Below, one piece after another: positions 1 to 64,000 of a stretch of DNA of 64,000 bases (its first letter is position 1; the number at the start of each line of letters is the position of its first letter). The stretch comes from Microcoleus sp. EPA2 (GTDB taxonomy: Bacteria; Cyanobacteriota; Cyanobacteriia; Cyanobacteriales; Microcoleaceae), in assembly GCA_020882975.1 (NCBI GenBank), contig JAHRFD010000003.1:1-64000 (forward strand), given 5' to 3'. The position numbers and the translations under genes are program-made. The notes beneath the pieces were generated by a model that was given only the letters and a program-made list of their open reading frames with translations, was not told the origin of the DNA and did not search any database.

Positions 1-85
1 GGTGGGGCACACCGAAATCAACGCTTGGGGACAGACCGATCTCTACTCTTTGATGGCAGCATCAACGAGCAAATCGACTGATTGA
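1..85 (+). CDS. tnpB: C-terminal end of an IS200/IS605-family TnpB (cut by window edge)
   Basis: From base 2 the frame reads VGHTEINAWGQTDLYSLMAA and ends at a TGA at 83-85. The GHTEINAWGQ run is the usual C-terminal tail of TnpB (RNA-guided nuclease of IS200/IS605 elements) in cyanobacteria. Only 27 residues lie in the window, so completeness of the gene cannot be judged. The terminal hairpin of the element follows six bases after the stop, as expected for this IS family. Confidence 0.8.
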   Translation, partial: VGHTEINAWGQTDLYSLMAASTSKSTD

Positions 86-90
86 TCCAA

Positions 91-124
91 GAATCCCCGC
101 GCCTTCAAGGCCGGGGAGTGTCAA
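91..124 (+). mobile_element. IS200/IS605 right-end hairpin
   Basis: The segment contains CCCC...GCCTTCAAGGC...GGGG, an imperfect hairpin, followed by GAGTGTCAA. This has the form of the subterminal palindrome and cleavage end of IS200/IS605 elements in cyanobacteria. It lies directly after the TnpB stop and 12 bases before the next gene, so the element probably ends near base 124. Confidence 0.7.
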
Positions 125-136
125 CAAATATATATT

Positions 137-496
137 ATGTCAATTCAAGTTTACGGAATCCCCAACTGTGGAACCTGCAAAAAAGCTTTCAACTGGCTGG
201 AAGATAATGCAGTTACCTATGAGTTCATTAACACCAAAGAAAATCCACCCACTCACGAGATGATTGAAAAATGGGTAAATTCCTTGGGGTTTCAACCCCT
301 GCGAAATACTTCAGGTCAATCTTACCGTGCTTTGGGCGAAGTTCGGAACAATTGGACAAACAAAGAGTGGATTGAGGCGTTTGCTAAGGATGCGATGCTG
401 CTAAAACGTCCTCTGTTTGTTAAGGACGGAACTGCTGTTTTAGTAGGTTTCAAAACTGAAGTAATTAGAGAAAAATTAGGGCTTTCAACAAGCTGA
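137..496 (+). CDS. Spx/MgsR/ArsC-like thioredoxin-fold protein
   Basis: A 119-residue protein of the ArsC/Spx superfamily. The N-terminus reads YGIPNCGTCKKA, with the redox-type CxxC at C11 and C14, followed by the family's WLEDN...YEFINTKENPP pattern and an LLKRPLFV segment. In this superfamily members either reduce arsenate or bind RNA polymerase as Spx-type regulators; cyanobacterial copies are normally annotated Spx/MgsR, and their job is not settled. Length is typical. The ATG at 137 comes directly after the IS200/IS605 end, so the insertion sits in this gene's promoter region and may have changed its expression. No partner gene is evident. Confidence 0.85.
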   Translation: MSIQVYGIPNCGTCKKAFNWLEDNAVTYEFINTKENPPTHEMIEKWVNSLGFQPLRNTSGQSYRALGEVRNNWTNKEWIEAFAKDAMLLKRPLFVKDGTAVLVGFKTEVIREKLGLSTS

Positions 497-498
497 AT

Positions 499-927
499 TC
501 AGCCAGTTGTTCGCCGCAAAAACTTAACTCCGCCCACATCATCAGTGAAGCCCCACCGTTCATAAAATGGTATCATCTTCGGCAAACAACCAAGAGAAAT
601 ACTCTCAACAACTTGCAATTTAGGATGATTTACCACTGCATCCATCAACTTCACACCCAGTCCCATCTTTCGGTGCGCCGGCTTGACAATGACATCAAAA
701 ATCATCGCTCTGTACACAAAATCGGTGATAACGCGAGTAAAAGCAATTAGCCGATCGCCCTCATCGACAAAACCTATGATAACATCAGTAGCGGCGAGCA
801 TTTTCACCACATCCTCGCGGGTGCGTTTGTCACACCAGAACTCGTTTTTGTATAATTCCATCAAATCGGAAACCTGGCTTGCTGTCAGAGTTTCAACCAT
901 CCGATAATTATCGATTTTGTCGGTCAT
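499..927 (-). CDS. GNAT-family N-acetyltransferase
   Basis: A 142-residue acetyltransferase with the GNAT fold. The central strand-turn region reads IFDVIVKPAHRKMGLGVKLM, where the H-R-K-M-G-L-G stretch matches the acetyl-CoA pyrophosphate-binding motif A (Q/RxxGxG/A). A PFYERWGF segment near the C-terminus is the usual motif B region. Substrate unknown. A TTG six bases upstream is also in frame, but the ATG at 927 is preferred. The start lies inside the end of the ABC exporter gene (about 20 bases of overlap), so the two are probably translationally coupled, suggesting that the exported or imported compound is also acetylated. Confidence 0.85.
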   Translation of the reverse strand: MTDKIDNYRMVETLTASQVSDLMELYKNEFWCDKRTREDVVKMLAATDVIIGFVDEGDRLIAFTRVITDFVYRAMIFDVIVKPAHRKMGLGVKLMDAVVNHPKLQVVESISLGCLPKMIPFYERWGFTDDVGGVKFLRRTTG

Positions 928-2527
928 ACTCAATTTTACCGTAATCTAGTTTAATTGCGCGATCGGCAATATCAAAATATCGGTCATCATGACTAATCAC
1001 AAACACCGTTTTCCCCCGCTGCTTCAACTCCGGTAACAACTCCTTGTAAAAAATATCCCGGAAAAAAGGGTCTTGATCCGAAGCCCATTCATCAAACAAA
1101 TAAATCGGCCTATCTTCCAAATACGCTGTCAGCAAAGCCAGTCGCTTGCGCTGTCCCTGAGACAAAGCCGTAGTCGATAATATACCATCTTTCACCTCCA
1201 CTTTACTATCCAAGTGAAACTCTCGCAGATATTCTGCCGCCTGTTTGTCCAAATCGTGGTTAGTCATTCCCAAAAGGCGATCGAACAAATAGAAATCCGA
1301 AAAAATTACCGAAAAATGCTGGCGATACCATTCTCGATTATCATCGGTAATCGGCTGTCCGTCAAGCAGAATTTCGCCAGATTCGGGAACGTACAAACCA
1401 GTAATTAACTTAGCGAGAGTTGACTTACCACTGCCGTTACCGCCAATGATAAACACCAATTCACCCCGATGAAACTTCAAATTTAGCTCTCCCAAAATAA
1501 ACTTACTATCTTCTGTTTCCCCAGGATAACTGTGAGTGGCTTGGCTTAACTCCAACATCTGCCAGCGAGCAGTTTCTACAGGTTTAATAGTTGAATTGAT
1601 CTCAGCTTGACTTGCCAAAGTCAATCCCATTCTCTCGATTTTCTCTACAGAACTATTGGCTCGAAAAATCGCCGGCAGCCTTTGCAAAATATTCTGAAAT
1701 GGAGTCATCAAAAAGGTGCTGGTCAGAATGTAAGCCGATAAAACAGTCCCAGAAACAGGCACAAATTTCGGCAAAAAAAACAACAGCAAACCCACCAACA
1801 TAAAAAACAGTAACTGTCCGATACCGATCGCAAATGCACCAGTATTCAAAGCCGTCACGTTGTAATCGCGGGAAGCACCGGCACTCACCTGCAATTCCTC
1901 TGTAAAAAACTCTTGACGACGGGAGGAATGCAGTTTCAGTTCCTTAATGCCATCAGTGATACTGCGAAAATGTTTGAATAAGCGATCTTGTTCTTCCCTG
2001 GCTAAATCGAAGAATTTTCTCATTTTGTTAAGCAGCAGTTGGATAGCGGCGATCGTCAGCGCCAAAAACCCAAATACAACTGCAAAAACCGCACCAGAAA
2101 GCGTACTTAAATAAGCCAAACATCCAACAACAATGGCGATATCAATGCAGAGAAAAGGAATCACAAATATAGTATTGGAAAGCGTTCCCACATCATCAGT
2201 CAGAGTAGCCAGCAAGCGGCTAGCGCCCAATTGTTCCAACTGTCGCAAAGGAGAAGACAAAATTCCCCGGCTCAAACTCAGGCGCAATTTGTAAACTGCT
2301 TCTTGAGAGAGATAAATTAACAAAAACTGAGAAATCACGCCTGTGATGAGAGCGAGAAATGCTAATCCCGCAAAATACCAGACTAAATTATCAGTTGAAT
2401 TGCCACTAACAGCGCGGTTGATCGTGGCGATTAACTGAGCGCTGCAAGCACCGCTAATTAAGCCTGTCAGCAGGGCGATCGACACATTTAACCAAGAAGC
2501 TTTTAACAGCAGCCAAATTACATTCAT
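908..2527 (-). CDS. Cyclic-peptide-type ABC exporter, fused TM-ATPase
   Basis: A 539-residue half-transporter with an N-terminal membrane domain (about residues 1-290, six hydrophobic segments) and a C-terminal ATPase. Walker A is GGNGSGKST (about 360-368), the signature is an unusual LSQGQRKRL, and Walker B is IYLFDEWAS with ASDQDP after it. The SQGQRKR signature and FDEWASDQDP are characteristic of the SyrD/PvdE cyclic-peptide exporter family (TIGR01194). Such proteins move siderophore or lipopeptide products across the inner membrane. No peptide synthetase is in the window; a GNAT gene overlaps its 3' end. It could also be an orphan transporter with a different cargo. Confidence 0.85.
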   Translation of the reverse strand: MNVIWLLLKASWLNVSIALLTGLISGACSAQLIATINRAVSGNSTDNLVWYFAGLAFLALITGVISQFLLIYLSQEAVYKLRLSLSRGILSSPLRQLEQLGASRLLATLTDDVGTLSNTIFVIPFLCIDIAIVVGCLAYLSTLSGAVFAVVFGFLALTIAAIQLLLNKMRKFFDLAREEQDRLFKHFRSITDGIKELKLHSSRRQEFFTEELQVSAGASRDYNVTALNTGAFAIGIGQLLFFMLVGLLLFFLPKFVPVSGTVLSAYILTSTFLMTPFQNILQRLPAIFRANSSVEKIERMGLTLASQAEINSTIKPVETARWQMLELSQATHSYPGETEDSKFILGELNLKFHRGELVFIIGGNGSGKSTLAKLITGLYVPESGEILLDGQPITDDNREWYRQHFSVIFSDFYLFDRLLGMTNHDLDKQAAEYLREFHLDSKVEVKDGILSTTALSQGQRKRLALLTAYLEDRPIYLFDEWASDQDPFFRDIFYKELLPELKQRGKTVFVISHDDRYFDIADRAIKLDYGKIEYDRQNR

Positions 2528-2582
2528 CTAATTTTACTTGAAATTTAATAGGTGTTTGTAGTGGATAAAATCAATTTTGGAA

Positions 2583-2650
2583 GGACGAAGCATTCCGACA
2601 GTAAATCCCTGGTTCTAGCGAATAAATTATTTGTCGGAATGCTTCGCCCC
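2583..2650. repeat. Palindromic element, 15-bp arms
   Basis: CGAAGCATTCCGACA (2586-2600) is exactly complementary to TGTCGGAATGCTTCG (2632-2646), with a 31-base spacer. It lies between the exporter start and the convergent-side end of the Uma2 gene. It looks like a dispersed cyanobacterial palindrome rather than a terminator, because no T tract follows either arm. Confidence 0.6.
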
Positions 2651-2661
2651 TAGGAACCAAA

Positions 2662-3261
2662 TTACTGAGGCAATTCTGTCTCGTCTGTTTCAAATACCAC
2701 TTTTGCGTAAATCTCGCTCATTGACATTTGCACTTCCACAGAAGCAAAGGAAACTATTGCTGATTCTCCCTCATATTCCCGAAATAACCATTCAGTCGAT
2801 TCAGTTTTAATATATTGTTCGACTAAAAACTCGTATTGGCTAACTAACACATATTCTCGGAATTCAGGAAGAGAGCGATAAAACCGAAACTTATCCTCTC
2901 GATCAAAATTCTTGGTAGACTTAGAAAGCACTTCCACAATCAGCATAGGATTGAGTATTTCATCCTTGCGTCCATCATTAAAAATAGGCTCTCCTGCAAT
3001 TACCATAACATCCGGGTAAGTTCCGCGTCGATACCGAGGAATCCACAACCGCAAATCATTGTGAAAAAGCTCATAGGAATTCTCCTCAAGCAAATTTCCC
3101 AAAACTCTACTCAAATTTCGGATAATCCGGCTGTGATTAATAGTACCACCAGTCATTTGTACAATTTCTCCATCGCGATATTCATTTCTAAACTCAGCAG
3201 TTTCCTCTAACTCCCGGTACTCATCTAAAGTATAAATTTTTTGCTTACTTGGTGCTAACAT
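2662..3261 (-). CDS. Uma2-family (DUF820) putative nuclease, copy 1
   Basis: A 199-residue Uma2/DUF820 protein. The family has a PD-(D/E)XK restriction-endonuclease fold; visible here are RRGTYPDVMVI (the D) and LIVEVLSKST (the E-x-x-x-K). The N-terminus YTLDEYRELEETAEFRNEYR is the usual family opening. The ATG at 3261 has a GGAGGT ribosome site five bases upstream. Cyanobacteria carry many copies; some may be IS-associated, but the biological role is unknown. This gene is a close paralogue of the next one (3336-3923), in the same orientation about 75 bases away, so the pair arose by tandem duplication. Confidence 0.88.
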   Translation of the reverse strand: MLAPSKQKIYTLDEYRELEETAEFRNEYRDGEIVQMTGGTINHSRIIRNLSRVLGNLLEENSYELFHNDLRLWIPRYRRGTYPDVMVIAGEPIFNDGRKDEILNPMLIVEVLSKSTKNFDREDKFRFYRSLPEFREYVLVSQYEFLVEQYIKTESTEWLFREYEGESAIVSFASVEVQMSMSEIYAKVVFETDETELPQ

Positions 3262-3335
3262 TTTTACCTCCGTACAAACTTTTATCTGCGTTAATCCGCG
3301 TTAATCCGCCTATATCTGCGGTTGAAAAAGATAAT

Positions 3336-3923
3336 TTAATCACTCTCATCCGTCTCAAATATAACCAACTCATAAATATCACTCATGGACATTTGTACTT
3401 CCACCGAAGCAAAAGAAACTATTGCCGATTCCCCCTCATATTCCTGAAACAACCATTGATTCGATTCAGTTTTAATATATTGTGTCACTAAAAACTCAGA
3501 TTGATTGACTAATACATACTCGCGAAATTCAGGAATCGATCGATAAAACCGAAACTTATCCTCTTTATCGAAATCCTTGGTAGACTTAGAAAGCACTTCC
3601 ACAATCAGCACCGGATTGAGTATTTCATCTTTCCGTCCCTCTGTACAAACTAATTCTCCTTCAACTACCATCACATCTGGATAAGTTCCGCGTCGATACC
3701 GAGGAATCCACAACCGCAAATCACTAAATGGTCTGGCACTTTTACCTCGCAAAGCATATTTCAAGAAGGCATGGATATTACCTATAATTTGACTATGATC
3801 GATCGTACCACCAGCCATTTGTACAATTTCTCCATCGCGATATTCATTTCTAAACTCAGCAGTTTCCTCTAACTCCCGGTACTCATCTAAAGTATAAACT
3901 TTTTGCTTACTTTTTACTAACAT
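3336..3923 (-). CDS. Uma2-family (DUF820) putative nuclease, copy 2
   Basis: A 195-residue Uma2 protein nearly identical at both ends to its neighbour at 2662-3261. PD-(D/E)XK residues are conserved (TYPDVMVV and LIVEVLSKST). The frame is open 35 codons further upstream, but the ATG at 3923 is preferred because AGAGGTG lies just before it and the homology with copy 1 begins exactly there. The two copies differ sharply only between about residues 45 and 62 and around the VVEGELVCTEGR segment, while the rest is nearly the same. Function unknown beyond predicted nuclease. Confidence 0.88.
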   Translation of the reverse strand: MLVKSKQKVYTLDEYRELEETAEFRNEYRDGEIVQMAGGTIDHSQIIGNIHAFLKYALRGKSARPFSDLRLWIPRYRRGTYPDVMVVEGELVCTEGRKDEILNPVLIVEVLSKSTKDFDKEDKFRFYRSIPEFREYVLVNQSEFLVTQYIKTESNQWLFQEYEGESAIVSFASVEVQMSMSDIYELVIFETDESD

Positions 3924-4084
3924 TTTCACCTCTACACTAAGTTGCATCTGTGTTAATCTGCGTACCATTAGCGCAAACTTCACGCACACTTGCTTCCCGA
4001 TCTGCTGGACAAGCAGGTAACAGAGCAATCGCTCTATTGCCTGCTATTGAGTTCTGAGAGGGATTCTTAAAAGCTTTACGCTAA

Positions 4085-4342
4085 CTACTGGTTACTATTG
4101 CTACTGTATCTCATAAACTTGCAATCTGCTGTAAAAGCGATCGATCTCCAGTAACCGATTGCTGGGGAGGGCGCGTGTCAGGGTTTACACTGGAAATTGG
4201 AACAGGTGTTGGAGATTTTTCACTTCGGCTAACAGAGGAGTTGCAAGGAGACTATATTCGGTGGGTGAAGTGGCAGTCTGAACTAGGGCAACCAGGGTAT
4301 CATCAAACTTTTAAACTTGATGGAGAACATCGTAAAAATTGA
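4085..4342 (+). pseudogene. Possible gene remnant, unrecognised
   Basis: The roughly 510-base gap between divergent Uma2 genes holds one open frame without ATG, 4085-4342. Its last 54 codons look protein-like: GFTLEIGTGVGDFSLRL, then WVKWQSELGQPGYHQTFKLD, ending in TGA at 4340. I do not recognise the family. It may be the 3' end of a decayed gene or chance. Nothing else is evident in 3924-4433 except an AT-rich stretch before the next ATG. Confidence 0.25.
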
Positions 4343-4433
4343 TGCCTACGTCATTGCAGTTATTCATATTAAGTTAATATATGTTAAAATGGTTAGCGAA
4401 TAGTTTTAAAATGCAGCTAAATGAGAGCCAACT

Positions 4434-5048
4434 ATGACTGTATCACCAATCCAAACGAAGCAACTGCTTACTTTTGAACAATTTATCAAGCAACTTCCCG
4501 ATGAAGAAGGCCGCTATGAATTTGTCAATGGAGAGATTGTGAAAATATTACCAATAAGACTACATGAGGATGTTGCCGATTTTCTCATTAAACAATTTGA
4601 TAGAGAAGTCGATCGCGTCCCTCTAAATTACAGGGTATCTGGCAGATTTATGCTGAGAACGTTAACCCTGAATGGTAAAGAACAAGGCCGCCACCCCGAT
4701 GTCACTGTAATAGATAAAACTATTTGGGAATCCAAACCCTTCGACTATTCAGCCCTAACTGAACCTCCACAATTAGTTGTAGAAGTTGTCTCGACAAATT
4801 GGGAAGATGATTATATCGACAAGCTGGATGAATATCAGCGTCTGGGAATTACTGAATATTGGATTGTGGATTATTTAGCGTTGGGTAGCAGAAACTATTT
4901 GGGCAACCCGAAAGAGCCGACTGTTTTTGTTTACCTGCTCGATGAAAATGGGGTTTATCAAATGAGTGCTTACCGAGGGAGCGATCGCATTATATCCCGA
5001 ACTTTCCCCGAATTAGCATTGACAGCAGAGCAAGTATTAGACCTATGA
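4434..5048 (+). CDS. Uma2-family (DUF820) putative nuclease, copy 3
   Basis: A 204-residue Uma2 protein of a different subfamily from the two upstream: LLTFEQFIKQLPDEEGRYEF at the N-terminus, catalytic-type residues in GRHPDVTVID and LVVEVVSTNW, and an EYQRLGITEYWIVDY segment typical of the family's end. PD-(D/E)XK fold expected; role unknown. It is divergent from copies 1 and 2. An AT-rich region just upstream (TATATGTTAAAAT) could hold its promoter. The stop is followed within about 100 bases by the ndhB terminator on the opposite strand. Confidence 0.88.
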   Translation: MTVSPIQTKQLLTFEQFIKQLPDEEGRYEFVNGEIVKILPIRLHEDVADFLIKQFDREVDRVPLNYRVSGRFMLRTLTLNGKEQGRHPDVTVIDKTIWESKPFDYSALTEPPQLVVEVVSTNWEDDYIDKLDEYQRLGITEYWIVDYLALGSRNYLGNPKEPTVFVYLLDENGVYQMSAYRGSDRIISRTFPELALTAEQVLDL

Positions 5049-5142
5049 TATCAAATCCAGCTTAAATATCGCTTTATCTCCTAGTCTGCACAGGCAAACT
5101 TGGTTTGACTTTCTGCGGGTTTCAACCGCCGATCGCACCCAC

Positions 5143-5174
5143 AAAAAAAACGCCCAACTTCAAAAAGTCAGGCG
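5143..5174 (-). terminator. Rho-independent terminator of ndhB
   Basis: Read on the minus strand, a 10-bp stem CGCCTGACTT / AAGTTGGGCG (with two G-T pairs) and a 4-base loop is followed by eight T residues (A run at 5143-5150 on the given strand). It lies 30 bases after the ndhB stop. Confidence 0.85.
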
Positions 5175-5202
5175 CTTTCCCATCTCTCAAAACTAGGTAA
5201 AC

Positions 5203-6777
5203 TTAATTCCGGGGAGACAACAAGTTAGATTCGATTTTTGCAGCAGCTACGACAGGCTGTACCTGAGTCAAAGCCGACTGCAACATGGGAGTATTGGCAA
5301 CAGCATCGTTAGCCATATTAAACAAAGGATTCGACAAAATACCAGCCAAGGTTGTCGCAACCAAAGTCAGTACAACAGTGACTTGTAAAGGCCGCATTCC
5401 TTGAAGATTCCAGCGAATTTCAGGATAATTTTTCACAACATCTGACATCTCTTGAGGTTCCTTAACTACCATCATTTTGACGACGCGGATGTAGTAGTAA
5501 ATCGAAACAACACTGGTGATTAACCCCAAAATAACTAAGCCGTAAAGTCCAGCTTGCCAGCCAGCCCAGAATAGATAAATCTTGCCGAAAAATCCAGCCA
5601 AGGGTGGGATTCCGCCTAGAGAAAGCAAACAAATACTCAAAGCCAAAGTTAACAGTGGGTCTTTTTGATACAAACCGGAATAGTCGCTAATTTGGTCGGT
5701 GCCAGTCCGCAATGAGAACAGGATGATGCAGGCGAAAGCACCTAAGTTCATAAACAGGTAAACCAACAGATAAAATATCATGCTGGAATAACCGGCTTCG
5801 GTTCCTGCAACTAAACCAATCATTACAAAGCCGGCTTGGGCGATCGACGAATAAGCCAAAAGCCGCTTCATGCTAGTCTGAGCAAGAGCTACTACATTTC
5901 CCAACACCATGCTGAGAATTGCTAGGGCTGTGAATACGAAGTGCCACTGTTCTGTAAGTACGGGGAAAACTGTGGTTAACAAGCGGATGGCTAGGGCAAA
6001 ACCTGCTGCTTTGGAACCGACAGAAAGGAACGCAACAACGGGTGTGGGAGAACCTTCGTAAACGTCCGGTGTCCATTGGTGGAAGGGAACCGCAGAGATT
6101 TTGAAGGCTATTCCGGCGATCGCAAATACCAACGCAATCACTAAACCGAGAGATTGACCTTCATTGAGAGTAGAAAGATTAGCGGAGATCGCGCTTAAGG
6201 TAGTTTCACCACCAGACAACCCGTACAGCAGCGACAGCCCGTAGAGAAACACCGCCGAAGAAGAAGCACCAATTAACAGATATTTCAAAGCAGCTTCATT
6301 GGAACGCGGGTCACGTTTTGTGTAACCAGTCAGCAAATAAGAGGAGATACTGAGAGTTTCCAATGAAATAAAAATCATCACCAATTCATCAGCACCGGAA
6401 AGGAACATCCCCCCCAAAGTAGCTGCCAGCAAAATGCCGATAAATTCCGCTAAAGCAGTACCAGTTTGCAATACATAGCGAACCGATATCAAGATAGTGA
6501 CAGCCGCCGTCAAAGCAATAATTCCGCGAAATACTAAACTCAGGGCATCGCTATTAAAACCGCCTAGAAACGAGATAGTATTAGTGTTGTCCGCTTGCAA
6601 ACACAGGGCACCAGTGGCCGCTAGCAAACCGGCAACAGCAACGTAGGGAGTCCAACCAGAGGAACTGCGCCCGACGATTAAGTCGCCGACGAGCACCACC
6701 AAGAGGGTGACGATGACTATTCCCTCTGGCAATATAGTTCCAGCATTTAACTGGGCGGCAAGAGTAGCAAAATCCAT
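5203..6777 (-). CDS. ndhB: NAD(P)H-quinone oxidoreductase subunit 2 (NDH-1 NdhB)
   Basis: A 524-residue, strongly hydrophobic protein with about 14 membrane segments, matching cyanobacterial NdhB in length and sequence. It is a proton-pumping antiporter-like subunit of thylakoid NDH-1, used in respiration, cyclic electron flow and CO2 uptake. Family landmarks: the N-terminal [18 protein letters not shown], the K in [20 protein letters not shown], and [20 protein letters not shown]. The frame extends 26 codons upstream, but the ATG at 6777 ([13 protein letters not shown]) is where known NdhB proteins begin. Monocistronic here; a strong terminator follows. Confidence 0.97.
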
Positions 6778-7354
6778 ATTTTCAGACAAGTTGGGTAATA
6801 CAGGCCCCAAAGCCTGTAATGGGCAGTGAAATGTTAGAAATTCTTTACCAAACACCGATTGTAGCTGATTAGAGCCTCGCGCTCCCAGTTTGGGGCGTGT
6901 TTGTGGCGATATCTTGGGGATGGGCGATCGGGTTAGGTTCCAAACCAGCGAGAATTTTCAACTTCAACGGGTTCCCCAGCTCGGCCTCGGCCCCAGGGCT
7001 GTTTCATTCTCACCAAAAAAAGGGTTTTGTAGGGGTAGTGGATGGTGCGTGCCTACCCCCCCCACCAACCATTTTCCGTCATTTCAGAGATTGGGGCAGC
7101 CACGGGGGGCTGCCCCTACAAGAGCAATGTTACAGCCCTGGCCTCGGCCCCCTCTCACTCTTGCTGTGCCTCCTCGATCGCACGCGCATTCCAGTTGTGT
7201 GTGTATTGCCATCCACAGCGCGATCGGACTTATCGCCAGACTGAATATTTATTCAGTGCGATCGCACAAGTACCATTAGCCATTACCCAGAACCCCTGTA
7301 CCTCACCTAACTGAGAAAGGCTATATTTGCTAGCTTTAGCTAATTAATAATTTT
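6778..7354. other. Intergenic region with GC-rich palindromic repeats
   Basis: About 580 bases between divergent ndhB and the AraC gene. Three overlapping open frames are present, but all are low-complexity translations of repeats, so I call no gene. Visible repeats: a TAGGGGTAG...CCTACCCCC element (about 7031-7065) and a hairpin GGGGCAGCC / GGCTGCCCC (7093-7116) followed by CTACA, both of the same GTAGGGGC family as the insert in the methyltransferase gene at 25.5 kb. The promoters of both flanking genes must lie here. Confidence 0.6.
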
Positions 7355-8263
7355 ATGAGCCCACCAGAACCCGTAAAAATTCTCGATTTCAGCAAAGAAA
7401 ACGCTTCCGATTTGCTGCTACCCCAACCTGCTTTGCTCAAAAGTTCGGGATGGGATCAAATTTATTTTGAACTCCACCAACAGCCAAAATTCGACACTCC
7501 CGAACATCGAGGTACCTGGCACGTCATTGCCCACTGCCCAAACTTCCCGATATCAGGAGAAAGATCGGGAGAAAGGTGGTTGGATGGAAAGCTAAAAACT
7601 GAAGCGCGGAATCAAGGAGATATTGCGATTATTCCGGCGGGGATTTCCCAGATTTGCAATTGGCGTACTTCAGCGCAATTTACGATCGTCGCCATTGCAC
7701 CGGCGCTGTTAGAACAAGTAGGTCAAGATTTAGTCAATACCGATCGCATGGAACTCATTCCTCATTTCATGACCGAGCAAGATATCCTAATTCAAGGTAT
7801 TATTGCCGCTTTGAGAAATGAAGTGGAATCAACCAAAATCGGCGGCGACTTGCTCGTTGACAGTCTCAAAACAGCCCTAGCAATTCACTTGTTGCGGAAC
7901 TACTGCACCGCGTCACCTCCCATTTATAACTATGCTGATGGATTATCCACTTCAGGGCTCAAACAAGTGACGGAATATATCAGGGAAAACCTCCATCGAG
8001 ATTTGAAATTAGTCGATATTGCCCAACAAGCTCAGATCAGTCCCTATTACTTTTTGCGCTTGTTTAAGCAGAGTACAGGCACTACACCCCATCAGTATAT
8101 TTTGCAGTGTCGGATCGATCGCGCCAAGTATTTATTGCACCATAGCGAACTCAGCATCGCAGAAATAGCCAGCGAAGTAGGTTTTTGTGACCAAAGTCAT
8201 TTGACTCGATATTTTAAGCGCCTGGTGGGCGTGACTCCCAAACAAATGCTGCGGCGAGCATAA
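7355..8263 (+). CDS. AraC-family transcriptional regulator
   Basis: A 302-residue regulator. Residues about 200-300 form the double helix-turn-helix of the AraC/XylS family: DLKLVDIAQQAQISPYYFLR in the first and ELSIAEIASEVGFCDQSHLT in the second, followed by the highly conserved FKRLVGVTPKQ. The N-terminal 190 residues form a cupin-like sensor part (IIPAGISQICNW) whose ligand is unknown. It may control the MAPEG gene 97 bases downstream on the same strand, though no operator was identified. Confidence 0.9.
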   Translation: MSPPEPVKILDFSKENASDLLLPQPALLKSSGWDQIYFELHQQPKFDTPEHRGTWHVIAHCPNFPISGERSGERWLDGKLKTEARNQGDIAIIPAGISQICNWRTSAQFTIVAIAPALLEQVGQDLVNTDRMELIPHFMTEQDILIQGIIAALRNEVESTKIGGDLLVDSLKTALAIHLLRNYCTASPPIYNYADGLSTSGLKQVTEYIRENLHRDLKLVDIAQQAQISPYYFLRLFKQSTGTTPHQYILQCRIDRAKYLLHHSELSIAEIASEVGFCDQSHLTRYFKRLVGVTPKQMLRRA

Positions 8264-8360
8264 GGCGATCGCAAGATTGTACTAAAACTCGGCAACTTTT
8301 TTCTAGAGTTTTGAGGGGCAAAATTTCTAAGCTATCAGCAGATATTCTAGGAGAAACAAG

Positions 8361-8768
8361 ATGCAAATGCCGATCGAGATGACTTTCCCCCTCTGGGGCT
8401 TAGCAATTCTAATTTTATGGGCGATCGTACTGGTTATCGCGCTGCTAATCACCAGAATTCGGCATCTATCAGCAGGCGGAACCATCAAAGATTTCGGTAC
8501 GCCAAACGATGAAAGTTTGCTGTGGAGGCTGCTGCGGGCGCATTCCAACTTAATAGAAAACCTGACTTTGTATGCGGGAGTTGTTTTCCTGCTCACCTGG
8601 CGGGCTGTTTCCGGCACAGCAGTAGATTTGCTGATAGTTGCCTACACCGGATTTCGGATTTTACACTCAGTAATTCACATCGCTCGAATCGATCCAATAT
8701 TTCGGCTTTTATGTTTAGCTATTCAGTTAGGATGTTTGGTGGCTTTAACTGGTTTGGCAGTCTTTTAG
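8361..8768 (+). CDS. MAPEG-family membrane protein
   Basis: A 135-residue protein with about four membrane helices. The family signature is visible as LLRAHSNLIENLTLYAGVVF, the RAxxNxxEN motif of membrane-associated proteins in eicosanoid and glutathione metabolism. Bacterial members are glutathione-transferase-like or of unknown function. An AGGAGAAAC site lies just before the ATG at 8361. It follows an AraC regulator on the same strand and ends before a palindromic hairpin. Substrate unknown. Confidence 0.88.
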   Translation: MQMPIEMTFPLWGLAILILWAIVLVIALLITRIRHLSAGGTIKDFGTPNDESLLWRLLRAHSNLIENLTLYAGVVFLLTWRAVSGTAVDLLIVAYTGFRILHSVIHIARIDPIFRLLCLAIQLGCLVALTGLAVF

Positions 8769-8815
8769 TGCCGAAATTAAAGAAAGCAGCGGTTAATTTT
8801 GGGTAATTTTCCGTA

Positions 8816-8848
8816 ATCACAAAGGCCGGCCTAGTCCGCCTTTGTGAT
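8816..8848. terminator. Perfect 11-bp hairpin downstream of MAPEG gene
   Basis: ATCACAAAGGC (8816-8826) pairs perfectly with GCCTTTGTGAT (8838-8848) around an 11-base loop. It lies 48 bases after the MAPEG stop. A weak T run (ATATTTTCC) follows, so it may act as a terminator; its loop carries the TAGTCCGC string of a dispersed repeat also seen near 21.84 kb. The rest of 8769-9161 (393 bases) shows no gene; it should hold the topA promoter. Confidence 0.55.
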
Positions 8849-9161
8849 ATTTTCCCCATCTGCGACCCAACACTTTAAATTACTTAATATGGGATCTTGA
8901 GGAACCATCAGCCCACATCCAGCAGTCTCAGCATCCAGCAACCAGCAATTCTGCTAAAGTCAGATCGCATATCCCGTGCATCTTGTCCCCACCAGGTATT
9001 CAGCATTTGGCAGAATTCTACCCGCAAGCCGATCGGCAATAACTTAAAAATTAAGGTAGCGTGAAAATAATAGCCAAAGTTCCCATAAGCCTTGACATCT
9101 GACATACACTCTGTAAATTAAACACTCGCTTCTGCCTCGCCATCCATATATAAAAGATGCC

Positions 9162-11912
9162 ATGTCAACCTTAGTCATCGTCGAATCTCCCACAAAAGCC
9201 CGTACCATTCGCAACTTTCTGCCCTCCACCTACCGAGTAGAGGCATCAATGGGCCATGTGCGCGACCTCCCATCCTCCGCCGAAGAAATACCAGAAGCCG
9301 TTAAAGGAGAAAAATGGGCCCAACTAGGCGTCAACGTGGAGGCAGACTTTGAACCCCTCTACGTCATCCCGAAAGATAAAAAGAAAATAGTCAAAGAACT
9401 CAAAGACGCCCTCAAAGAAGCAACAGAACTGATTCTAGCCACTGACGAAGACCGAGAAGGCGAAAGTATTTCCTGGCATTTGCTGCAAATCCTCAAACCG
9501 AAAGTTCCCATCAAGCGGATGGTATTCCACGAAATCACCCGCGAAGCCATCCGCGACGCTTTGACTCACTGTCGCGACATCGACAATCGAGTAGTACAAG
9601 CCCAAGAAACTCGCCGCATTCTCGACAGACTCGTCGGCTACACCCTTTCGCCTCTGTTGTGGAAAAAAATCGCCTGGGGTTTGTCCGCAGGGCGAGTGCA
9701 GTCCGTCGCCGTGCGCCTGTTGGTACGCCGGGAACGGGAACGCCGCGCCTTCCGCCAAGGTAGTTACTGGGATTTGAAAGCGACTTTGACCCCTCCCAAA
9801 CCTCCCGCCAGTGGACGCGGTGCCTTTGAGGCCAAACTGGTGACAGTAGCCAATGTGAAAGTTGCCAACGGTAGCGATTTCGATGAAAATACTGGCGGGA
9901 TTATCTCCGGCCGCCGCGTACTTTTGCTGAATGAAGAACAGGCGCGGGCTTTACTAGAACGCCTTCAAAACAAGCCTTGGACTGTCACCAATCTCGAAGA
10001 ACGGCCAGTCACCCGCAAACCTTCGCCACCCTTTACAACCTCGACTTTGCAGCAGGAAGCTAACCGCAAGCTGAGGCTGGGAGCGCGGGAAACCATGCGA
10101 ATTGCCCAAAGTCTGTACGAACGCGGTTTTATCACCTATATGCGGACGGATTCGGTGCATTTATCCGAACAGGCGATCGCCGCAGCCCGCAGTTGCGTCC
10201 AAGAACTTTACGGTAGCGAATACCTCAGCCCCCAACCCCGCAAATACACGACCAAAAGCAAAGGAGCCCAGGAAGCCCACGAAGCTATCCGCCCCGCCGG
10301 TAGCACTTTTCGGACTCCGCAGCAAACCGGGCTAGATGGCGTTGACTTCCGCCTCTACGATTTGATTTGGAAGCGGACTGTCGCTTCTCAAATGGCCGAT
10401 GCGCGCCAAACTCACGTCACGCTATTAACTCAGGTAGAAGATGCCGGTTTCCGTTCCAGCGGCAAACGCATCGATTTTGCCGGCTTTTTGCGCGCCTACG
10501 TGGAAGGTTCCGATGACCCAGATGCGGCTTTGGAAGACCAAGAGGTGATTTTGCCGCCACTGAAAGTGGGGGATAAGCCTAATTGTCAGGAGTTGGAGGC
10601 CGTCGGCCACGAAACTCAGCCTCCTGCCCGTTTCACTGAAGCTTCTCTGGTCAAAATGCTCGAAAGTGAAGGTGTGGGTCGTCCGAGTACCTATGCGAGT
10701 ATTATCGGCACTATAGTCGATCGCGGTTACGCCAAATTAGTTGCCAACGCCCTAATTCCCACATTCACCGCTTTCGCCGTCACAACTTTATTGGAAACAC
10801 ATTTTCCCGATTTAGTAGACACCAGTTTTACTTCCAGAATGGAACAAACCCTCGATGAAATTGCCACCGGCGAAGCTAAATGGCTGCCGTATTTAGACAA
10901 GTTTTATCGAGGGGAAACCGGACTGCAAACTCAAGTCAAAGAACAGGAAAGTCAAATCGATGCCAAAGTTGCCCGGACTGTGGTATTGGAGAATATTTCT
11001 GCCAAAGTGTGCATCGGCAAATACGGCGCTTATCTAGAAGCGGAAAGGGAAGAAGGGCCGGTCAAAGCATCGATTCCCCAAGATTTGACGCCGGCAGATT
11101 TAGACCCGGAACAAGTCGAGTTTCTGTTAAAGCAAAAAACTGAAGGGCCGGAAAAATTAGGTCTGCACCCGGAAACTGGGGAACCGATTTATGTGCTGAT
11201 TGGCAATTACGGCCCCTATGTTCAGTTGGGGGATGTTTCGGAAACGAACAAGAAACCGAAGCGTTCTTCTTTACCGAAGGGGACGGATAAGGATAGTGTG
11301 ACGGTTGATATGGCGGTGAGTTTGTTGACTCTGCCGCGCTTGTTGGGCACTCACCCGGATACGGGGGCGAAGGTGCAGGCTGCTTTGGGGATGTATGGGC
11401 CTTATGTGGTGCATGACCAAGGTAAGGTGGGTAAGGATTATCGATCGATCAAACCACCTGATGATGTTTTGACTATAACGCTCGATCGGGCATTGGAACT
11501 ATTAGCGCAACCGAAAGCCGTTCGGGGTAGCAAATCAACGACACCATTGAAGGAATTGGGCGCACATCCAGAGTCTGGAGAACTCATCAATGTTTACGAT
11601 GGTCGTTACGGGCCCTACGTCAAACACGGGGATATCAATGCTTCCTTGGCTAAGGATGAGTCTGTGGAGAATTTCACCTTACAAAAAGCATTGGATTTGT
11701 TAGCAGCGAAGGAAGCAGCGGGCGGCGGAAAATCTAGCAAGTCGAAGAAGTCAACGAAGACAACTGCGGCGAAGTCGGAAACTGCTGCGAAGAAAACAAC
11801 TACTGCGAAGAAAACCACTGCGGCGAAGTCGGAAACTGCTGCGAAGAAAACTACTACTGCTAAAAAGGCGACGACTGCGACAAAGACTAAGAAAGAAACT
11901 AAGTCAAGTTAG
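9162..11912 (+). CDS. topA: DNA topoisomerase I (type IA)
   Basis: A 916-residue type IA topoisomerase that relaxes negative supercoils. The TOPRIM domain opens the protein ([13 protein letters not shown]) with the acidic DEDREGE motif ([15 protein letters not shown]). The active tyrosine is Y326 in FITYMRTDS. After the catalytic core come several C-terminal repeat units ending in YGPYV-type motifs ([34 protein letters not shown]) in place of zinc fingers, as usual in cyanobacteria. The last 60 residues are a lysine-alanine-threonine tail with repeated [10 protein letters not shown] blocks, encoded by short DNA repeats. ATG at 9162 starts directly with the TOPRIM strand. A terminator follows. 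Confidence 0.97.
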
Positions 11913-11933
11913 TTTGGTTTTCTGTCAGATTGG

Positions 11934-11968
11934 AAACCCGGTTTATTAGTATAAAAGCCGGGTTTTTT
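11934..11968 (+). terminator. Rho-independent terminator of topA
   Basis: AAACCCGG (11934-11941) pairs with CCGGGTTT and runs into six T residues (11958-11968). It lies 22 bases after the topA stop. Its sequence resembles one arm of the AAACCCGGTTTCT palindrome family found elsewhere in the window. Confidence 0.85.
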
Positions 11969-11998
11969 ATTTGGTGTAGAGTTTTTTCGTTTGTCCGC

Positions 11999-12054
11999 GA
12001 GTCCGCCAGGGAATGAATTCCCTGTCTCATAGCGAAAGTCGGTTGAAACCGACT
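11999..12054 (-). repeat. Dispersed AGTCCGCC...CTCATAGCGAAAGTC repeat, copy A
   Basis: Contains GAGTCCGCCAGGGA...TCCCTGTCTCATAGCGAAAGTC followed by the small inverted repeat GTCGGTTGAAACCGAC. Copies B (14502-14561), C (18914-18971) and D (19072-19133) share the core. Copy A is inverted relative to B, and the two bracket the ParA/ParB-like operon. Confidence 0.75.
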
Positions 12055-12057
12055 GAA

Positions 12058-12107
12058 TATAATGTAGTATTATAATATACTCCGTTCAAATTATTGCTGA
12101 ATTTCCC
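12058..12107 (+). promoter_or_regulatory. Operator-like direct repeat 1
   Basis: About 50 bases, nearly identical to 12173-12222, offset 115 bases. Each copy holds the imperfect dyad AGTAT-TATAAT-ATACT followed by (C/A)GTTCAAATTATT(G/A)CTGAATTTC. The distance and conservation suggest paired binding sites, such as a parS-like site or autorepression operator for the downstream operon. Inference only. Confidence 0.55.
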
Positions 12108-12128
12108 TGCTCGTCGTTTATGGATTAG

Positions 12129-12150
12129 GGCAGGCTGACATCCTCCCTCC
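12129..12150. mobile_element. Possible vestigial IS200/IS605-type end
   Basis: GGGCAGGCTGACATCCTCCC resembles the TTGACATCCTCCC end common to IS200/IS605-type elements in cyanobacteria (compare the opposite-strand GGGGAGTGTCAA at 110-124). It lies between the two direct repeats upstream of the ParA fusion. No transposase is attached, so it may be a relic or chance. Confidence 0.3.
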
Positions 12151-12172
12151 AGCGATCCTTGCCAAAACTCAT

Positions 12173-12222
12173 AATAATGTAGTATTATAATATACTCAGT
12201 TCAAATTATTACTGAATTTCAC
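12173..12222 (+). promoter_or_regulatory. Operator-like direct repeat 2 overlapping the operon promoter
   Basis: Second copy of the 50-base repeat, ending six bases before the ATG at 12228. The dyad AGTAT...ATACT (12181-12196) has TATAAT at its centre, which would make a good -10 box, so a protein bound here would block transcription. A TTGCCA at 12159 is a weak, slightly distant -35. No Shine-Dalgarno sequence is seen before the start codon. Confidence 0.5.
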
Positions 12223-12227
12223 TCCTC

Positions 12228-13562
12228 ATGAATGCCCCAGCCACTACCCTTCAAGCTGCATTACAAAGTCTTCCTCAAGGCGCTTCAGAAGCTATTGTCA
12301 GTGCTCACTTTTCACCTCAGTTTTTGCAAGCATTGGGGTTTGACTCTAATGAAGTTGTTCCCGAATATGACACTAATGGTGGTGGAATAGTTGATAAAGC
12401 AGCTAGAAAAACTATTGGAAATGATATATTTTTACATACAAAGTCTAATCCGTATCTGCTTTTAGAGCTAAAAGGAAAAGACATCAATCTTACGGAAGGT
12501 ACACCAGCGTACTTAAAAACAGTTAATCAACTTAAGCGACAGTTACTTGGTTCTAATTGCAAGTCAGCAAAATGGGGAATTATTACGAACTCATCCCATG
12601 TTCAACTGTTTAGAAAGCATGGCAAAGTAATCTTTCCAGCTACTCAATGCTTGGCTCTGGAAGTGAATAATGTTGATAAAGTTGTTGCTGAGATAAGGAA
12701 GAAGATTGAAGAAACCAGTAGAGCCTTGACAGTAACAATCTATAATAACAAGGGAGGTGTTGGCAAAACAACTACAACAGTTAACCTGGCAGGTATTTTA
12801 ACTTTTTTGGGTAAGAAAGTTTTAGTAATAGATTTTGATTTTAATCAACAAGATTTAACAAGTGCTTTGGGTATTCCTGTCAGTGATGGGCTTGTTAAAA
12901 AAGCTCTTACAGACAAGAACGTAGACCTAAAATCTGCCGTGGTTCCATATAAATTTTCTAATAAAAAATTACAACTCAGTTTTGATATTATTCCTGCTGA
13001 CAATGAACTGGCTAACGATTCTGAGGCTGAACTTCGCACGATAATAAAACGGAGTATACTGGACAAGAAGCTCGACTTTGCAAGGCAGGACTATGATTAT
13101 ATTTTGATTGATTCATCCCCGAATTGGCGTTTCATTACTCAAGTTGCGGTATATGCGGCTGATGTTATTCTTATTCCTACAAAGCACAACAACCTCTTTT
13201 CCCTAGAGAATGCGGCAAAGGCAATTCAGAAATTTATCCCTGAAATACAAGCTGCGAAAGAAGATGGAAATCCTATTGCCTTACCAATCTTTCTTAATGG
13301 AGAAAAAATTACACAACCACAGCTAGAAGTTGCTCAACAAGCAATCAACAATATTATTGTAAATGCCAAAAAAGAAGGATTTAACCTACGACCCTACTTT
13401 TACCCTAAGTACACCACTGCGAAAAAAGACTTACATATTCATCAAGTACCAAGTTACGCTAATATAGCTAATGCTGCCTTCTCACGCATTCCTGCTGTTT
13501 ATCGAGATCGTTCTGCCCATGACTACTACAAAGATTTAGCAAAGGAGTATTTTTTACAATGA
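12228..13562 (+). CDS. Nuclease-like (PD-(D/E)XK) domain fused to ParA/Soj-type ATPase
   Basis: A 444-residue two-domain protein. Residues 1-160 resemble the N-terminal nuclease domain of type I restriction R subunits: D66 (NDIFLH), then E80-L-K82 in LLLELKGKD, and WGIITNSSHVQLFRK, matching the WGxLTNGxxWxLY pattern. Residues 168-440 are a ParA/MinD ATPase with the deviant Walker A KGGVGKTTTT (175-184), Walker A' VIDFDFNQQDLT, and Walker B YDYILIDSSPN. ParA normally positions DNA with a ParB partner; here the next gene, overlapping by four bases (ATGA), encodes a ParB-like protein. A standalone chromosomal partition role, plasmid relic or anti-phage role are all possible. The gene is more AT-rich than its neighbours and is flanked by repeats, consistent with transfer. 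Confidence 0.8.
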   Translation: MNAPATTLQAALQSLPQGASEAIVSAHFSPQFLQALGFDSNEVVPEYDTNGGGIVDKAARKTIGNDIFLHTKSNPYLLLELKGKDINLTEGTPAYLKTVNQLKRQLLGSNCKSAKWGIITNSSHVQLFRKHGKVIFPATQCLALEVNNVDKVVAEIRKKIEETSRALTVTIYNNKGGVGKTTTTVNLAGILTFLGKKVLVIDFDFNQQDLTSALGIPVSDGLVKKALTDKNVDLKSAVVPYKFSNKKLQLSFDIIPADNELANDSEAELRTIIKRSILDKKLDFARQDYDYILIDSSPNWRFITQVAVYAADVILIPTKHNNLFSLENAAKAIQKFIPEIQAAKEDGNPIALPIFLNGEKITQPQLEVAQQAINNIIVNAKKEGFNLRPYFYPKYTTAKKDLHIHQVPSYANIANAAFSRIPAVYRDRSAHDYYKDLAKEYFLQ

Positions 13563-14239
13563 AAATTTCTAACATTCTTGGCAGTTTGATGCATCTCTAC
13601 ATAGATGAAATCGACCCAGGGGATGCTACTGATGCCCCTGAGTTTTTGATCAAAGCTACTGCAAAGATACTTAAACAAAAGGGTGGACGAAACTGGATTC
13701 CAGTTATCGTGAAAGAAACTGGTGAAGATAGGTATCAAGTTATTAGTAATTCCTTTGTTTATGCTGTAGCAGAGGAAGCAGGGCTAGAAAGAGTCTGGTG
13801 CATTATTGCTGACGATAATGATGATACTACAACACTCACTAAGATTCTTGCAGGTGAGGAAAAGCCTAAAATCAATCTTTCCACAGCATCCAGAGATGAA
13901 GTTATGGCAGCATTGCAATATTTGATTGAACAGCCGAACAGCGAGCTAAAATCCGTTAAACTTGCTGTAGCTACCAATCGAATTGATGAGGCTCCTCGTC
14001 AGTATTGGAAAAATTTTGAGCCAATCACCAGTCTGAAATGCGGTATTACCAAAGGCAAAAAACTTGACGCAATTAAGAGTGTATTCTATCTGACTCCCCA
14101 ATCAATGCCAGATACAATAAACGACGTGACTATTCTCAGAACAATGACTACTGTTGAATTAAAAGCAATAGCCAAGAAAAGAGGAATCGCTGGCATAACT
14201 AAGATGAAAAAAGATGCTCTGATTGAGGCTCTCAGCTAA
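13559..14239 (+). CDS. ParB-like N-domain protein with C-terminal Rho-N/SAP-like domain
   Basis: A 226-residue protein translated from an ATG overlapping the stop of the ParA fusion by four bases. Residues about 14-90 resemble a ParB/sulfiredoxin-fold domain (YIDEIDPGD, NWIPVIVKE, DRYQVISNSFVYAVAEEAGL), but the GERRxRA arginines of CTP-binding ParB are absent. The middle is unrecognised. Residues about 192-226 (TTVELKAIAKKRGI...KMKKDALIEAL) match the Rho_N helix-extended-helix motif, a nucleic-acid-binding module. So it is probably the DNA-binding partner of the nuclease-ParA protein. No terminator is visible after it. Confidence 0.75.
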   Translation: MKISNILGSLMHLYIDEIDPGDATDAPEFLIKATAKILKQKGGRNWIPVIVKETGEDRYQVISNSFVYAVAEEAGLERVWCIIADDNDDTTTLTKILAGEEKPKINLSTASRDEVMAALQYLIEQPNSELKSVKLAVATNRIDEAPRQYWKNFEPITSLKCGITKGKKLDAIKSVFYLTPQSMPDTINDVTILRTMTTVELKAIAKKRGIAGITKMKKDALIEALS

Positions 14240-14745
14240 TGGATAGCGAAAAAACTGCATTAATCCAGAATTAGAAAGCTTTCTATACCGTAAATTACCC
14301 ACGCTGGAAAATTTTAATACTTTTACTTAGTAAAAATTGAGATATATCCAATTTGGGAAATTGTTAGTCAGCATAAAGACGCGCCCTTATCTCAATCTTA
14401 GTCATTCTCGCGGCTCGCTATTTCAAGTTAAGATTTGAGCTTTGAGATTTGAGATTTGAGATTTAAAATAGGCGATTAAGTGGCTTACTGAATTGTCTTT
14501 TCAGTCCTCTTTTAGAGGACTTTCGCTATGAGACGGGGGTTTTCAACCCCCGGCGGACTTGAGGGTGTGCGAGGGGATTTCGATAGTGTTTTTGCCGCAC
14601 TTTTAATAAAATTTGAATTAAGGGCGATCCTCTTCGAGGGCTTCGCTAACGCATATTTCGAGATTTGGATTGAGGCCGATCGCACATTTTGCGCGAACCA
14701 TTATGCAGTAGTATTAATTTGTCTCTCTTTCTTTGCAAATCTTTC
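14240..14745. other. Intergenic region with dispersed repeats
   Basis: About 500 bases with no convincing gene. It contains tandem GAGATTT strings (14437-14465), repeat copy B (listed separately), and a CGATCCTCTTCGAGGGCTTCG element with a short hairpin (about 14624-14650) that looks like another dispersed cyanobacterial repeat. A 94-codon frame starting inside repeat B runs across these repeats and is not called. Confidence 0.6.
14502..14561 (+). repeat. Dispersed repeat, copy B
   Basis: AGTCCTCTTTTAGAGGACT hairpin, then TTCGCTATGAGACGGGGG...CCCCCGGCGGACTTG, which forms a second hairpin (GGGGGTT/AACCCCC). Homology to copy D extends upstream through AAGTGG-TTA and AATTG-CTTTTC. It is inverted relative to copy A. 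Confidence 0.75.
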
Positions 14746-15621
14746 ATGCGGCGGGATTCCATATTCTATAAATTGTTCGGACAAGCGCCCACTTTGCTGT
14801 TCGATCTACTAGCGACAACTCCAGCAAATGCTGCCAATTATCGCTTTGACTCGGTGGCAGTCAAAGAACCTAAATTTGAAATTGACGGCGTATTTTTGCC
14901 CCCAGAATCTGAGGAACCGGGCATCGTCTATTTTTGTGAAGTTCAGTTTCAGAAAGACGAACAGCTTTACGAAAGGTTGTTTGGCGAATCGTTTTTATAT
15001 TTTTACCGCAACCGCAGTCGTTACAGCGATTGGCAAGCTGTAGTGATTTATCCATCTCGCAGCGCCGAACAAAGCGATGTGTATCCTTATCGAGCTTTGC
15101 TCAACAGCAATCAAGTGCATCGGGTGTGCTTGGATGAGTTAGGGGATATTCGCACCTTGCCTTTAGGAATTGCGCTGATGGTGTTGACGACTGTCGGGGA
15201 GACTCAAGCACCAGCAGAAGCAAGGTATTTGCTGAGCCGGGTGCAGCAAGAAGTTCCACCAGCAGCAGGTCGTGACATTATAGATATAATAGCAACTATT
15301 ATGTCTTACAAATTTACATCGTTGAGTCGAGCCGAGGTGGAATCAATGTTGGGAATTACATTACAGGAAACGAGATTCTATCAAGAAGCTAAGGCGGAAG
15401 GCCGGCAGGAAGGACGGCAGGAAGGACGGCAGGCAGAAGCCTGTGCCCTGATTGTCCGACAATTAACCCGTCGGTTGCGGCAAGAAATTTCTGAGGAAAT
15501 GCGATCGCGCCTTGCCAATCTGCCCTTGCTAGTGCTCGAAGATTTGAGTGAGGCGCTGTTGGATTTTGCTACTATGGCGGATTTGGAGGCTTGGCTGGAG
15601 GCGCAGCAGTCGGAAAGATAA
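14746..15621 (+). CDS. DUF2887/DUF4351 protein (Rpn/PD-(D/E)XK-like)
   Basis: A 291-residue protein of a family abundant in cyanobacteria. The N-terminus MRRDSIFYKLFGQAPTLLFD is the DUF2887 opening; ...KFEIDGVFLPP...VYFCEVQFQKDE carries the D...E-x-Q-x-x-K arrangement of PD-(D/E)XK nucleases. A repeated EGRQEGRQEGRQ stretch links to the C-terminal DUF4351 helical domain (LTRRLRQEISEEMRSRLANL...). The frame is open 19 codons upstream, but the ATG at 14746 matches family starts. Predicted nuclease or transposase-like; role unknown. Confidence 0.85.
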   Translation: MRRDSIFYKLFGQAPTLLFDLLATTPANAANYRFDSVAVKEPKFEIDGVFLPPESEEPGIVYFCEVQFQKDEQLYERLFGESFLYFYRNRSRYSDWQAVVIYPSRSAEQSDVYPYRALLNSNQVHRVCLDELGDIRTLPLGIALMVLTTVGETQAPAEARYLLSRVQQEVPPAAGRDIIDIIATIMSYKFTSLSRAEVESMLGITLQETRFYQEAKAEGRQEGRQEGRQAEACALIVRQLTRRLRQEISEEMRSRLANLPLLVLEDLSEALLDFATMADLEAWLEAQQSER

Positions 15622-15673
15622 GAATTTAGCGAGTTATGAGGGCTTCAATAGCTGATTCACCTTACTCGCTAAA

Positions 15674-16000
15674 TTAAGATATAGACGGCTTCCCAGAACG
15701 ATAGACTCGAATCAATTGACCTGTTAATGTTTCAAGTGAGGAAATAGCTTCATTAATGTTAGTCGCCATTCTCCCTAAGTCATCATCTGCCTTACAGACA
15801 ATAATACCAGCATGGTCAGGCTGTGAGCCGTGCAGTCTGATAAAATGACGGCGATTGAGAGTTAAAACAGCTCGATTTTCACAGACTGCAAAAGCTAACA
15901 CTTCTTCATCAGGAATTTTTTGGTTATCTTTTCCTGCCTCTTGCACTGTCAGCATAATGTTTAACTTTTCCATTATAGATCCACAATTAAAAATCTTCAT
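15674..16000 (-). CDS. DUF5615-type PIN-like protein with abnormal N-terminus
   Basis: A 108-residue frame. From LTVQEAGKDNQ onward it matches the DUF5615 PIN-like family: IPDEEVLAFAVCENRAVLTLNRRHFIRLH and HAGIIVCKADDDLGRMA. PIN proteins are RNA-cutting toxins, often beside a DUF433 antitoxin. The usual N-terminus, a strand carrying the acidic DEN residues, is missing: the frame begins MKIFNCGSIMEKLN and is about ten residues short in that part. The gene is therefore probably an inactive, decayed toxin. No DUF433-type partner is next to it. Confidence 0.65.
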   Translation of the reverse strand: MKIFNCGSIMEKLNIMLTVQEAGKDNQKIPDEEVLAFAVCENRAVLTLNRRHFIRLHGSQPDHAGIIVCKADDDLGRMATNINEAISSLETLTGQLIRVYRSGKPSIS

Positions 16001-16356
16001 ATCTAATATAAATTATTCTCACCTCTACCTAGAGAAGTATCTTGTTTATTGCCGCAGGCTTTCACCCCCGCAACCTGCCACCTTTCCTGGGTCAAAATTG
16101 CCAGCTTGTTACTCAAAAATTAACGTTAATTTAAACTTTGATTTCGATCGACCAATATACAATTCAAGTGTTTGCTTGTGAAATATGGAGTAAACATAAA
16201 TTACGGACTCCGACAAAGAAACCGGGTTTTTTGCGTGATTTGTGGACTGTAACAAAGTTTTTTCGTAAAAAAGCAGGTTTCTAGGCGCCCATCGTAAGTC
16301 CTAATTTCAAAACAAAGTTTACGAATCAATAACCAAAACACAGGATTAAAACGCTT
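16001..16356. other. Intergenic region before phosphoketolase
   Basis: About 350 bases. Contains an imperfect palindrome of the AGAAACCGGGTTTTTT family (16216-16232 against AAAAAAGCAGGTTTCT at 16267-16282). No gene is seen. The phosphoketolase promoter should lie here; no clear box was identified. Confidence 0.55.
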
Positions 16357-18834
16357 ATGATGCTAGGAACGACCGAAATCCCCCAATTAAAGCCGCTTTC
16401 CGACTCAGAACTGCACAAAATGAACGCTTACTGGCGATCGGCAAACTACCTTTCTGTCGGCCAAATCTATCTCCTCGACAATCCGCTACTCAAAGAACCC
16501 CTCAAACTCCAACACGTCAAACCCAGACTCCTCGGACACTGGGGCACCACTCCAGGCCTCAACTTCATCTACGTTCACCTCAACCGCCTCATCAAAGCGC
16601 AAGACTTAAACGCTATCTACATCGCAGGCCCCGGACACGGCGGGCCAGGCTTAGTGGCCAACACTTACTTGGAAGGAACTTATACCGAGTATTATCCGAA
16701 TATTTCCCAAGATGCTGAGGGGATGAAACGACTGTTCAAACAGTTTTCCTTTCCCGGCGGTATTCCCAGCCACGTCGCGCCGGAAACTCCCGGTTCGATT
16801 CACGAAGGCGGCGAACTAGGCTACGCCCTCGTCCACGCTTACGGGGCGGTATTGGATAATCCCGATTTGATTGTGGCGGCGGTTGTGGGTGACGGGGAAG
16901 CAGAAACCGGCCCGCTGGCTGCTAGCTGGCATTCTAACAAGTTTCTCAACCCGGTTCGGGATGGGGCCGTGTTGCCGATTTTGCACCTGAATGGCTACAA
17001 AATTGCCAATCCGACGCTGTTGGCCCGCATTCCGCGCGAGGAGTTGGAAAGTTTGATGGTCGGTTATGGCTACAAACCCTATTTTGTCGAAGGTTCAGAC
17101 CCGGAAACGATGCACCAGTTGATGGCTGCAACGATGGATACTGTCATTGGCGAAATTAAGGCGATTCAGGAGAAAGCCCGGAATGAGGGCTATGCCGATC
17201 GCCCTCAGTGGCCGATGATTGTGATGAAAACTCCCAAAGGCTGGACAGGACCCAAGGAGGTTGACGGTAAGAAAACAGAGGGTTCGTGGCGATCGCACCA
17301 AGTTCCATTATCCGAAATGGCTTCTAAGCCGGAGCACGTCCAACTCCTGGAAGATTGGATGAAAAGTTACAAGCCGGAAGAACTGTTCGACGAACACGGT
17401 AAGTTAATTCCCGAATTAGCAGAATTAGCGCCCAAGGGCGATCGACGCATGGGGGCAAATCCCCACGCTAACGGCGGCATTCTGCTGCGAGACTTGAAAA
17501 TGCCAGGATTTGCAGACTACGCCGTAGACGTGCCAAAACCGGGGACTGTGATGGCAGAAGCCACCCGCGTCACTGGCCGCTTTTTGCGCGATGTGATGAA
17601 ACTAAATCAGGAAAACCAAAATTTCCGCATTGTCGGGCCCGACGAGACGGCTTCCAACCGCCTCGATCCGGTGTTTGAAGCGACTGGCCGGGAGTGGATG
17701 GGTAGTATTTTACCAGAGGATGACGAGCACCTGTCTGCCGACGGGCGGGTGATGGAAGTGCTCAGCGAACATCTGTGTCAAGGATGGCTGGAAGGCTATT
17801 TGCTAACAGGAAGGCACGGCTTTTTCTCCTGCTACGAAGCATTTATTCACATCATTGATTCGATGTTCAACCAACACGCTAAATGGTTGAAAACTACTCG
17901 CGATATTCCTTGGCGCAGACCGATCGCCTCTCTCAACTACCTCTTAACTTCTCACGTTTGGCGGCAAGACCACAACGGTTTTTCCCACCAAGACCCTGGT
18001 TTTATCGACCACGTAATTAACAAAAAAGCGGAGGTTGTACGCATTTATTTGCCGCCGGATGCGAACACTTTGCTGTCAGTAACTGACCACTGTCTTCGCA
18101 GCCGCCACTACGTGAACGTAATTATTGCTGGAAAACAGCCGGCTTTGCAATATTTGGACATGGATGCTGCGATTAAACACTGTACTGCGGGTATTGGCAT
18201 TTGGGAGTGGGCTAGCAACGACAAAGGTTACGAACCTGATGTGGTGATGGCTTGTGCGGGAGATGTTCCGACGCTGGAAACTCTGGCGGCTGTTGACCTT
18301 TTGCGCCAATATTTCCCGGAGTTAAAAGTGCGGGTGGTGAATGTGGTGGATTTGATGACGCTTCAGCCTTCCAGCGAACATCCTCACGGTTTGTCTGACA
18401 AGGATTTTGATGCTTTGTTCACGACAGATAAGCCGGTGATTTTTGCTTTTCACGGCTATCCTTGGCTGATTCACCGATTGACTTATCGCCGGACAAATCA
18501 CCCGAATATTCACGTTCGCGGTTATAAGGAAGAGGGTACGACGACTACGCCCTTTGATATGGTGGTGATGAACGATCTCGATCGCTTCCATTTGGTTGGA
18601 GATGCGATCGATCGCGTGCCGAAACTCGGTTATGGTGCGGCTTATGCCAAACAGGCGCTACGCGACAAGCTGATCGACCACAAGCAATACATTACCAAAC
18701 ACGGCGACGATATGCCGGAAATCCGCGATTGGAAGTGGCCTCACGGGGGTGCGGTTGAGTCGGAAGCGCCGAAGGAAACTAAAGATTCGGAGGTTACAGG
18801 AGATCAAACAGTGCGATCGGGTGCACCGGGTTAG
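16357..18834 (+). CDS. xfp: Xylulose-5-phosphate/fructose-6-phosphate phosphoketolase
   Basis: An 825-residue thiamine-diphosphate enzyme that splits xylulose-5-P (and fructose-6-P) with phosphate to acetyl-phosphate plus glyceraldehyde-3-P or erythrose-4-P. Family landmarks: [35 protein letters not shown], the thiamine-binding [19 protein letters not shown] (about 178-196), the SHQVPLSE region, and [20 protein letters not shown]. Length is typical. Acetate kinase, which would turn the acetyl-phosphate into acetate and ATP, is encoded 3 kb downstream on the same strand, so the two probably form the cyanobacterial phosphoketolase pathway. The C-terminus has a charged tail rich in KETKDSE. Confidence 0.96.
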
Positions 18835-18855
18835 GGGCGATCGCTGTCTGAAAAG

Positions 18856-18880
18856 AAAGTCCTCAGAAATTGAGGGCTTT
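18856..18880 (+). terminator. Rho-independent terminator of xfp
   Basis: AAAGTCCTCA / TGAGGGCTTT form a 10-bp stem (one T-G pair) around GAAAT and run into T residues. It starts 21 bases after the xfp stop, so the downstream genes are a separate unit. Confidence 0.8.
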
Positions 18881-18913
18881 TTTAGTTGCTATGAGAAATC
18901 TGTCGTTGGTATG

Positions 18914-18971
18914 CGAGTCCGCCAGGGGTTGAAAACCCCTGTCTCATAGCAAAAGTCGGTTGAAACCGACT
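18914..18971 (-). repeat. Dispersed repeat, copy C
   Basis: GAGTCCGCCAGGGGTT...AACCCCTGTCTCATAGCAAAAGTC followed by GTCGGTTGAAACCGAC, the same as copy A in order and orientation. Copies C and D are inverted to one another about 100 bases apart, in the 403-base gap before the OLD-like ATPase; no gene lies in that gap. Confidence 0.75.
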
Positions 18972-19071
18972 ATGGATTTGAGATTTTAGATGTTTGATAG
19001 GGAATTATTGATTTGAGATTGGAGATGGGAGATTTGAAATGAGGAACTAAGTGGTTTATTTAATTGGCTTT

Positions 19072-19133
19072 TCAGTCCTCTTTCAGAGGACTTTCGCTAT
19101 GAGACGGGGGTTTTTAACCCCCGGCGGACTTGC
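19072..19133 (+). repeat. Dispersed repeat, copy D
   Basis: AGTCCTCTTTCAGAGGACTTTCGCTATGAGACGGGGG...CCCCCGGCGGACTTG; nearly identical to copy B at 14502, including the upstream CTAAGTGG and AATTGGCTTTTC context and GAGATTTG strings. It lies about 105 bases before the OLD-like ATPase start. Confidence 0.75.
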
Positions 19134-19237
19134 GGGTTAATCGATATTCATGCCTGCGCCATCTGCGTTATAATATCTAAGTCAGATTAGCATAAATCAA
19201 CCACGATTTAGGATTTGTACATTCAAAAGGAGCGGTA

Positions 19238-20242
19238 ATGCTTAAAGAAATAGAAATCCAAAATTTTAGGTGCTTTGAGCAAATCAAAATTTCTGGGTTT
19301 GAAAGAGTCAATTTAATCGGCGGTAAAAACAATGCTGGCAAGACAGCTTTGCTAGAAGCAATTTTTCTCAATTTTGCTCCCGATGCTAGCAGTCTCGTAA
19401 TCCTAAGAGAGCTGAGAAGAGAGCCATCAAAAGCCCTAGAAGCTATGCCTGATAGAGCCTGGGACAACTTATTTTATGCACTAAAAAAAGATAGATTCAT
19501 AGTAATTATTGGCAAAGACGACAACAATAACACCGATCGATTAGAAATTAAAGTAGAAATCAATTCAATTAAAAACAAGATAAATTTTGAGTTCATGAGA
19601 AACGAAGACCAATCTACTTGGTCATTATCACCGGTTGCTGCCGGAGGTTTACTCAATTTTCGGATTTCTCTTGACGAAGTACCAATCATTCCCTCCTGGC
19701 TCAGGATTTCGGGAAAAAAACTCACAGAAGCATACGATAACGCGCGTTTGGATGACAAAGATAGCGAAGTTTTGAAAGCTTTTCAAGTTATCGATCCGGC
19801 GATAGAATCAGTAGAAAGTTTTTCAATTGGCGAACCCACGCTATACTTGAGAAGAAAAGGCGAAAAGCGTTTGCCTTTATCATTGTTTGGAGATGCCATT
19901 AACAGAGTTGCAGAAATAATCCTTAAACTGGTAAACAGCGAACACAAAATACTGCTAATTGATGAGATAGAAAATGGCATACACTATACAAATCAGCGGG
20001 AATTTTGGAGAGTGTTATTTCGGTTAGCGGTTGAACTGGATACCCAGATTTTTGCCACAACTCACAGTTTAGAGATGCTGCAAGCATTTGGGGATGTTGG
20101 TTTAGAATCTAAGCAGGAATGCAGCAGCGCATATTTTGAAATGGCAAAGAAACCCAAAACCGAGCGCATAATCGCCATCAGACGCGATTTAGAAACTTTG
20201 AATTACGCACTAGAGCATCAAAAAGGAGTGAGAGGTGAGTAA
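19238..20242 (+). CDS. OLD-like AAA ATPase (AAA15/21-type)
   Basis: A 334-residue ATPase of the RecF/OLD/ABC-like group. LKEIEIQNFRCFEQIKI is the typical opening strand; Walker A is GGKNNAGKT (28-36, the GxNNxGKT form of OLD proteins), Walker B is ILLIDEIENGIHY (about 236-248), and IFATTHSLEML is the H-loop region. It lacks its own TOPRIM nuclease, which is instead encoded by the next gene (overlap of eight bases). Such ATPase-TOPRIM pairs, including PARIS (AriA-AriB), act as abortive-infection sensors; this one is related in design. The start is preceded by AAAGGAGCGGT. The nuclease partner is damaged, so the module may be inactive. Confidence 0.85.
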   Translation: MLKEIEIQNFRCFEQIKISGFERVNLIGGKNNAGKTALLEAIFLNFAPDASSLVILRELRREPSKALEAMPDRAWDNLFYALKKDRFIVIIGKDDNNNTDRLEIKVEINSIKNKINFEFMRNEDQSTWSLSPVAAGGLLNFRISLDEVPIIPSWLRISGKKLTEAYDNARLDDKDSEVLKAFQVIDPAIESVESFSIGEPTLYLRRKGEKRLPLSLFGDAINRVAEIILKLVNSEHKILLIDEIENGIHYTNQREFWRVLFRLAVELDTQIFATTHSLEMLQAFGDVGLESKQECSSAYFEMAKKPKTERIIAIRRDLETLNYALEHQKGVRGE

Positions 20243-20637
20243 TATTGTCATAGTAGAAAGTAAAAATGATGCAATTTTTATGAAGGCAATGGTTGAGAAA
20301 CTAAACTGCGATATCCAGGTAGAACCACCTATTTATAGAGATGATTATGAAAGTTTGGAAGGCTTGAGTGAAACAAAGTTAATCACTACGTTAAAAGCTT
20401 TAGAAGCCGACTTACAAAAAAGAGATATACAAAAAATCGGGATTATTATCGATCTTGATAACGATTCAGAGCCAGAGCGGCTGAACTTGGTAAACAAATG
20501 TATAAAAACAGAAACAAGCTGGAAGTAAATGCAGTATGTCTAAATTTGATTATGTTATGGAACACAAAAAAGATATTTGGGATTGGGATAATCGTGCTCT
20601 CGATGATTTGAAGGAGTTTTTTAAATTATTTTGTTAA
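20235..20637 (+). pseudogene. DUF3226 TOPRIM-like nuclease partner, internally deleted
   Basis: The frame from 20235 encodes 97 residues of a TOPRIM-like DUF3226 protein: IVIVESKNDAIF (glutamate motif) and IGIIIDLDNDSE (DxD motif), then stops at 20526-20528. In the +1 frame the family's C-terminus follows at once: KQAGSKCSMSKFDYVM (from 20512), then DIWDWDNRALDDLKEFF, to the TAA at 20635. In intact homologues, as remembered, about 80 residues separate these parts. I infer an internal deletion plus frameshift around 20500-20512. The start overlaps the ATPase gene by eight bases, so the two were co-translated. Confidence 0.7.
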
Positions 20638-20760
20638 TTAGACTAAACTAATTTATAAGGACTGAAGTCCTTACTACAAACCTCTCTCTTCTCTAACTCT
20701 GCGCCCTCTGCGCCCTCTGTGGTTAATAAAAAAAATCTCTTCACCAAATAAGATATCGAT

Positions 20761-21399
20761 ATGAGCCTAAAAATCTACTTTCTGCGCCACGGTGAAACAG
20801 TTTACAGCAAAACAGGTGGTTTCTGCGGCGACCTCGATCCAGAATTAACGCTCGAAGGTGCTCAAATGGCCGAACAATTTGCTGCAACTTACGCAAAATT
20901 GCCTTGGAATGCTGTTTATGTCAGTCCCATGAAACGCACGATCGCAACTGCAAAACCTTTGTGTGATACTCTGGGAATTCAAATGCAACTCCGCGACGGC
21001 TTGAGGGAAATTAAGTACGGCAAGTGGGAGGGTCAAACAGTTGAATTTGTCCGCGAAAAATATGCCCAAGATTACATTAATTGGTTGACGGAACCGGCTT
21101 GGAATCCACCGACTGATGGCGAAACTTCTGTGCAAATTGCTAGCAGATCGTCTTTAATTATCGCAGAAATTCAGGAAAAATACAAAGATGGTAATGTTTT
21201 GGTAGTTTCGCACAAGGCGACTATTCGGATTATTCTTTGCAGTTTGTTGGGAATCGATTTGGGAAGTTATCGCAATCGCATTGCCGCTTTAGCAGCTTCT
21301 ATTAGTATTGTCAAGTTTGATGTGCGCGGGCCGATGCTGGAGGTTTTGGGCGATCGCTCGTACATGGATGAAACTCTGCGCAACTTACCCGGTACTTGA
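20761..21399 (+). CDS. Histidine phosphatase / phosphoglycerate-mutase-like protein
   Basis: A 212-residue member of the histidine phosphatase superfamily. The catalytic LRHGETVY motif (RHG with the phospho-histidine) is at residues 6-13, the second half contains REIKYGKWEGQ (acid region), and VVSHKATIRIIL carries the second catalytic histidine. Members include phosphoglycerate mutases, phosphoserine and alpha-ribazole phosphatases; the substrate cannot be told from sequence alone. It lies between xfp and ackA, so a sugar-phosphate role fits but is not shown. The upstream gap carries CTGCGCCCTCTGCGCCCTCT, a dispersed repeat also found at about 39.18 kb. Confidence 0.88.
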   Translation: MSLKIYFLRHGETVYSKTGGFCGDLDPELTLEGAQMAEQFAATYAKLPWNAVYVSPMKRTIATAKPLCDTLGIQMQLRDGLREIKYGKWEGQTVEFVREKYAQDYINWLTEPAWNPPTDGETSVQIASRSSLIIAEIQEKYKDGNVLVVSHKATIRIILCSLLGIDLGSYRNRIAALAASISIVKFDVRGPMLEVLGDRSYMDETLRNLPGT

Positions 21400-21435
21400 A
21401 ATTGTCGGTAAGCTGCGCCACAATCATCCTAGATT

Positions 21436-21696
21436 CTAAATTGCGCCTATGTAAGACAATCCTAAAATAGTACCTGCTCCCAAAATATGACCAAATGCAG
21501 TAGTTCCCAACACAGCACCCAAACTCAAACCACCAAACATACTCGATGAGGGCATTGCTGGGCCTATGCTCGGATTTTGGATCGTTGATTTGCCGATCGC
21601 GATCGCTAGAATATTACAAGCAATCATGATCAAAGCAATAGTAGGACTCCATTCTACGGTTCTGGGGGCAACAGCAAGTAAAATTGGTGTAAACAT
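21436..21696 (-). CDS. psaK: Photosystem I subunit PsaK
   Basis: An 86-residue, two-helix membrane protein. The first segment follows WSPTIALIMIACNILAIAIG, a loop with PSIGPAMPSSSMFGG lies between, and the second helix is LGAVLGTTAFGHILGAGTIL. This matches cyanobacterial PsaK, a peripheral antenna subunit of photosystem I at the edge of the trimer that binds chlorophylls and links to phycobilisomes or IsiA under stress. AAGGAGTC stands before the ATG at 21696. It is divergent from ackA. Which PsaK isoform this is (PsaK1 or PsaK2) cannot be decided here. Confidence 0.93.
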   Translation of the reverse strand: MFTPILLAVAPRTVEWSPTIALIMIACNILAIAIGKSTIQNPSIGPAMPSSSMFGGLSLGAVLGTTAFGHILGAGTILGLSYIGAI

Positions 21697-21838
21697 CGAT
21701 TTGACTCCTTAAATTTTAGTAAATGAAAATCTAATCAGAAGATATATCAAACAACCGCAACTGTTAGCTACTAATTGCATTAAGAGTTAACATTTCGACA
21801 TTTTTCTTCATAAAATAGTCAGCAACTCAACTTTTCTT

Positions 21839-21886
21839 AGTCCGCGGAGGCGGACTTCGTTTGTGTAGTAGCGATTTCAATCGCCC
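21839..21886. repeat. Dispersed two-hairpin element upstream of ackA
   Basis: GTCCGC-GGAG-GCGGAC (21840-21855) followed by TTCGTTTGTGTAGTA and GCGATT-TC-AATCGC (21871-21884). It has the look of a widespread cyanobacterial interspersed repeat; related TAGTCCGC and TTTGTG strings lie in the hairpin at 8816-8848. It ends 15 bases before the ackA start, so it would form part of its leader. Confidence 0.65.
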
Positions 21887-21901
21887 AAGGATCTAAAAAC
21901 C

Positions 21902-23107
21902 ATGAAAATATTAGTTTTAAACGCAGGTTCTAGCAGTCAAAAAAGCTGTCTTTATGAGTTAAAAGATGTGGAATCCGATCGCCCTTTGCAACCTCTGTGG
22001 GAAGCAAAAATTGATTGGACTCACCAGCAGAATGTATCAGAATTGAAAGTCCAAACAGCAGCAGGTAGTCAGCTAGAGGAGGAGTTTACCTCAGAATCTC
22101 GCCAAGCTGCTATTTATCGAATGCTGGAGACTCTGTGGAAGGGAAAAACTCAAACCATTAACAATCTAAACGAGATTGATATTGTCGGGCACCGCGTCGT
22201 ACACGGCGGGCAAGAGTATCAGCAAAGTACGTTAATTTCACCCGATGTTAAAGAGGCGATCGCCCGTTTAGCAGTTTTCGCCCCCGTACACAATCCCGTC
22301 AATCTTGAAGGCATTGAGGCGATCGAAAAAATCCTCCCAAATGTGCGGCAAATAGCAGTATTTGATACAGCTTTTCACGCAGGATTAGCACCCGCCACCT
22401 TTGTGTATCCAGGCCCCTACGAATGGCTGGAAAAAGACATTCGCCGCTACGGTTTTCACGGGATTAGCCATCAATATTGCGCGCGTCGGGCTGCCGAAAT
22501 TCTGGGGCGTGATTTGGCAGATTTGCGGCTGATTAGCTGTCATTTGGGCAACGGGTGTTCTCTGGCTGCTATTCGCGGTGGCGTCAGTGTGGATACGACG
22601 ATGGGATTTACGCCCTTGGAAGGTTTGATGATGGGAAGTCGATCGGGTTCCATCGATCCTGGTATTATAATTCATCTGTTAAGGCGATCGGATTTAACTG
22701 CCGAAAAACTTGACAATATACTCAATCGCAATTCTGGTTTGAAAGGGATTTCTGGGGTGTCTGCTGATATGCGACAGATTGTGGAAGCGATTTCCCAAGG
22801 TAATGAGAGAGCTCAACTAGCATTGGATATTTACATCCACCGTTTGCGTGCCGGTATCGGGGCGATGTTGGCGAGTTTGGGAGGATTGGATGCTTTGATT
22901 TTTACGGCGGGTGTTGGGGAAAATTCCCCTATTGTGCGGGCTGCTGCTTGCGAAGCTTTTGGATTTATGGGTTTAAAATTGGATGAAGAGCAGAATCTAC
23001 AGTCGCCCATTGATGCAGATATTGCGACGGCAGATTCTGCGGTGAAAGTTTTAGTAATTCACACCCAGGAAGATTGGGAAATTGCGCGGGAGTGCTCGAA
23101 ATTTTGA
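21902..23107 (+). CDS. ackA: Acetate kinase
   Basis: A 401-residue ASKHA-fold kinase that converts acetyl-phosphate and ADP to acetate and ATP. Landmarks: KILVLNAGSSSQK at the N-terminus, GHRVVHGG, FDTAFHAGLAP, RRYGFHGISHQYCA, CHLGNGCSLAAI, MGSRSGSIDPGI and FTAGVGENSP. All canonical motifs are present. With xfp upstream it completes a phosphoketolase-acetate kinase route that would yield ATP during dark fermentation or fast carbon overflow. Five bases separate its stop from the stop of the convergent methyltransferase gene; no terminator is visible. Confidence 0.97.
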   Translation: MKILVLNAGSSSQKSCLYELKDVESDRPLQPLWEAKIDWTHQQNVSELKVQTAAGSQLEEEFTSESRQAAIYRMLETLWKGKTQTINNLNEIDIVGHRVVHGGQEYQQSTLISPDVKEAIARLAVFAPVHNPVNLEGIEAIEKILPNVRQIAVFDTAFHAGLAPATFVYPGPYEWLEKDIRRYGFHGISHQYCARRAAEILGRDLADLRLISCHLGNGCSLAAIRGGVSVDTTMGFTPLEGLMMGSRSGSIDPGIIIHLLRRSDLTAEKLDNILNRNSGLKGISGVSADMRQIVEAISQGNERAQLALDIYIHRLRAGIGAMLASLGGLDALIFTAGVGENSPIVRAAACEAFGFMGLKLDEEQNLQSPIDADIATADSAVKVLVIHTQEDWEIARECSKF

Positions 23108-23112
23108 TGATT

Positions 23113-26100
23113 TCAGGTTGGCCCAGATGATAGTGCAAAGGTGCGATAGGCGGCTAATGCTGCTTGTTTCACGGTTTCGGGGACGATGGGAAAAGTAGTC
23201 AAAATGTAGGCGAATTCTGCTTCTGTTAAGCCGTAAAGGTGGGCGATGATGCCATCTAATTCGGCTCGCAATTGAGCCCGTTCTGTTTCATCGGTAACGC
23301 CTTCTCGGTGGGAGTTTAAGCCGACTTCTTGGGCTAATTCGTCAAATTCTGGGGTGGTGCAGATTAGTTTGGCGGCGCGTTGTACGATGTCGGTGAAGTA
23401 TTTTTCACCTGATGTCGATCGAGGTATGGGAAGTTGGTAAACATAGAAAAAGTTGATGTTTGCTGAAATTCGAGATCGAAGTGCATAATCGACAATAAAA
23501 CTATTCCAAACACTGACTAAATATAAACACTGATGATTATTAGGTGGAGTCTCACTACCTTTTGAGCAGCGCAACACTGACTGGAAGTTTTCTGCTTGAA
23601 AGTTGGGTGAGATAACTGTCGCTATCATTGTTCTTGTGTCTGTATTTCTTGCTATCTTACGAAATCCAGCTCTATAAGTCTGATAATCTAGAGTTTGACC
23701 TCTATCCTGTTCTTTTCCAAGTATCGCAGCTCTTCCTTCTGATTCCTCTATCCAATAACGCGGTTCGCAAAGAGTATGACTAAACTGCTCGATCATTTTA
23801 CCTTCATAAAGTGGCAGTCTCCCTTTCCCTGGTTCTTGCTTGAACAAATGACTGTCATTAGTCATGTGAAATTCCGCAGTTAACCGCAGATTCCATTTCC
23901 CCTCAATCTGTTCGCCCAGTAAAGGGAATTGCAGCATTTTCTCAGCAATCCGAATATCTCCCTCATTTTTAAACTCCATCACCGAGAGAGAGTCAGGAGA
24001 TAAGCGGCGAATCAGGTTAACAGAAATCTCAATACATTCATCTTGATTATTCAGAAAAGTATCCAGTTTGTCCACGCGAATCGCTTCTCGCGGATTGATG
24101 CGGAAAGCAGCTTGAAATGAGTCTGTACTTTTACCTTTCTCAAAAGTGAGCAAGCAAAACTTGAAGCGGTGATCCACTCCTTCAAAAATAAACCTTTCAT
24201 TCGACAAACCAAACAGTGCATCAATCTCAGTCTGAACAAATAACATTTCCCGCAGTTGCTTGGTTCCTAAATCAGTATAAACTCCTGAAGGAATGATGAT
24301 GCCGCACTCACCATTTGGGCGTAAGAGGTTAAAACATTGCTCTAGAAAAAGCTTGTAGAAGTTAATATCAGTACCAGACTTTTTGCCGTTGACAATGGAA
24401 ATCTGATTTTTGTACTGTTCTGCTGAACGGTAGTAAGCACTAACATGAGGAAATTCACTCAAATATTTTAACCAAGTTTCAGCAATCTCAGGATTTTGCA
24501 GAATTTTATTTTGCTCTTTTTCAAAAGTTTTGATATCCATCTTACTTTTTTTTGCTAGTTCGTTATGCTGCACAAAAAACTCTCTAGCATTTGGCTTAAA
24601 AATTTCCCAAGGTGGATTGGTAATAATCGCATCAAATCCACCACGTTCTAAAATTCTGTCAAAGTGATATCCCCAGTGAAACGGTTGCAATCTTGCAATA
24701 TCATCAATAGTTAAAACTCGTTTCTTCGGTTTCCCCGCTAGCTGCACTTCTTCATACTTAATTTTCAGCCTGGTAAACTCATCAAACAATAACTGATTTA
24801 ACTTGACTTGCGACTCCTGGTTTAACTTTTCAATATGCTGCCGCAAATTTAACAAGCGCGATTCTTGAGAAGTTCCTTCCTCTTCCCCAGACTGAAAAGC
24901 GTGTTTTTTATATAAATCAATAGACTTATTCTTGTCCGATAAAATTCCTTTGTAATTAGCAGAAGCTAAAATTTGCAGTAAATTACCTTGGCGCGAATTT
25001 CCTACAGAATCAAATCGTTCTTCATCCACTCGAATCAATCCAATTAAGGAATTACCCGCCATGATGTTAAAGTCAATATTCGGCAGCGGTTCCAATTGGC
25101 TGACATCGTGGGCCGCCGAAACTAAGGCTAAAAACAGTCGCAATTTGGCGATTTCCACTGCTTCCGGCATGATATCCACGCCGTAGAGGTTGTCGCTGAT
25201 AATCCGTTTTTTGATATAATAGTTGAGTGATGTATGCTCGGTTTCGATGGTTTTTAGTAAGTCATTGAGGTGGCGGTCATTTAAAAACTTGCTTGTACCG
25301 ATGACTTTTGAATAGATGTAAATCAGCGTTTTCATCGCTGCGACTAAAAACGCGCCGGAACCGCAGGATGGGTCTAATAATGTGAGGTTTGGGAGGATTT
25401 CTGTTAGTAGGTGGCGGCAGAGATTGGCGTCGAGATTGGTGAGGAGTTCGGTGATGGTTTCAAATGTAGGGGCGGTGCCCCCGTGCCCGCCCTGATTGGT
25501 GGTAGGGGCGGTGCCCCCGTGCCCGCCCTGATTGGTGGTAGGGGCGGTGCCCCCGTGCCCGCCCTGATTGGTGGTAGGGGCGGTGCCCCCGTGCCCGCCC
25601 TGATTGGTGGTAGGGGCGGTGCCCCCGTGCCCGCCCTGATTGGTGGCATGGGGTAGGCACGGGGGCACTACCCCTACAAAATGCTGGTTTTCTTCTGTAG
25701 GGGCGGTGCCCCCGTGCCCGCCCTCATTAATTTTATCGAGGATTAGTTTGTTGATTGTGCGATCGCACAAATATTCGGTAATCTCTGGTCTGGTATAATA
25801 AGCACCAAAGGCTTTTTGGTTAATGTATTTCTCAAAGATGTATCCCAAAACCGCCGGATTAATCTCGTTTTCCTTCCCGCCCACTGTATCGTCGAGATTC
25901 CAAGAATAGCGCGCAAATAAATCTAAGATTTTCTCAAAAGCAGCATCGGGTATAGCGATATTCGGATAATTCTGTTCGATGGGATGTTCCAGAAACAGTC
26001 CGCCATTCAAATATTTAATATTGCCAATCAGCGTTTCAACCTCAGAAGTTCGTTCGTGTTGTGGCTTAGCAAATCCCTCAAAAAACAGTGTTTTCAAGAA

Positions 26101-26820
26101 TTCCGAGTAAAATAAATCCGTTCCCCGCTGCTTGCTTTCAGCTAATTTTTCCTGCAAGTACAGCATTTTGCCGCTGTCGATAAATCCTTTGCGCTGCAAA
26201 AAATAAACAAACATCAAGCGGTTGAGTAAAACCGAAGTATACCAGCGTCTATCTGTTTCTTTGTCAATGCCGCGAATCACACTTAAAAATTCAACGTGTT
26301 GCTGTTTAAACTCTTCAAAAAACTTCTTAGTTACTCGTTCGACATCCAATCCCGCCTGCAATCTTTCGGCGACATCAATCACTGACAGGGTTTCTAATTC
26401 TGCTAATTCAACTTTTAAAGCTGTGACTTTACTCAACAGTAAATCGCAGGGTTCCCGTTTCACGTATACATGATCGCGAGGATAAAGTTTTGCACCTTCT
26501 TGCTTCACCCAATACCAGAGAGATTTGGTGCGATTTGCATCAATAAAAATCAAGATGTTTTCGCGGGATATTTGGACTATTTCGCGATAAATAGTCAGTC
26601 TTTGATTCGCATTGGGAATGTGGCCGCTAGCGGTGGTAATTTCATATACAACTACTCCTAAAAGTTGGGCGATGGCTTTTCGGGCATAAGTCTCGCCGTC
26701 TATTTCTGCGGATATAATTTTTGGGGATGATGGATTGTCCCAACCGAGTTGTTGGACGAATAGTTTGTTGAATTCAAAGTCTTGGAGGAGTTGGCGCGAT
26801 TCTGTAAGTGTTTGCGGCAT
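23113..26820 (-). CDS. Eco57I-type N6-adenine DNA methyltransferase (R-M-like)
   Basis: A 1235-residue protein. The N-terminal 370 residues contain YPRDHVYVKREPCDLL, DRRWYTSVLLNRLMFVYFLQ and NPAVLGYIFEKYINQKAFGAYYT, all typical of large Eco57I-type modification enzymes. Motif I is LLDPSCGSGAFLVAAM (about 478-493) and motif IV is NPPWEIFKP (about 735), so it should methylate adenine. A C-terminal target-recognition part follows. Start: ATG 26820 (MPQTLTESRQ) is preferred to the frame's upstream start at 26886. The region just before motif I carries a repetitive insertion (see repeat 25466-25725). The helicase gene lies upstream on the same strand, a probable defence operon. Confidence 0.85.
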   Translation of the reverse strand: MPQTLTESRQLLQDFEFNKLFVQQLGWDNPSSPKIISAEIDGETYARKAIAQLLGVVVYEITTASGHIPNANQRLTIYREIVQISRENILIFIDANRTKSLWYWVKQEGAKLYPRDHVYVKREPCDLLLSKVTALKVELAELETLSVIDVAERLQAGLDVERVTKKFFEEFKQQHVEFLSVIRGIDKETDRRWYTSVLLNRLMFVYFLQRKGFIDSGKMLYLQEKLAESKQRGTDLFYSEFLKTLFFEGFAKPQHERTSEVETLIGNIKYLNGGLFLEHPIEQNYPNIAIPDAAFEKILDLFARYSWNLDDTVGGKENEINPAVLGYIFEKYINQKAFGAYYTRPEITEYLCDRTINKLILDKINEGGHGGTAPTEENQHFVGVVPPCLPHATNQGGHGGTAPTTNQGGHGGTAPTTNQGGHGGTAPTTNQGGHGGTAPTTNQGGHGGTAPTFETITELLTNLDANLCRHLLTEILPNLTLLDPSCGSGAFLVAAMKTLIYIYSKVIGTSKFLNDRHLNDLLKTIETEHTSLNYYIKKRIISDNLYGVDIMPEAVEIAKLRLFLALVSAAHDVSQLEPLPNIDFNIMAGNSLIGLIRVDEERFDSVGNSRQGNLLQILASANYKGILSDKNKSIDLYKKHAFQSGEEEGTSQESRLLNLRQHIEKLNQESQVKLNQLLFDEFTRLKIKYEEVQLAGKPKKRVLTIDDIARLQPFHWGYHFDRILERGGFDAIITNPPWEIFKPNAREFFVQHNELAKKSKMDIKTFEKEQNKILQNPEIAETWLKYLSEFPHVSAYYRSAEQYKNQISIVNGKKSGTDINFYKLFLEQCFNLLRPNGECGIIIPSGVYTDLGTKQLREMLFVQTEIDALFGLSNERFIFEGVDHRFKFCLLTFEKGKSTDSFQAAFRINPREAIRVDKLDTFLNNQDECIEISVNLIRRLSPDSLSVMEFKNEGDIRIAEKMLQFPLLGEQIEGKWNLRLTAEFHMTNDSHLFKQEPGKGRLPLYEGKMIEQFSHTLCEPRYWIEESEGRAAILGKEQDRGQTLDYQTYRAGFRKIARNTDTRTMIATVISPNFQAENFQSVLRCSKGSETPPNNHQCLYLVSVWNSFIVDYALRSRISANINFFYVYQLPIPRSTSGEKYFTDIVQRAAKLICTTPEFDELAQEVGLNSHREGVTDETERAQLRAELDGIIAHLYGLTEAEFAYILTTFPIVPETVKQAALAAYRTFALSSGPT
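25466..25725 (-). repeat. 36-bp tandem repeat expanded in frame in the methyltransferase
   Basis: Five copies of the core GTAGGGGCGGTGCCCCCGTG (25466-25494, then four exact 36-base units at 25495-25638), one inverted relative (about 25651-25680) and one more direct copy (25696-25725). The unit is a multiple of three and encodes the 12-residue block TNQGGHGGTAPT. The core is a GC-rich palindrome of the GTAGGGGC family also seen at 7.0-7.1 kb and 40.4 kb. Confidence 0.9.
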
Positions 26821-26850
26821 GGTTATATATGAAGGAAGAAGCGGGTAGTC

Positions 26851-26914
26851 AGAAACCGGGTTTTTTCCTAGATTCAAGGCTATCAACGAGTATTATCGCA
26901 AAAACCCGGTTTCT
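26851..26914. repeat. AGAAACCGGGTTTTT palindromic element
   Basis: AGAAACCGGGTTTTT (26851-26865) and AAAAACCCGGTTTCT (26900-26914) are perfect 15-bp arms around 34 bases, in the gap between helicase and methyltransferase genes. An RNA hairpin here with a T run could attenuate read-through into the methyltransferase. Confidence 0.75.
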
Positions 26915-26930
26915 CGAATCCCAATAGTTA

Positions 26931-29900
26931 TTATATCTCCTGAAATAAGCCTAAAGAACAAATAATCATCGGTTCCCGTTTTTCTCCATCTTCACTAACT
27001 ATACAAAAACGGTCGTCCATTCTTAATGCTACGACTAATTCTGCTAAAGCCCGATCGCCAATACCGCTTTTTAATTGCCGATTTAACGTGTCAATTGCCG
27101 ACTGGCGCAGGGGATAGCGGTAAATTTCATCAATGGCTTTTGACAATTCCTCGGATGCGAATATTGTACCACGCATGGACTGCGCGTAACTCTTCAAACG
27201 TTCATAAGTTCGGAATCTCGCCCCGGAAGACCGGCCCAATTGTCCGCCCGCATTTGACTCTTCTTCTGCTATCAATTCTGCACCTTTTGTGACCAATTCG
27301 TGATGTTGTTTGTCTCTGGGGATTGCTGGTGTGGATTCGTCGCAGGCGGCAATTTTTAATATGGCTAGTTGCGATTGACTGACGCTGTTTCCAGCGCGAT
27401 CGACCCAAATTAAGGAATCATTTCCCTCGGCGGTTTTCATGTACAATAAAACTCCTTCGGGCTGCAATGGTTCTGGTGTATGATTGCGAGTTGAGTAAAC
27501 TACATTTGGCAGGGATTCAATGGTTTTTTTCAAAGTTGGATTTTTGTCTGTCGCATTTTTCCAAATCTGAAAAGCTTCGGATGTTAAGTCAACTTCGGCA
27601 TCTTCTTCTCCATCTAAAATGCCGGATTTTTCATTGTAAATATCCAGAATGACTTGGGGTGAATCATCTTCAAAAAATGTCTCGTCAGTTCCCACAACTT
27701 CGGCATTCTCTTGTAACCTTCGGCGTAGTCTTTCGCGCAGGTTGATAATCCGCTCTACTCCTTCCTCTGGCAAAAATGAATAGCACAAAATCTGTTCTGC
27801 TTGCTGTCCGATTCTGTCTACTCTTCCGGCCCGCTGAATCAACCGAATGATTGCCCAAGGTAAGTCATAATTAACGATTATCGCACTGTCTTGTAAGTTG
27901 TGACCTTCACTCAGAATATCGGTGGCAATTAAGACGCGCAATTCTTGTTCTGGTGAGATTTTTTCACGCTTACCGTTGCTAGTTGGACTAAACCGAAATG
28001 TGAGTTCGGTGGGGTCTTTTGATTTGCCGGTCACTGATGCAACGCCCGCAATATTTAACTTGGTTAAGTTGTCGGTTAGATAGCGGACTGTATCGGCAAA
28101 TTGAGTAAAAATTAATACTTTCTCGTGGGGGTGAGTTTCTGTCAGCAATCTCACCAAAGCAGCTAATTTTTCATCGGGTTGAGAATGCCAGACGCTGCAA
28201 GTTTGCAATACTTCAATTAAAGAGCGGGCATCTGCTAGTAAATCCCGTTTTAACTTCTTGCTATCAAAAAAGTCGGATTTGAGCCATTTAAATCTGCGCT
28301 GGTAGCGCGTTTGATATTCTTGATAAACTAATTCTGCCCGCTGTTTAAAACTTTTTTCGTCTAACTGCAATTCCGCTTCGATATCTGAAAGCTCCCCCGA
28401 TTCGTCTTCGATTTCTTCGGTATCAAAATTGCTCATCACAACTGCATCAGCATCTTCGTCGCTGTTGCGGGTATCCAATAATTCTGCATCCTGAGTGCCG
28501 ATCGGGATATCGGAGTTTTGGTCGATCGCATATAAGTAGATAAAATTCCGCAGGATGTGCCGCTCGATCGACTGAATAAAGGCACTGCCGCTGCTTTCTA
28601 GCCGTTTAAACAGATTTGTTCGCGAAAATCCCATTAACCGGCGACCCCCACGGAATAGGGCATTTAACTGTCGCTGCTCTGCTTCAGTCGGCTGTTGTTT
28701 GGGTTTTTTGGCGATGTAATTTCCGAGCCCGTAACGGGGCAGATTTAGGGCGTTGATGACTTCGACAATTTCCTCAAAGTCAAGCTGGGAGTTAGTTGTG
28801 GAAGTTTCAGAGGAAAACTTAATGGTTCTGGGAAGGCGCGAGGGAAAATAGGAGCGCGTGCGATCGGCAAATTCTAGATATTTGCGATCGGTTTCTGCAT
28901 GAGTTTTCGCATAATTCTCTTTAATAAACGAGCGAGTTCTCCTCACCATGTAGCGCTTCATCAAGTCTCGCCAATCATCAGGATGTTCGCTCTTTTCAAA
29001 AGCAGCTAAAGAGCGCACGGAACATTGATGCCGCTTCATAAATTCTAACTCTCCTTGACTACCGCCGCCCAATTGATTTAGCAAAGCTTCCGGGCGTAAT
29101 CCTAAATTTTGGTCTTCAGGAACAAACAGTCGCAATTGAGCAGATAAATCTAAATAGGTTTTGTTGTAGGGAGTTGCTGAAAGTAGAATACATTTACTTT
29201 CATTGATGGCAATATATTCTTGAATGGCTCGGTATCGCTTACCTTCGCGGTTTCTGAGGTTGTGACTTTCATCGATTAAGACAACTCGATAGCGGCGCAA
29301 TTCCGGTAATTCTTGCTGCACCCGACTGATGGATAAGACTTTTGCCAGCAGGCGATATTTATCTGCATATTCCTGCCACATTTTGACTAAGTTTTTCGGA
29401 CAAATAATCAGGGTTTCTAAGGAACAATCTTCTTGGAGAATTTTGGCGATCGCCGTACCGACTAAAGTTTTGCCCAAACCTACCACATCGCCAATAATCA
29501 CGCCTCCCCGTTTGGTAATGTGACGGGCTGCTAGCTTAACGGCTTCTTCTTGAAACTGAAATAAACCCACTAAATCGCGGGGAATCTGAAATTCAGCAAT
29601 ACCTGCGATCGCCTCGCGGGACAAATGATAGACAATGTTGAGATAGATGTGATAGGGTGGAATTAGTTCGGTTCTCGCCCAACTGCGATCGAGAATTTCT
29701 GCAAGTTCTTGAGAAATATCAATACAACCGTATTCTTCCCAGCGATCGTCAAACCATTTTTGCAGTTTATTGCAAGCATCAAAATCTAAGATATCAATAT
29801 TCAATTCCCCTTGTTTTGACAGTCCCGATAAAGTCAGGTTGCTGCTGCCCAGAAAACCGACGATCGGACTGTTTGGATCGTGACGGTGAACGAGATATAG

Positions 29901-30323
29901 TTTAGCGTGTAGGGGATAAGCTAAAAATAATTTAACAATGACTTTTCCAGTTTTAATCTGATAGCTTAACCTGCGTAATCCTGCTTCATCCATATCGTTG
30001 GGAGCGCCAATGGTTAACTGTTGGCGAAATTCCTCAGCCATCCGTTTTTTGAGTCGAATAATGGCACTATTGTCAATCCCTCGGTGATGGGAAATTAGAC
30101 TAAAACTAGCATTCAATTCATCGGATGGCAAACTTTGCATTCCCACCAAAAGGCGACAGCAGGCTCCTTGATTTCCCATGTATGCTTCGATTAAATCGCC
30201 AATGCTCCGCCATCCCCGGAGGTTGAAATAGCCAACGCAAAAATCGGCACGATAGGAGAGTTTAATGGTTTCTCGTAATGCTGGTAGCAGAGATAGTTCG
30301 ATGTTGTCAAAAATGCGCGGCAC
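26931..30323 (-). CDS. PLD-domain nuclease / SNF2 helicase fusion
   Basis: A 1130-residue protein. The N-terminal 200 residues form a phospholipase-D-like domain with one HKD-type motif (HAKLYLVHR, about 137-145, then GFLGSSNLTLSG). The rest is a SNF2-family helicase: GDVVGLGKTLVG (Walker A, about 277), VLIDESHNL (motif II), ILLSATPYNKT (motif III), then VLIFTQFADTVRYL, SEGHNLQDS and IQRAGRVDRIGQ (motifs IV-VI). PLD-helicase fusions cut or translocate on DNA in several bacterial defence systems, including DISARM-like ones. It is the upstream gene of an adenine methyltransferase; together they look like a two-gene R-M-like system. A C-terminal tail of about 260 residues is unrecognised. Confidence 0.87.
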   Translation of the reverse strand: MPRIFDNIELSLLPALRETIKLSYRADFCVGYFNLRGWRSIGDLIEAYMGNQGACCRLLVGMQSLPSDELNASFSLISHHRGIDNSAIIRLKKRMAEEFRQQLTIGAPNDMDEAGLRRLSYQIKTGKVIVKLFLAYPLHAKLYLVHRHDPNSPIVGFLGSSNLTLSGLSKQGELNIDILDFDACNKLQKWFDDRWEEYGCIDISQELAEILDRSWARTELIPPYHIYLNIVYHLSREAIAGIAEFQIPRDLVGLFQFQEEAVKLAARHITKRGGVIIGDVVGLGKTLVGTAIAKILQEDCSLETLIICPKNLVKMWQEYADKYRLLAKVLSISRVQQELPELRRYRVVLIDESHNLRNREGKRYRAIQEYIAINESKCILLSATPYNKTYLDLSAQLRLFVPEDQNLGLRPEALLNQLGGGSQGELEFMKRHQCSVRSLAAFEKSEHPDDWRDLMKRYMVRRTRSFIKENYAKTHAETDRKYLEFADRTRSYFPSRLPRTIKFSSETSTTNSQLDFEEIVEVINALNLPRYGLGNYIAKKPKQQPTEAEQRQLNALFRGGRRLMGFSRTNLFKRLESSGSAFIQSIERHILRNFIYLYAIDQNSDIPIGTQDAELLDTRNSDEDADAVVMSNFDTEEIEDESGELSDIEAELQLDEKSFKQRAELVYQEYQTRYQRRFKWLKSDFFDSKKLKRDLLADARSLIEVLQTCSVWHSQPDEKLAALVRLLTETHPHEKVLIFTQFADTVRYLTDNLTKLNIAGVASVTGKSKDPTELTFRFSPTSNGKREKISPEQELRVLIATDILSEGHNLQDSAIIVNYDLPWAIIRLIQRAGRVDRIGQQAEQILCYSFLPEEGVERIINLRERLRRRLQENAEVVGTDETFFEDDSPQVILDIYNEKSGILDGEEDAEVDLTSEAFQIWKNATDKNPTLKKTIESLPNVVYSTRNHTPEPLQPEGVLLYMKTAEGNDSLIWVDRAGNSVSQSQLAILKIAACDESTPAIPRDKQHHELVTKGAELIAEEESNAGGQLGRSSGARFRTYERLKSYAQSMRGTIFASEELSKAIDEIYRYPLRQSAIDTLNRQLKSGIGDRALAELVVALRMDDRFCIVSEDGEKREPMIICSLGLFQEI

Positions 30324-30374
30324 TTGGTTTCCTCTGTGATGATTATTAGATACCCGACTTCTTTAAGACTTACG

Positions 30375-30444
30375 AAAAAAACCCGGTTTCTTCCAAAAAT
30401 TGTTGATTATTTATACAAATATTCACGCAGGAACCGGGTTTTTT
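30375..30444. repeat. AAACCCGGTTTC palindromic element upstream of helicase
   Basis: AAAAAACCCGGTTTCTT (30375-30392) and GGAACCGGGTTTTTTG (30430-30444) are nearly complementary around about 38 bases. It lies between the Uma2 gene and the helicase start, the same family as 26851-26914 and 39063-39128. Confidence 0.7.
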
Positions 30445-30481
30445 GCCACCGCGCCCTTCCCAAATTGAGATGCACTCCTAT

Positions 30482-31294
30482 TTACAATTGCGGTTCAATT
30501 CCAGCCGATCGCAATTGAGCGCGTAATTGCTCTAATTCGTCTTCGGCGCGATCGGCTCTTTGCCGCTCTTGTTCTGCTCTTTCCTGTTCGCGATCGGCTC
30601 TTTGCTGTTCTTGTTGGGCTCTTTCAGCCCCCGATAGCAACAGATTCCCTTGACTGTCCCACCAGCGCAGCCAAGGTAACTCAGCATTTTGATAAGTACC
30701 TTGCCAAATTCCCAATTCCACTCCCAACTGTGGAATCGGATAATGAGCGCGATCGTTTGCGGCAACTAATTCATACCTATTTTGAATCAGACTGTAGACT
30801 TCAACGCTAGCTTTCCTAACTTCATAAATCCCATAAAATGCCGGACGGATCGCATTTTCATAAACCCAGAATTTTCCTGGTTTAGTTTCCTGTTTGTCGG
30901 TACGCAATAAAGGTGTTCTGTCCCGTTCTTCCGTCCCATTGCCCGATACAAACTCTAGCACAATCAACGGTGCTACAAACTCTTGCCACATCACATAAGA
31001 ACGGCGCAATTGACCGTCTAGTGTTGGCGGGACATTGGGCACGTAGAACCAGTCAGGCGCTTCTGCACCGCGTTCCAGCGGCTCAGTTAATCGCCAATAA
31101 ATGCCACTATCTTGACCGATGCAATAGTTACCGTCAGCGTGAATTCTTTCTAAAATGGGAGTAATTGAATCGGTTAGTAAGATGCTTTGGGGATGTTCTT
31201 GAAATTTTTTCACAAAAGTACCGTCAGATTCGGGTAGTTGAGTGTGGTCTGGCCAGCCAGTGGGGTTGTTTTCTACATCTAGAGTGAATTTCAT
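30482..31294 (-). CDS. Uma2-family putative nuclease with C-terminal coiled coil
   Basis: A 270-residue Uma2 protein of the larger subclass: WYWLTEPL-type segment (IYWRLTEPLERGAEAPDWFY), LIVLEFVSGNGTEE as the catalytic strand, GKFWVYENAIRPAFYGIY, and WLRWWDSQGNLL. The C-terminal 50 residues are a heptad coiled coil of repeated QERAEQERQRADRAE blocks, usual for this subclass and probably for oligomerisation. Predicted PD-(D/E)XK nuclease; function unknown. It is upstream of the helicase on the same strand but separated by a palindromic element, so membership of that operon is uncertain. Confidence 0.88.
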   Translation of the reverse strand: MKFTLDVENNPTGWPDHTQLPESDGTFVKKFQEHPQSILLTDSITPILERIHADGNYCIGQDSGIYWRLTEPLERGAEAPDWFYVPNVPPTLDGQLRRSYVMWQEFVAPLIVLEFVSGNGTEERDRTPLLRTDKQETKPGKFWVYENAIRPAFYGIYEVRKASVEVYSLIQNRYELVAANDRAHYPIPQLGVELGIWQGTYQNAELPWLRWWDSQGNLLLSGAERAQQEQQRADREQERAEQERQRADRAEDELEQLRAQLRSAGIEPQL

Positions 31295-31614
31295 AGTTTT
31301 ATTGTGATTGTAGACTTTGTATTCTTCTGAAATAACTTTTAATTTTGAGTATAGAACTGATTTTAATATTTATTTGATACTGGTCATTATAATTAATTCC
31401 TTAATTTGCTCTCCATTCTAATCAATGTGCTTCTCGGTTGCTGCGCCAAAGCCCATCGAACCAAGGGCGATCGCACCCAACCAACCCCAGCCGCTAGCCC
31501 CAAGTGAGGCAATCCCCCCGCAGCCCCCGCTTCTCGACGCGGTACAATAAATGCAATCATATCTACGCTTATATTGAAAAAGCTAAACACAACGCCACAG
31601 GAGACAACAGACGC
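31295..31614. other. Intergenic leader of dnaK3
   Basis: 320 bases between divergent Uma2 and dnaK3. The first half is AT-rich; a TACAAT at 31543 could be a -10 box, but no good -35 is seen. The dnaK frame is open upstream from 31504, but that stretch (GC-rich, no homology) is not part of the protein. Confidence 0.45.
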
Positions 31615-33729
31615 ATGGGTAAAGTAGTTGGCATTGACCTCGGAACAACAAACTCAGTAGTAGCCGTCATGGAAGGTGGCAAACCGGTTGTGATTGCCAA
31701 TGCAGAAGGGATGCGGACAACTCCCTCGGTAGTTGCTTTCACCAAGGAAGGAGAACGGCTTGTCGGACAGATGGCCAGACGCCAAACAGTTTTGAATCCC
31801 CAAAACACCTTTTACGCAGTCAAACGGTACATCGGACGCAAATACACCGAACTGACTCCAGAAGCAAAGCGCGTCCCTTACACAACTCGCCGCGACGACA
31901 ACGGGAACATCAAAATCAAGTGTCCCCGGATGAAAAAAGATTTCGCCCCAGAGGAAATTTCGGCGATGGTATTGCGGAAGTTGGCCGATGAAGCCAGCCG
32001 CTATCTGGGACAAGAGGTGACGGGGGCTGTAATTACTGTTCCTGCTTATTTCAACGACTCTCAGCGACAGGCGACACGAGATGCGGGACGAATTGCCGGA
32101 CTTGATGTCAAACGGATTTTAAATGAGCCCACAGCGGCTTCTTTGGCTTACGGTTTGGAACGGCGAGAAAGTCAAACTATTTTAGTGTTTGATTTGGGAG
32201 GTGGCACTTTTGATGTGTCGATTTTAGATGTCGGAGATGGAGTATTTGAAGTTAAAGCAACTAGCGGCGATACTCAATTGGGAGGCAATGATTTTGACTC
32301 CAAAATTGTCGATTGGTTGGCCGAACAATTCTTAGAAAAAGAAGGCATCGATTTGCGGAAAAATCGCCAAGCTTTGCAGCGCCTGATCGAAGCAGCAGAA
32401 AAAGCAAAAATAGAGCTGTCGGGAGTGGGTGCTACAGACATTAATTTGCCTTTTATTGATGCCAATGAAGATGGCCCTTTGCATCTGGAAACGAGGCTGA
32501 CTCGCGGTCAATTTGAGGGGCTGTGCGGTGATTTGGTGCAGCGGCTGCGCCGTCCGGTAAAACAAGCTTTGGCTGATGCCAATTTGAGTCCTTCTCGCAT
32601 TGATGAAATTGTGTTAGTTGGTGGTTCGACTCGCATTCCTTTGGTTCAGCAAGTTGTTCGCAGTTTGATTGATAAAGAACCAAATCAAAATGTCAATCCC
32701 GATGAAGTTGTCGCCGTGGGTGCGGCAATTCAGGCAGGAATTTTGGGTGGCGATGTCCGGGATGTGCTGCTGTTGGATGTCACTCCCCTGTCCCTGGGCT
32801 TGGAAACCATCGGCGGGGTGATGAAAAAATTGATTCCTCGCAATACTACTATTCCAGTCAGGCGATCGGATATTTTTTCCACTGCTGAAAACAACCAAAC
32901 TGTCGTGGAAATTCACATCATCCAAGGCGAACGGGAATTAGGCCGAGATAATAAGTCTTTGGGACGGTTTAAACTAACGGGAGTTCCACCGGCACCGCGA
33001 GGGATTCCGCAGATACAAGTAGCTTTTGATATTGATGCTAACGGGATGCTGTTGGTGACAGCCTTGGACAAAACTACTGGCCGGGAACAAAGTATTACTG
33101 TGCAAGGTGCTTCGACCCTTTCTCAGCAGGAAGTGAATCAAATGATTCGCGATGCTGAACAGTTTGCTCAAGCTGATAAGTTGCAGCGGGAAAGGGTGGA
33201 AAAACGCAATCGCGCTGAGGCTTTAGCTTATCAGGCCGAGCGACAGTTGCGGGAAGTTGCCCTCGATCGCGGAATGCAGTTTGCTCAAAGAAGCCGCCAA
33301 CGCATAGAAACTTTAATTCGAGAATTACGAGACAGTTTGGAACGCAATGATGAGCGCGGAGTTGACCAAGTTGGTTCAGATTTGCAGGATGCTCTTTATG
33401 ATTTGAGCCGGGAAGTTTCAGCTTTTGCTGACGATGATGACGATGATGATTTCTTTGAGTCGGTGAAGCGTACTTTTTCCGGCGAGGGTACCAAGCGGCG
33501 CAGCGATGACAGCAGCTATTATCAGAATGCTAAGCCCTATCGGCGATCGACTGTCGATCCAATTCCCGACCGACCCTACGACCGACCCTACGATCGCCCC
33601 TACGACCAACCCTACGACCGACCCTACGACCGCGATCGCATGGGCGATCGTAGAAGTAATGCTAATCGCCCAACTCGCCCTTATCAAAATCAAAGTGACG
33701 ATTGGGATGATGACGACGATTGGCTGTAA
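31615..33729 (+). CDS. dnaK3: Hsp70 chaperone DnaK3-type
   Basis: A 704-residue Hsp70. [22 protein letters not shown] starts the ATPase domain; phosphate loops and adenosine motifs ([34 protein letters not shown]) are intact. The substrate-binding domain follows, then an acidic, repetitive tail with five RPYD-type repeats and a DDWDDDDDW end. The tail and adjacency to a zinc-less J-protein gene match cyanobacterial DnaK3, which is thylakoid-associated and essential in species tested. ATG 31615 is chosen: AGGAGAC precedes it and homology begins there. The short YDRP repeats are encoded by repeated CCCTACGACCG blocks. Confidence 0.92.
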
Positions 33730-33731
33730 TT

Positions 33732-33799
33732 GAAGGAAGAAGGAAGAGGGAAGAAGGAAGAAGGAAGAAGGAAGAAGGAAGAAGGAAGAAGGAAGAAGC
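33732..33799 (+). repeat. Heptanucleotide GGAAGAA tandem array
   Basis: About nine tandem GGAAGAA-type heptamers directly after dnaK3. Its reverse-complement array lies at 34301-34350. Short tandemly repeated heptanucleotides (STRR) are known from filamentous cyanobacteria. Confidence 0.9.
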
Positions 33800-33946
33800 A
33801 GATTTTCCGCAAACAATATCTGATGGCTTTTTTCTAACTTCTTCTAGATTTCTTTTTTCTCTCCTCTCTCCTCCCTCCTCCACTACACTAGACTTCTTTG
33901 AAATAGATAGAGATTACTATAGTAAGCAAGGAGAAAATCATGTTGT

Positions 33947-34297
33947 ATGACCCATAGAGAACAATACATCTGGCAGCGGGGTATTTATCTTTGTCAACTT
34001 GGCTACGAATTAACGAAATCATTTCATTCATCTGAACTTTATGGTATTACCAGTCAAATCCGTCGTGCATCTGTATCAGTACCAGCTACCATTGCTGAGG
34101 GATATGGACGTGTTACCAGACAAGAATATATTAGATATTTGCGAATAGCACTAGGTTCGCTCAGAGAACTGGATACTCATCTAGTCATTTCTGAGAGAGT
34201 CGGGTTAGCAGCACCAGAGAAAATTTCACCCGTTATTAAAGAAGTAGATGAACTAACACGATTAATTGTCAGTACAATTAACAAACTACAAGACTAA
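33947..34297 (+). CDS. Four-helix bundle protein (S23/TIGR02436 family)
   Basis: A 116-residue all-helical protein. [21 protein letters not shown]... [41 protein letters not shown] is the typical family pattern; IAEGYGR and [10 protein letters not shown] are its most conserved parts. Family members were first found in intervening sequences of 23S rRNA genes and form pentamers; their role is unknown, some may be mobile. It lies between dnaK3 and dnaJ and is flanked by oppositely oriented heptamer arrays, so the gene looks inserted into a chaperone operon. Confidence 0.88.
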
Positions 34298-34300
34298 AAC

Positions 34301-34350
34301 TCCTTCTTCCTTCTTCCTTCTTCCTTCTTCCTTCTTCCTTCTTCCTTCTC
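34301..34350 (-). repeat. Heptanucleotide TTCTTCC tandem array
   Basis: Seven tandem TTCTTCC-type heptamers between the four-helix-bundle stop and the dnaJ start. It is complementary to the array at 33732-33799, so transcripts across the region could fold into a long stem. Confidence 0.9.
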
Positions 34351-34355
34351 AAACT

Positions 34356-35417
34356 ATGCAGAACTTTCGCAATTACTATCAAATTCTGGGAGTACCCAGA
34401 GATGCTTCCGCCGATGAAATCAAAAAAGCCTATCGACGGCTGGCGAGACAGTTACACCCTGACGTCAATCCAGGGGACAAATCTGCTGAAGATAGGTTTA
34501 AGGATATTAATGAAGCCTATGATATTCTTTCAGATATCGATAAGCGCGCTCAATACGATCAGTTTAGTAAATTTTGGAAGCAAAAAGGCTTTCAAAGCAA
34601 ACAAGGCGTGCGACTTCCCAATTTTTCAACTTGGGGAAACAGTAAAGCTAGCAGCAGAAAAACTGCCGATAATGTCGATTTTAGCGACTACTCAGATTTT
34701 AATAAATTTTTCGACCAAGTGCTCGGAAGACGCCGGGAAGTGAGGATGGGCACAGCGAATGATGCACAGCGAGTTAGTTCCCCGGAACCGTGGAGTACGG
34801 CTTCTAAGAAAACGAGTTATGTGGCTAATTCTAGGGAGCCTAGAAGAGATATGGAGGAGCGGGAAATTAGAAGGGAAGTTAGAGAAACAGTAGAGCGAGA
34901 AATTAGAAGAGATATTGAGGCCACGCTGACTTTGAGTTTGGAAAAAGCCTATGCTGGAGGCCTAGAGCGAATTCCTTTAGAAGACGGGCGGACAATCGAA
35001 GTAAATCTGCCTGCTGCCATGGTATCTGGCCAGCGAATTCGATTGCGAAATCAAGGCATTGGCGGCGGGGATTTGTATTTGAAAATTACAATTTCTCCCC
35101 ATCCATTCTTTCGCTTAGAAATGTCGGATATTTGCTGTGAATTGCCACTGACTCCTAGCGAAGCGGTGCTGGGTGGAGAGGTGGAAGTACCCACGCTCGA
35201 TGGTAGGGTGAAAATGAAATTGCCTCCTGGAGTTCCTTCGTCCAAGCGGTTGCGGCTGGCGGGAAAGGGCTATCCGACAGGAAATGGCGATCGGGGCGAT
35301 CAATTGGTAGAAATCTTGGTATTAATTCCCAAGGAAATTAGCGAGGAAGAACGAGAATTGTACCAGAAATTGCGAGAGGTTGAGTCTTTTAAACCACGTC
35401 AAGATTTATCTGTATAA
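34356..35417 (+). CDS. dnaJ: DnaJ-class (CbpA-like, type II) co-chaperone
   Basis: A 353-residue J-protein. The J domain is residues 1-70 ([23 protein letters not shown] in [12 protein letters not shown]), a glycine-poor linker follows, and the C-terminal client-binding domain ([20 protein letters not shown]... [20 protein letters not shown]) fits the CbpA/type II class without zinc fingers. It should stimulate the ATPase of the neighbouring DnaK3. The frame is open 30 codons upstream through the heptamer array, giving [14 protein letters not shown]; that stretch is repeat translation and the ATG at 34356 is the real start. A linker segment has many alternating Arg/Glu residues ([14 protein letters not shown]). 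Confidence 0.92.
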
Positions 35418-35434
35418 TAGAGTTAAATGGTACT

Positions 35435-35459
35435 CCTTACTAGGCTCTACCTAGTAAGG
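35435..35459. repeat. Perfect 10-bp hairpin after dnaJ
   Basis: CCTTACTAGG (35435-35444) and CCTAGTAAGG (35450-35459) around CTCTA. It is directly followed by a second hairpin that has the T run of a terminator. Confidence 0.7.
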
Positions 35460-35465
35460 AAAATT

Positions 35466-35488
35466 AGGAGGATAAGCCTCCTGTTTTT
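35466..35488 (+). terminator. Probable terminator of dnaJ
   Basis: AGGAGG (35466) and CCTCCT (35477-35482) around ATAAG, followed by GTTTTT. It starts 48 bases after the dnaJ stop. The rest of the 260-base gap to the dynamin gene shows no clear feature. Confidence 0.7.
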
Positions 35489-35677
35489 CTGATAGCTTGC
35501 GATGGCGAGCAAGAGTGACATTAGTTCCCAGGAAGAGCATGGAAGTTAAACCAGTTAAGAGGCGATACTTTCAGCAACCCTGGATAATATAAGTGAAATT
35601 ACTGTTGTGACAAACTCTGAACTAGCTGATAATTAACACTAAGATAATTATGAGATAATCAGGATCGTTCGGCCACC

Positions 35678-38110
35678 ATGACTCAAAATTCGCCTCAATG
35701 CCACAATCTACAAGAACACGTAGAGTGTTTATTGCAACTGCTGCGTCAAGAATCGTCTTTACGACAACAAGATATTACAGCCGTGCAAGCTTCTTTGAAA
35801 AAAGCAATTGCTCCCGAATTTGAAATTGTGTTTGCCGGTGCTTTCAGTGCTGGAAAATCCATGTTGATTAATGCTTTATTAGAGCGAGAATTGCTCTACA
35901 GTGCAGAAGGACACGCCACAGGTACTGAATGTTATATCGCCTTTGCTGAGCCAGACAAAGAGCGAGTAGTTCTCACATTTTTGAGCGAAGTGGAAATTCG
36001 AGAGCAAGCCTATGCTCTTTGTGAAAAATTAGGCTTAACTACTGAACTTAATATTAATCAAACAGATGTAGTGCCACTTTTGTCTCAGGGTTGTAGAATA
36101 ATTATTGAAAAAGAAGGCGGCGAAAATAAATCGGAATTAGCCAAACAAGCTAAGGCGTTGATGCTGCTGTTAGAAGGTTTTGAAGCCAATCGCGATCGCA
36201 TTCACACCCTCGAAAACGCCACCTACTCGATGGAACAGTTTAACTTTTCCAATCTCAAGGAAGCTGCTAGCTATGCTCGCCGCGGTAGCAACAGTGCGGT
36301 GCTCAAGCGCGTCGAATATTATTGTTATCATCCCCTGCTGCAAGATGGCAATATAATTATCGATACGCCGGGAATTGATGCGCCAGTACAACGGGATGCA
36401 GAATTGACTTATAATAAAATTGAAAGCCCGGATACTTCGGCAGTTGTCTGCGTTTTAAAAGCAGCTTCGTCAGGGGAAATGACGACGGAAGAAACCGAGT
36501 TGATGGAAAAAACCAAGGGAAATCCGGGAATTCGCGATCGCCTTTTTTACATTTTCAACCGCATCGACGAAACTTGGTACAACACCCAACTGCGACAACG
36601 CTTAGAAAATCTGATTAATTCCGACTTTCGCGATACTACCAGAGTTTACAAAACTAGCGGATTGTTGGGATTTTACGCCAGTTTGATTAAAAATACCACA
36701 ACGCGCGATCGCTTTGGCTTAAATACAATATTTGCCGAAAGAGGGCGGGTTGATGTAGATAGTAACTTAGATTCAGAGTCGATCGGTAATAGCGAAGAAA
36801 CTCCACAATTTATCAGCGAATTTAACCGCTACTGTGCCAATTCTGGCAAATTATCTCCCAGCCAATTTCGGATTTCAGTTAACAGCTACGAAACACCTAA
36901 TGAAAACTACGTGCGGATTCTTGCAGAACAAGGAAGACCATTAATCGAGCAATTAATTCAAGATAGCGGCATCGAAGATTTTCGCACGGGAATTACCCGC
37001 TACCTCACCGAAGAAAAACGCCCGCAACTGTTCAAAAACCTCGCCGACGATTTAGAAGACTTGTGCATTCAACTGCGGAAACACTACCAAACAATCCAGC
37101 GGAATTTGGACAGTCAGCCCCGCGAAATTGAGGCGATGAAAGCACAGGAACTTTTACGGTTAAATCAAGAATTGCAACAAGTAGGACAGGATTTTCGGGA
37201 ACATATCGCCACAGAAATCAATGAAATGATTATGAATAAATGCGATATTTTTGATACCGATTTTCGGCAACTGCAATCTCGCATGATTCGGCGCTTAGAT
37301 GAATTATTAGATAGTTTTTCAGTTGAGGCAGCTTACGGGCGCACAGTGCTCGCTCATCCCCGCAATGCGACAGCACCTTTAATTGCTGTTTTAGTTGAGG
37401 CACTTTACTATTTAGCCAATCAGTTAGAAGATATTTTAGTAGAGTCTACTGCTTCCTTGGTTGCTAATTTTTTCCAGTATTTGAAAGACAGCGTGCGCAA
37501 GTCTGAATATTATCGATTACTTTATCGATTGTTGGGGAATGACGGGGGAATTGAACAGCAGTTAGAGGAGTTGTCAAAGCAGGTTTCTGATGCTTTGGTG
37601 AATGCGGCCGGCGTTGAGTGCGATCGCTACGTGCGAGAAAGTCCCCGTTTTTACGACGAAGACACGTTTTCCATTTATCAATTCCGGCAAACATTACAGC
37701 AAACATCCCAAGGTTACGACTGCGAAAACATGGTAGATGCCCAACCAGCAATTCGGCAATTGTTGCGCCTAGATTTCGAGCCAAAAGTATCGAAAACCAT
37801 CCGCCAAACCTTCCGCCAAACAGTTAATAAAACCCTGAAAGATCATTTGTTACCGATGGCCCAAAAGCAAGCGGATGATATTTTGCAGAAATACAGTCAA
37901 GCCCGCGATTATGTAGAGCAAACTTTAGCCCAGGAAGCGGAGGAGAAGATTGCTAGGAATCAGCGGCTGCAAGGGGAGAATGAAGAAAAGATGGAAAAGT
38001 ACGATCGGGCGGTTTCGGGGATTAATAGCTGTTTGCAGGCGATGAAATTGCACGAACATTTGTTACCTGCGATCGGGCAAAATGATGGTGTTTCGGTGGA
38101 TGGCGAATGA
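35678..38110 (+). CDS. Bacterial dynamin-like GTPase
   Basis: An 810-residue large GTPase of the dynamin superfamily. G1 is GAFSAGKSMLIN (54-65), the switch region contains ATGTECYIAF, G3 is DTPGIDAP (about 229-236), and G4 is FNRID. The second half is long and helical (EIEAMKAQELLRLNQELQQV), then a hydrophobic paddle-like stretch (APLIAVLVEALYYLANQLEDIL) and a C-terminal coiled region. Bacterial dynamins remodel or repair membranes; cyanobacterial members may act at thylakoids (SynDLP-like) or in stress response. The gene stands alone downstream of the dnaJ terminator. Exact partner unknown. Confidence 0.85.
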   Translation: MTQNSPQCHNLQEHVECLLQLLRQESSLRQQDITAVQASLKKAIAPEFEIVFAGAFSAGKSMLINALLERELLYSAEGHATGTECYIAFAEPDKERVVLTFLSEVEIREQAYALCEKLGLTTELNINQTDVVPLLSQGCRIIIEKEGGENKSELAKQAKALMLLLEGFEANRDRIHTLENATYSMEQFNFSNLKEAASYARRGSNSAVLKRVEYYCYHPLLQDGNIIIDTPGIDAPVQRDAELTYNKIESPDTSAVVCVLKAASSGEMTTEETELMEKTKGNPGIRDRLFYIFNRIDETWYNTQLRQRLENLINSDFRDTTRVYKTSGLLGFYASLIKNTTTRDRFGLNTIFAERGRVDVDSNLDSESIGNSEETPQFISEFNRYCANSGKLSPSQFRISVNSYETPNENYVRILAEQGRPLIEQLIQDSGIEDFRTGITRYLTEEKRPQLFKNLADDLEDLCIQLRKHYQTIQRNLDSQPREIEAMKAQELLRLNQELQQVGQDFREHIATEINEMIMNKCDIFDTDFRQLQSRMIRRLDELLDSFSVEAAYGRTVLAHPRNATAPLIAVLVEALYYLANQLEDILVESTASLVANFFQYLKDSVRKSEYYRLLYRLLGNDGGIEQQLEELSKQVSDALVNAAGVECDRYVRESPRFYDEDTFSIYQFRQTLQQTSQGYDCENMVDAQPAIRQLLRLDFEPKVSKTIRQTFRQTVNKTLKDHLLPMAQKQADDILQKYSQARDYVEQTLAQEAEEKIARNQRLQGENEEKMEKYDRAVSGINSCLQAMKLHEHLLPAIGQNDGVSVDGE

Positions 38111-38312
38111 TGGCAATTTTGGCGATCGAAATTCCGGCGATTGGAAATCGCACCTACACAGACAAAACCCACCTGCGCGGGTTAAAAACATTGAGCATCG
38201 GAATTATTCATTTCTCTCCGATCTCTCTGCGTTCTCTGCGTCCTCTGTGGTTAAATCATCCCGATACAACCACAAACAACTATAATTAGAATAACCCAAA
38301 CCGGAAAATAAA

Positions 38313-38669
38313 ATGAGCGATAATTTTGATTCACTGAAACGTGACGATGTTGTATCTCTATATTCGAGTGAAATTTTAGTCACCAACCGCACCTTTACAA
38401 TCAGTGAGTTTCTTGCAGCGATGCTGACTCTAATAAAAGCTCAAGGTGGATGGACAGAATTAAAATAAATGTGGTTTAGAGAAGGAATAGATTGTAAAAT
38501 ACTTAAGCCTGGTGCTAAGAGTTGGCAAAGAGGAAAAGTGAGAATTACTTTAGAGTTTGAGCCGGAACAACTGGAAGTTGCAGAAATTACCGAAAGTGGA
38601 AAATCAGCAGATACTAAAGTCGTTTTTCCCCTAGACGATTTGCGTCAAAAAATGCCTAAAGAGAGTTAG
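38313..38669 (+). pseudogene. KGK-domain gene interrupted by an in-frame TAA
   Basis: Codons 1-51 (38313-38465) encode MSDNFDSLKRDDVVSLYSSE...FLAAMLTLIKAQGGWTELK, then TAA (38466-38468), and ATG at once in the same frame encodes WFREGIDCKILKPGAKSWQR...VVFPLDDLRQ to 38669. Together they make one KGK-domain protein (cyanobacterial, family of unknown function; KSWQRGKVRITLEF is the KGK signature). In remembered homologues K-x-x-WF is continuous. Either a nonsense mutation made a pseudogene, or TAAATG allows reinitiation, giving two chains. Confidence 0.7.
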
Positions 38670-38678
38670 CCAAACAAG

Positions 38679-38924
38679 ATGACTAAAACCCCTAGAATCC
38701 CGATTCCGCCAGAAGTCAGAAAATACGTATTTACCCGCAACAAATACCAATGCCAAAGTTGCGGCCAAACCAAACAAGAAACCCAACTCTCGATCGATCA
38801 TATCATCCCCCTAGCCCGCGGCGGCAGCAACGACATCAGCAACCTGCAAACCCTATGCCGCACCTGCAACCAAAAGAAAACCGACAAACTAGACCCCCGC
38901 TTCCGGCGTCACTTTGACCTTTGA
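38679..38924 (+). CDS. Small HNH endonuclease-domain protein
   Basis: An 81-residue protein that is almost only an HNH domain: RNKYQCQSCGQTKQ, LSIDHIIPLARGGSNDISNL (catalytic D-H) and LCRTCNQKK. Four cysteines (two CxxC) hold a structural zinc. Stand-alone HNH proteins cut DNA, but this may be a nickase for recombination or just a domain used elsewhere. It starts nine bases after the interrupted KGK gene. No partner found. Confidence 0.88.
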   Translation: MTKTPRIPIPPEVRKYVFTRNKYQCQSCGQTKQETQLSIDHIIPLARGGSNDISNLQTLCRTCNQKKTDKLDPRFRRHFDL

Positions 38925-38950
38925 TATTTAACAGTATTAAGCATAATACA

Positions 38951-39019
38951 TAGGCGGGGGCGGGTTTTTGAGATTGTCGGTTTTTGGCAAATATTGTTGG
39001 TGAACCCGCCCCTACAGGA
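38951..39019. repeat. GGGCGGGTT...AACCCGCCC dispersed element
   Basis: GGCGGGGGCGGGTTT ... GTTGGTGAACCCGCCCCTACAGG. The right arm is the reverse complement of CCTGTAGGGGCGGGTTTCACC at 61078, so it is the same family as the 61 kb copies. Confidence 0.7.
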
Positions 39020-39062
39020 ATCATGGTCAATTGACCGGACATGATATTACGCATGGGACTCC

Positions 39063-39128
39063 AGAAACCGGGTTTTTTACGAAAATACTTCGTTACAAAC
39101 CACAGATTTAGTAAAAAACCCGGTTTCT
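39063..39128. repeat. AGAAACCGGGTTTTTTAC palindromic element
   Basis: Perfect 18-bp arms AGAAACCGGGTTTTTTAC (39063-39080) and GTAAAAAACCCGGTTTCT (39111-39128) with a 30-base spacer. Followed by the CTGCGCCCTCTGCGCCCTCT dispersed repeat before the GH2-like gene's stop. Confidence 0.8.
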
Positions 39129-39213
39129 TTGGTCGAAATGCGTCCCCGACTAAAATATTCATCTCTCTCCTCTCTTCCTCTGCGCCCTCTGCGCCCTCTG
39201 CGGTTAAAAAATC

Positions 39214-42200
39214 TTACCATCGATAATACCGATAAGGATTATCCCCATTCTCAAAATCCGTCCTATAATCCGAGTGATAAAACTCCCGACTAGAACCATT
39301 AAACACCACCCCATCCTCCTTAAAACTCGCCCCCAAATTAGCCAAAATCTGAGCATTCGCGCGAGTTTGTCGCCAGCGAGTAAAACGCAAATAAGTCTTA
39401 GTATCAGCATTCAAACCATCCGGGTCAATCTGAGAAAAAATCGCCACACCCTTACCTACAGCAACCCGACTTAACAAACCGTCAGCACCAATTTCACCCC
39501 CAGACTTAATCAACCAAGTATCATAAAAAGAGCGCGATCGCAAATCCGAACCACTAACCCCCTTCACCTCATCCCAACTCGGAACCGCCAGGGAACCACC
39601 GAAATTTTGAACAGGCTGCAAACCCACACCCAAAGCACCAACAGGCACTTGACGCGGCAAGAAAAACACCTTGCCCCCAGCATTCAAATAACCCTGCAAA
39701 TCAGCATCTTTCACATAGGCTTGGGCCCCCACAATAGTCAAACCAACATCTTGAGAAAGCCCATTAGCCCGCTGATAAATTACCCCCAAATTGTCCAACT
39801 TCTTCGCATCCCCATCTCCCCCAATTAAAACCACTTTATCCGGCTTCCCAGAAACCATAGAATTCATCCCATAACTCACAAGTTTTTGGACTAATTGCGC
39901 CGCCCCAGCATCCGCAGCAAAATGGTCTTCCAAATCCAACTCATTTAAAATCAATCGCCCTTTTCCATAATCCAATTCCATCAACGGCGAATAAGCTAAA
40001 TCAAACTCCGACTCCAAAATTGGCCGCCAAGAAGTGCGGTGAGGCTTCTCAATAGAAGCGCTGCTGACACCCCCATGATTGCCCCAATGCCAGCCATACC
40101 AATGTGAATTTTTCGGACTCAATTTTCCCACGGTATGAACAGTATCTGGATAAGCTTCAATCAAAGTGCTTTGTCCTGTCCAATCCCGCAAATCAGCCTC
40201 GTCCAAACCGCTAACTGCTTGGTGGTTGCTATTAATTGGATAAACTCGACGGCTGATGTGTTGTGCCATCCGCAAACCCTTATTTCGCAGCCATTCCCTG
40301 CTTTGAGAAAACACAATTACCTTACCACCATTCCGCACAAAAGATTCTAAATTTCCAGGCAAATTTTGCCCGCTAGAAAATGCTTCCCTACCAATAATTA
40401 GTAGGGGCAATCCCCCCGTGGTTGCCCCGACCGTGGTTGCCCCGACCGTGGTTGCCCCGACCGTGGTTGCCCCGACATTACCATCCCAAGGCACAAGTTC
40501 GTAACCTAATTGTTTTAACATCGCCGATGTTTTGCCCACAGGATCGAAGATTGTCAGCTTATCCTTGATTTTGCTTGGATTGTCAAATATCCGGAACGAA
40601 AAAGTATCAACGTGGAGGCGATCGCCCACCTTCGCACTCAGGCGAATTTCGCCATCCACCTTGCCCGAAACCTTCTGAGGTAAAATCACATCAATGGGGA
40701 AAAACAGCGTACCTGCGGTGTCAATAGTTCCCTGTTTCTCGCCTTTTTTCACCTCTTTCCCATCCACCAAAACTTGCCAATTAAAATTAAAATTTTGTTG
40801 ACTCCTAGTATCGTTAATTAATACTATTTGCTTAGCCAGTTTTCCCCCCGCAAAAAAACTGTGGTCTTTGGTGACAAAAGCGGGACTAGCACCAGCAATC
40901 CAAGCCAAAGTAGGACCATTATTTTTCATAATTGCCTCGCCAGCAGGATAAATATTGTAAGCTTCTGGCTGCAAATAATACATCAGACTCTTCGACATCT
41001 GCTTCAAATAGACCCCCCGCTGTCCCGGTTGAAATTCTCCAACATCTACCTTAGTTTTACCAACATCCGAAACTTGCCAACCATGGCCATCACTCCAAGG
41101 AATCATCCCCCCAGACATCCCAAAAGTCCGCCAACTACGCCAAGTATTTGTACTGAATAACTGCTGCAACTTTTGAAAAGCTGGTGCAAAATCTAACTCT
41201 GGATTCATATGCCAGTTTTGATACTCCTGACCATTAATAAATTTGTTCCGAATTTCATTTTTATAACTCTCAGTTTCTAACTCATAAGCCTGTTTACCCA
41301 AATAAATAGCTGCAAACTCCGTGCTCCACGGTTCGCTGAAGATAACGCTAGCGTAACCATCCCTATTTCGCATCATAGTTACTTGTAGTGGAGTCCCAAA
41401 TTCCACCACCATGTAGGGCATTTCCCCTGTTTTGCTCCACTCAGAAATCCACTCTTCTCTTTCTTGCAATGGAATTAGATTTAAATAAGAATTAAGCGCA
41501 TAAACATCGCCAAAATTAGCGCCTTGATGTAACATTACAGGTCTAGTTGGATCGACTTTTTTGATAGCAGAATACAGATCCTTTGCCAAAGGTGCTATCT
41601 CTGGCAAACGCTTATCATCAATTGTTCCTAGGGTTCCTGTTAGTTTTTTATTACCGATGCGACGAGGATTTTGGTCGTCATTGTTGCCAAAAAAATTAGG
41701 ACTGGTTGCCCACATTAAGACTGAGGGGTGATTGCGATATCGTCGCATTTCTGTGGCCATTCGTCCTTCCCAGCGTTCTCTTGTTTGGTGTTTTTTCCAC
41801 TGGCCGTTCCAACCTATGGAAGTAATATCTAAAGCGGGAGCCATAATGGGAAAACCTTTGATGTCTGCTATTTCCGAAAACAGTTCTCGGAAATGCCACC
41901 GTCCCCGTTCGTCATGATCCCAAGGCCACATTTCTATGATATTAAAACCAGCTTTAAGGTAGCCGTCAATTAATTTTTGGGCTCCGACGACACTACCACC
42001 TTCCCATGTATCGGAATGTAAGGTTGGTCGCAGCCGTAATTCTGTTCCATTTAAGAAAAATTTACGCCCTTCTATCCAAAATTCTCGGAAGCCAAAAGGT
42101 TGGTTGTACTGCGTATTAATGCCATTTCCTGTTACTTCTAATTGCAGGTTATAAAGGTTTGGTTGACCAAGGTCCCAAATCCGAGGGTTTTTCCAGTTCC

Positions 42201-43086
42201 ACTGGATGTTTACGGTTTGAGTTGGTTTAGCTTTAACTTGGGCTGTTCCGGTAAATTTTTGTTCGACTTGGCTCTTTTCATCGAACATTTTAGCTACTAA
42301 CTGAATTTGACCGTTTTGTTTAACATCTTTGAGTTCTATATCTAATTTAATTTGCTGGTTGCGGGTGGAAGTTTGAACAAATACATCGCTAATTAAGGGA
42401 CCTGGGGGTCTGCTAAAAATTCTGACTTCACCGATGATTCCTCGCGAGAGGAGGTTGGATTCTTTGGTGTAGATTTCACTCGGTCCCATAATCACTACTT
42501 TCTCTTTTTCTTCGGAGATAGCAGCGACTAAAATCGATATGGTATTTTGACCTAGTTTGGCTACTTTAGTAATTTCCAGAGTGCCGTAGGGCCAATCAAC
42601 TTGACCGCAGTTAATACCGTTGATAAAGATGACTGCATCGGTGCTGACTCTGGCTAAATCGATGAAAATTCGGCGGTTTGTCCAGTCACTGGGAATTTCT
42701 ATTGTCCGCTGATACCAGGCTTTTGATAGTTGTTTGTTTTTGAAGTTTTCCCACTCTTTACCAGTACCACGAGAGATGATTCCTGGTATGACTTCGCTGT
42801 TTTCTTCCATCCAGTCTCCGGGTACCTGGATGGAGCCCCAGCTTGGGGATGAGGGGGGATTTTGGGAATTGCCAAGGGCGGGGACAAATTGCCAGGTGCC
42901 GTTGAGATAGATGCGATCGCCTGTATTGTCGATCGCACTGGGGTTGGCGATGGTAAAATTGGGAAAGCCGATCGAGATAACTGAGTTGCTCGCAGAATTT
43001 GGATTTTGAAGTGTATAACCCATGAATCCGAACATAATTGCTGCTGCCAAAAATAACCCGATCGTTTTTGCCAGCTTATTATTCAC
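39214..43086 (-). CDS. Secreted glycoside-hydrolase-family-2-like protein
   Basis: A 1290-residue protein with an N-terminal signal or anchor (KTIGLFLAAAIMFGFMGYTL). Sugar-binding (about 55-225), beta-sandwich (230-335) and TIM-barrel (340-600) parts follow GH2 order. The nucleophile candidate E562 is in YMVVEFGTP. The acid/base motif, normally HPSxxxWxxGNE, reads HPSVLMWATSPN (453-464), without the NE. A further 650 residues include a glutamine-amidotransferase-like fold (LLIIGREAF..., GGKVIVFSQS) and beta domains. Residues about 872-898 are four VGATT units from a DNA repeat. It may be a degenerate or unusual GH2. No operon partner. Confidence 0.75.
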   Translation of the reverse strand: MNNKLAKTIGLFLAAAIMFGFMGYTLQNPNSASNSVISIGFPNFTIANPSAIDNTGDRIYLNGTWQFVPALGNSQNPPSSPSWGSIQVPGDWMEENSEVIPGIISRGTGKEWENFKNKQLSKAWYQRTIEIPSDWTNRRIFIDLARVSTDAVIFINGINCGQVDWPYGTLEITKVAKLGQNTISILVAAISEEKEKVVIMGPSEIYTKESNLLSRGIIGEVRIFSRPPGPLISDVFVQTSTRNQQIKLDIELKDVKQNGQIQLVAKMFDEKSQVEQKFTGTAQVKAKPTQTVNIQWNWKNPRIWDLGQPNLYNLQLEVTGNGINTQYNQPFGFREFWIEGRKFFLNGTELRLRPTLHSDTWEGGSVVGAQKLIDGYLKAGFNIIEMWPWDHDERGRWHFRELFSEIADIKGFPIMAPALDITSIGWNGQWKKHQTRERWEGRMATEMRRYRNHPSVLMWATSPNFFGNNDDQNPRRIGNKKLTGTLGTIDDKRLPEIAPLAKDLYSAIKKVDPTRPVMLHQGANFGDVYALNSYLNLIPLQEREEWISEWSKTGEMPYMVVEFGTPLQVTMMRNRDGYASVIFSEPWSTEFAAIYLGKQAYELETESYKNEIRNKFINGQEYQNWHMNPELDFAPAFQKLQQLFSTNTWRSWRTFGMSGGMIPWSDGHGWQVSDVGKTKVDVGEFQPGQRGVYLKQMSKSLMYYLQPEAYNIYPAGEAIMKNNGPTLAWIAGASPAFVTKDHSFFAGGKLAKQIVLINDTRSQQNFNFNWQVLVDGKEVKKGEKQGTIDTAGTLFFPIDVILPQKVSGKVDGEIRLSAKVGDRLHVDTFSFRIFDNPSKIKDKLTIFDPVGKTSAMLKQLGYELVPWDGNVGATTVGATTVGATTVGATTGGLPLLIIGREAFSSGQNLPGNLESFVRNGGKVIVFSQSREWLRNKGLRMAQHISRRVYPINSNHQAVSGLDEADLRDWTGQSTLIEAYPDTVHTVGKLSPKNSHWYGWHWGNHGGVSSASIEKPHRTSWRPILESEFDLAYSPLMELDYGKGRLILNELDLEDHFAADAGAAQLVQKLVSYGMNSMVSGKPDKVVLIGGDGDAKKLDNLGVIYQRANGLSQDVGLTIVGAQAYVKDADLQGYLNAGGKVFFLPRQVPVGALGVGLQPVQNFGGSLAVPSWDEVKGVSGSDLRSRSFYDTWLIKSGGEIGADGLLSRVAVGKGVAIFSQIDPDGLNADTKTYLRFTRWRQTRANAQILANLGASFKEDGVVFNGSSREFYHSDYRTDFENGDNPYRYYRW
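40401..40475 (-). repeat. 15-bp tandem repeat in the GH2-like gene
   Basis: Four near-exact units of CCGTGGTTGCCCCGA after a GTAGGGGCAATCCCCC half-palindrome. Being 15 bases long they keep the frame and encode (VGATT)4. The GTAGGGGC opening and the GGTTGCCCC core relate it to the palindromes at 7.1 kb and 25.5 kb. Confidence 0.88.
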
Positions 43087-43371
43087 GCTCAGTTAGTCCC
43101 CATAAATTCGCTTATTTGTCTGTTCATCATCATAACAAAGAGAGGAGCAGATGGGTAGAAGGGCAGATGGGCAAATGGGCAGAGGCCCCGATGGGGATAT
43201 AGCAACAGTCTACAGTCTACAAACAAGAAACAACAAACAACCGACATCTTCAAATCTGTCTCCGGGATGATGGCAAGTTGCCCAAAATTATGATTTGATA
43301 GATAAAAAAACAATTATTAATATCTTTTTAAGTAGTCAATAACTTAGCGCCCTCGCTATAGGTCAAGCAAA

Positions 43372-46300
43372 ATGAGTCCGCTTCAGGTATCACCTCTACC
43401 AATTAAACCTTACAAAATTGCTGGATTTGCCACCAGCACTGCATTACTGCTGACTATTTTGTTACTGTTGACATTTAAGGCAACTTCTGCGATCTTATTT
43501 TTGCTCGCTGCAATGGTCGCGGCTTGGTATGCTGGTCTCAAGTCCACAGAAAAAGAACTACAAACAGAACGAGATATTATTGCCCAAGTCATTAGCGTAG
43601 CCGCCTGTTTGATTGTAGTTCTGGACAAGGAAGGACGGATCGTCCGTTTTAACCAAGTTTGCGAAAAAACCACAGGCTACTCCTTTGCTGAGGTCAAAAA
43701 TAAATTTGTTTGGGATTTATTCTTGGTTGCCGAAGAATTAGAGCCAGTTAAAAATATTTTCAACCAACTAAAGCTCGAAAATTTTGTTAGTAAGTATACT
43801 AACTATTGGCTCACCAAAAATGGTGAGAGGCGCTTAATTAATTGGTCAAATACAGTGATTGTTGATGGCAACGGCTTGGTAGAATATGTCATCGCAACTG
43901 GTGTCGATATTACTGACTGTCGCATCGCAGAAATAGCCTTAGCTTTATCCTACAGTGAGCTAGAAACTAGAGTCAAACAGCGAACGGCAGAATTGACAGT
44001 AGCGAAGGAAGCGCTGCAAGCTCAAGAAGAACGATTTCGCTCTTTAAGTTCTTGTTCGCCCGTGGGGATTTTCATGGCGGATATTCAGGGTCGTACTACC
44101 TATGTAAACCCCCGATGTCAGGCTATTTATGACAGGAATTTTGAAGAAATTTTAGGCGATAGCTGGCAAAATTACATTCACCCAGAAGACAGGGATCTAG
44201 TGTTGACTAAGTGGCAGAATTATACCCGCGAAGGTGGAGAATATGCCATGGAATATCGCCTGCAAATATCCGAGGATATTTGCCGTTGGGTTAATGTTAG
44301 TTGCTCCCCCATGTTTTCTGACTCTGGGGAATTGATGGGACACGTTGGGACTGTTCGAGATGTCACAGAACGTCAACAAACACAAGCAGCTTTATCCAGC
44401 AGCGAACAGCAACTGAGAACACTCTTAGAAAATACGCCAGATATCATTATCCGTACTGACAAACAACTCCGTTATGTCTATGTCAATCAAGCAGTAGCCA
44501 AAAGCCAAGGACAACCGGTTTCATTTTTTATTGGTAAAACCACTGCCGAAATCGGCATAGATCCAGAACTGTGCCAACTCTGGGAAACAACTCTTCACAA
44601 GGTTTTTGCATCTGGTAAAGAAGAAATCATTGAATTTCAAGCGCCTTCAGCCAACGGCATCAGAACTTATCAATCTCGCGTAGTTCCTGAATTTGATAAA
44701 GCAGGTGTAATTCAATATGCCTTAATTGTAGCTCGAGATATCACCGAATTGAAAGTGGCAGAAGTTCAAAAAGCGCAACTGACTATAGAACAAAGCGCTA
44801 GGGAAAAAGCGGAAATAGAACAACAACGATCGCGCTTTTTAGCAGAAGTCAGTAAAATGCTCGCAGCGAGCTTTGATGGCGAAACTGTGTTGCAAAATAT
44901 CGCAGAATTAGCCGTGGAAATGGTAGCACAGGGTTGCTGGATTCATCTGAGGGAAACCGATGACCAAGTTCGCCTAGTCGCTGTTGCTCACGCAGAAGCA
45001 TCCTGGCTGGATCGGAGGAATTTGTTGAGGGTGGGAAATATTGATAATCATGTTTTACATGGTTATCCCTTAGTAATTCGCACCGGAACATCTGAATTGA
45101 TTAGTGAATTAAATCCAGAAATCTTAGCAACATTATCTGGAAATGAAGCAGAACTAGAAGTATTACGCTCGCTCAATATCGGCTCCCAAGCTTGCGTACC
45201 GATGACGGCGCGGGGACGAGTCATCGGTGCTATTACTTGCTTTACATCTGAGTCCGATCGCCACTACAATTCAGCAGATTTAGCCATGCTAGAAGACCTA
45301 GCTTACCACGTCGCCCTAGGTCTTGATAATGCCAGACTTTATGCAAAAGCCCAGCAAGCACTGGCTCAAACATCCGAATCTTTTGCCTTAATTGACTCGC
45401 TATTGGAAGCATCTCCTTTGGGGATTTGTTTTTTGGATCGCGAAATGCGCTACATCCGCATCAATCAAGTCTTAGCGGAACTCAACGGTTTGTCAGCCGC
45501 ACAACATTTGGGTCAAGACTTCCGCCAACTGTTGCCAGAATCCGCAGCCCAATATGCCTGGATCATTCAGCAGGTTATAGATACTGGCGAACCCATTTTG
45601 AACGTCGAAATTAGCGTTGAATCTAAGGGAAAACCGGGTGTTTTAGGCCATTGGGTAGGTAATTACTATCCCGTGAAAAATGAAAAAGGAGAAACCATAG
45701 GAGCTGGGATAATTCTTACAGATATTACGGTAGCTAAACAGACAGAACTAGCTTTGCGAGAAAGCGAAATACGGTTCCGCAGTGTCGTAGAATCAAACAT
45801 GATCGGTATCGGTTTTTGGGATAAAGAAGGCGCAATTACTGAAGCTAATGATGCCTTGCTAAATATGCTTGGATATACCAGGGAAGACTTGGTTTTGGGA
45901 AACTTGTATTGGTCGCAAATTACGCCACCGGAACAGGCCTATCTCGATCGCATAGCCTTGGAGCAAATCTCAGCCTTCGGGAGTTGCACGCCTTTTGAAA
46001 AATTCTACATCCGCAAAGATGGCACGCGCTTGCCAGTTTTGATCGGCGCGGCACATTTCCAAGGATACCAAGACAAAGGTTCGTTCTTTGTTCTCGACAT
46101 TAGCGATCGCAAACAAGCAGAAGCAGCGCGATCGGCAATCAATCAAACTTTAGAAGCCTTGGTTCAGGCCTGTCCTCTGGCAATTACCGTTTTCAACTCC
46201 GAAGATGGTGTGGTAACACTGTGGAATCCAGCAGCCGAAAGAATTTTTGGTTGGAAGGAATCAGAGGCAATTGGTCACTTTTTGCCCAATGTTCCTGCCG

Positions 46301-47766
46301 ATAAACGGGACGAATTTACCGCTAAGTTGAAAGGCATTCGGCAAGGAAATGCGATCGCCGGAGTGGAAACTAAGCGCCAAAGGAAAGACGGTACACAGAT
46401 CGATATCAGTTTGTGGGCAACTCCCATTAATGATGCCAAGGGCAATATTAATTGTATGTCGATCGTCGCTGATATCAGCGATCGCAAACAAGCCGAGGCA
46501 GAACGCACCGAATTACTGCAACGCGAACGGGCAGCCAGGGCCGAAGCCGAAGCCATCAACCGCCTCAAAGACGAGTTTTTAGCGACTCTTTCCCACGAAC
46601 TGAGGACTCCTTTAAACGCGATTCTGGGCTGGGCTCAGGTGCTTCGCAGTCGCCCCTATAATGCAGCCACCTTAAGCCGTGCCCTGGAAGCGATCGAGCG
46701 TCAGGGAAGGGTACAGACTCATTTGGTGGAAGATTTGCTCGACGTTTCCCGGATCATTCAAGGTAAGTTGTCTCTGAAAACTGGCTGGTTAGATATAGTC
46801 AAGACGATCGAGGTGGCGATCGATTTAGTCAGTTTCGAGGCCCAGGCCAAGTCTGTCACCCTCAACTCACAACTTGACCCCGCACTGGGATTGATCTGGG
46901 GAGATCCTCAAAGGTTGCAGCAAATAATATCGAATTTGCTGAGCAATGCCGTGAAGTTTACACCGTCGGGGGGCACAGTGGTATTGTGTTTGTCCAGGGA
47001 ATTGGGAGGTTCGATTCCGAATTTGACAGAGTACGGCGAAGTTGCCACGAATTCGCCGCTACCAATGACTAATTACCTGCAAATTCAAGTCAGCGACACC
47101 GGAAAGGGCATTGCTGCTGAGTTTCTGCCCCATGTGTTCGATCGCTTCCGCCAAGCTGACGGCTCAATTACTAGGGCGAATAATGGTTTGGGACTCGGAT
47201 TAGCCATTGTCCGCCACTTGGTGGAACTCCACGGCGGGAGTGTCACAGCAGAAAGTCCCGGTCTAGATCTAGGTGCTACATTTACAGTGAAACTGCCACT
47301 AAAACAGCCGAAAAGTCAGAAGTCACAGTTGAGAGGGGACAGGAATTCCCGGCTTTTGCCTCCTGGAATTCTGGCTGGTTTGAAGGTTTTAGTGGTTGAT
47401 GATGAACCTGACAATCGCGAACTTTTGACTGTGATGCTTTCGGAATCAGGTTCCGTGGCGATGGCTGCTGGTTCCGTGGCGGAGGCGATCGAGATTTTAG
47501 GCAAGTTCCAGCCGGATATTTTGGTGAGTGACATCGGTATGCCGATCGAGGATGGTTATTCTCTGATCCGCAAAATTCGATCGTCCCCATCTGCTCTCAC
47601 CAAACGCTTGCCCGCTGTCGCCCTAACGGCCTATGCTAGGGATGAAGACCGCGCCAAGGCGATCGCGGCCGGCTATGACGAACACTTAACCAAACCCATC
47701 GAACCCGCTCAATTCGTGGCAGTTTTAGCCAAATTAGCAGGTTTGAATCAAAACGATTTTCAGTAG
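43372..47766 (+). CDS. Membrane-anchored hybrid histidine kinase with six PAS and one GAF domain
   Basis: A 1464-residue sensor. Two membrane helices (about 12-33, 37-55) are followed by PAS domains at about 70-190, 218-340 and 345-465, a GAF domain at 485-665 (LAASFDGETVLQNIAELAVE), then PAS at 670-790, 800-915 and 920-1045. HisKA has ATLSHELRTPLN with the phospho-histidine H1075; HATPase motifs include NLLSNAVKFTPSGG and DTGKGI. The C-terminal receiver carries D1387 (VSDIGMPIEDGYS). The signal is unknown. It starts a run of three same-strand sensor kinases. A terminator follows, so it is transcribed separately from the next two. Confidence 0.94.
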   Translation: MSPLQVSPLPIKPYKIAGFATSTALLLTILLLLTFKATSAILFLLAAMVAAWYAGLKSTEKELQTERDIIAQVISVAACLIVVLDKEGRIVRFNQVCEKTTGYSFAEVKNKFVWDLFLVAEELEPVKNIFNQLKLENFVSKYTNYWLTKNGERRLINWSNTVIVDGNGLVEYVIATGVDITDCRIAEIALALSYSELETRVKQRTAELTVAKEALQAQEERFRSLSSCSPVGIFMADIQGRTTYVNPRCQAIYDRNFEEILGDSWQNYIHPEDRDLVLTKWQNYTREGGEYAMEYRLQISEDICRWVNVSCSPMFSDSGELMGHVGTVRDVTERQQTQAALSSSEQQLRTLLENTPDIIIRTDKQLRYVYVNQAVAKSQGQPVSFFIGKTTAEIGIDPELCQLWETTLHKVFASGKEEIIEFQAPSANGIRTYQSRVVPEFDKAGVIQYALIVARDITELKVAEVQKAQLTIEQSAREKAEIEQQRSRFLAEVSKMLAASFDGETVLQNIAELAVEMVAQGCWIHLRETDDQVRLVAVAHAEASWLDRRNLLRVGNIDNHVLHGYPLVIRTGTSELISELNPEILATLSGNEAELEVLRSLNIGSQACVPMTARGRVIGAITCFTSESDRHYNSADLAMLEDLAYHVALGLDNARLYAKAQQALAQTSESFALIDSLLEASPLGICFLDREMRYIRINQVLAELNGLSAAQHLGQDFRQLLPESAAQYAWIIQQVIDTGEPILNVEISVESKGKPGVLGHWVGNYYPVKNEKGETIGAGIILTDITVAKQTELALRESEIRFRSVVESNMIGIGFWDKEGAITEANDALLNMLGYTREDLVLGNLYWSQITPPEQAYLDRIALEQISAFGSCTPFEKFYIRKDGTRLPVLIGAAHFQGYQDKGSFFVLDISDRKQAEAARSAINQTLEALVQACPLAITVFNSEDGVVTLWNPAAERIFGWKESEAIGHFLPNVPADKRDEFTAKLKGIRQGNAIAGVETKRQRKDGTQIDISLWATPINDAKGNINCMSIVADISDRKQAEAERTELLQRERAARAEAEAINRLKDEFLATLSHELRTPLNAILGWAQVLRSRPYNAATLSRALEAIERQGRVQTHLVEDLLDVSRIIQGKLSLKTGWLDIVKTIEVAIDLVSFEAQAKSVTLNSQLDPALGLIWGDPQRLQQIISNLLSNAVKFTPSGGTVVLCLSRELGGSIPNLTEYGEVATNSPLPMTNYLQIQVSDTGKGIAAEFLPHVFDRFRQADGSITRANNGLGLGLAIVRHLVELHGGSVTAESPGLDLGATFTVKLPLKQPKSQKSQLRGDRNSRLLPPGILAGLKVLVVDDEPDNRELLTVMLSESGSVAMAAGSVAEAIEILGKFQPDILVSDIGMPIEDGYSLIRKIRSSPSALTKRLPAVALTAYARDEDRAKAIAAGYDEHLTKPIEPAQFVAVLAKLAGLNQNDFQ

Positions 47767-47817
47767 CTTAGTTGTTACCAGGGTCTGCCTTTCACTGGAT
47801 TTTCTCCGTGTAACTGC

Positions 47818-47850
47818 TCTAGATGGATTTTGGTAATCCATCTAGATTTT
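47818..47850 (+). terminator. Rho-independent terminator
   Basis: TCTAGATGGATT (47818-47829) and AATCCATCTAGA (47835-47846) form a perfect 12-bp stem around TTGGT, followed by TTTT. It lies 52 bases after the first kinase stop. Confidence 0.88.
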
Positions 47851-47906
47851 GCCTATATAATTATTTTCAACATATTCCCAAAAGTCAAGCGGAGAAAATT
47901 TGACCA

Positions 47907-50900
47907 ATGGATGCTAATGATGCGGTGACAGAACTAGCAAATTCCTTCGATATAATGACATCCAAAATGCAAAATTATTTTGCAGCAATCGACTCTTTAA
48001 ATCAAGCTTTAGGGCTAACTGAGAGCCAACTCAAACAATTTATTGAAGGTATGCCTGTGGGGGTAGCTATCCATGATGCCACGGGCCAATGTATATACCT
48101 CAATCAAATAGCCCAGGATGCCCTCGGTATCGTAAATATCCCCGATATCACTACCGAAAATCTTGCTGAAGCTTATCAACTATATCGTCAAAACCAGCTA
48201 TATCCCCAGGAACAACTACCAGTTGTACGAGCGCTAAAGGGCGAAACAGTATGTCTTGATGATATAGAAATTCATCGAGAGGGAAAGATTACTTCCTTTG
48301 AGGTACGTGCCCGACCAATTTTTGATGAACCAGGACATATCAGCTATGCGATCGTCGCTTTTACTGATATTACTGAACGCAAACAAAGTGAAAAAATATT
48401 GAGTGACTACAATCGGACTCTAGAAGCCGAAGTCATTGAACGTAGCACAGCATTAGCTCGTACTCACGAACAATTACAAACTGAAATGAGAGACCGTCAA
48501 TTACTAGAAGGTAAACTGGATAGTTCTACTCAGCAAATTAATACAATCTTCGACTCTATTGCCGATATTGTACTGATTTTGGATGAAAAAAAAAATTTAC
48601 AAATTATACCTACGAAGGCGACTAGCTTGTACGCCTGCGATATGAATGAGTTTTATTTAATAGTGCTCAATTTTTTTGAAGAAGAAAACGAAGAGGTTTG
48701 GTTTGCTAAAGTTCAAGAGGCGTTGGCAACCCAAAAAACTGTTAATTTTGATTATAGTCTACGTATTAATCAGCAAGAAATTTGGTTTTCAGCTAGTATT
48801 TCGCCACTGCCAAATCGTTCTGTGGTGTGGGTGGCTCGTGACATTAGCGATCGCAAACGGGTCGAAGCTAACTTGCTGGAAGCTCAAAAGATTGCTCATA
48901 TTGGCACTTGGGAATACGATTTGACCACAAAAACAACTATTTGGAGTGAAGAACTTTATCACATTCACAAAATTGACCCCAGTCAACCCCCACTAGAATC
49001 GGATGAATTAGTCAAATTTATTCATCCTCAAGATCGCCATCGCTATCTCAAACTGGTTAACAAAAAAGCTCTCACTGGACTAGCCTTTGAAACAGATTTG
49101 CGGCTGCGTCAAAAAGATGGATCGATCTCTTATATTGAAGTCAGAGGCGAACCTGTTTTTGATGAAAAAGGGCAGTTAGTCCGTTTGTTTGGTACTGTCT
49201 TGGATATTAGCGATCGCAAGCAGGCAGAAGAAGCCTTACAAGATAGCATAGAACGGGAACAAGCCCTGGCTCGCTCCATCGAACGAATGCGCCAGTCCTT
49301 AGATATTGACACGATCTTTAATACCACCACTTCTGAACTGCGAGCAATCCTCAAATGCGATCGTGTTGCTATCTATCGCTTTAATCCTGATTGGAGTGGG
49401 GAATTTGTTGCCGAGTCTGTGGGGAAGGATTGGATACCTCTGTTGGAGCGATCGGAAACTGCTAATTTATCGGGTAGCATCATCGAAGACCCTAATTGTC
49501 AAGCAAAAACCTTCCAACCCTCTGGCGAACAAGTCCTTGATACATACATACAACAAAATAAAGACAGTTTGTACAGTCAAGGCATTCTTTACCGCGCAAT
49601 AGAAGATATTTACCAAGCTGGGTTTACTCCTTGTTACCTCGAACTTTTAGAGCGGTTTCAAGCCAGAGCATATTTAATTGTTCCCATCTTTTGTGGCAGT
49701 CAAATTTGGGGTTTACTCGCCAGTTATCAAAATTCCATGCCCCGCACTTGGCGCAAAGCAGAAATCCATATTGCGCTGCAAATTAGCACTCAACTTGGAG
49801 TTGCCCTGCAACAAGCTGAATTACTCGAAGCTACTCAAAAACAGGCAATACAACTCCAAGAAGCCGCCCTCGCAGCAGAAGCCGCTAACCGGGCAAAAAG
49901 CACTTTCTTGGCAAATATGAGTCACGAATTGCGTACACCCCTCAACGCCATTCTTGGCTTCTCCCAATTGATGCAACACTCTACCAATCTCAATCTCCAA
50001 GATCAAGAAAATCTCCGCATCATCAACCGCAGCGGAGAACACCTCCTGACTCTGATTAATCAAGTATTGGATTTAGCAAAAATAGAAGTAGGGCGCATTA
50101 CCCTGAATCCCATAGAATTTGAATTAAAGAGCTTGTTGAACGAAGTTGAAGAGATGTTCCAACTTCAGGCTCAGGAAAAACAATTGCAGTTAATCTTTGA
50201 CTGTTCTAGTAATGTTCCCCCATACCTACGAGCTGATGAAGTCAAGTTGCGCCAAGTTTTAATTAATCTGCTTTCTAACGCCATCAAGTTTACGAAAGAA
50301 GGAGGAATTTCTCTCAGAATAAGTTCAGTTTTCAGCAATGAAAATCAGCAATTCTCTCCCCCATTCCCCCCATTGGATGAGGCGAGGGAGGGGTTGCCCA
50401 ATTCTCCATCACCCATTCCCTCCCCCATCACCCATTCCCCCCTTGGGGGGGGTCGGGGGGGGTTGCCCAATCACCAATTACATTTTGAAATAGAAGACAC
50501 TGGCTGTGGTATGGCTCCTGATGAGCTAGACAAACTGTTTCAAGCCTTTGTACAAACCCAAACAGGGGCATCTTACCAGCAGGGAACGGGTTTAGGATTG
50601 GCGATTAGCCAACAGTTTGTCAAACTCATGGGGGGTCAAATTGTAGTGCGCAGTCAAGTCGGATGCGGTACTACTTTCACCTTCGATATCCCAGTAACCG
50701 TTGTTGATGCTAGTACCGTTAAACCCAAACAGCTATCTCGTCAAGTCATTGGCCTGGAACCCAACCAGCCCATTTATCGTATTCTGATTGTGGACGATCG
50801 AGCCGATTTGCGCGAACTCCTAGTCAAAATGCTCAACCGTTTTGAGTTTGAACTTCAAGAAGCTAGTAATGGCATAGAAGCCATTGAAGTATGGTCGAGT

Positions 50901-51392
50901 TTTGAACCCCACTTAATCTTCATGGATATGCGGATGCCCATCATGGATGGGTATGAGGCGACAAAACGTATTAAAGCTAATGTTAAAGGTCAAGCTACCG
51001 CCATTGTGGCGGTGAGTGCTAGCACTGCGGAGAAAGGGCGAACCATGGTTCTCTCTGATGATTACGATGACTTTATCCGCAAACCGTTTCGAGAAGCAGA
51101 AATCTTGGATGCCCTTCACAAACATCTAGGAGTGCGTTACATTTACGATGAACCTCAAAATCCACAGGAGTCAAATCAAACCGAAGCCTTAACTCCAGAA
51201 GCTCTGGCGGGTTTGCCTGCGGATTGGCTGGTGTCCTTAGAACAAGCTACAATTGAGTGCGATCTAGAGTTAATTCTCACTCAAATTGAGCAAATTCGCG
51301 ATCGTCATGAATCCTTAGCCAACGCTCTTACAGCTTTAGCTAACGAATTTCTGTTCAATCAAATACTAGATCTGATCAAGCCAGACATATAA
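47907..51392 (+). CDS. Soluble hybrid histidine kinase with cyanobacteriochrome-like GAF
   Basis: A 1161-residue kinase without membrane helices: PAS at about 35-155, PAS-like at 205-310, PAS with PAC at 318-440, then a GAF at about 465-640. The GAF has the bilin-lyase-domain pattern RAIEDIYQAGFTPCYLELLE, with C576 at the position that binds bilin in phytochromes and cyanobacteriochromes and Y577 in place of the usual His. HisKA H673 is in NMSHELRTPLN; HATPase carries a repetitive insertion at about 812-854 before EDTGCGM; the receiver acceptor is D1007 (FMDMRMPIMDGYE). A 100-residue C-terminal extension (LAGLPADWLVSLEQATIE) follows. Six bases separate it from the next kinase gene, probably an operon. 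Confidence 0.93.
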   Translation: MDANDAVTELANSFDIMTSKMQNYFAAIDSLNQALGLTESQLKQFIEGMPVGVAIHDATGQCIYLNQIAQDALGIVNIPDITTENLAEAYQLYRQNQLYPQEQLPVVRALKGETVCLDDIEIHREGKITSFEVRARPIFDEPGHISYAIVAFTDITERKQSEKILSDYNRTLEAEVIERSTALARTHEQLQTEMRDRQLLEGKLDSSTQQINTIFDSIADIVLILDEKKNLQIIPTKATSLYACDMNEFYLIVLNFFEEENEEVWFAKVQEALATQKTVNFDYSLRINQQEIWFSASISPLPNRSVVWVARDISDRKRVEANLLEAQKIAHIGTWEYDLTTKTTIWSEELYHIHKIDPSQPPLESDELVKFIHPQDRHRYLKLVNKKALTGLAFETDLRLRQKDGSISYIEVRGEPVFDEKGQLVRLFGTVLDISDRKQAEEALQDSIEREQALARSIERMRQSLDIDTIFNTTTSELRAILKCDRVAIYRFNPDWSGEFVAESVGKDWIPLLERSETANLSGSIIEDPNCQAKTFQPSGEQVLDTYIQQNKDSLYSQGILYRAIEDIYQAGFTPCYLELLERFQARAYLIVPIFCGSQIWGLLASYQNSMPRTWRKAEIHIALQISTQLGVALQQAELLEATQKQAIQLQEAALAAEAANRAKSTFLANMSHELRTPLNAILGFSQLMQHSTNLNLQDQENLRIINRSGEHLLTLINQVLDLAKIEVGRITLNPIEFELKSLLNEVEEMFQLQAQEKQLQLIFDCSSNVPPYLRADEVKLRQVLINLLSNAIKFTKEGGISLRISSVFSNENQQFSPPFPPLDEAREGLPNSPSPIPSPITHSPLGGGRGGLPNHQLHFEIEDTGCGMAPDELDKLFQAFVQTQTGASYQQGTGLGLAISQQFVKLMGGQIVVRSQVGCGTTFTFDIPVTVVDASTVKPKQLSRQVIGLEPNQPIYRILIVDDRADLRELLVKMLNRFEFELQEASNGIEAIEVWSSFEPHLIFMDMRMPIMDGYEATKRIKANVKGQATAIVAVSASTAEKGRTMVLSDDYDDFIRKPFREAEILDALHKHLGVRYIYDEPQNPQESNQTEALTPEALAGLPADWLVSLEQATIECDLELILTQIEQIRDRHESLANALTALANEFLFNQILDLIKPDI
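50341..50472 (+). repeat. GC-rich repeat insertion inside the HATPase coding region
   Basis: CCCCCATTCCCCCCATTGGA, GAGGGGTTGCCCAATTCTCC, CACCCATTCCC repeats and GGGGGGGGTCGGGGGGGTTG blocks add about 40 residues (NQQFSPPFPPLDEARE... to GGGRGGLPN) between the N box and the G1 box (DTGCG) of the kinase. The two GGGTTGCCCAAT strings are direct repeats 70 bases apart. Confidence 0.75.
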
Positions 51393-51398
51393 TTAGGC

Positions 51399-53810
51399 AT
51401 GAATCATCAGACACCTCATTCTTTTAAAGGAAATATTTTAATTGTTGATGATATTTCCACGAATTTGCAACTTTTAGCTCAAATACTATCTGAGCAAGGA
51501 TACAAAACACGCACTGCCCCTAATGGTCAACTAGCTCTACGTTCCATCGATTTAACTCCTCCTGATTTGATTTTGCTGGATATCATGATGCCTGCCATGG
51601 ACGGCTATCAAGTTTGCCAAGCCTTGAAAGCTTCGCCAAAAACTAAAGACATTCCCGTTATCTTTATTAGTGCTTTAAATGAAGTTTTTGATAAAGTCAA
51701 AGCTTTTGAAGTCGGTGGAGTAGATTATATTACCAAACCATTTCACGATCAAGAGGTTTTGGTCCGGGTTTCCAATCAACTCATTCAACGTCGGTTATTT
51801 CAGAAAATTCAACAACAAAATCACAGCCTTGAATCAGAAATCCTGGAGAGAAAAGTTGCCCAAGAAGAAACCGATTTTTTGCTTAACACTACCTTTGCCA
51901 TGGCGGAAACTCAGGATTTTGAAGAATCAATATCCGTCATGCTGCGGTTGTGTTGCGACTTCATTAATTGGGAATTAGCAGAAGCTTGGATACCCAGTCC
52001 TGATGGAAGTTATTTAAATTGCAGCCCAAACTCTTATGCCAAAAAACCAGATTTATTCGATTATATCAACCAAAGCTTGTTAATAAAATTTGCTCCCAAC
52101 GTAGGACTACCAGGGAGAATTTGGTCTTCCAAGAAACCAGAGTGGCTAGAAGATATTTCTCTAGCGCCAGATGAAGTTTTTCTTCGCAATCAAATGGCGG
52201 AGAAAGCTGGTTTGAAAGCCTGTTTTGGGATACCAATTTTAGTTGAAAATAGGGTGATTGCGATTTTAAGCTTTTTCAATACAACAGCCATTTTGTGTCA
52301 AATCCGTATCATGGAATTGATGAAAGCTCTCGCAACTCAATTAGGTTCAATACTTCAGCGAAAGCTAGCAGAAGAAAGATTGAAACAGCAATTTCAAAAA
52401 GAGCAATTACTGAATCACTTAACTCAATCTATCCGCAGTTCTCTGAATTTAAATACTATTTTTGCTACCGCAGTCCGCGAGATTGCCTTTAGCCTAGGCG
52501 TAGATCGTGTTGCTATTGTTAAATATTTCCCGGATAGAAAGGTATGGATCAACGTATCAGAGTATTATGATTCTGGTGAGTTAGAGACAAGTTTAGGGCT
52601 AGAAACTTCCGATGAGAATAATGAAATCTCCGCTCGACTTAAACAGTCAGAAATTGTGAAAATTGATGACGTTAATACTTGTTCTGATGAAATTAAACAA
52701 CGCTTAACTCAACTATCTCTTGGCGCATGGTTATTTGTACCCCTCAAGGTGGACTCACAAGTTTGGGGTAGTATCTGTGTGGTGAAAGAAAATCGATCGT
52801 ACTACTGGCAAGCTTTTGAAGTAGAGTTACTGTGTGCAGTGGCTGACTCGGTAGCAATTGCGATTAAGCAAGCCCAAATTTATGAAGAAATTCAATCCTA
52901 CGCGCAGCAACTTGAAGACACCTTAACGGAACTCAAAAATACTCAATCTCAGTTGGTACAAAAGGCAAAAATGGCTTCTTTAGGTCAGCTAGTGGCTGGG
53001 GTTGCTCACGAAATCAATAATCCCGTTAACTTTATCTACGGCAACATTACTGTAGCGATGGACTATGCGCGAGATTTGCTTGATATAGTTACATTGTACC
53101 GCAAAAATTATCCCCAACCAGCGACAGAAATTATGAAAATATTGGATCATATCGATCCCGATTTCATTGCTGATGATTATCCAAAATTGTTGAAGTCGAT
53201 GAAAGAGGGTGCATCTCGGATTAGCAAGATTGTGTTGTCTTTACGAAACTTCTCCCGGCTGGATGAAAAAGAGTACAAGTTAGTGGATATTCATGAAGGT
53301 ATTGATAATACTTTATTGATTTTGCAACACCTAATCAATGGTTCAAATAATGGTAAGGAAATTGAGATAATTAAAGAGTACAGTCCCTTGCCAAAATTCA
53401 CTTGTTATGCGTCGCAGTTAAATCAGGTATTTATGAACCTGATAGCTAATGCTATTGATGCTCTGGAAACTAAATCCTCACGGCGCAGAATTACCATCAG
53501 TACAAAAATGGATAGTTGGCCATCAAATTCACCCATTTTTCATGGCATTGTGATTAGGATTGCTGATAACGGTCAGGGAATGAATGAAGAAGTACGTTCT
53601 AAAATATTTGACCCGTTTTTTACGACAAAACCTGTGGGAAGTGGTATAGGTTTAGGGTTATCTATTTGTCACAATATTGTAGTGGAAAAACATCGAGGTC
53701 AAATTAGTTGTATTTCTGCGCCTGGTGAGGGGACAGAGTTTATTGTGCAGATTCCGATCGATGTTAGTACCTCTCGTTCAAATTGTGTTTCTGCGATGAC
53801 TAAGGTATAG
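51399..53810 (+). CDS. REC-GAF-GAF histidine kinase
   Basis: An 803-residue protein with a receiver domain at the N-terminus (D61 in LILLDIMMPAMDGY, K in YITKPFH), two GAF domains (about 155-320 and 345-510) and a C-terminal kinase: H537 in GVAHEINNPVNFIYGN, and NLIANAIDALE, RIADNGQGM and GSGIGLGLSI motifs of the ATPase. This layout (receiver first, kinase last) is typical of the last member of a cyanobacterial phosphorelay: the upstream hybrid kinase's receiver could pass phosphate through a separate Hpt protein to it. It starts six bases after the preceding kinase stop. Confidence 0.93.
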   Translation: MNHQTPHSFKGNILIVDDISTNLQLLAQILSEQGYKTRTAPNGQLALRSIDLTPPDLILLDIMMPAMDGYQVCQALKASPKTKDIPVIFISALNEVFDKVKAFEVGGVDYITKPFHDQEVLVRVSNQLIQRRLFQKIQQQNHSLESEILERKVAQEETDFLLNTTFAMAETQDFEESISVMLRLCCDFINWELAEAWIPSPDGSYLNCSPNSYAKKPDLFDYINQSLLIKFAPNVGLPGRIWSSKKPEWLEDISLAPDEVFLRNQMAEKAGLKACFGIPILVENRVIAILSFFNTTAILCQIRIMELMKALATQLGSILQRKLAEERLKQQFQKEQLLNHLTQSIRSSLNLNTIFATAVREIAFSLGVDRVAIVKYFPDRKVWINVSEYYDSGELETSLGLETSDENNEISARLKQSEIVKIDDVNTCSDEIKQRLTQLSLGAWLFVPLKVDSQVWGSICVVKENRSYYWQAFEVELLCAVADSVAIAIKQAQIYEEIQSYAQQLEDTLTELKNTQSQLVQKAKMASLGQLVAGVAHEINNPVNFIYGNITVAMDYARDLLDIVTLYRKNYPQPATEIMKILDHIDPDFIADDYPKLLKSMKEGASRISKIVLSLRNFSRLDEKEYKLVDIHEGIDNTLLILQHLINGSNNGKEIEIIKEYSPLPKFTCYASQLNQVFMNLIANAIDALETKSSRRRITISTKMDSWPSNSPIFHGIVIRIADNGQGMNEEVRSKIFDPFFTTKPVGSGIGLGLSICHNIVVEKHRGQISCISAPGEGTEFIVQIPIDVSTSRSNCVSAMTKV

Positions 53811-53837
53811 TGGGAAGAAATTAACAAATAATCAGAA

Positions 53838-55043
53838 ATGCCAGTGATGCAAGTTGTAATTGTGGGAGCGGGACCAACTGGTGCGGCACTTGCTTTGCTG
53901 CTGGTGAAACGAGGGATTGGTGTGAAGTTGGTTGAGGCGGCAAAAGATTGCTACCGAGTGTTTCGTGGTGAAGGATTGATGCCGAGTGGATTGGATGCGA
54001 TCGCCCAAATGGGCCTATCTTCCATGCTCCAAAGTGTACCACACCGCAAAATAGATGGTTGGGAGTTTATTGTAGGCGATCGACAATTGTTTCGAGTTGA
54101 TGAGCCCATGGGTTCAAATCAACCTTGTACCCTAGTTTCTCAGCCGCCTTTGCTGGAAGCACTAATTGCCGCAGCTCAATTACATCCAGAGTTTGAATTG
54201 ATCCAAGGTGTTCCGGTAAAAGATTTAATTTACAGCAGCGATCGCATTTCTGGTGTCAAATTAGCAGATGGGCGAGAGATACCTGCGGCGCTTGTCATTG
54301 GTACTGACGGTAGAAACTCAGTGGTACGACAACGGGCTGGATTGGAGTTGGTGAAACAGCAGAAGAGTATTGATGTGCTGTGGTTTAAACTGCCTGCTCA
54401 TCCTCGGTTTGTGGCGGATAATGTCTTTTATTCTATTCTAAATGATGGTAGTGCATTCAGTGTTTTTCACGGCGCAGAAGATGGCAAACTGCATCTGGCT
54501 TGGGTGTTATCAGCCGAGGACAAAACCGATCGCAAACACACAGATTGGGCGGAAACTTTCGCATCACGATCGCCTTTATGGATGGCAGAGCATTTCCGTA
54601 ACTGTAAACATACCATAGAATCTCCCCTGCGACTATCTGTAGTAGTTGGTTGTTGTCCGCGCTGGTATCAGCCAGGAATCCTACTTTTGGGGGATGCCGC
54701 CCACCCCATGTCTCCGGTGCGCGCCCAAGGAATTAATATGGCTTTTCGTGATGTAATTGTGGCTGCAAATCACCTTGTACCTTTGTTGAAAGCAGGGGCT
54801 AATGATGAGGATATTGATTTAGCATTATCGCAGATTCAGGCCGAACGGGAACCAGAAATTAGGCGCGCCCAACAACTGCAAGCACAAGAAGCATGGAAAG
54901 GCGAACAATTGCGAAATAATCGATTTGTGCGTTTATTGATGATGCAATTGGCTCCGTTTTTGGGTGAAAGAATTAAACACTTTTGGGTGAAAGGACAGTA
55001 TGAGTTGCGCCAAGGAGTAACAGAGGTAAAATTGGTTGTGTGA
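53838..55043 (+). CDS. FAD-dependent aromatic-type monooxygenase
   Basis: A 401-residue flavoprotein monooxygenase. The nucleotide-binding GxGxxG is VVIVGAGPTGAALALLLVKR (residues 5-24), the DG motif is VIGTDGRNSVVRQ, and the second FAD motif is LLLGDAAHPMSPVRAQGINM. It is in the PHBH/UbiH class (PF01494), which hydroxylates aromatic or polyketide rings with NAD(P)H and oxygen. The substrate is unknown. It follows the kinase cluster with only 27 bases between and could be co-transcribed, and ends one base before the stop of the convergent TnpB remnant. Confidence 0.88.
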   Translation: MPVMQVVIVGAGPTGAALALLLVKRGIGVKLVEAAKDCYRVFRGEGLMPSGLDAIAQMGLSSMLQSVPHRKIDGWEFIVGDRQLFRVDEPMGSNQPCTLVSQPPLLEALIAAAQLHPEFELIQGVPVKDLIYSSDRISGVKLADGREIPAALVIGTDGRNSVVRQRAGLELVKQQKSIDVLWFKLPAHPRFVADNVFYSILNDGSAFSVFHGAEDGKLHLAWVLSAEDKTDRKHTDWAETFASRSPLWMAEHFRNCKHTIESPLRLSVVVGCCPRWYQPGILLLGDAAHPMSPVRAQGINMAFRDVIVAANHLVPLLKAGANDEDIDLALSQIQAEREPEIRRAQQLQAQEAWKGEQLRNNRFVRLLMMQLAPFLGERIKHFWVKGQYELRQGVTEVKLVV

Positions 55044-55044
55044 A

Positions 55045-55956
55045 CTACTCACCGCTAACCTGGAGTACCACGCACAACGCGGGAGCTTCTGTAATCACAG
55101 GCGAGTGCCTCAAGACAGACTTCCGTCCCCATGAAGGTCTTACCTCCCCTCCTACAGCAGAAACGGCTGAACCATCCGTCTTTAGCATTCTGAGTCCTTC
55201 TGCTCTAATATTTGTGGCGGCGTTTCCATCCCTGTCGTGACGAGTGCCACAGTGATGACAAGTCCATTCCCTCACATCTAAAGGCATTTCACTTGCCTGA
55301 CAAAAACAATTAGAACAGAGTTTAGAGCTGGGAAACCATCGATCTATCTCAACTAATTTCGCGCCTTTTCGTTCTAACTTATAGGCGAGAAAGTTAGTAA
55401 AAGTTCCCCATGCACAATCAGATATTGCTTTGGCTAACTTGTGATTGCGAACCATGCCTTTGACATGAAGATTTTCTATTATGACAACTTGGCTATCGCT
55501 GACCAACTTATGACTAAGTTTGTGTAGAAAATCTTGCCGAGAATTGCTAATTCGTTCGTACACTTTAGCAACAACTTTTCTATACTTTTGTCTTGACTTA
55601 CTTCCTTTTTGTTTGTGTGCTAATTTTTTTTGTTTGCGTTTGAGATTCTTTTCATGCTTGGCCAGGTGTCTGGGATTATCATACTTAGAGACCTTTTTGC
55701 CATCGGCGACAACTGCGAAGTGCTTTATTCCCAAGTCAATACCATAGATATTGCCTTCTGAAACAGTAGTAGGATTTTCCCCTTCTCTTTCAATCAGGAT
55801 AAATGCCAGGTATTTTCCTGATGGTGTTTTGCTAACGGTAACAGTCTTGATTTTCCCCTCTACTGCTCTGTGTATTTTGCTAGAGAGCTCGCTTTGTGTT
55901 TGGAAGGCATTTAAGACAGATATTCGACAAAATCTGTTAGTTTTACCACAATTCAT
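55045..55956 (-). pseudogene. tnpB: N-terminally truncated TnpB (IS200/IS605)
   Basis: A 303-residue frame with the RuvC part of TnpB, an RNA-guided DNA nuclease: D74 in YGIDLGIKHFAVV, E161 in IIENLHVKGM, the zinc finger C214/C217 and C233/C236, and D243 in HDRDGNAATNI are all present. The N-terminal 100 or so residues (wedge and REC region with the helix-turn-helix) of full-length TnpB are missing; the first ATG overlaps the next gene's end by 14 bases. No terminal hairpin is seen on either side and its stop codon abuts the monooxygenase stop. It is a decayed insertion remnant. Confidence 0.8.
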
Positions 55957-56485
55957 CGATGGTTAAGTTGTGGGGATTTTTCAGGATAAAGGTGTTGTTG
56001 TCTTTGATTAAGTCGCCGCTACATAAAATAGGTAAGCGTTCTTGATAGGCTTTAATAGCCAGAATATAATCTTTGTCTCCGAGTGAGGTTTCAATTTTTC
56101 GCAATTTGTCAGCAACAACACCTAAGAGAGTAATCTCACCACTTAATTTGTGGGAATTTGGGGTATGTATTTGCATAACAATTCCCTGGATAATTGTGTT
56201 GGGAATGCTGCTAAGTAATTCACTTAAGATTTCAACTTGGGGGCGATTCTCGGCATTTTCTAGGGTTTGGATTGCCTCGCGGATGCGGGCTGCGTAATCT
56301 CCTAGATTTTGCCGATTAGGTAGCAATATTTCTAATTCTTCTCCGTCGGCTATTGGCTTATGCCAAAGTGTGGCATTGTCTAAGAAAGGTTGGTCTTCAT
56401 GCCAGCCGTGAGTTTGTAAGTAAGTTCTCAGTTTATTTAAGTCTATTGTTTCGAGGGTTTGGCTATCTTTTACGGTGACTTTCAT
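55943..56485 (-). CDS. Conserved hypothetical protein, partner of DUF4365 gene
   Basis: A 180-residue soluble protein I do not recognise. MKVTVKDSQTLETIDLNKLR opens it; the middle has GWHEDQPFLDNATLWHKPI and EILLPNRQNLGDYAARIREA, and the end reads NNTFILKNPHNLTIDELW. Hydrophilic and mixed alpha/beta in character. Its ATG overlaps the stop of the DUF4365 gene by four bases, so the two are translated together and probably act as a pair, for example immunity or regulator beside a nuclease-like protein. Its 3' end is overlapped by the TnpB remnant; the stop looks natural. Confidence 0.7.
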   Translation of the reverse strand: MKVTVKDSQTLETIDLNKLRTYLQTHGWHEDQPFLDNATLWHKPIADGEELEILLPNRQNLGDYAARIREAIQTLENAENRPQVEILSELLSSIPNTIIQGIVMQIHTPNSHKLSGEITLLGVVADKLRKIETSLGDKDYILAIKAYQERLPILCSGDLIKDNNTFILKNPHNLTIDELW

Positions 56486-56979
56486 GGTTGAACTCCTTGG
56501 CTAATTCCCTCCATAATTGACGGGCGGGCGGTGACTGTAAATTGGTTGGTTCTGGGGATGGTGGCGGTGACAGCGGTTGTGTTTTGTGTTTTTGGCTTTC
56601 CTCGCAGCGAACTCCAATATCCGCAGTTTCGGATGCAGAGTTCTGTTTCGGACTGGGTTAACCAGTCTTCTAGTTTTTCGGGGATTAAAACGACAACTAA
56701 AATTCTGGGAATGGCGAAGTTATCCATTCTTAAGTCATCGTAGTTTTTGAGTTTGAGGGGGTAGCGGATGGAGTTATCGTCTTGGATATCTCTTGATGTA
56801 GATTTTAACTGCAATTCTAAGCGGGGTGCTCTGATGGGGCCTTTCCCGCCTTTAGCAGCTATTCCCCAGTCTACGCTGTCATCGTCTACGGATGGTTTGT
56901 AGAGGGAATAGCCTGCAACCGTGGTGACGGCTTGCAGGTAGATGTTGCTGAATTGTTCTTTTTGTTGGTTGATGTCCAT
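56482..56979 (-). CDS. DUF4365 (putative PD-(D/E)XK) protein
   Basis: A 165-residue protein matching DUF4365: NIYLQAVTTVAGYSLYKPSVDDDSVDWGI, then PRLELQLKST, and later ...YDDLRMDNFAIPRILVVVLIP and CIRNCGYWSSLRG. The D37...E55-L-Q57-L-K59 arrangement resembles the catalytic set of PD-(D/E)XK nucleases. Such proteins often appear in defence or toxin-like loci, but no activity is established for this family that I can cite. It is the first gene of a two-gene operon with the 180-residue protein, overlapping by four bases. Confidence 0.82.
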   Translation of the reverse strand: MDINQQKEQFSNIYLQAVTTVAGYSLYKPSVDDDSVDWGIAAKGGKGPIRAPRLELQLKSTSRDIQDDNSIRYPLKLKNYDDLRMDNFAIPRILVVVLIPEKLEDWLTQSETELCIRNCGYWSSLRGKPKTQNTTAVTATIPRTNQFTVTARPSIMEGISQGVQP

Positions 56980-57002
56980 TAATCCTCTTCCTATTTTGTA
57001 GT

Positions 57003-57524
57003 TTACTTGACCAAGAAGGAGGATAAAATTACGTCACTAGCTGACAAAATGGCAGCGCCTATGAGTGTCCAGATAGCCCCTTTAAACAAATCTGATGTTT
57101 TGTCTCTATTTTTCGCCAATTCCTTAATTGATTGATTCCTGTTTTCTATAATTGAGAGTCTATAGTCTTCCTCTGATATGTCAAGGCATTTTTCGAGCAA
57201 TTCTTCTGGCAAAATTATTTGACCTCCTGTTTGCGGCTTAAATCCCAAGAAACAATAAATCAAAGAAATTATTAAAGCAACGTAACTTAAGGATTTTAAT
57301 AATAAACAAAAATTACACTCCAAGGAAATATCAAAAGCCTCAATAGTTACTTCAAGCGAACGATCGGGCAAGCCTGAGAAAAAACGAATTAGAACTGCAT
57401 CAAATCCCAGCACTACACCTAGTTTTGTATTAAGCCTATTGCTACTCAGATCTAAATCTTTTAATGCCTGCTCCGCGTATTGGTAAATTAGCGTTATATT
57501 GGGATTACATTCGTTATTACTCAA
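57003..57524 (-). CDS. Hypothetical protein with membrane segments
   Basis: A roughly 173-residue protein, unrecognised. A helical N-terminus (LIYQYAEQALKDLDLSSNRL) is followed by a hydrophobic pair near residues 75-95 (LKSLSYVALIISLIYCFLG), a charged helical part (ISEEDYRLSIIENRNQSIKE), and a C-terminal membrane helix (IWTLIGAAILSASDVILSS). This layout resembles small membrane effectors next to nuclease or nucleotide-signalling genes, but no family is confirmed. The frame's ATG is at 57536; a TTG at 57524 has GGAGG seven bases before it and is preferred. It lies 23 bases upstream of the DUF4365 gene on the same strand and may belong to its operon. Confidence 0.6.
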   Translation of the reverse strand: MSNNECNPNITLIYQYAEQALKDLDLSSNRLNTKLGVVLGFDAVLIRFFSGLPDRSLEVTIEAFDISLECNFCLLLKSLSYVALIISLIYCFLGFKPQTGGQIILPEELLEKCLDISEEDYRLSIIENRNQSIKELAKNRDKTSDLFKGAIWTLIGAAILSASDVILSSFLVK

Positions 57525-57534
57525 ACAAACCTCC

Positions 57535-57678
57535 ATGTCTAATAATTCAGCAGATAAGCAAGAGTCTAATACTTCTCAAAAAAAAGAAGAACCTTCAAAA
57601 CCTCCACAACCTCCAAAACGTGAACCAATCAAGTTTGAAAAGACGGTACATCTGAGAAATGATGGTGCGGGTTCCTGA
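57535..57678 (+). CDS. Small proline-rich ORF, hypothetical
   Basis: A 47-residue frame on the plus strand, divergent from and touching the previous gene: MSNNSADKQESNTSQKKEEP, then PPQPPKREP and EKTVHLRNDGAGS, ending in TGA at 57676. It is hydrophilic and disordered, with balanced codon use. No Shine-Dalgarno sequence precedes the ATG, which overlaps the other gene's upstream ATG on the opposite strand. I do not recognise it; it could be a real small protein or chance. Confidence 0.35.
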   Translation: MSNNSADKQESNTSQKKEEPSKPPQPPKREPIKFEKTVHLRNDGAGS

Positions 57679-58299
57679 TATTTCTAGCTAAGTTCTCTAA
57701 ATCCTTCACCCGAATCTCACCTTAGAGCACCTTGGGCAGTCAAATATCATGGGTTACAGCTTTTCTGGAAAGTACCTTTGCAGCAAATCTGCCCCCGATC
57801 GCCCAATTGGCACCACTCCTACAGGAATTACCCAACTGGCAAATAGAGAATGGTGCAAAACTCGGCCCAAACCCTGATTATATCAATCGATCGGGCGTTA
57901 AACCGATCTCCACAGCCGCCAAAGTCTATAGCCCAAACATTAAATTTTTACGGCGGAAACTTGCTATTTAATGAATTACACTTTACGATCCAGCCATGTA
58001 AATAAAAACTCAATCAACAACCCTGCAAACACTAACCTGAAATGGGTTGCAAGTGCCAGAAAGCAGGAACAGCACATTTTTTAACTAACTCAACAACAAA
58101 GCATTTACGGCAAAACTCAGGGATTGACGCTCGGCATCTCGGAACGAATGCTTTTCCCACACTACTACAGATGTATCAAAATTTGTTTACCAAAAATTAG
58201 CCCCGACAGATACCTGACGCTCAAAGGGGCGCTGTTAAAAGTTTCTGCAATTAATTTTGCGGTTTTTGTTGTCTTTAAACTACTTGAGGATTCGATCGA
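57679..58299. other. Intergenic region before GH57 gene; doubtful ORF 57732-57971
   Basis: About 620 bases. One plus-strand frame (57732-57971, TTG start, 79 codons, with LPPIAQLAPLLQELPNWQIE and SPNIKFLRRKLAI) has protein-like composition but no recognisable family; it may be a gene remnant. The rest shows no clear gene, and the GH57 promoter must lie here. Confidence 0.4.
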
Positions 58300-61068
58300 A
58301 TGGTTTCCATTTCTCAGACTAAATCCGCTGCGCTGAGTTTCTCGGACACACGGGAAACAACGGCGGGAACCCAAAACATGGTGGCTACAGCCACAGGAGT
58401 ATGCGTGACGGTTCACGGTCACTTCTACCAGCCACCACGGGAAAACCCTTACCTAGATGCGATCGAACGCCAAGCCAGCGCCCATCCCTTCCACGACTGG
58501 AACGAACGCATCGACAAAGAGTGCTACCGCCCCAACGCCTTTGCGCGCATCCTCAACGATCGCGGCGAAGTCGCGGGGATCGTCAATAACTACGAATATC
58601 TCAGCTTCAACATCGGACCGACCCTGATGAGTTGGCTGGAACGCTACGACGAGGAAGTATATCAGCGGATTCTGGAAGCCGATCGCAAAAGTTGTCAAAG
58701 ACTCAATGGTCATGGTAACGCGATCGCCCAAGTATACAATCACATCATCATGCCGCTGGCCAACGAGCGAGACAAACAAACCCAAATTCGCTGGGGGATC
58801 GCAGATTTCCGTTCCCGCTTCCATCGCGATCCCGAAGGAATGTGGCTGGCAGAAACCGCGGTAGACTACGCCACCCTAGAAGTTTTGGTAGCTGAGGGCA
58901 TTCGCTTCATCGTCCTCGCCCCCTCCCAAGCCGAACGCTGCCGCCAACTTCCAGGCCATGACAATAGCGATCCCCAATGGCGCGAAGTCGGGGGAGGTCA
59001 AATCGATCCGACTCGCCCCTACCGCTGCTACTTGAAACCAGAACTGCGGCTGGCAGTTTCCCACCAACTCTCCCCCCTTAGCAGTCACAATTTTAGTCGC
59101 GCCAACGGACACAATTCCGAACCCACAACTAATACTCCCTACATCGATATCTTTTTCTACGATGGCCCGATTTCGCGAGATATGGGCTTTAATGATGTTC
59201 TCAGCAGCAGCCAGCACTTAGTCGGGCGCTTGGGTCAAGCCGTGCGGGGGGACCACCGACAATCCCAATTAATCTCCGTCGCCACCGACGGCGAAACCTT
59301 CGGACACCACAAAAATAGTACCGAAAAATGCCTCGCCTACGCTTTCACAGAAGAGTTTCCCCGCCGTGGCTGGACGGTGACGAATTTTGCTCACTATTTA
59401 AGCCAAAATCCTAGCGATTGGGAAGTGGAACTCAAACCAGTGACAGCTTGGAGTTGTTCTCATGGGGTCGATCGCTGGCAAGATGATTGTGGCTGCGGTG
59501 GTGGTGGCGGATGGCACCTCAAATGGCGCCGACCTTTGCGAGATACTCTAAATTGGCTGCGCGATCGACTCATACCAATTTATGAAGAAGCGGGGCGCAA
59601 GTTGTTTAGCGATCCCTGGGCGGCGCGAGATGAATATATTGATGTTATGGGCGATCGATCGACCGCCAACATTGACCAATTCTTCTCCAAACATCAAGTT
59701 CGCCCCCTAGAGGCCGCCGAACAAGTAGATGCCCTGCGACTGCTGGAAATGCAGCGCCACGCCCTGTTAATGTTCACTAGCTGCGGCTGGTTTTTTGAAG
59801 AAATATCCCGGCCCGAAGGGGTGCAGATTTTGCGCTACGCAGCCCGTGCGCTGGAATTAGCTGGGGAAGTGACTGGTGTCCAGTTAGAAAAGGATTTTGT
59901 CGATCGACTTAACCTAGTACCAAGTAATGTGGAATGCTTCAGAACAGGTGCAGAAGTCTATCGCCAACTTGTCACCACCGCCCAAGTCAGTCTCAAGCAA
60001 GTTGCAGCCCACTACGCCATCAGTTCCCTGTTTGCCAAATATCCCCGCGAACAACGAGTTTACTGCTATCTGGCCCAGCAGCTAGATTTCCAAATTCAGC
60101 GCATGGGCTCCATGACTCTGGCCGTAGGTCAACTGGAATTAACCTCAGAAATTACACGGGAAACCGAAGTGTTTGTATTTGCCGCCTTCTACCTTGGCGG
60201 CTGGGACTTCCACTGCTGCATTCAGCCTTTCGGTAGCCGCCGGTCTTACACCATGCTTAAAGAACGGCTGTTTGCGGTTTTGCAAGAAGCTTCCGCAGCC
60301 CACGCCATTCTCGAAATGGTTCGCCTGTTCGGGGATCAATCCTTTAGCCTACGGAATTTGTTCGCTGAGGAACGTCATCGGATTGTCCGGCTGCTGAGTC
60401 AGGAAAATTTGACCAGGTTAGATCAGCTTTACACTCAGGTTTACCGGGAAAATTACGGGGTGATGATGGCCTTCCACCGCGACGAGTTGATCGTCCCTAT
60501 GGAGTTGCAGGTGGCCGCGGAAGTGGCCTTGGGACACCGCTGTTTGACGGCGGCCAAGGCCCTGGAACAGGAAACGGCTGACGGGGATTCCCTGCTGGCG
60601 GAAATCGAAGCAATTTCGACAGAAGCTAGCCACCTCCGCTGTCGGCTGAAGGTTCCTGAAGTCAGGCACATTTTGGAAAAGTTGATTTACCGGTCTCTGA
60701 AGGCGCTGCTGCAAGAGGGTTCTGATGTGACGCTGCTGTCTCCTGCCGAGTTAGAACTTGATATTCGCACCATTGAGCGTTTGATTGCTGTTGGGAATCG
60801 CCTGGAGTTGGGTTTGTGTTTGGATAGATCCCAGGAACTGTATTTTGATTCCATGTACAGTCAAATTGTGCCTCTGTGTTTGGGCTGGTTGCAACGACAA
60901 GCAGCTCCGACGACTGAAAGTGCGATCGACCTTATCGAATTGGAGCTCGTTGACTCAGAGAGTGGCTGGGAGTTGCCTGTGATTCGACAGTTGCTGGAGT
61001 TGGGTCAAACCCTCGCTGTTGATGTTGAGTGTTGGTTGCAGCAGTTAGGGCGATCGTTATCCGATTAA
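58300..61068 (+). CDS. GH57 / DUF3536 glycoside hydrolase
   Basis: A 922-residue member of glycoside hydrolase family 57 fused to DUF3536. GH57 motif 1 is VHGHFYQPPRENPY (about 37-50), the nucleophile motif is GMWLAETAVDY (about 178-188), and the acid motif region is ATDGETFGHH (about 328-337). The C-terminal 400 residues are DUF3536 (helical). GH57 enzymes act on alpha-glucans (amylase, branching enzyme); the DUF3536 type is common in cyanobacteria, and its substrate (glycogen or other alpha-glucan) is unproven. The frame begins at 58300; the ATG at codon 27 (MVATATGVC) is an alternative start. Its last 17 codons are duplicated downstream (61018-61285). Confidence 0.88.
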   Translation: MVSISQTKSAALSFSDTRETTAGTQNMVATATGVCVTVHGHFYQPPRENPYLDAIERQASAHPFHDWNERIDKECYRPNAFARILNDRGEVAGIVNNYEYLSFNIGPTLMSWLERYDEEVYQRILEADRKSCQRLNGHGNAIAQVYNHIIMPLANERDKQTQIRWGIADFRSRFHRDPEGMWLAETAVDYATLEVLVAEGIRFIVLAPSQAERCRQLPGHDNSDPQWREVGGGQIDPTRPYRCYLKPELRLAVSHQLSPLSSHNFSRANGHNSEPTTNTPYIDIFFYDGPISRDMGFNDVLSSSQHLVGRLGQAVRGDHRQSQLISVATDGETFGHHKNSTEKCLAYAFTEEFPRRGWTVTNFAHYLSQNPSDWEVELKPVTAWSCSHGVDRWQDDCGCGGGGGWHLKWRRPLRDTLNWLRDRLIPIYEEAGRKLFSDPWAARDEYIDVMGDRSTANIDQFFSKHQVRPLEAAEQVDALRLLEMQRHALLMFTSCGWFFEEISRPEGVQILRYAARALELAGEVTGVQLEKDFVDRLNLVPSNVECFRTGAEVYRQLVTTAQVSLKQVAAHYAISSLFAKYPREQRVYCYLAQQLDFQIQRMGSMTLAVGQLELTSEITRETEVFVFAAFYLGGWDFHCCIQPFGSRRSYTMLKERLFAVLQEASAAHAILEMVRLFGDQSFSLRNLFAEERHRIVRLLSQENLTRLDQLYTQVYRENYGVMMAFHRDELIVPMELQVAAEVALGHRCLTAAKALEQETADGDSLLAEIEAISTEASHLRCRLKVPEVRHILEKLIYRSLKALLQEGSDVTLLSPAELELDIRTIERLIAVGNRLELGLCLDRSQELYFDSMYSQIVPLCLGWLQRQAAPTTESAIDLIELELVDSESGWELPVIRQLLELGQTLAVDVECWLQQLGRSLSD

Positions 61069-61285
61069 CCCCCACATCCTGTAGGGGCGGGTTTCACCAA
61101 CAATATATAAGAAGAATCAACCATCTCAATCAACCCGCCCGCCCCCAACTAGCCGTTGATGTTGAGTGTTGGTTGCAACAGTTAGGGCGATCGTTATCCG
61201 ATTAACCCCCACATCCTGTAGGGGCGGGTTTCACCAACAATATATAAGAAGAATCAACCATCTCAATCAACCCGCCCGCCCCCAA
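61018..61285 (+). repeat. Direct duplication of gene end plus GGGGCGGG element
   Basis: Bases 61018-61149 and 61154-61285 are two nearly identical 132-base copies, offset 136 bases. Each begins with the last 17 codons of the GH57 gene (GTTGATGTTGAGTGTTGGTT) including the stop, then CCTGTAGGGGCGGGTTTCACC and AACCCGCCCGCCCCC. Copies differ only at single bases (for example GCAGCAG against GCAACAG). Confidence 0.9.
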
Positions 61286-61312
61286 CGGTAAATTCAAATG
61301 TACCTCTTTCAA

Positions 61313-61376
61313 GATACAAGGGGCGGGTTCACCGAAATAATTGCCTAAAACCCACAATCTCGTAAACCCGCCCCCA
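61313..61376. repeat. Third, diverged GGGGCGGGTT element
   Basis: GGGGCGGGTTCACCGAAATAATTG ... GTAAACCCGCCCCC; arms complementary over ten bases. It is the same family as the duplicated elements just upstream and as 38951-39019. Confidence 0.7.
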
Positions 61377-61494
61377 CCCAACTTTAAATTTTAGTTCAGC
61401 TTCTGTGAGAAGATGAATAAACAGTTTGCAAAGCATACAAGTTTTAAGTAAGCTTTGCAAAGTTGTGAAGAAAGAACACTAAATTTTATAACCT

Positions 61495-61728
61495 ATGAAA
61501 GTTGGCGATCGCGTTTGCATTAAAAACTCTGTTGTTGTCTACCACCATCCTCAAAATCGCAATCAACCATTTGATGTCAAGGATATGGAAGGAGAAGTAG
61601 TAGACATCGTTAAAGAATGGCACGGTAGACCTGTCAGTGCCAATTTGCCGATTTTAGTACAGTTTGACAAAAAATTCAAAGCTCATCTCAGAGAAGATGA
61701 AGTTGAATTAATATCTTCTGAAGTTTAA
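61495..61728 (+). CDS. ftrV: Ferredoxin-thioredoxin reductase variable chain
   Basis: A 77-residue SH3-like protein: MKVGDRVCIKNSVVVYHHPQ, DMEGEVVDIVKEWHGRPVSA and PILVQFDKKFKAHLREDEVE are the conserved parts of FTR variable (alpha) chain. Together with the catalytic iron-sulfur beta chain (not in this window) it passes photosynthetic electrons from ferredoxin to thioredoxin, regulating carbon metabolism by light. The variable chain carries no cofactor and stabilises the cluster. A terminator follows. Confidence 0.95.
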   Translation: MKVGDRVCIKNSVVVYHHPQNRNQPFDVKDMEGEVVDIVKEWHGRPVSANLPILVQFDKKFKAHLREDEVELISSEV

Positions 61729-61745
61729 GTCGATCAAAAAACCAG

Positions 61746-61784
61746 AAAACCGAAGCGGCAAATCACACTGCTTCGGTTTTTTTT
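61746..61784 (+). terminator. Rho-independent terminator of ftrV
   Basis: AAAACCGAAGC / GCTTCGGTTTT form an 11-bp stem followed by more T residues; 17 bases after the ftrV stop. Confidence 0.9.
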
Positions 61785-61807
61785 ATGAATTTCCCCTGGT
61801 TAAACTC

Positions 61808-62041
61808 TTACTTTTTCTGCCTACCCCGACAAAACCACCCAAAAATATTCAAATCTCCTTGCATTTTCTGCAATTCCTGTTGATGCTTTTTGGCTGTAGC
61901 ATAGTACCACTGACAGTGAAGATTCAGTTCTTGACGATACTTAACTTCTTCGTAAAACTCGCGGACAATTTGGTTTCTTTGGAAAATTTCGGCCGTGGGA
62001 GTCGGTTCTGGGACAATGCTTTGCAACTCGTGGGGCAACAT
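61808..62041 (-). CDS. Small hypothetical protein
   Basis: A 77-residue, hydrophilic, helical protein (MLPHELQSIVPEP, then FQRNQIVREFYEEVKYRQEL and YYATAKKHQQELQKMQGD, ending FCRGRQKK). Its composition is protein-like and it lies between ftrV and the YdcF gene in a region without another candidate, so it is probably real; cyanobacterial homologues are likely but I do not recognise a family. Function unknown. Confidence 0.55.
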   Translation of the reverse strand: MLPHELQSIVPEPTPTAEIFQRNQIVREFYEEVKYRQELNLHCQWYYATAKKHQQELQKMQGDLNIFGWFCRGRQKK

Positions 62042-62137
62042 AATTGTTTGGGGCGACTATGCCAGATATTAGCTTTAATTACTTTAAGCTAACATAGTTT
62101 TGAATTTTCCATCCCAAATCTCCCATCTCCAATTCCC

Positions 62138-62932
62138 TTACAGCCATCCCAGCAGGCGATATACCATTAAGCCGATATATTCTTTCAAAGCTGTGGTTGA
62201 CTGGTGTAACTGATAGGTATCCGGTAGACAATTTAGTATCACTGCTTGCCAATTGCTTTGAGAAGCTGCCATATCCTGTTGGGTGATCTGAAAATCTGTG
62301 GGCGCGGCAATTACTTTTATTCCCTGACGCTGGAAAATTAAGAGCGATCGAGTCATGTGCATTGCGGAGGTGACTAACAAAACCGGCCCTTTGATATTTT
62401 TAGCATCCAGGATTTTTCGGACATTTACTGCATTTTGATAGGTATTTTGTGAATCTGGTTCCTGGAGAATTGCTGATGCAGGTACGCCGTTGGTTTGGGC
62501 GATTTCTGCCATATCTGCCGATTCGGGAGCTCCGCCACCTTTCCACTGTACTCTACCGCCACTGAGAATTAACAGAGGGGCTTTTCCTTGACGATAAAGT
62601 CGGGAAGCGTAAATAATGCGATCGCCAGCTTCGCCCAATTCCACCCAAGGCCGTGGCGGTAAAGCAGCTTTCACACCACCACCCAAGACAATGATAGCAT
62701 CAGCTTGGGGCAATTCTGTTGTTGGTAAATTTTGCCATTCGAGGGATTTAACTAGAGACTTGGAAACCCAACCGCTACTTCCCAAGAGTAAAATAATTAC
62801 AGCCACAGCCATTGGCAAAGCCGACCATTTCCGACGCTGCAAAACCATGATTAAAGCCGCCAGCATTAACAAGCAACTCAACCCCAAAGGATAGATAAAC
62901 AGTGGTAGTAGCTTTGACAGAAATACAAACAT
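62138..62932 (-). CDS. YdcF/ElyC/SanA-family (DUF218) membrane protein
   Basis: A 264-residue protein with two N-terminal membrane helices (about 5-35 and 38-55) and a DUF218 domain: ADAIIVLGGGVKAALPP, ASRLYRQGKAPLLILSGG, ESADMAEIAQTNGVP, EPDSQNTYQNAVNVRKIL and VTSAMHMTRSLLIFQ. Bacterial members are involved in envelope and lipid-carrier homeostasis (ElyC); the enzymatic role is unproven. ATG 62932 is preferred because GGAGAAG stands just before it; an in-frame start 18 codons upstream exists. Confidence 0.85.
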   Translation of the reverse strand: MFVFLSKLLPLFIYPLGLSCLLMLAALIMVLQRRKWSALPMAVAVIILLLGSSGWVSKSLVKSLEWQNLPTTELPQADAIIVLGGGVKAALPPRPWVELGEAGDRIIYASRLYRQGKAPLLILSGGRVQWKGGGAPESADMAEIAQTNGVPASAILQEPDSQNTYQNAVNVRKILDAKNIKGPVLLVTSAMHMTRSLLIFQRQGIKVIAAPTDFQITQQDMAASQSNWQAVILNCLPDTYQLHQSTTALKEYIGLMVYRLLGWL

Positions 62933-63026
62933 TCGACTTCTCCAATCATGCTTGTGGAACAGGCCATCCACCCTGTTCAAGACCACCTTTTTGAGGGATG
63001 TCTATCAGTGTCACCACAATTATTAA

Positions 63027-63085
63027 GGTGTTCTACTATCGACAAACCATGAATAATTCATTCATCCTCAAATTAGTAGAACACC
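63027..63085. repeat. 12-bp inverted repeat
   Basis: GGTGTTCTACTA (63027-63038) and TAGTAGAACACC (63074-63085) with a 35-base spacer, in the 200-base gap between two minus-strand genes. Could be a palindromic element; no T run seen. Confidence 0.5.
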
Positions 63086-63140
63086 CTAAAAATCGATAGT
63101 TCTGTGCCACTTAGCATCAGTCCTAGACTTGTACTAAAAA

Positions 63141-63464
63141 TCAAAACTTATCCTCTGGTGCTGACAACCAGCCCAGTAATGTAGAAGCTTGACGGCTAGA
63201 CCCTTTACCGTATTTGCCACCGGTTTCTACTACTTCTTTATTCAGGATTGCATCAGAGGGTTTGTCCTTGGGACGTTTATTGGGGTTGAGTACCAGTTCA
63301 TTATGCCACCAAGCTACCAACAAACCCACTGCTCCACCTCCCACCAGGCCGAAGATAATACTTATGGCCAAAGTAGAGCCTATTAAGCGAAAGCCAACAG
63401 TAAATAACACAAACCAAATCAATGCGGGGTTAAACCCCTTGGAATCTCTAGTAAATTTTGGCAT
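63141..63464 (-). CDS. Conserved hypothetical membrane protein
   Basis: A 107-residue protein with two adjacent hydrophobic segments (ALIWFVLFTVGFRLIGSTLA and IIFGLVGGGAVGLLVAWW) and a soluble, charged tail (NKRPKDKPSDAILNKEVVE...). It resembles small conserved cyanobacterial membrane proteins of unknown function. No clear partner: the neighbouring genes are separate. The start at 63464 (MPKFTRDSKG) has no strong ribosome site. Confidence 0.6.
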   Translation of the reverse strand: MPKFTRDSKGFNPALIWFVLFTVGFRLIGSTLAISIIFGLVGGGAVGLLVAWWHNELVLNPNKRPKDKPSDAILNKEVVETGGKYGKGSSRQASTLLGWLSAPEDKF

Positions 63465-63613
63465 CGGCTTGCAAGTCCTTTTTCTAATATAACGGAAAGA
63501 TATTCACCAGATTAGCATCAAATTAAAATCAATGGGTTCTCTTAGACTTCCGCAAAAACGCCATATTTGAACAGACATCCTGCTGGTTCCACAATAATTA
63601 TTGGAGATGTCTA

Positions 63614-64000
63614 TTATAGCTCAAAGTCTGACATTGTATCTACATTTTTTACATAACTTTGCTCAAATTCTGTGAATGGTTCAAAGGCTGTTTGCTGGGC
63701 ATTCAATAGTTCTACTGTGGCATCAGTAATATCGCCCTTGCGCCGTTGCAGACGTTCTCGCAATACTTCTATTGGCGCAGTGCAGTAAAGGATTTCCAGT
63801 GGCAAATTGTGAGATTGAGCCAGAGCGATCGCATCTGTTCTCCAGGAAGCGCGATCGAACTTGGCATCCAAAATCACTTTCCAACCTCTGTCTGCCAACA
63901 TTACCCCCAACTCTAACAATCTACCATAGGTCTTGGCAGTCATTTCATCCGAGTACAAATCTTGCCCGCCTCGCTCATGTAAAGGAATTCCACCTAAATG
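63614..64000 (-). CDS. AAA-type kinase, possibly C-terminal part of an APH-AAA bifunctional protein (cut by window edge)
   Basis: The 3' part of a gene that runs past the window end. From base 64000 the frame reads HLGGIPLHERGGQDLYSDEM, then GRLLELGVMLADRGWKVILD, AKFDRASWRTDAIALA, ...RERLQRRKGDITDAT. This fits the P-loop kinase domain (AAA_33 or zeta-toxin-like) that in cyanobacteria is often fused behind an aminoglycoside-phosphotransferase-like domain. The Walker A is beyond the window. The TTG at 63958 is an internal codon, not a start. Confidence 0.7.
   Translation of the reverse strand, partial: HLGGIPLHERGGQDLYSDEMTAKTYGRLLELGVMLADRGWKVILDAKFDRASWRTDAIALAQSHNLPLEILYCTAPIEVLRERLQRRKGDITDATVELLNAQQTAFEPFTEFEQSYVKNVDTMSDFEL

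Follow-up and report, generated by a model that had tools for sequence, protein, structure and literature searches.

A two-gene operon of the cyanobacterium Microcoleus sp. EPA2 was found to encode a ParA ATPase fused at its N terminus to a predicted PD-(D/E)XK nuclease domain, together with a ParB-like partner. Comparison of homologous sequences established the architecture of the pair, its conserved catalytic residues, its conserved gene order, and purifying selection. Related pairs are carried by both chromosomes and plasmids of cyanobacteria, so that DNA maintenance is a likelier role for the operon than defense against viruses, with a putative role for the nuclease.

Architecture of the operon

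The window, the whole 64,000-nucleotide stretch analyzed, comprised positions 1 to 64,000 of JAHRFD010000003.1, plus strand. Two ORFs were read as an operon, ORF A (12228-13562, plus strand; 444 aa) and ORF B (13559-14239, plus strand; 226 aa), and their four-base overlap, ATGA at 13559-13562, bears out the two-gene operon proposed in an earlier sequence-only reading. The higher AT content relative to topA noted in that reading was also found, with GC contents of 0.373 for ORF A and 0.395 for ORF B; topA has a GC content of 0.515, and the window as a whole one of 0.444. The predicted models of both proteins were confident (mean pLDDT, 93.6 and 91.2), and dN/dS was below 1 in all pairs tested, for both ORF A domains and for the partner gene. 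The features of the operon are listed in Table 1.

Table 1. Domains encoded by the operon and segments upstream of it, in window coordinates
Feature	Position	Strand	Remark
HSDR_N-type PD-(D/E)XK nuclease-fold domain (predicted), ORF A residues 1-162	12228..12713	+	Profile match, conserved residues
ParA ATPase domain, ORF A residues about 163-444	12714..13562	+	AAA_31, KGGVGKTTTT, invariant K175 and D295
ParB/Srx-fold N-terminal domain, ORF B about residues 1-103	13559..13867	+	N64 invariant in 45 aligned partners
Middle helical domain, ORF B about residues 104-181, HhH-like by pattern	13868..14101	+	
Rho_N/SAP-type C-terminal domain, ORF B residues 193-226	14135..14236	+	
Segment directly upstream of ORF A	12167..12227	+	Alike in two relatives
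Second copy of the ORF A upstream segment, 89% identical	12052..12112	+	

The ParA ATPase of ORF A is intact, as had been claimed: AAA_31 matched with an E value of 2.2e-34, KGGVGKTTTT is present, and both the deviant Walker A and the Walker B motif are in place. The VIA-align comparison spanned the ParA part of ORF A only. ParA occupies ORF A beyond the nuclease domain, which leaves it with no SF2 helicase motor of the HsdR kind.

The N-terminal domain of ORF A

No nuclease fold appeared among the Pfam matches of the full-length ORF A of the window (E values up to 1). The isolated N-terminal domain matched HSDR_N_2 with an E value of 1.9e-4 and 21.9 bits, below the 25-bit cut-off; the same family matched 49 of 58 isolated N-terminal domains and 27 of 44 full-length members, and a PDB profile search with the N-terminal domain gave nothing significant (best E value, 0.01). 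Across the 58 diverse N-terminal domains, E21, D56, E80, K82, and N121 were invariant, and the first four of these are the candidate catalytic residues. The profile and the conserved E...D...ExK residues together assign the domain to PD-(D/E)XK (HSDR_N) as a predicted member. It resembles HSDR_N and HSDR_N_2, the N terminus of the type I restriction R subunit, in both respects, and it differs from those proteins in being fused to ParA rather than to a helicase motor and in belonging to an operon with no methylase or specificity gene.

All four candidate residues were retained by 145 of 148 full-length homologues, a set of 71 accessory and 77 core proteins (five duplicate loci excluded, L001-L030 and L079-L108 outside the set) that includes many close relatives, so that its counts are not independent events. 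Two of the three exceptions were truncated at the N terminus. The third, L066 (L066:9338-10717), is a full-length member in which the equivalents of D56 and K82 are replaced by G and T, respectively, with the rest intact; its dN/dS against three relatives was 0.32 to 0.45 for the N-terminal domain and 0.20 to 0.35 for ParA, indicating that both are under selection. Conservation of the catalytic residues throughout the family, which the earlier reading had named as a check, therefore holds apart from this one full-length protein.

That reading had placed the nuclease motif at D66 and E80-x-K82. Among 48 aligned proteins, E80 was found in all 48, K82 in 47, D56 in 46 of the 47 with a residue there, and D66 in 35 (alignment A1 contained 44 of the 48, four truncated or duplicate ones being excluded, and three rows were excluded from alignment A2). 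Among the full-length homologues, 48 of the 71 accessory copies had an Asp at position 66, as did none of the 77 core copies. E80-x-K82 stood; D66, which is not conserved, was rejected in favor of D56 as the likely catalytic Asp, and the nuclease reading was strengthened by these counts. Judged from these residues, it is highly probable that the N-terminal domain is active as a nuclease.

The ParB-like partner

ORF B had been described as ParB-like in its N-terminal domain, devoid of the GERRxR CTP-binding arginines, and ending in Rho_N, and each of these points was upheld: ParB_N matched below threshold (20.7 bits versus 26.3), no GERR-type motif was found, and Rho_N scored 34.2 bits, above the family cut-off. 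In Pfam searches of 45 partners (E values up to 0.1), ParB_N matched 39 and Rho_N matched 13. Neither GE[RNK]R nor the ParA-activating LG(R/K)GL motif occurred in any of the 151 ORFs compared downstream of ORF A homologues (the one in L116 is not a partner); a canonical Shinella ParB carries both the GERR-type and the LG(R/K)GL motif. Because the partners have neither motif, the canonical ParABS cycle is not to be assumed.

No HTH family was present among the 25 listed of the 31 Pfam families that matched the partners. The middle domain of ORF B consists of helices in the predicted model, and a second copy of it was detected by BLAST in 23 of 47 homologues. Its possible HhH identity is a lead drawn from the sequence pattern and from one member matching Pfam HHH. 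The HHH-matching partner was read as L074. A PDB profile search with ORF B gave nothing significant (best E value, 0.031). The fold of the N-terminal domain is shared with PadC, KorB, and sulfiredoxin, and also with Osa, which we take to be a ParB/Srx-fold protein outside segregation. Unlike such nonsegregation proteins, the present partner stands beside a ParA gene at 152 of 158 loci.

These pairings, defined by a ParB-like gene no more than 900 bp downstream, were found at 67 of the 71 accessory loci, at 76 of the 77 core loci, and at 9 of the 10 nuclease-free loci, where two core partner profiles were built partly from the same downstream genes as were counted and the nuclease-free group takes in L217, a fragment of a split gene, and L218, whose N terminus is different. 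The expected co-occurrence of ParA and its neighbor was thus seen in most full-length members, with no partner detected in 5 of 148. Four related accessory nuclease-ParA copies, L116, L117, L118, and L137, had no detected ParB-like partner. In two Microcoleus genomes, a second ParB-like gene without a ParA of its own follows the core pair (L110:6872-8011 and L109:7382-8470) and appears by eye to be of the other core type.

Phylogeny and distribution

In a ParA-domain tree of 160 rows, from which nine same-genus core rows were excluded and in which no canonical ParA was included, the 71 accessory proteins fell on one side of a branch with a support of 86. Core copies formed two groups, one of 19 rows (support, 99) and one of 56 rows that includes nuclease-free forms (support, 100), and 14 other ParA rows fell among these core groups. 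With those 14 rows present and no canonical ParA, the tree does not establish a single origin of the fusion. Profile scores, ranging from about 15 to 42 bits, and shared residues link the accessory and core N-terminal domains. Several core-related forms have no nuclease domain and retain ParA and the partner; the nuclease-free forms correspond to six changes on the tree, at least three of them backed by well-supported branches, a pattern that would fit repeated loss, or exchange.

The window copy belongs to the accessory clade, which is distributed patchily over chromosomes, seven plasmid records, and one viral contig. Accessory-copy matches with E values of 1.4e-84 or better were found in 36 of 98 relatives, including 10 of 29 in the genus. 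Accessory copies were located on 17 contigs of at least 2.4 Mb (one truncated) and on 7 cyanobacterial plasmid records with a coverage of at least 80%, two of these records representing one plasmid from two strains. The plasmids inspected were three of Nostoc sp. UHCC 0870, ABRG53g, pPg_01, and pLBA. Each of the three operon-bearing Nostoc plasmids has a further ParA-type gene, and ParM is present on two of them; the operon is therefore not the sole maintenance system there. Among 154 loci checked, one 58-kb viral contig (ids L257 and L381) carries the pair with both ORF A domains, each viral scan having covered the best 80 of its more than 400 relatives. A 352-aa ORF on a viral contig (L363:1572-2630) matched the core N-domain profile with 46 bits. 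Downstream of topA, operon DNA was present in 3 of 28 genus genomes; the other 25 had none in this stretch, which was partial in several.

The two related clades are core and chromosomal. With E values of 1e-45 or better, the core profile matched 69 of the 98 relatives, and within the genus it matched 28 of 29 genomes, some of these matches being nuclease-free, split, or fragmentary copies; at 1e-30 it matched 90 of 292 genomes in a wider sample, other ParA proteins included. Canonical ParB (TIGR00180) was detected in 41 of 98 relatives (40 above the cut-off), in 9 of 29 genus genomes, and in 52 of 292 genomes of the phylum. TIGR00180 had no match in the single-contig genomes G018 and G020, and in G011 it matched only on contigs 2, 5, and 6, the core copy lying on contig 1. 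The window's own genome has both a core copy and a canonical ParB.

No homologue with the N-terminal domain was found outside cyanobacteria among the matches listed in the plasmid and phage searches, with 58, 4988, and 3851 further records beyond those matches in the plasmid searches and one search ending at 5000 records. A genome-contig scan with a single protein query, an insensitive scan, returned two cyanobacterial loci. A candidate split nuclease gene carried by Euhalothece pEu4 and a homologue from Shinella were rejected for want of an N-domain match. A full nuclease-ParA and a nuclease-free ParA stand in tandem at L160:3330-5943, and a core pair of the second type lies in pieces at L218:5183-7252.

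Flanking DNA and neighboring genes

The 61-bp segment upstream of ORF A is present in two copies in the window and in a single copy in the two closest relatives. In those relatives, a gene that by eye is HNH-like lies between topA and the operon. The window keeps only the last 60 bp or so of this gene, which is whole in the two relatives, and these are the approximately 60 bp that separate the duplicated segments. Short dispersed repeats also occur near the operon, one inverted pair enclosing it (12020-12040 and 14518-14538). The repeats said to flank the operon are the 61-bp duplication and these dispersed repeats, of which the dispersed type is not specific to the operon. Similar short repeats stand beside topA in operon-free relatives, and the flanking repeats were accordingly rejected as element ends.

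Repeat searches yielded no shared parS or centromere candidate: there was no tandem iteron array near the operon at seven loci and no repeat common to the family within 450 bp upstream. Loose repeats confined to single loci were three 17-nt copies in L031 and a 39-nt inverted repeat plus a palindrome in L034. An iteron centromere upstream of L077 and L075 was discarded, as the repeats appear by eye to lie inside a His-rich coding region. Promoter-like matches, including one in 12167..12227, were no more numerous than in shuffles, and an Rfam search gave no match.

Neighbors were scanned for defense families near accessory copies (120 of 509) and near core copies (105 of 238), and in these small samples no PADLOC family matched more than 2 neighbors in either set. 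The PADLOC models matching at least one neighbor numbered 93 and 50, respectively, many of them generic. By Pfam, the 25 commonest families around accessory copies represent mixed ordinary genes; among the core-copy neighbors, a fatty-acid desaturase was found in 18 of 105, many from one genus. PADLOC gave no match for ORF B. ORF A resembles the PADLOC candidate PDC-M28B by a weak profile match over residues 100-214, which differs from a full likeness in that it is a 36-bit match alone and stops in the P-loop region. This candidate matched all 44 members scanned at E values up to 0.01 (best, 8.7e-10), and no paper bearing its name was found in the literature.

Proposed function and alternatives

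On balance, replicon maintenance is probably the main role of the operon, as a two-gene Par-type module for DNA segregation or positioning. ParA and the partner persist where the nuclease is absent, plasmids and a viral contig carry the pair, and a chromosomal relative is resident; these observations favor maintenance, with the nuclease as an added activity. Like type I ParA/ParB systems (Soj/Spo0J and plasmid ParABS), the pair combines an intact-Walker ParA with a downstream ParB-fold partner and is found on chromosomes and plasmids. It is unlike ParABS in the PD-(D/E)XK domain fused to ParA and in a partner that has no GERR-type motif, LG(R/K)GL motif, or recognized HTH, has HhH-like and Rho_N/SAP domains instead, and has no parS found. 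The lack of a centromere candidate, the missing partner in 5 of 148, and the other Par genes on the Nostoc plasmids count against this reading.

As a maintenance module, the operon would work as follows. ATP-bound ParA dimers would coat DNA nonspecifically, as their fold suggests, and the ParB-like partner would engage DNA through its HhH-like and Rho_N/SAP domains rather than as a CTP-loaded HTH clamp, serving as the adaptor that drives the ParA ATPase cycle. The fused HSDR_N-type domain, an endonuclease or nickase that very probably works, would be brought to DNA by ParA and perhaps turned on by ParA dimerization. The complex might then nick or cut DNA during positioning, for example, in resolving joined replicon copies or in starting recombination between copies. 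The window copy, an accessory one, would have spread between replicons.

The defense module suggested by the sequence-only reading was not favored. As a weapon against viruses or rival plasmids, ParA would coat incoming or competing DNA, the nuclease would destroy it, and the ParB/Srx-like partner would be the sensor, a function that we regard as unlikely. The scattered distribution (36 of 98 relatives, with 10 of the 29 from the genus) and the variable site downstream of topA (3 of 28 genomes) would suit it, but almost every genome of the genus has a chromosomal relative, and a desaturase in 18 of 105 core neighbors is what would be expected of a resident gene pair. More PADLOC models were matched near accessory than near core copies (93 versus 50), but no family exceeded two neighbors in either set, and the accessory neighbors were by Pfam mixed ordinary genes. 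PDC-M28B matches all 44 members (best, 8.7e-10), with 36 bits for ORF A, and HNH-like genes were seen by eye beside the operon in two relatives. ParB/Srx proteins have been proposed as NTPases or nucleases in conflicts in the available parts of PMC10853773 and PMC5512222, and the nuclease residues are conserved; nuclease-free forms that keep ParA and the partner again speak against defense.

Those same nuclease-free forms bear on the other two explanations. A nuclease serving the recombination or repair of multicopy chromosomes and plasmids, placed by ParA and the partner so that it processes joints or initiates gene conversion between copies, and having no partition role, would agree with the residues conserved in core and accessory clades and with the polyploid cyanobacterial chromosomes and absence of classical ParA/B/S segregation given in the available text of a review (PMC7766704). 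However, because ParA and the partner are kept without it, the nuclease is not the whole function, and the Rad52-like genes near the operon amount to two neighbors noticed without a control (one annotated, on a plasmid, and one by eye, on a viral contig); we consider a pure repair role improbable. Least probable of all is an N-terminal domain that binds DNA or metal without cutting. L066, which lost the D56 and K82 equivalents with both domains still under selection, and the several core forms without the domain are consistent with binding, but retention of all four residues together in 145 of 148 proteins would be unexpected if binding were all that was selected. Replicon maintenance with an added nuclease activity remains the preferred reading.

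Relation to published work

In its available text, a 2025 survey of ParB-fold proteins gives a single fusion, that with DUF3850, as lying consistently beside a parA gene (PMC12704722). No nuclease-ParA fusion appears in the accessible portions of that survey or of PMC10853773, PMC5512222, PMC6328274, PMC10241942, and PMC7766704. In the part available, PMC10853773 names DndB and a paper on conjugative-plasmid conflict in connection with ParB/Srx-fold proteins outside segregation. No description of a nuclease-ParA/ParB-like operon was found in a literature search that mostly did not reach subscription papers and may have missed some. Covalent linkage of a nuclease to a partition ATPase would represent a novel coupling of DNA positioning to cleavage.

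According to the text available from review PMC7766704, cyanobacteria have no classical ParA/B/S segregation mechanism; the review cites work on polyploid, multicopy cyanobacterial chromosomes, and its references include a 2018 study of a ParA-like protein influencing chromosome distribution in Synechococcus elongatus. Given that absence, the sharing-out of many chromosome copies needs explaining, and a testable candidate is offered by the chromosomal pair of ParA and ParB-like proteins, which has a conserved nuclease site and whose profile is found in 28 of 29 genus genomes. More tentatively, and with rather less than even probability in our view, ParABS-less cyanobacterial chromosomes might be maintained by a nuclease-armed Par system in which a ParA with its own PD-(D/E)XK domain and a CTP-independent ParB-like partner cuts or nicks copies when sharing or equalizing them, plasmids and phages having acquired a copy that serves to maintain them.

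Additional observations

Short dispersed repeats, partly palindromic, were noted in the window at 11995-12060, 14491-14559, 18896-18980, and 19062-19138. In the Microcoleus relatives L037 and L039, pairs of small genes that by eye are HNH-like flank the operon (L037:9255-9943 and 12054-12832; L039:8252-9018 and 11080-11768). At 19238-20528 of the window, an AAA ATPase gene is followed by a small ORF that, by eye, may be a TOPRIM-like partner, and the pair is also present in G011. Two minus-strand ORFs of 1257 and 1130 aa at 23113-30323 of the window resemble, by eye, a methylase-helicase restriction pair.
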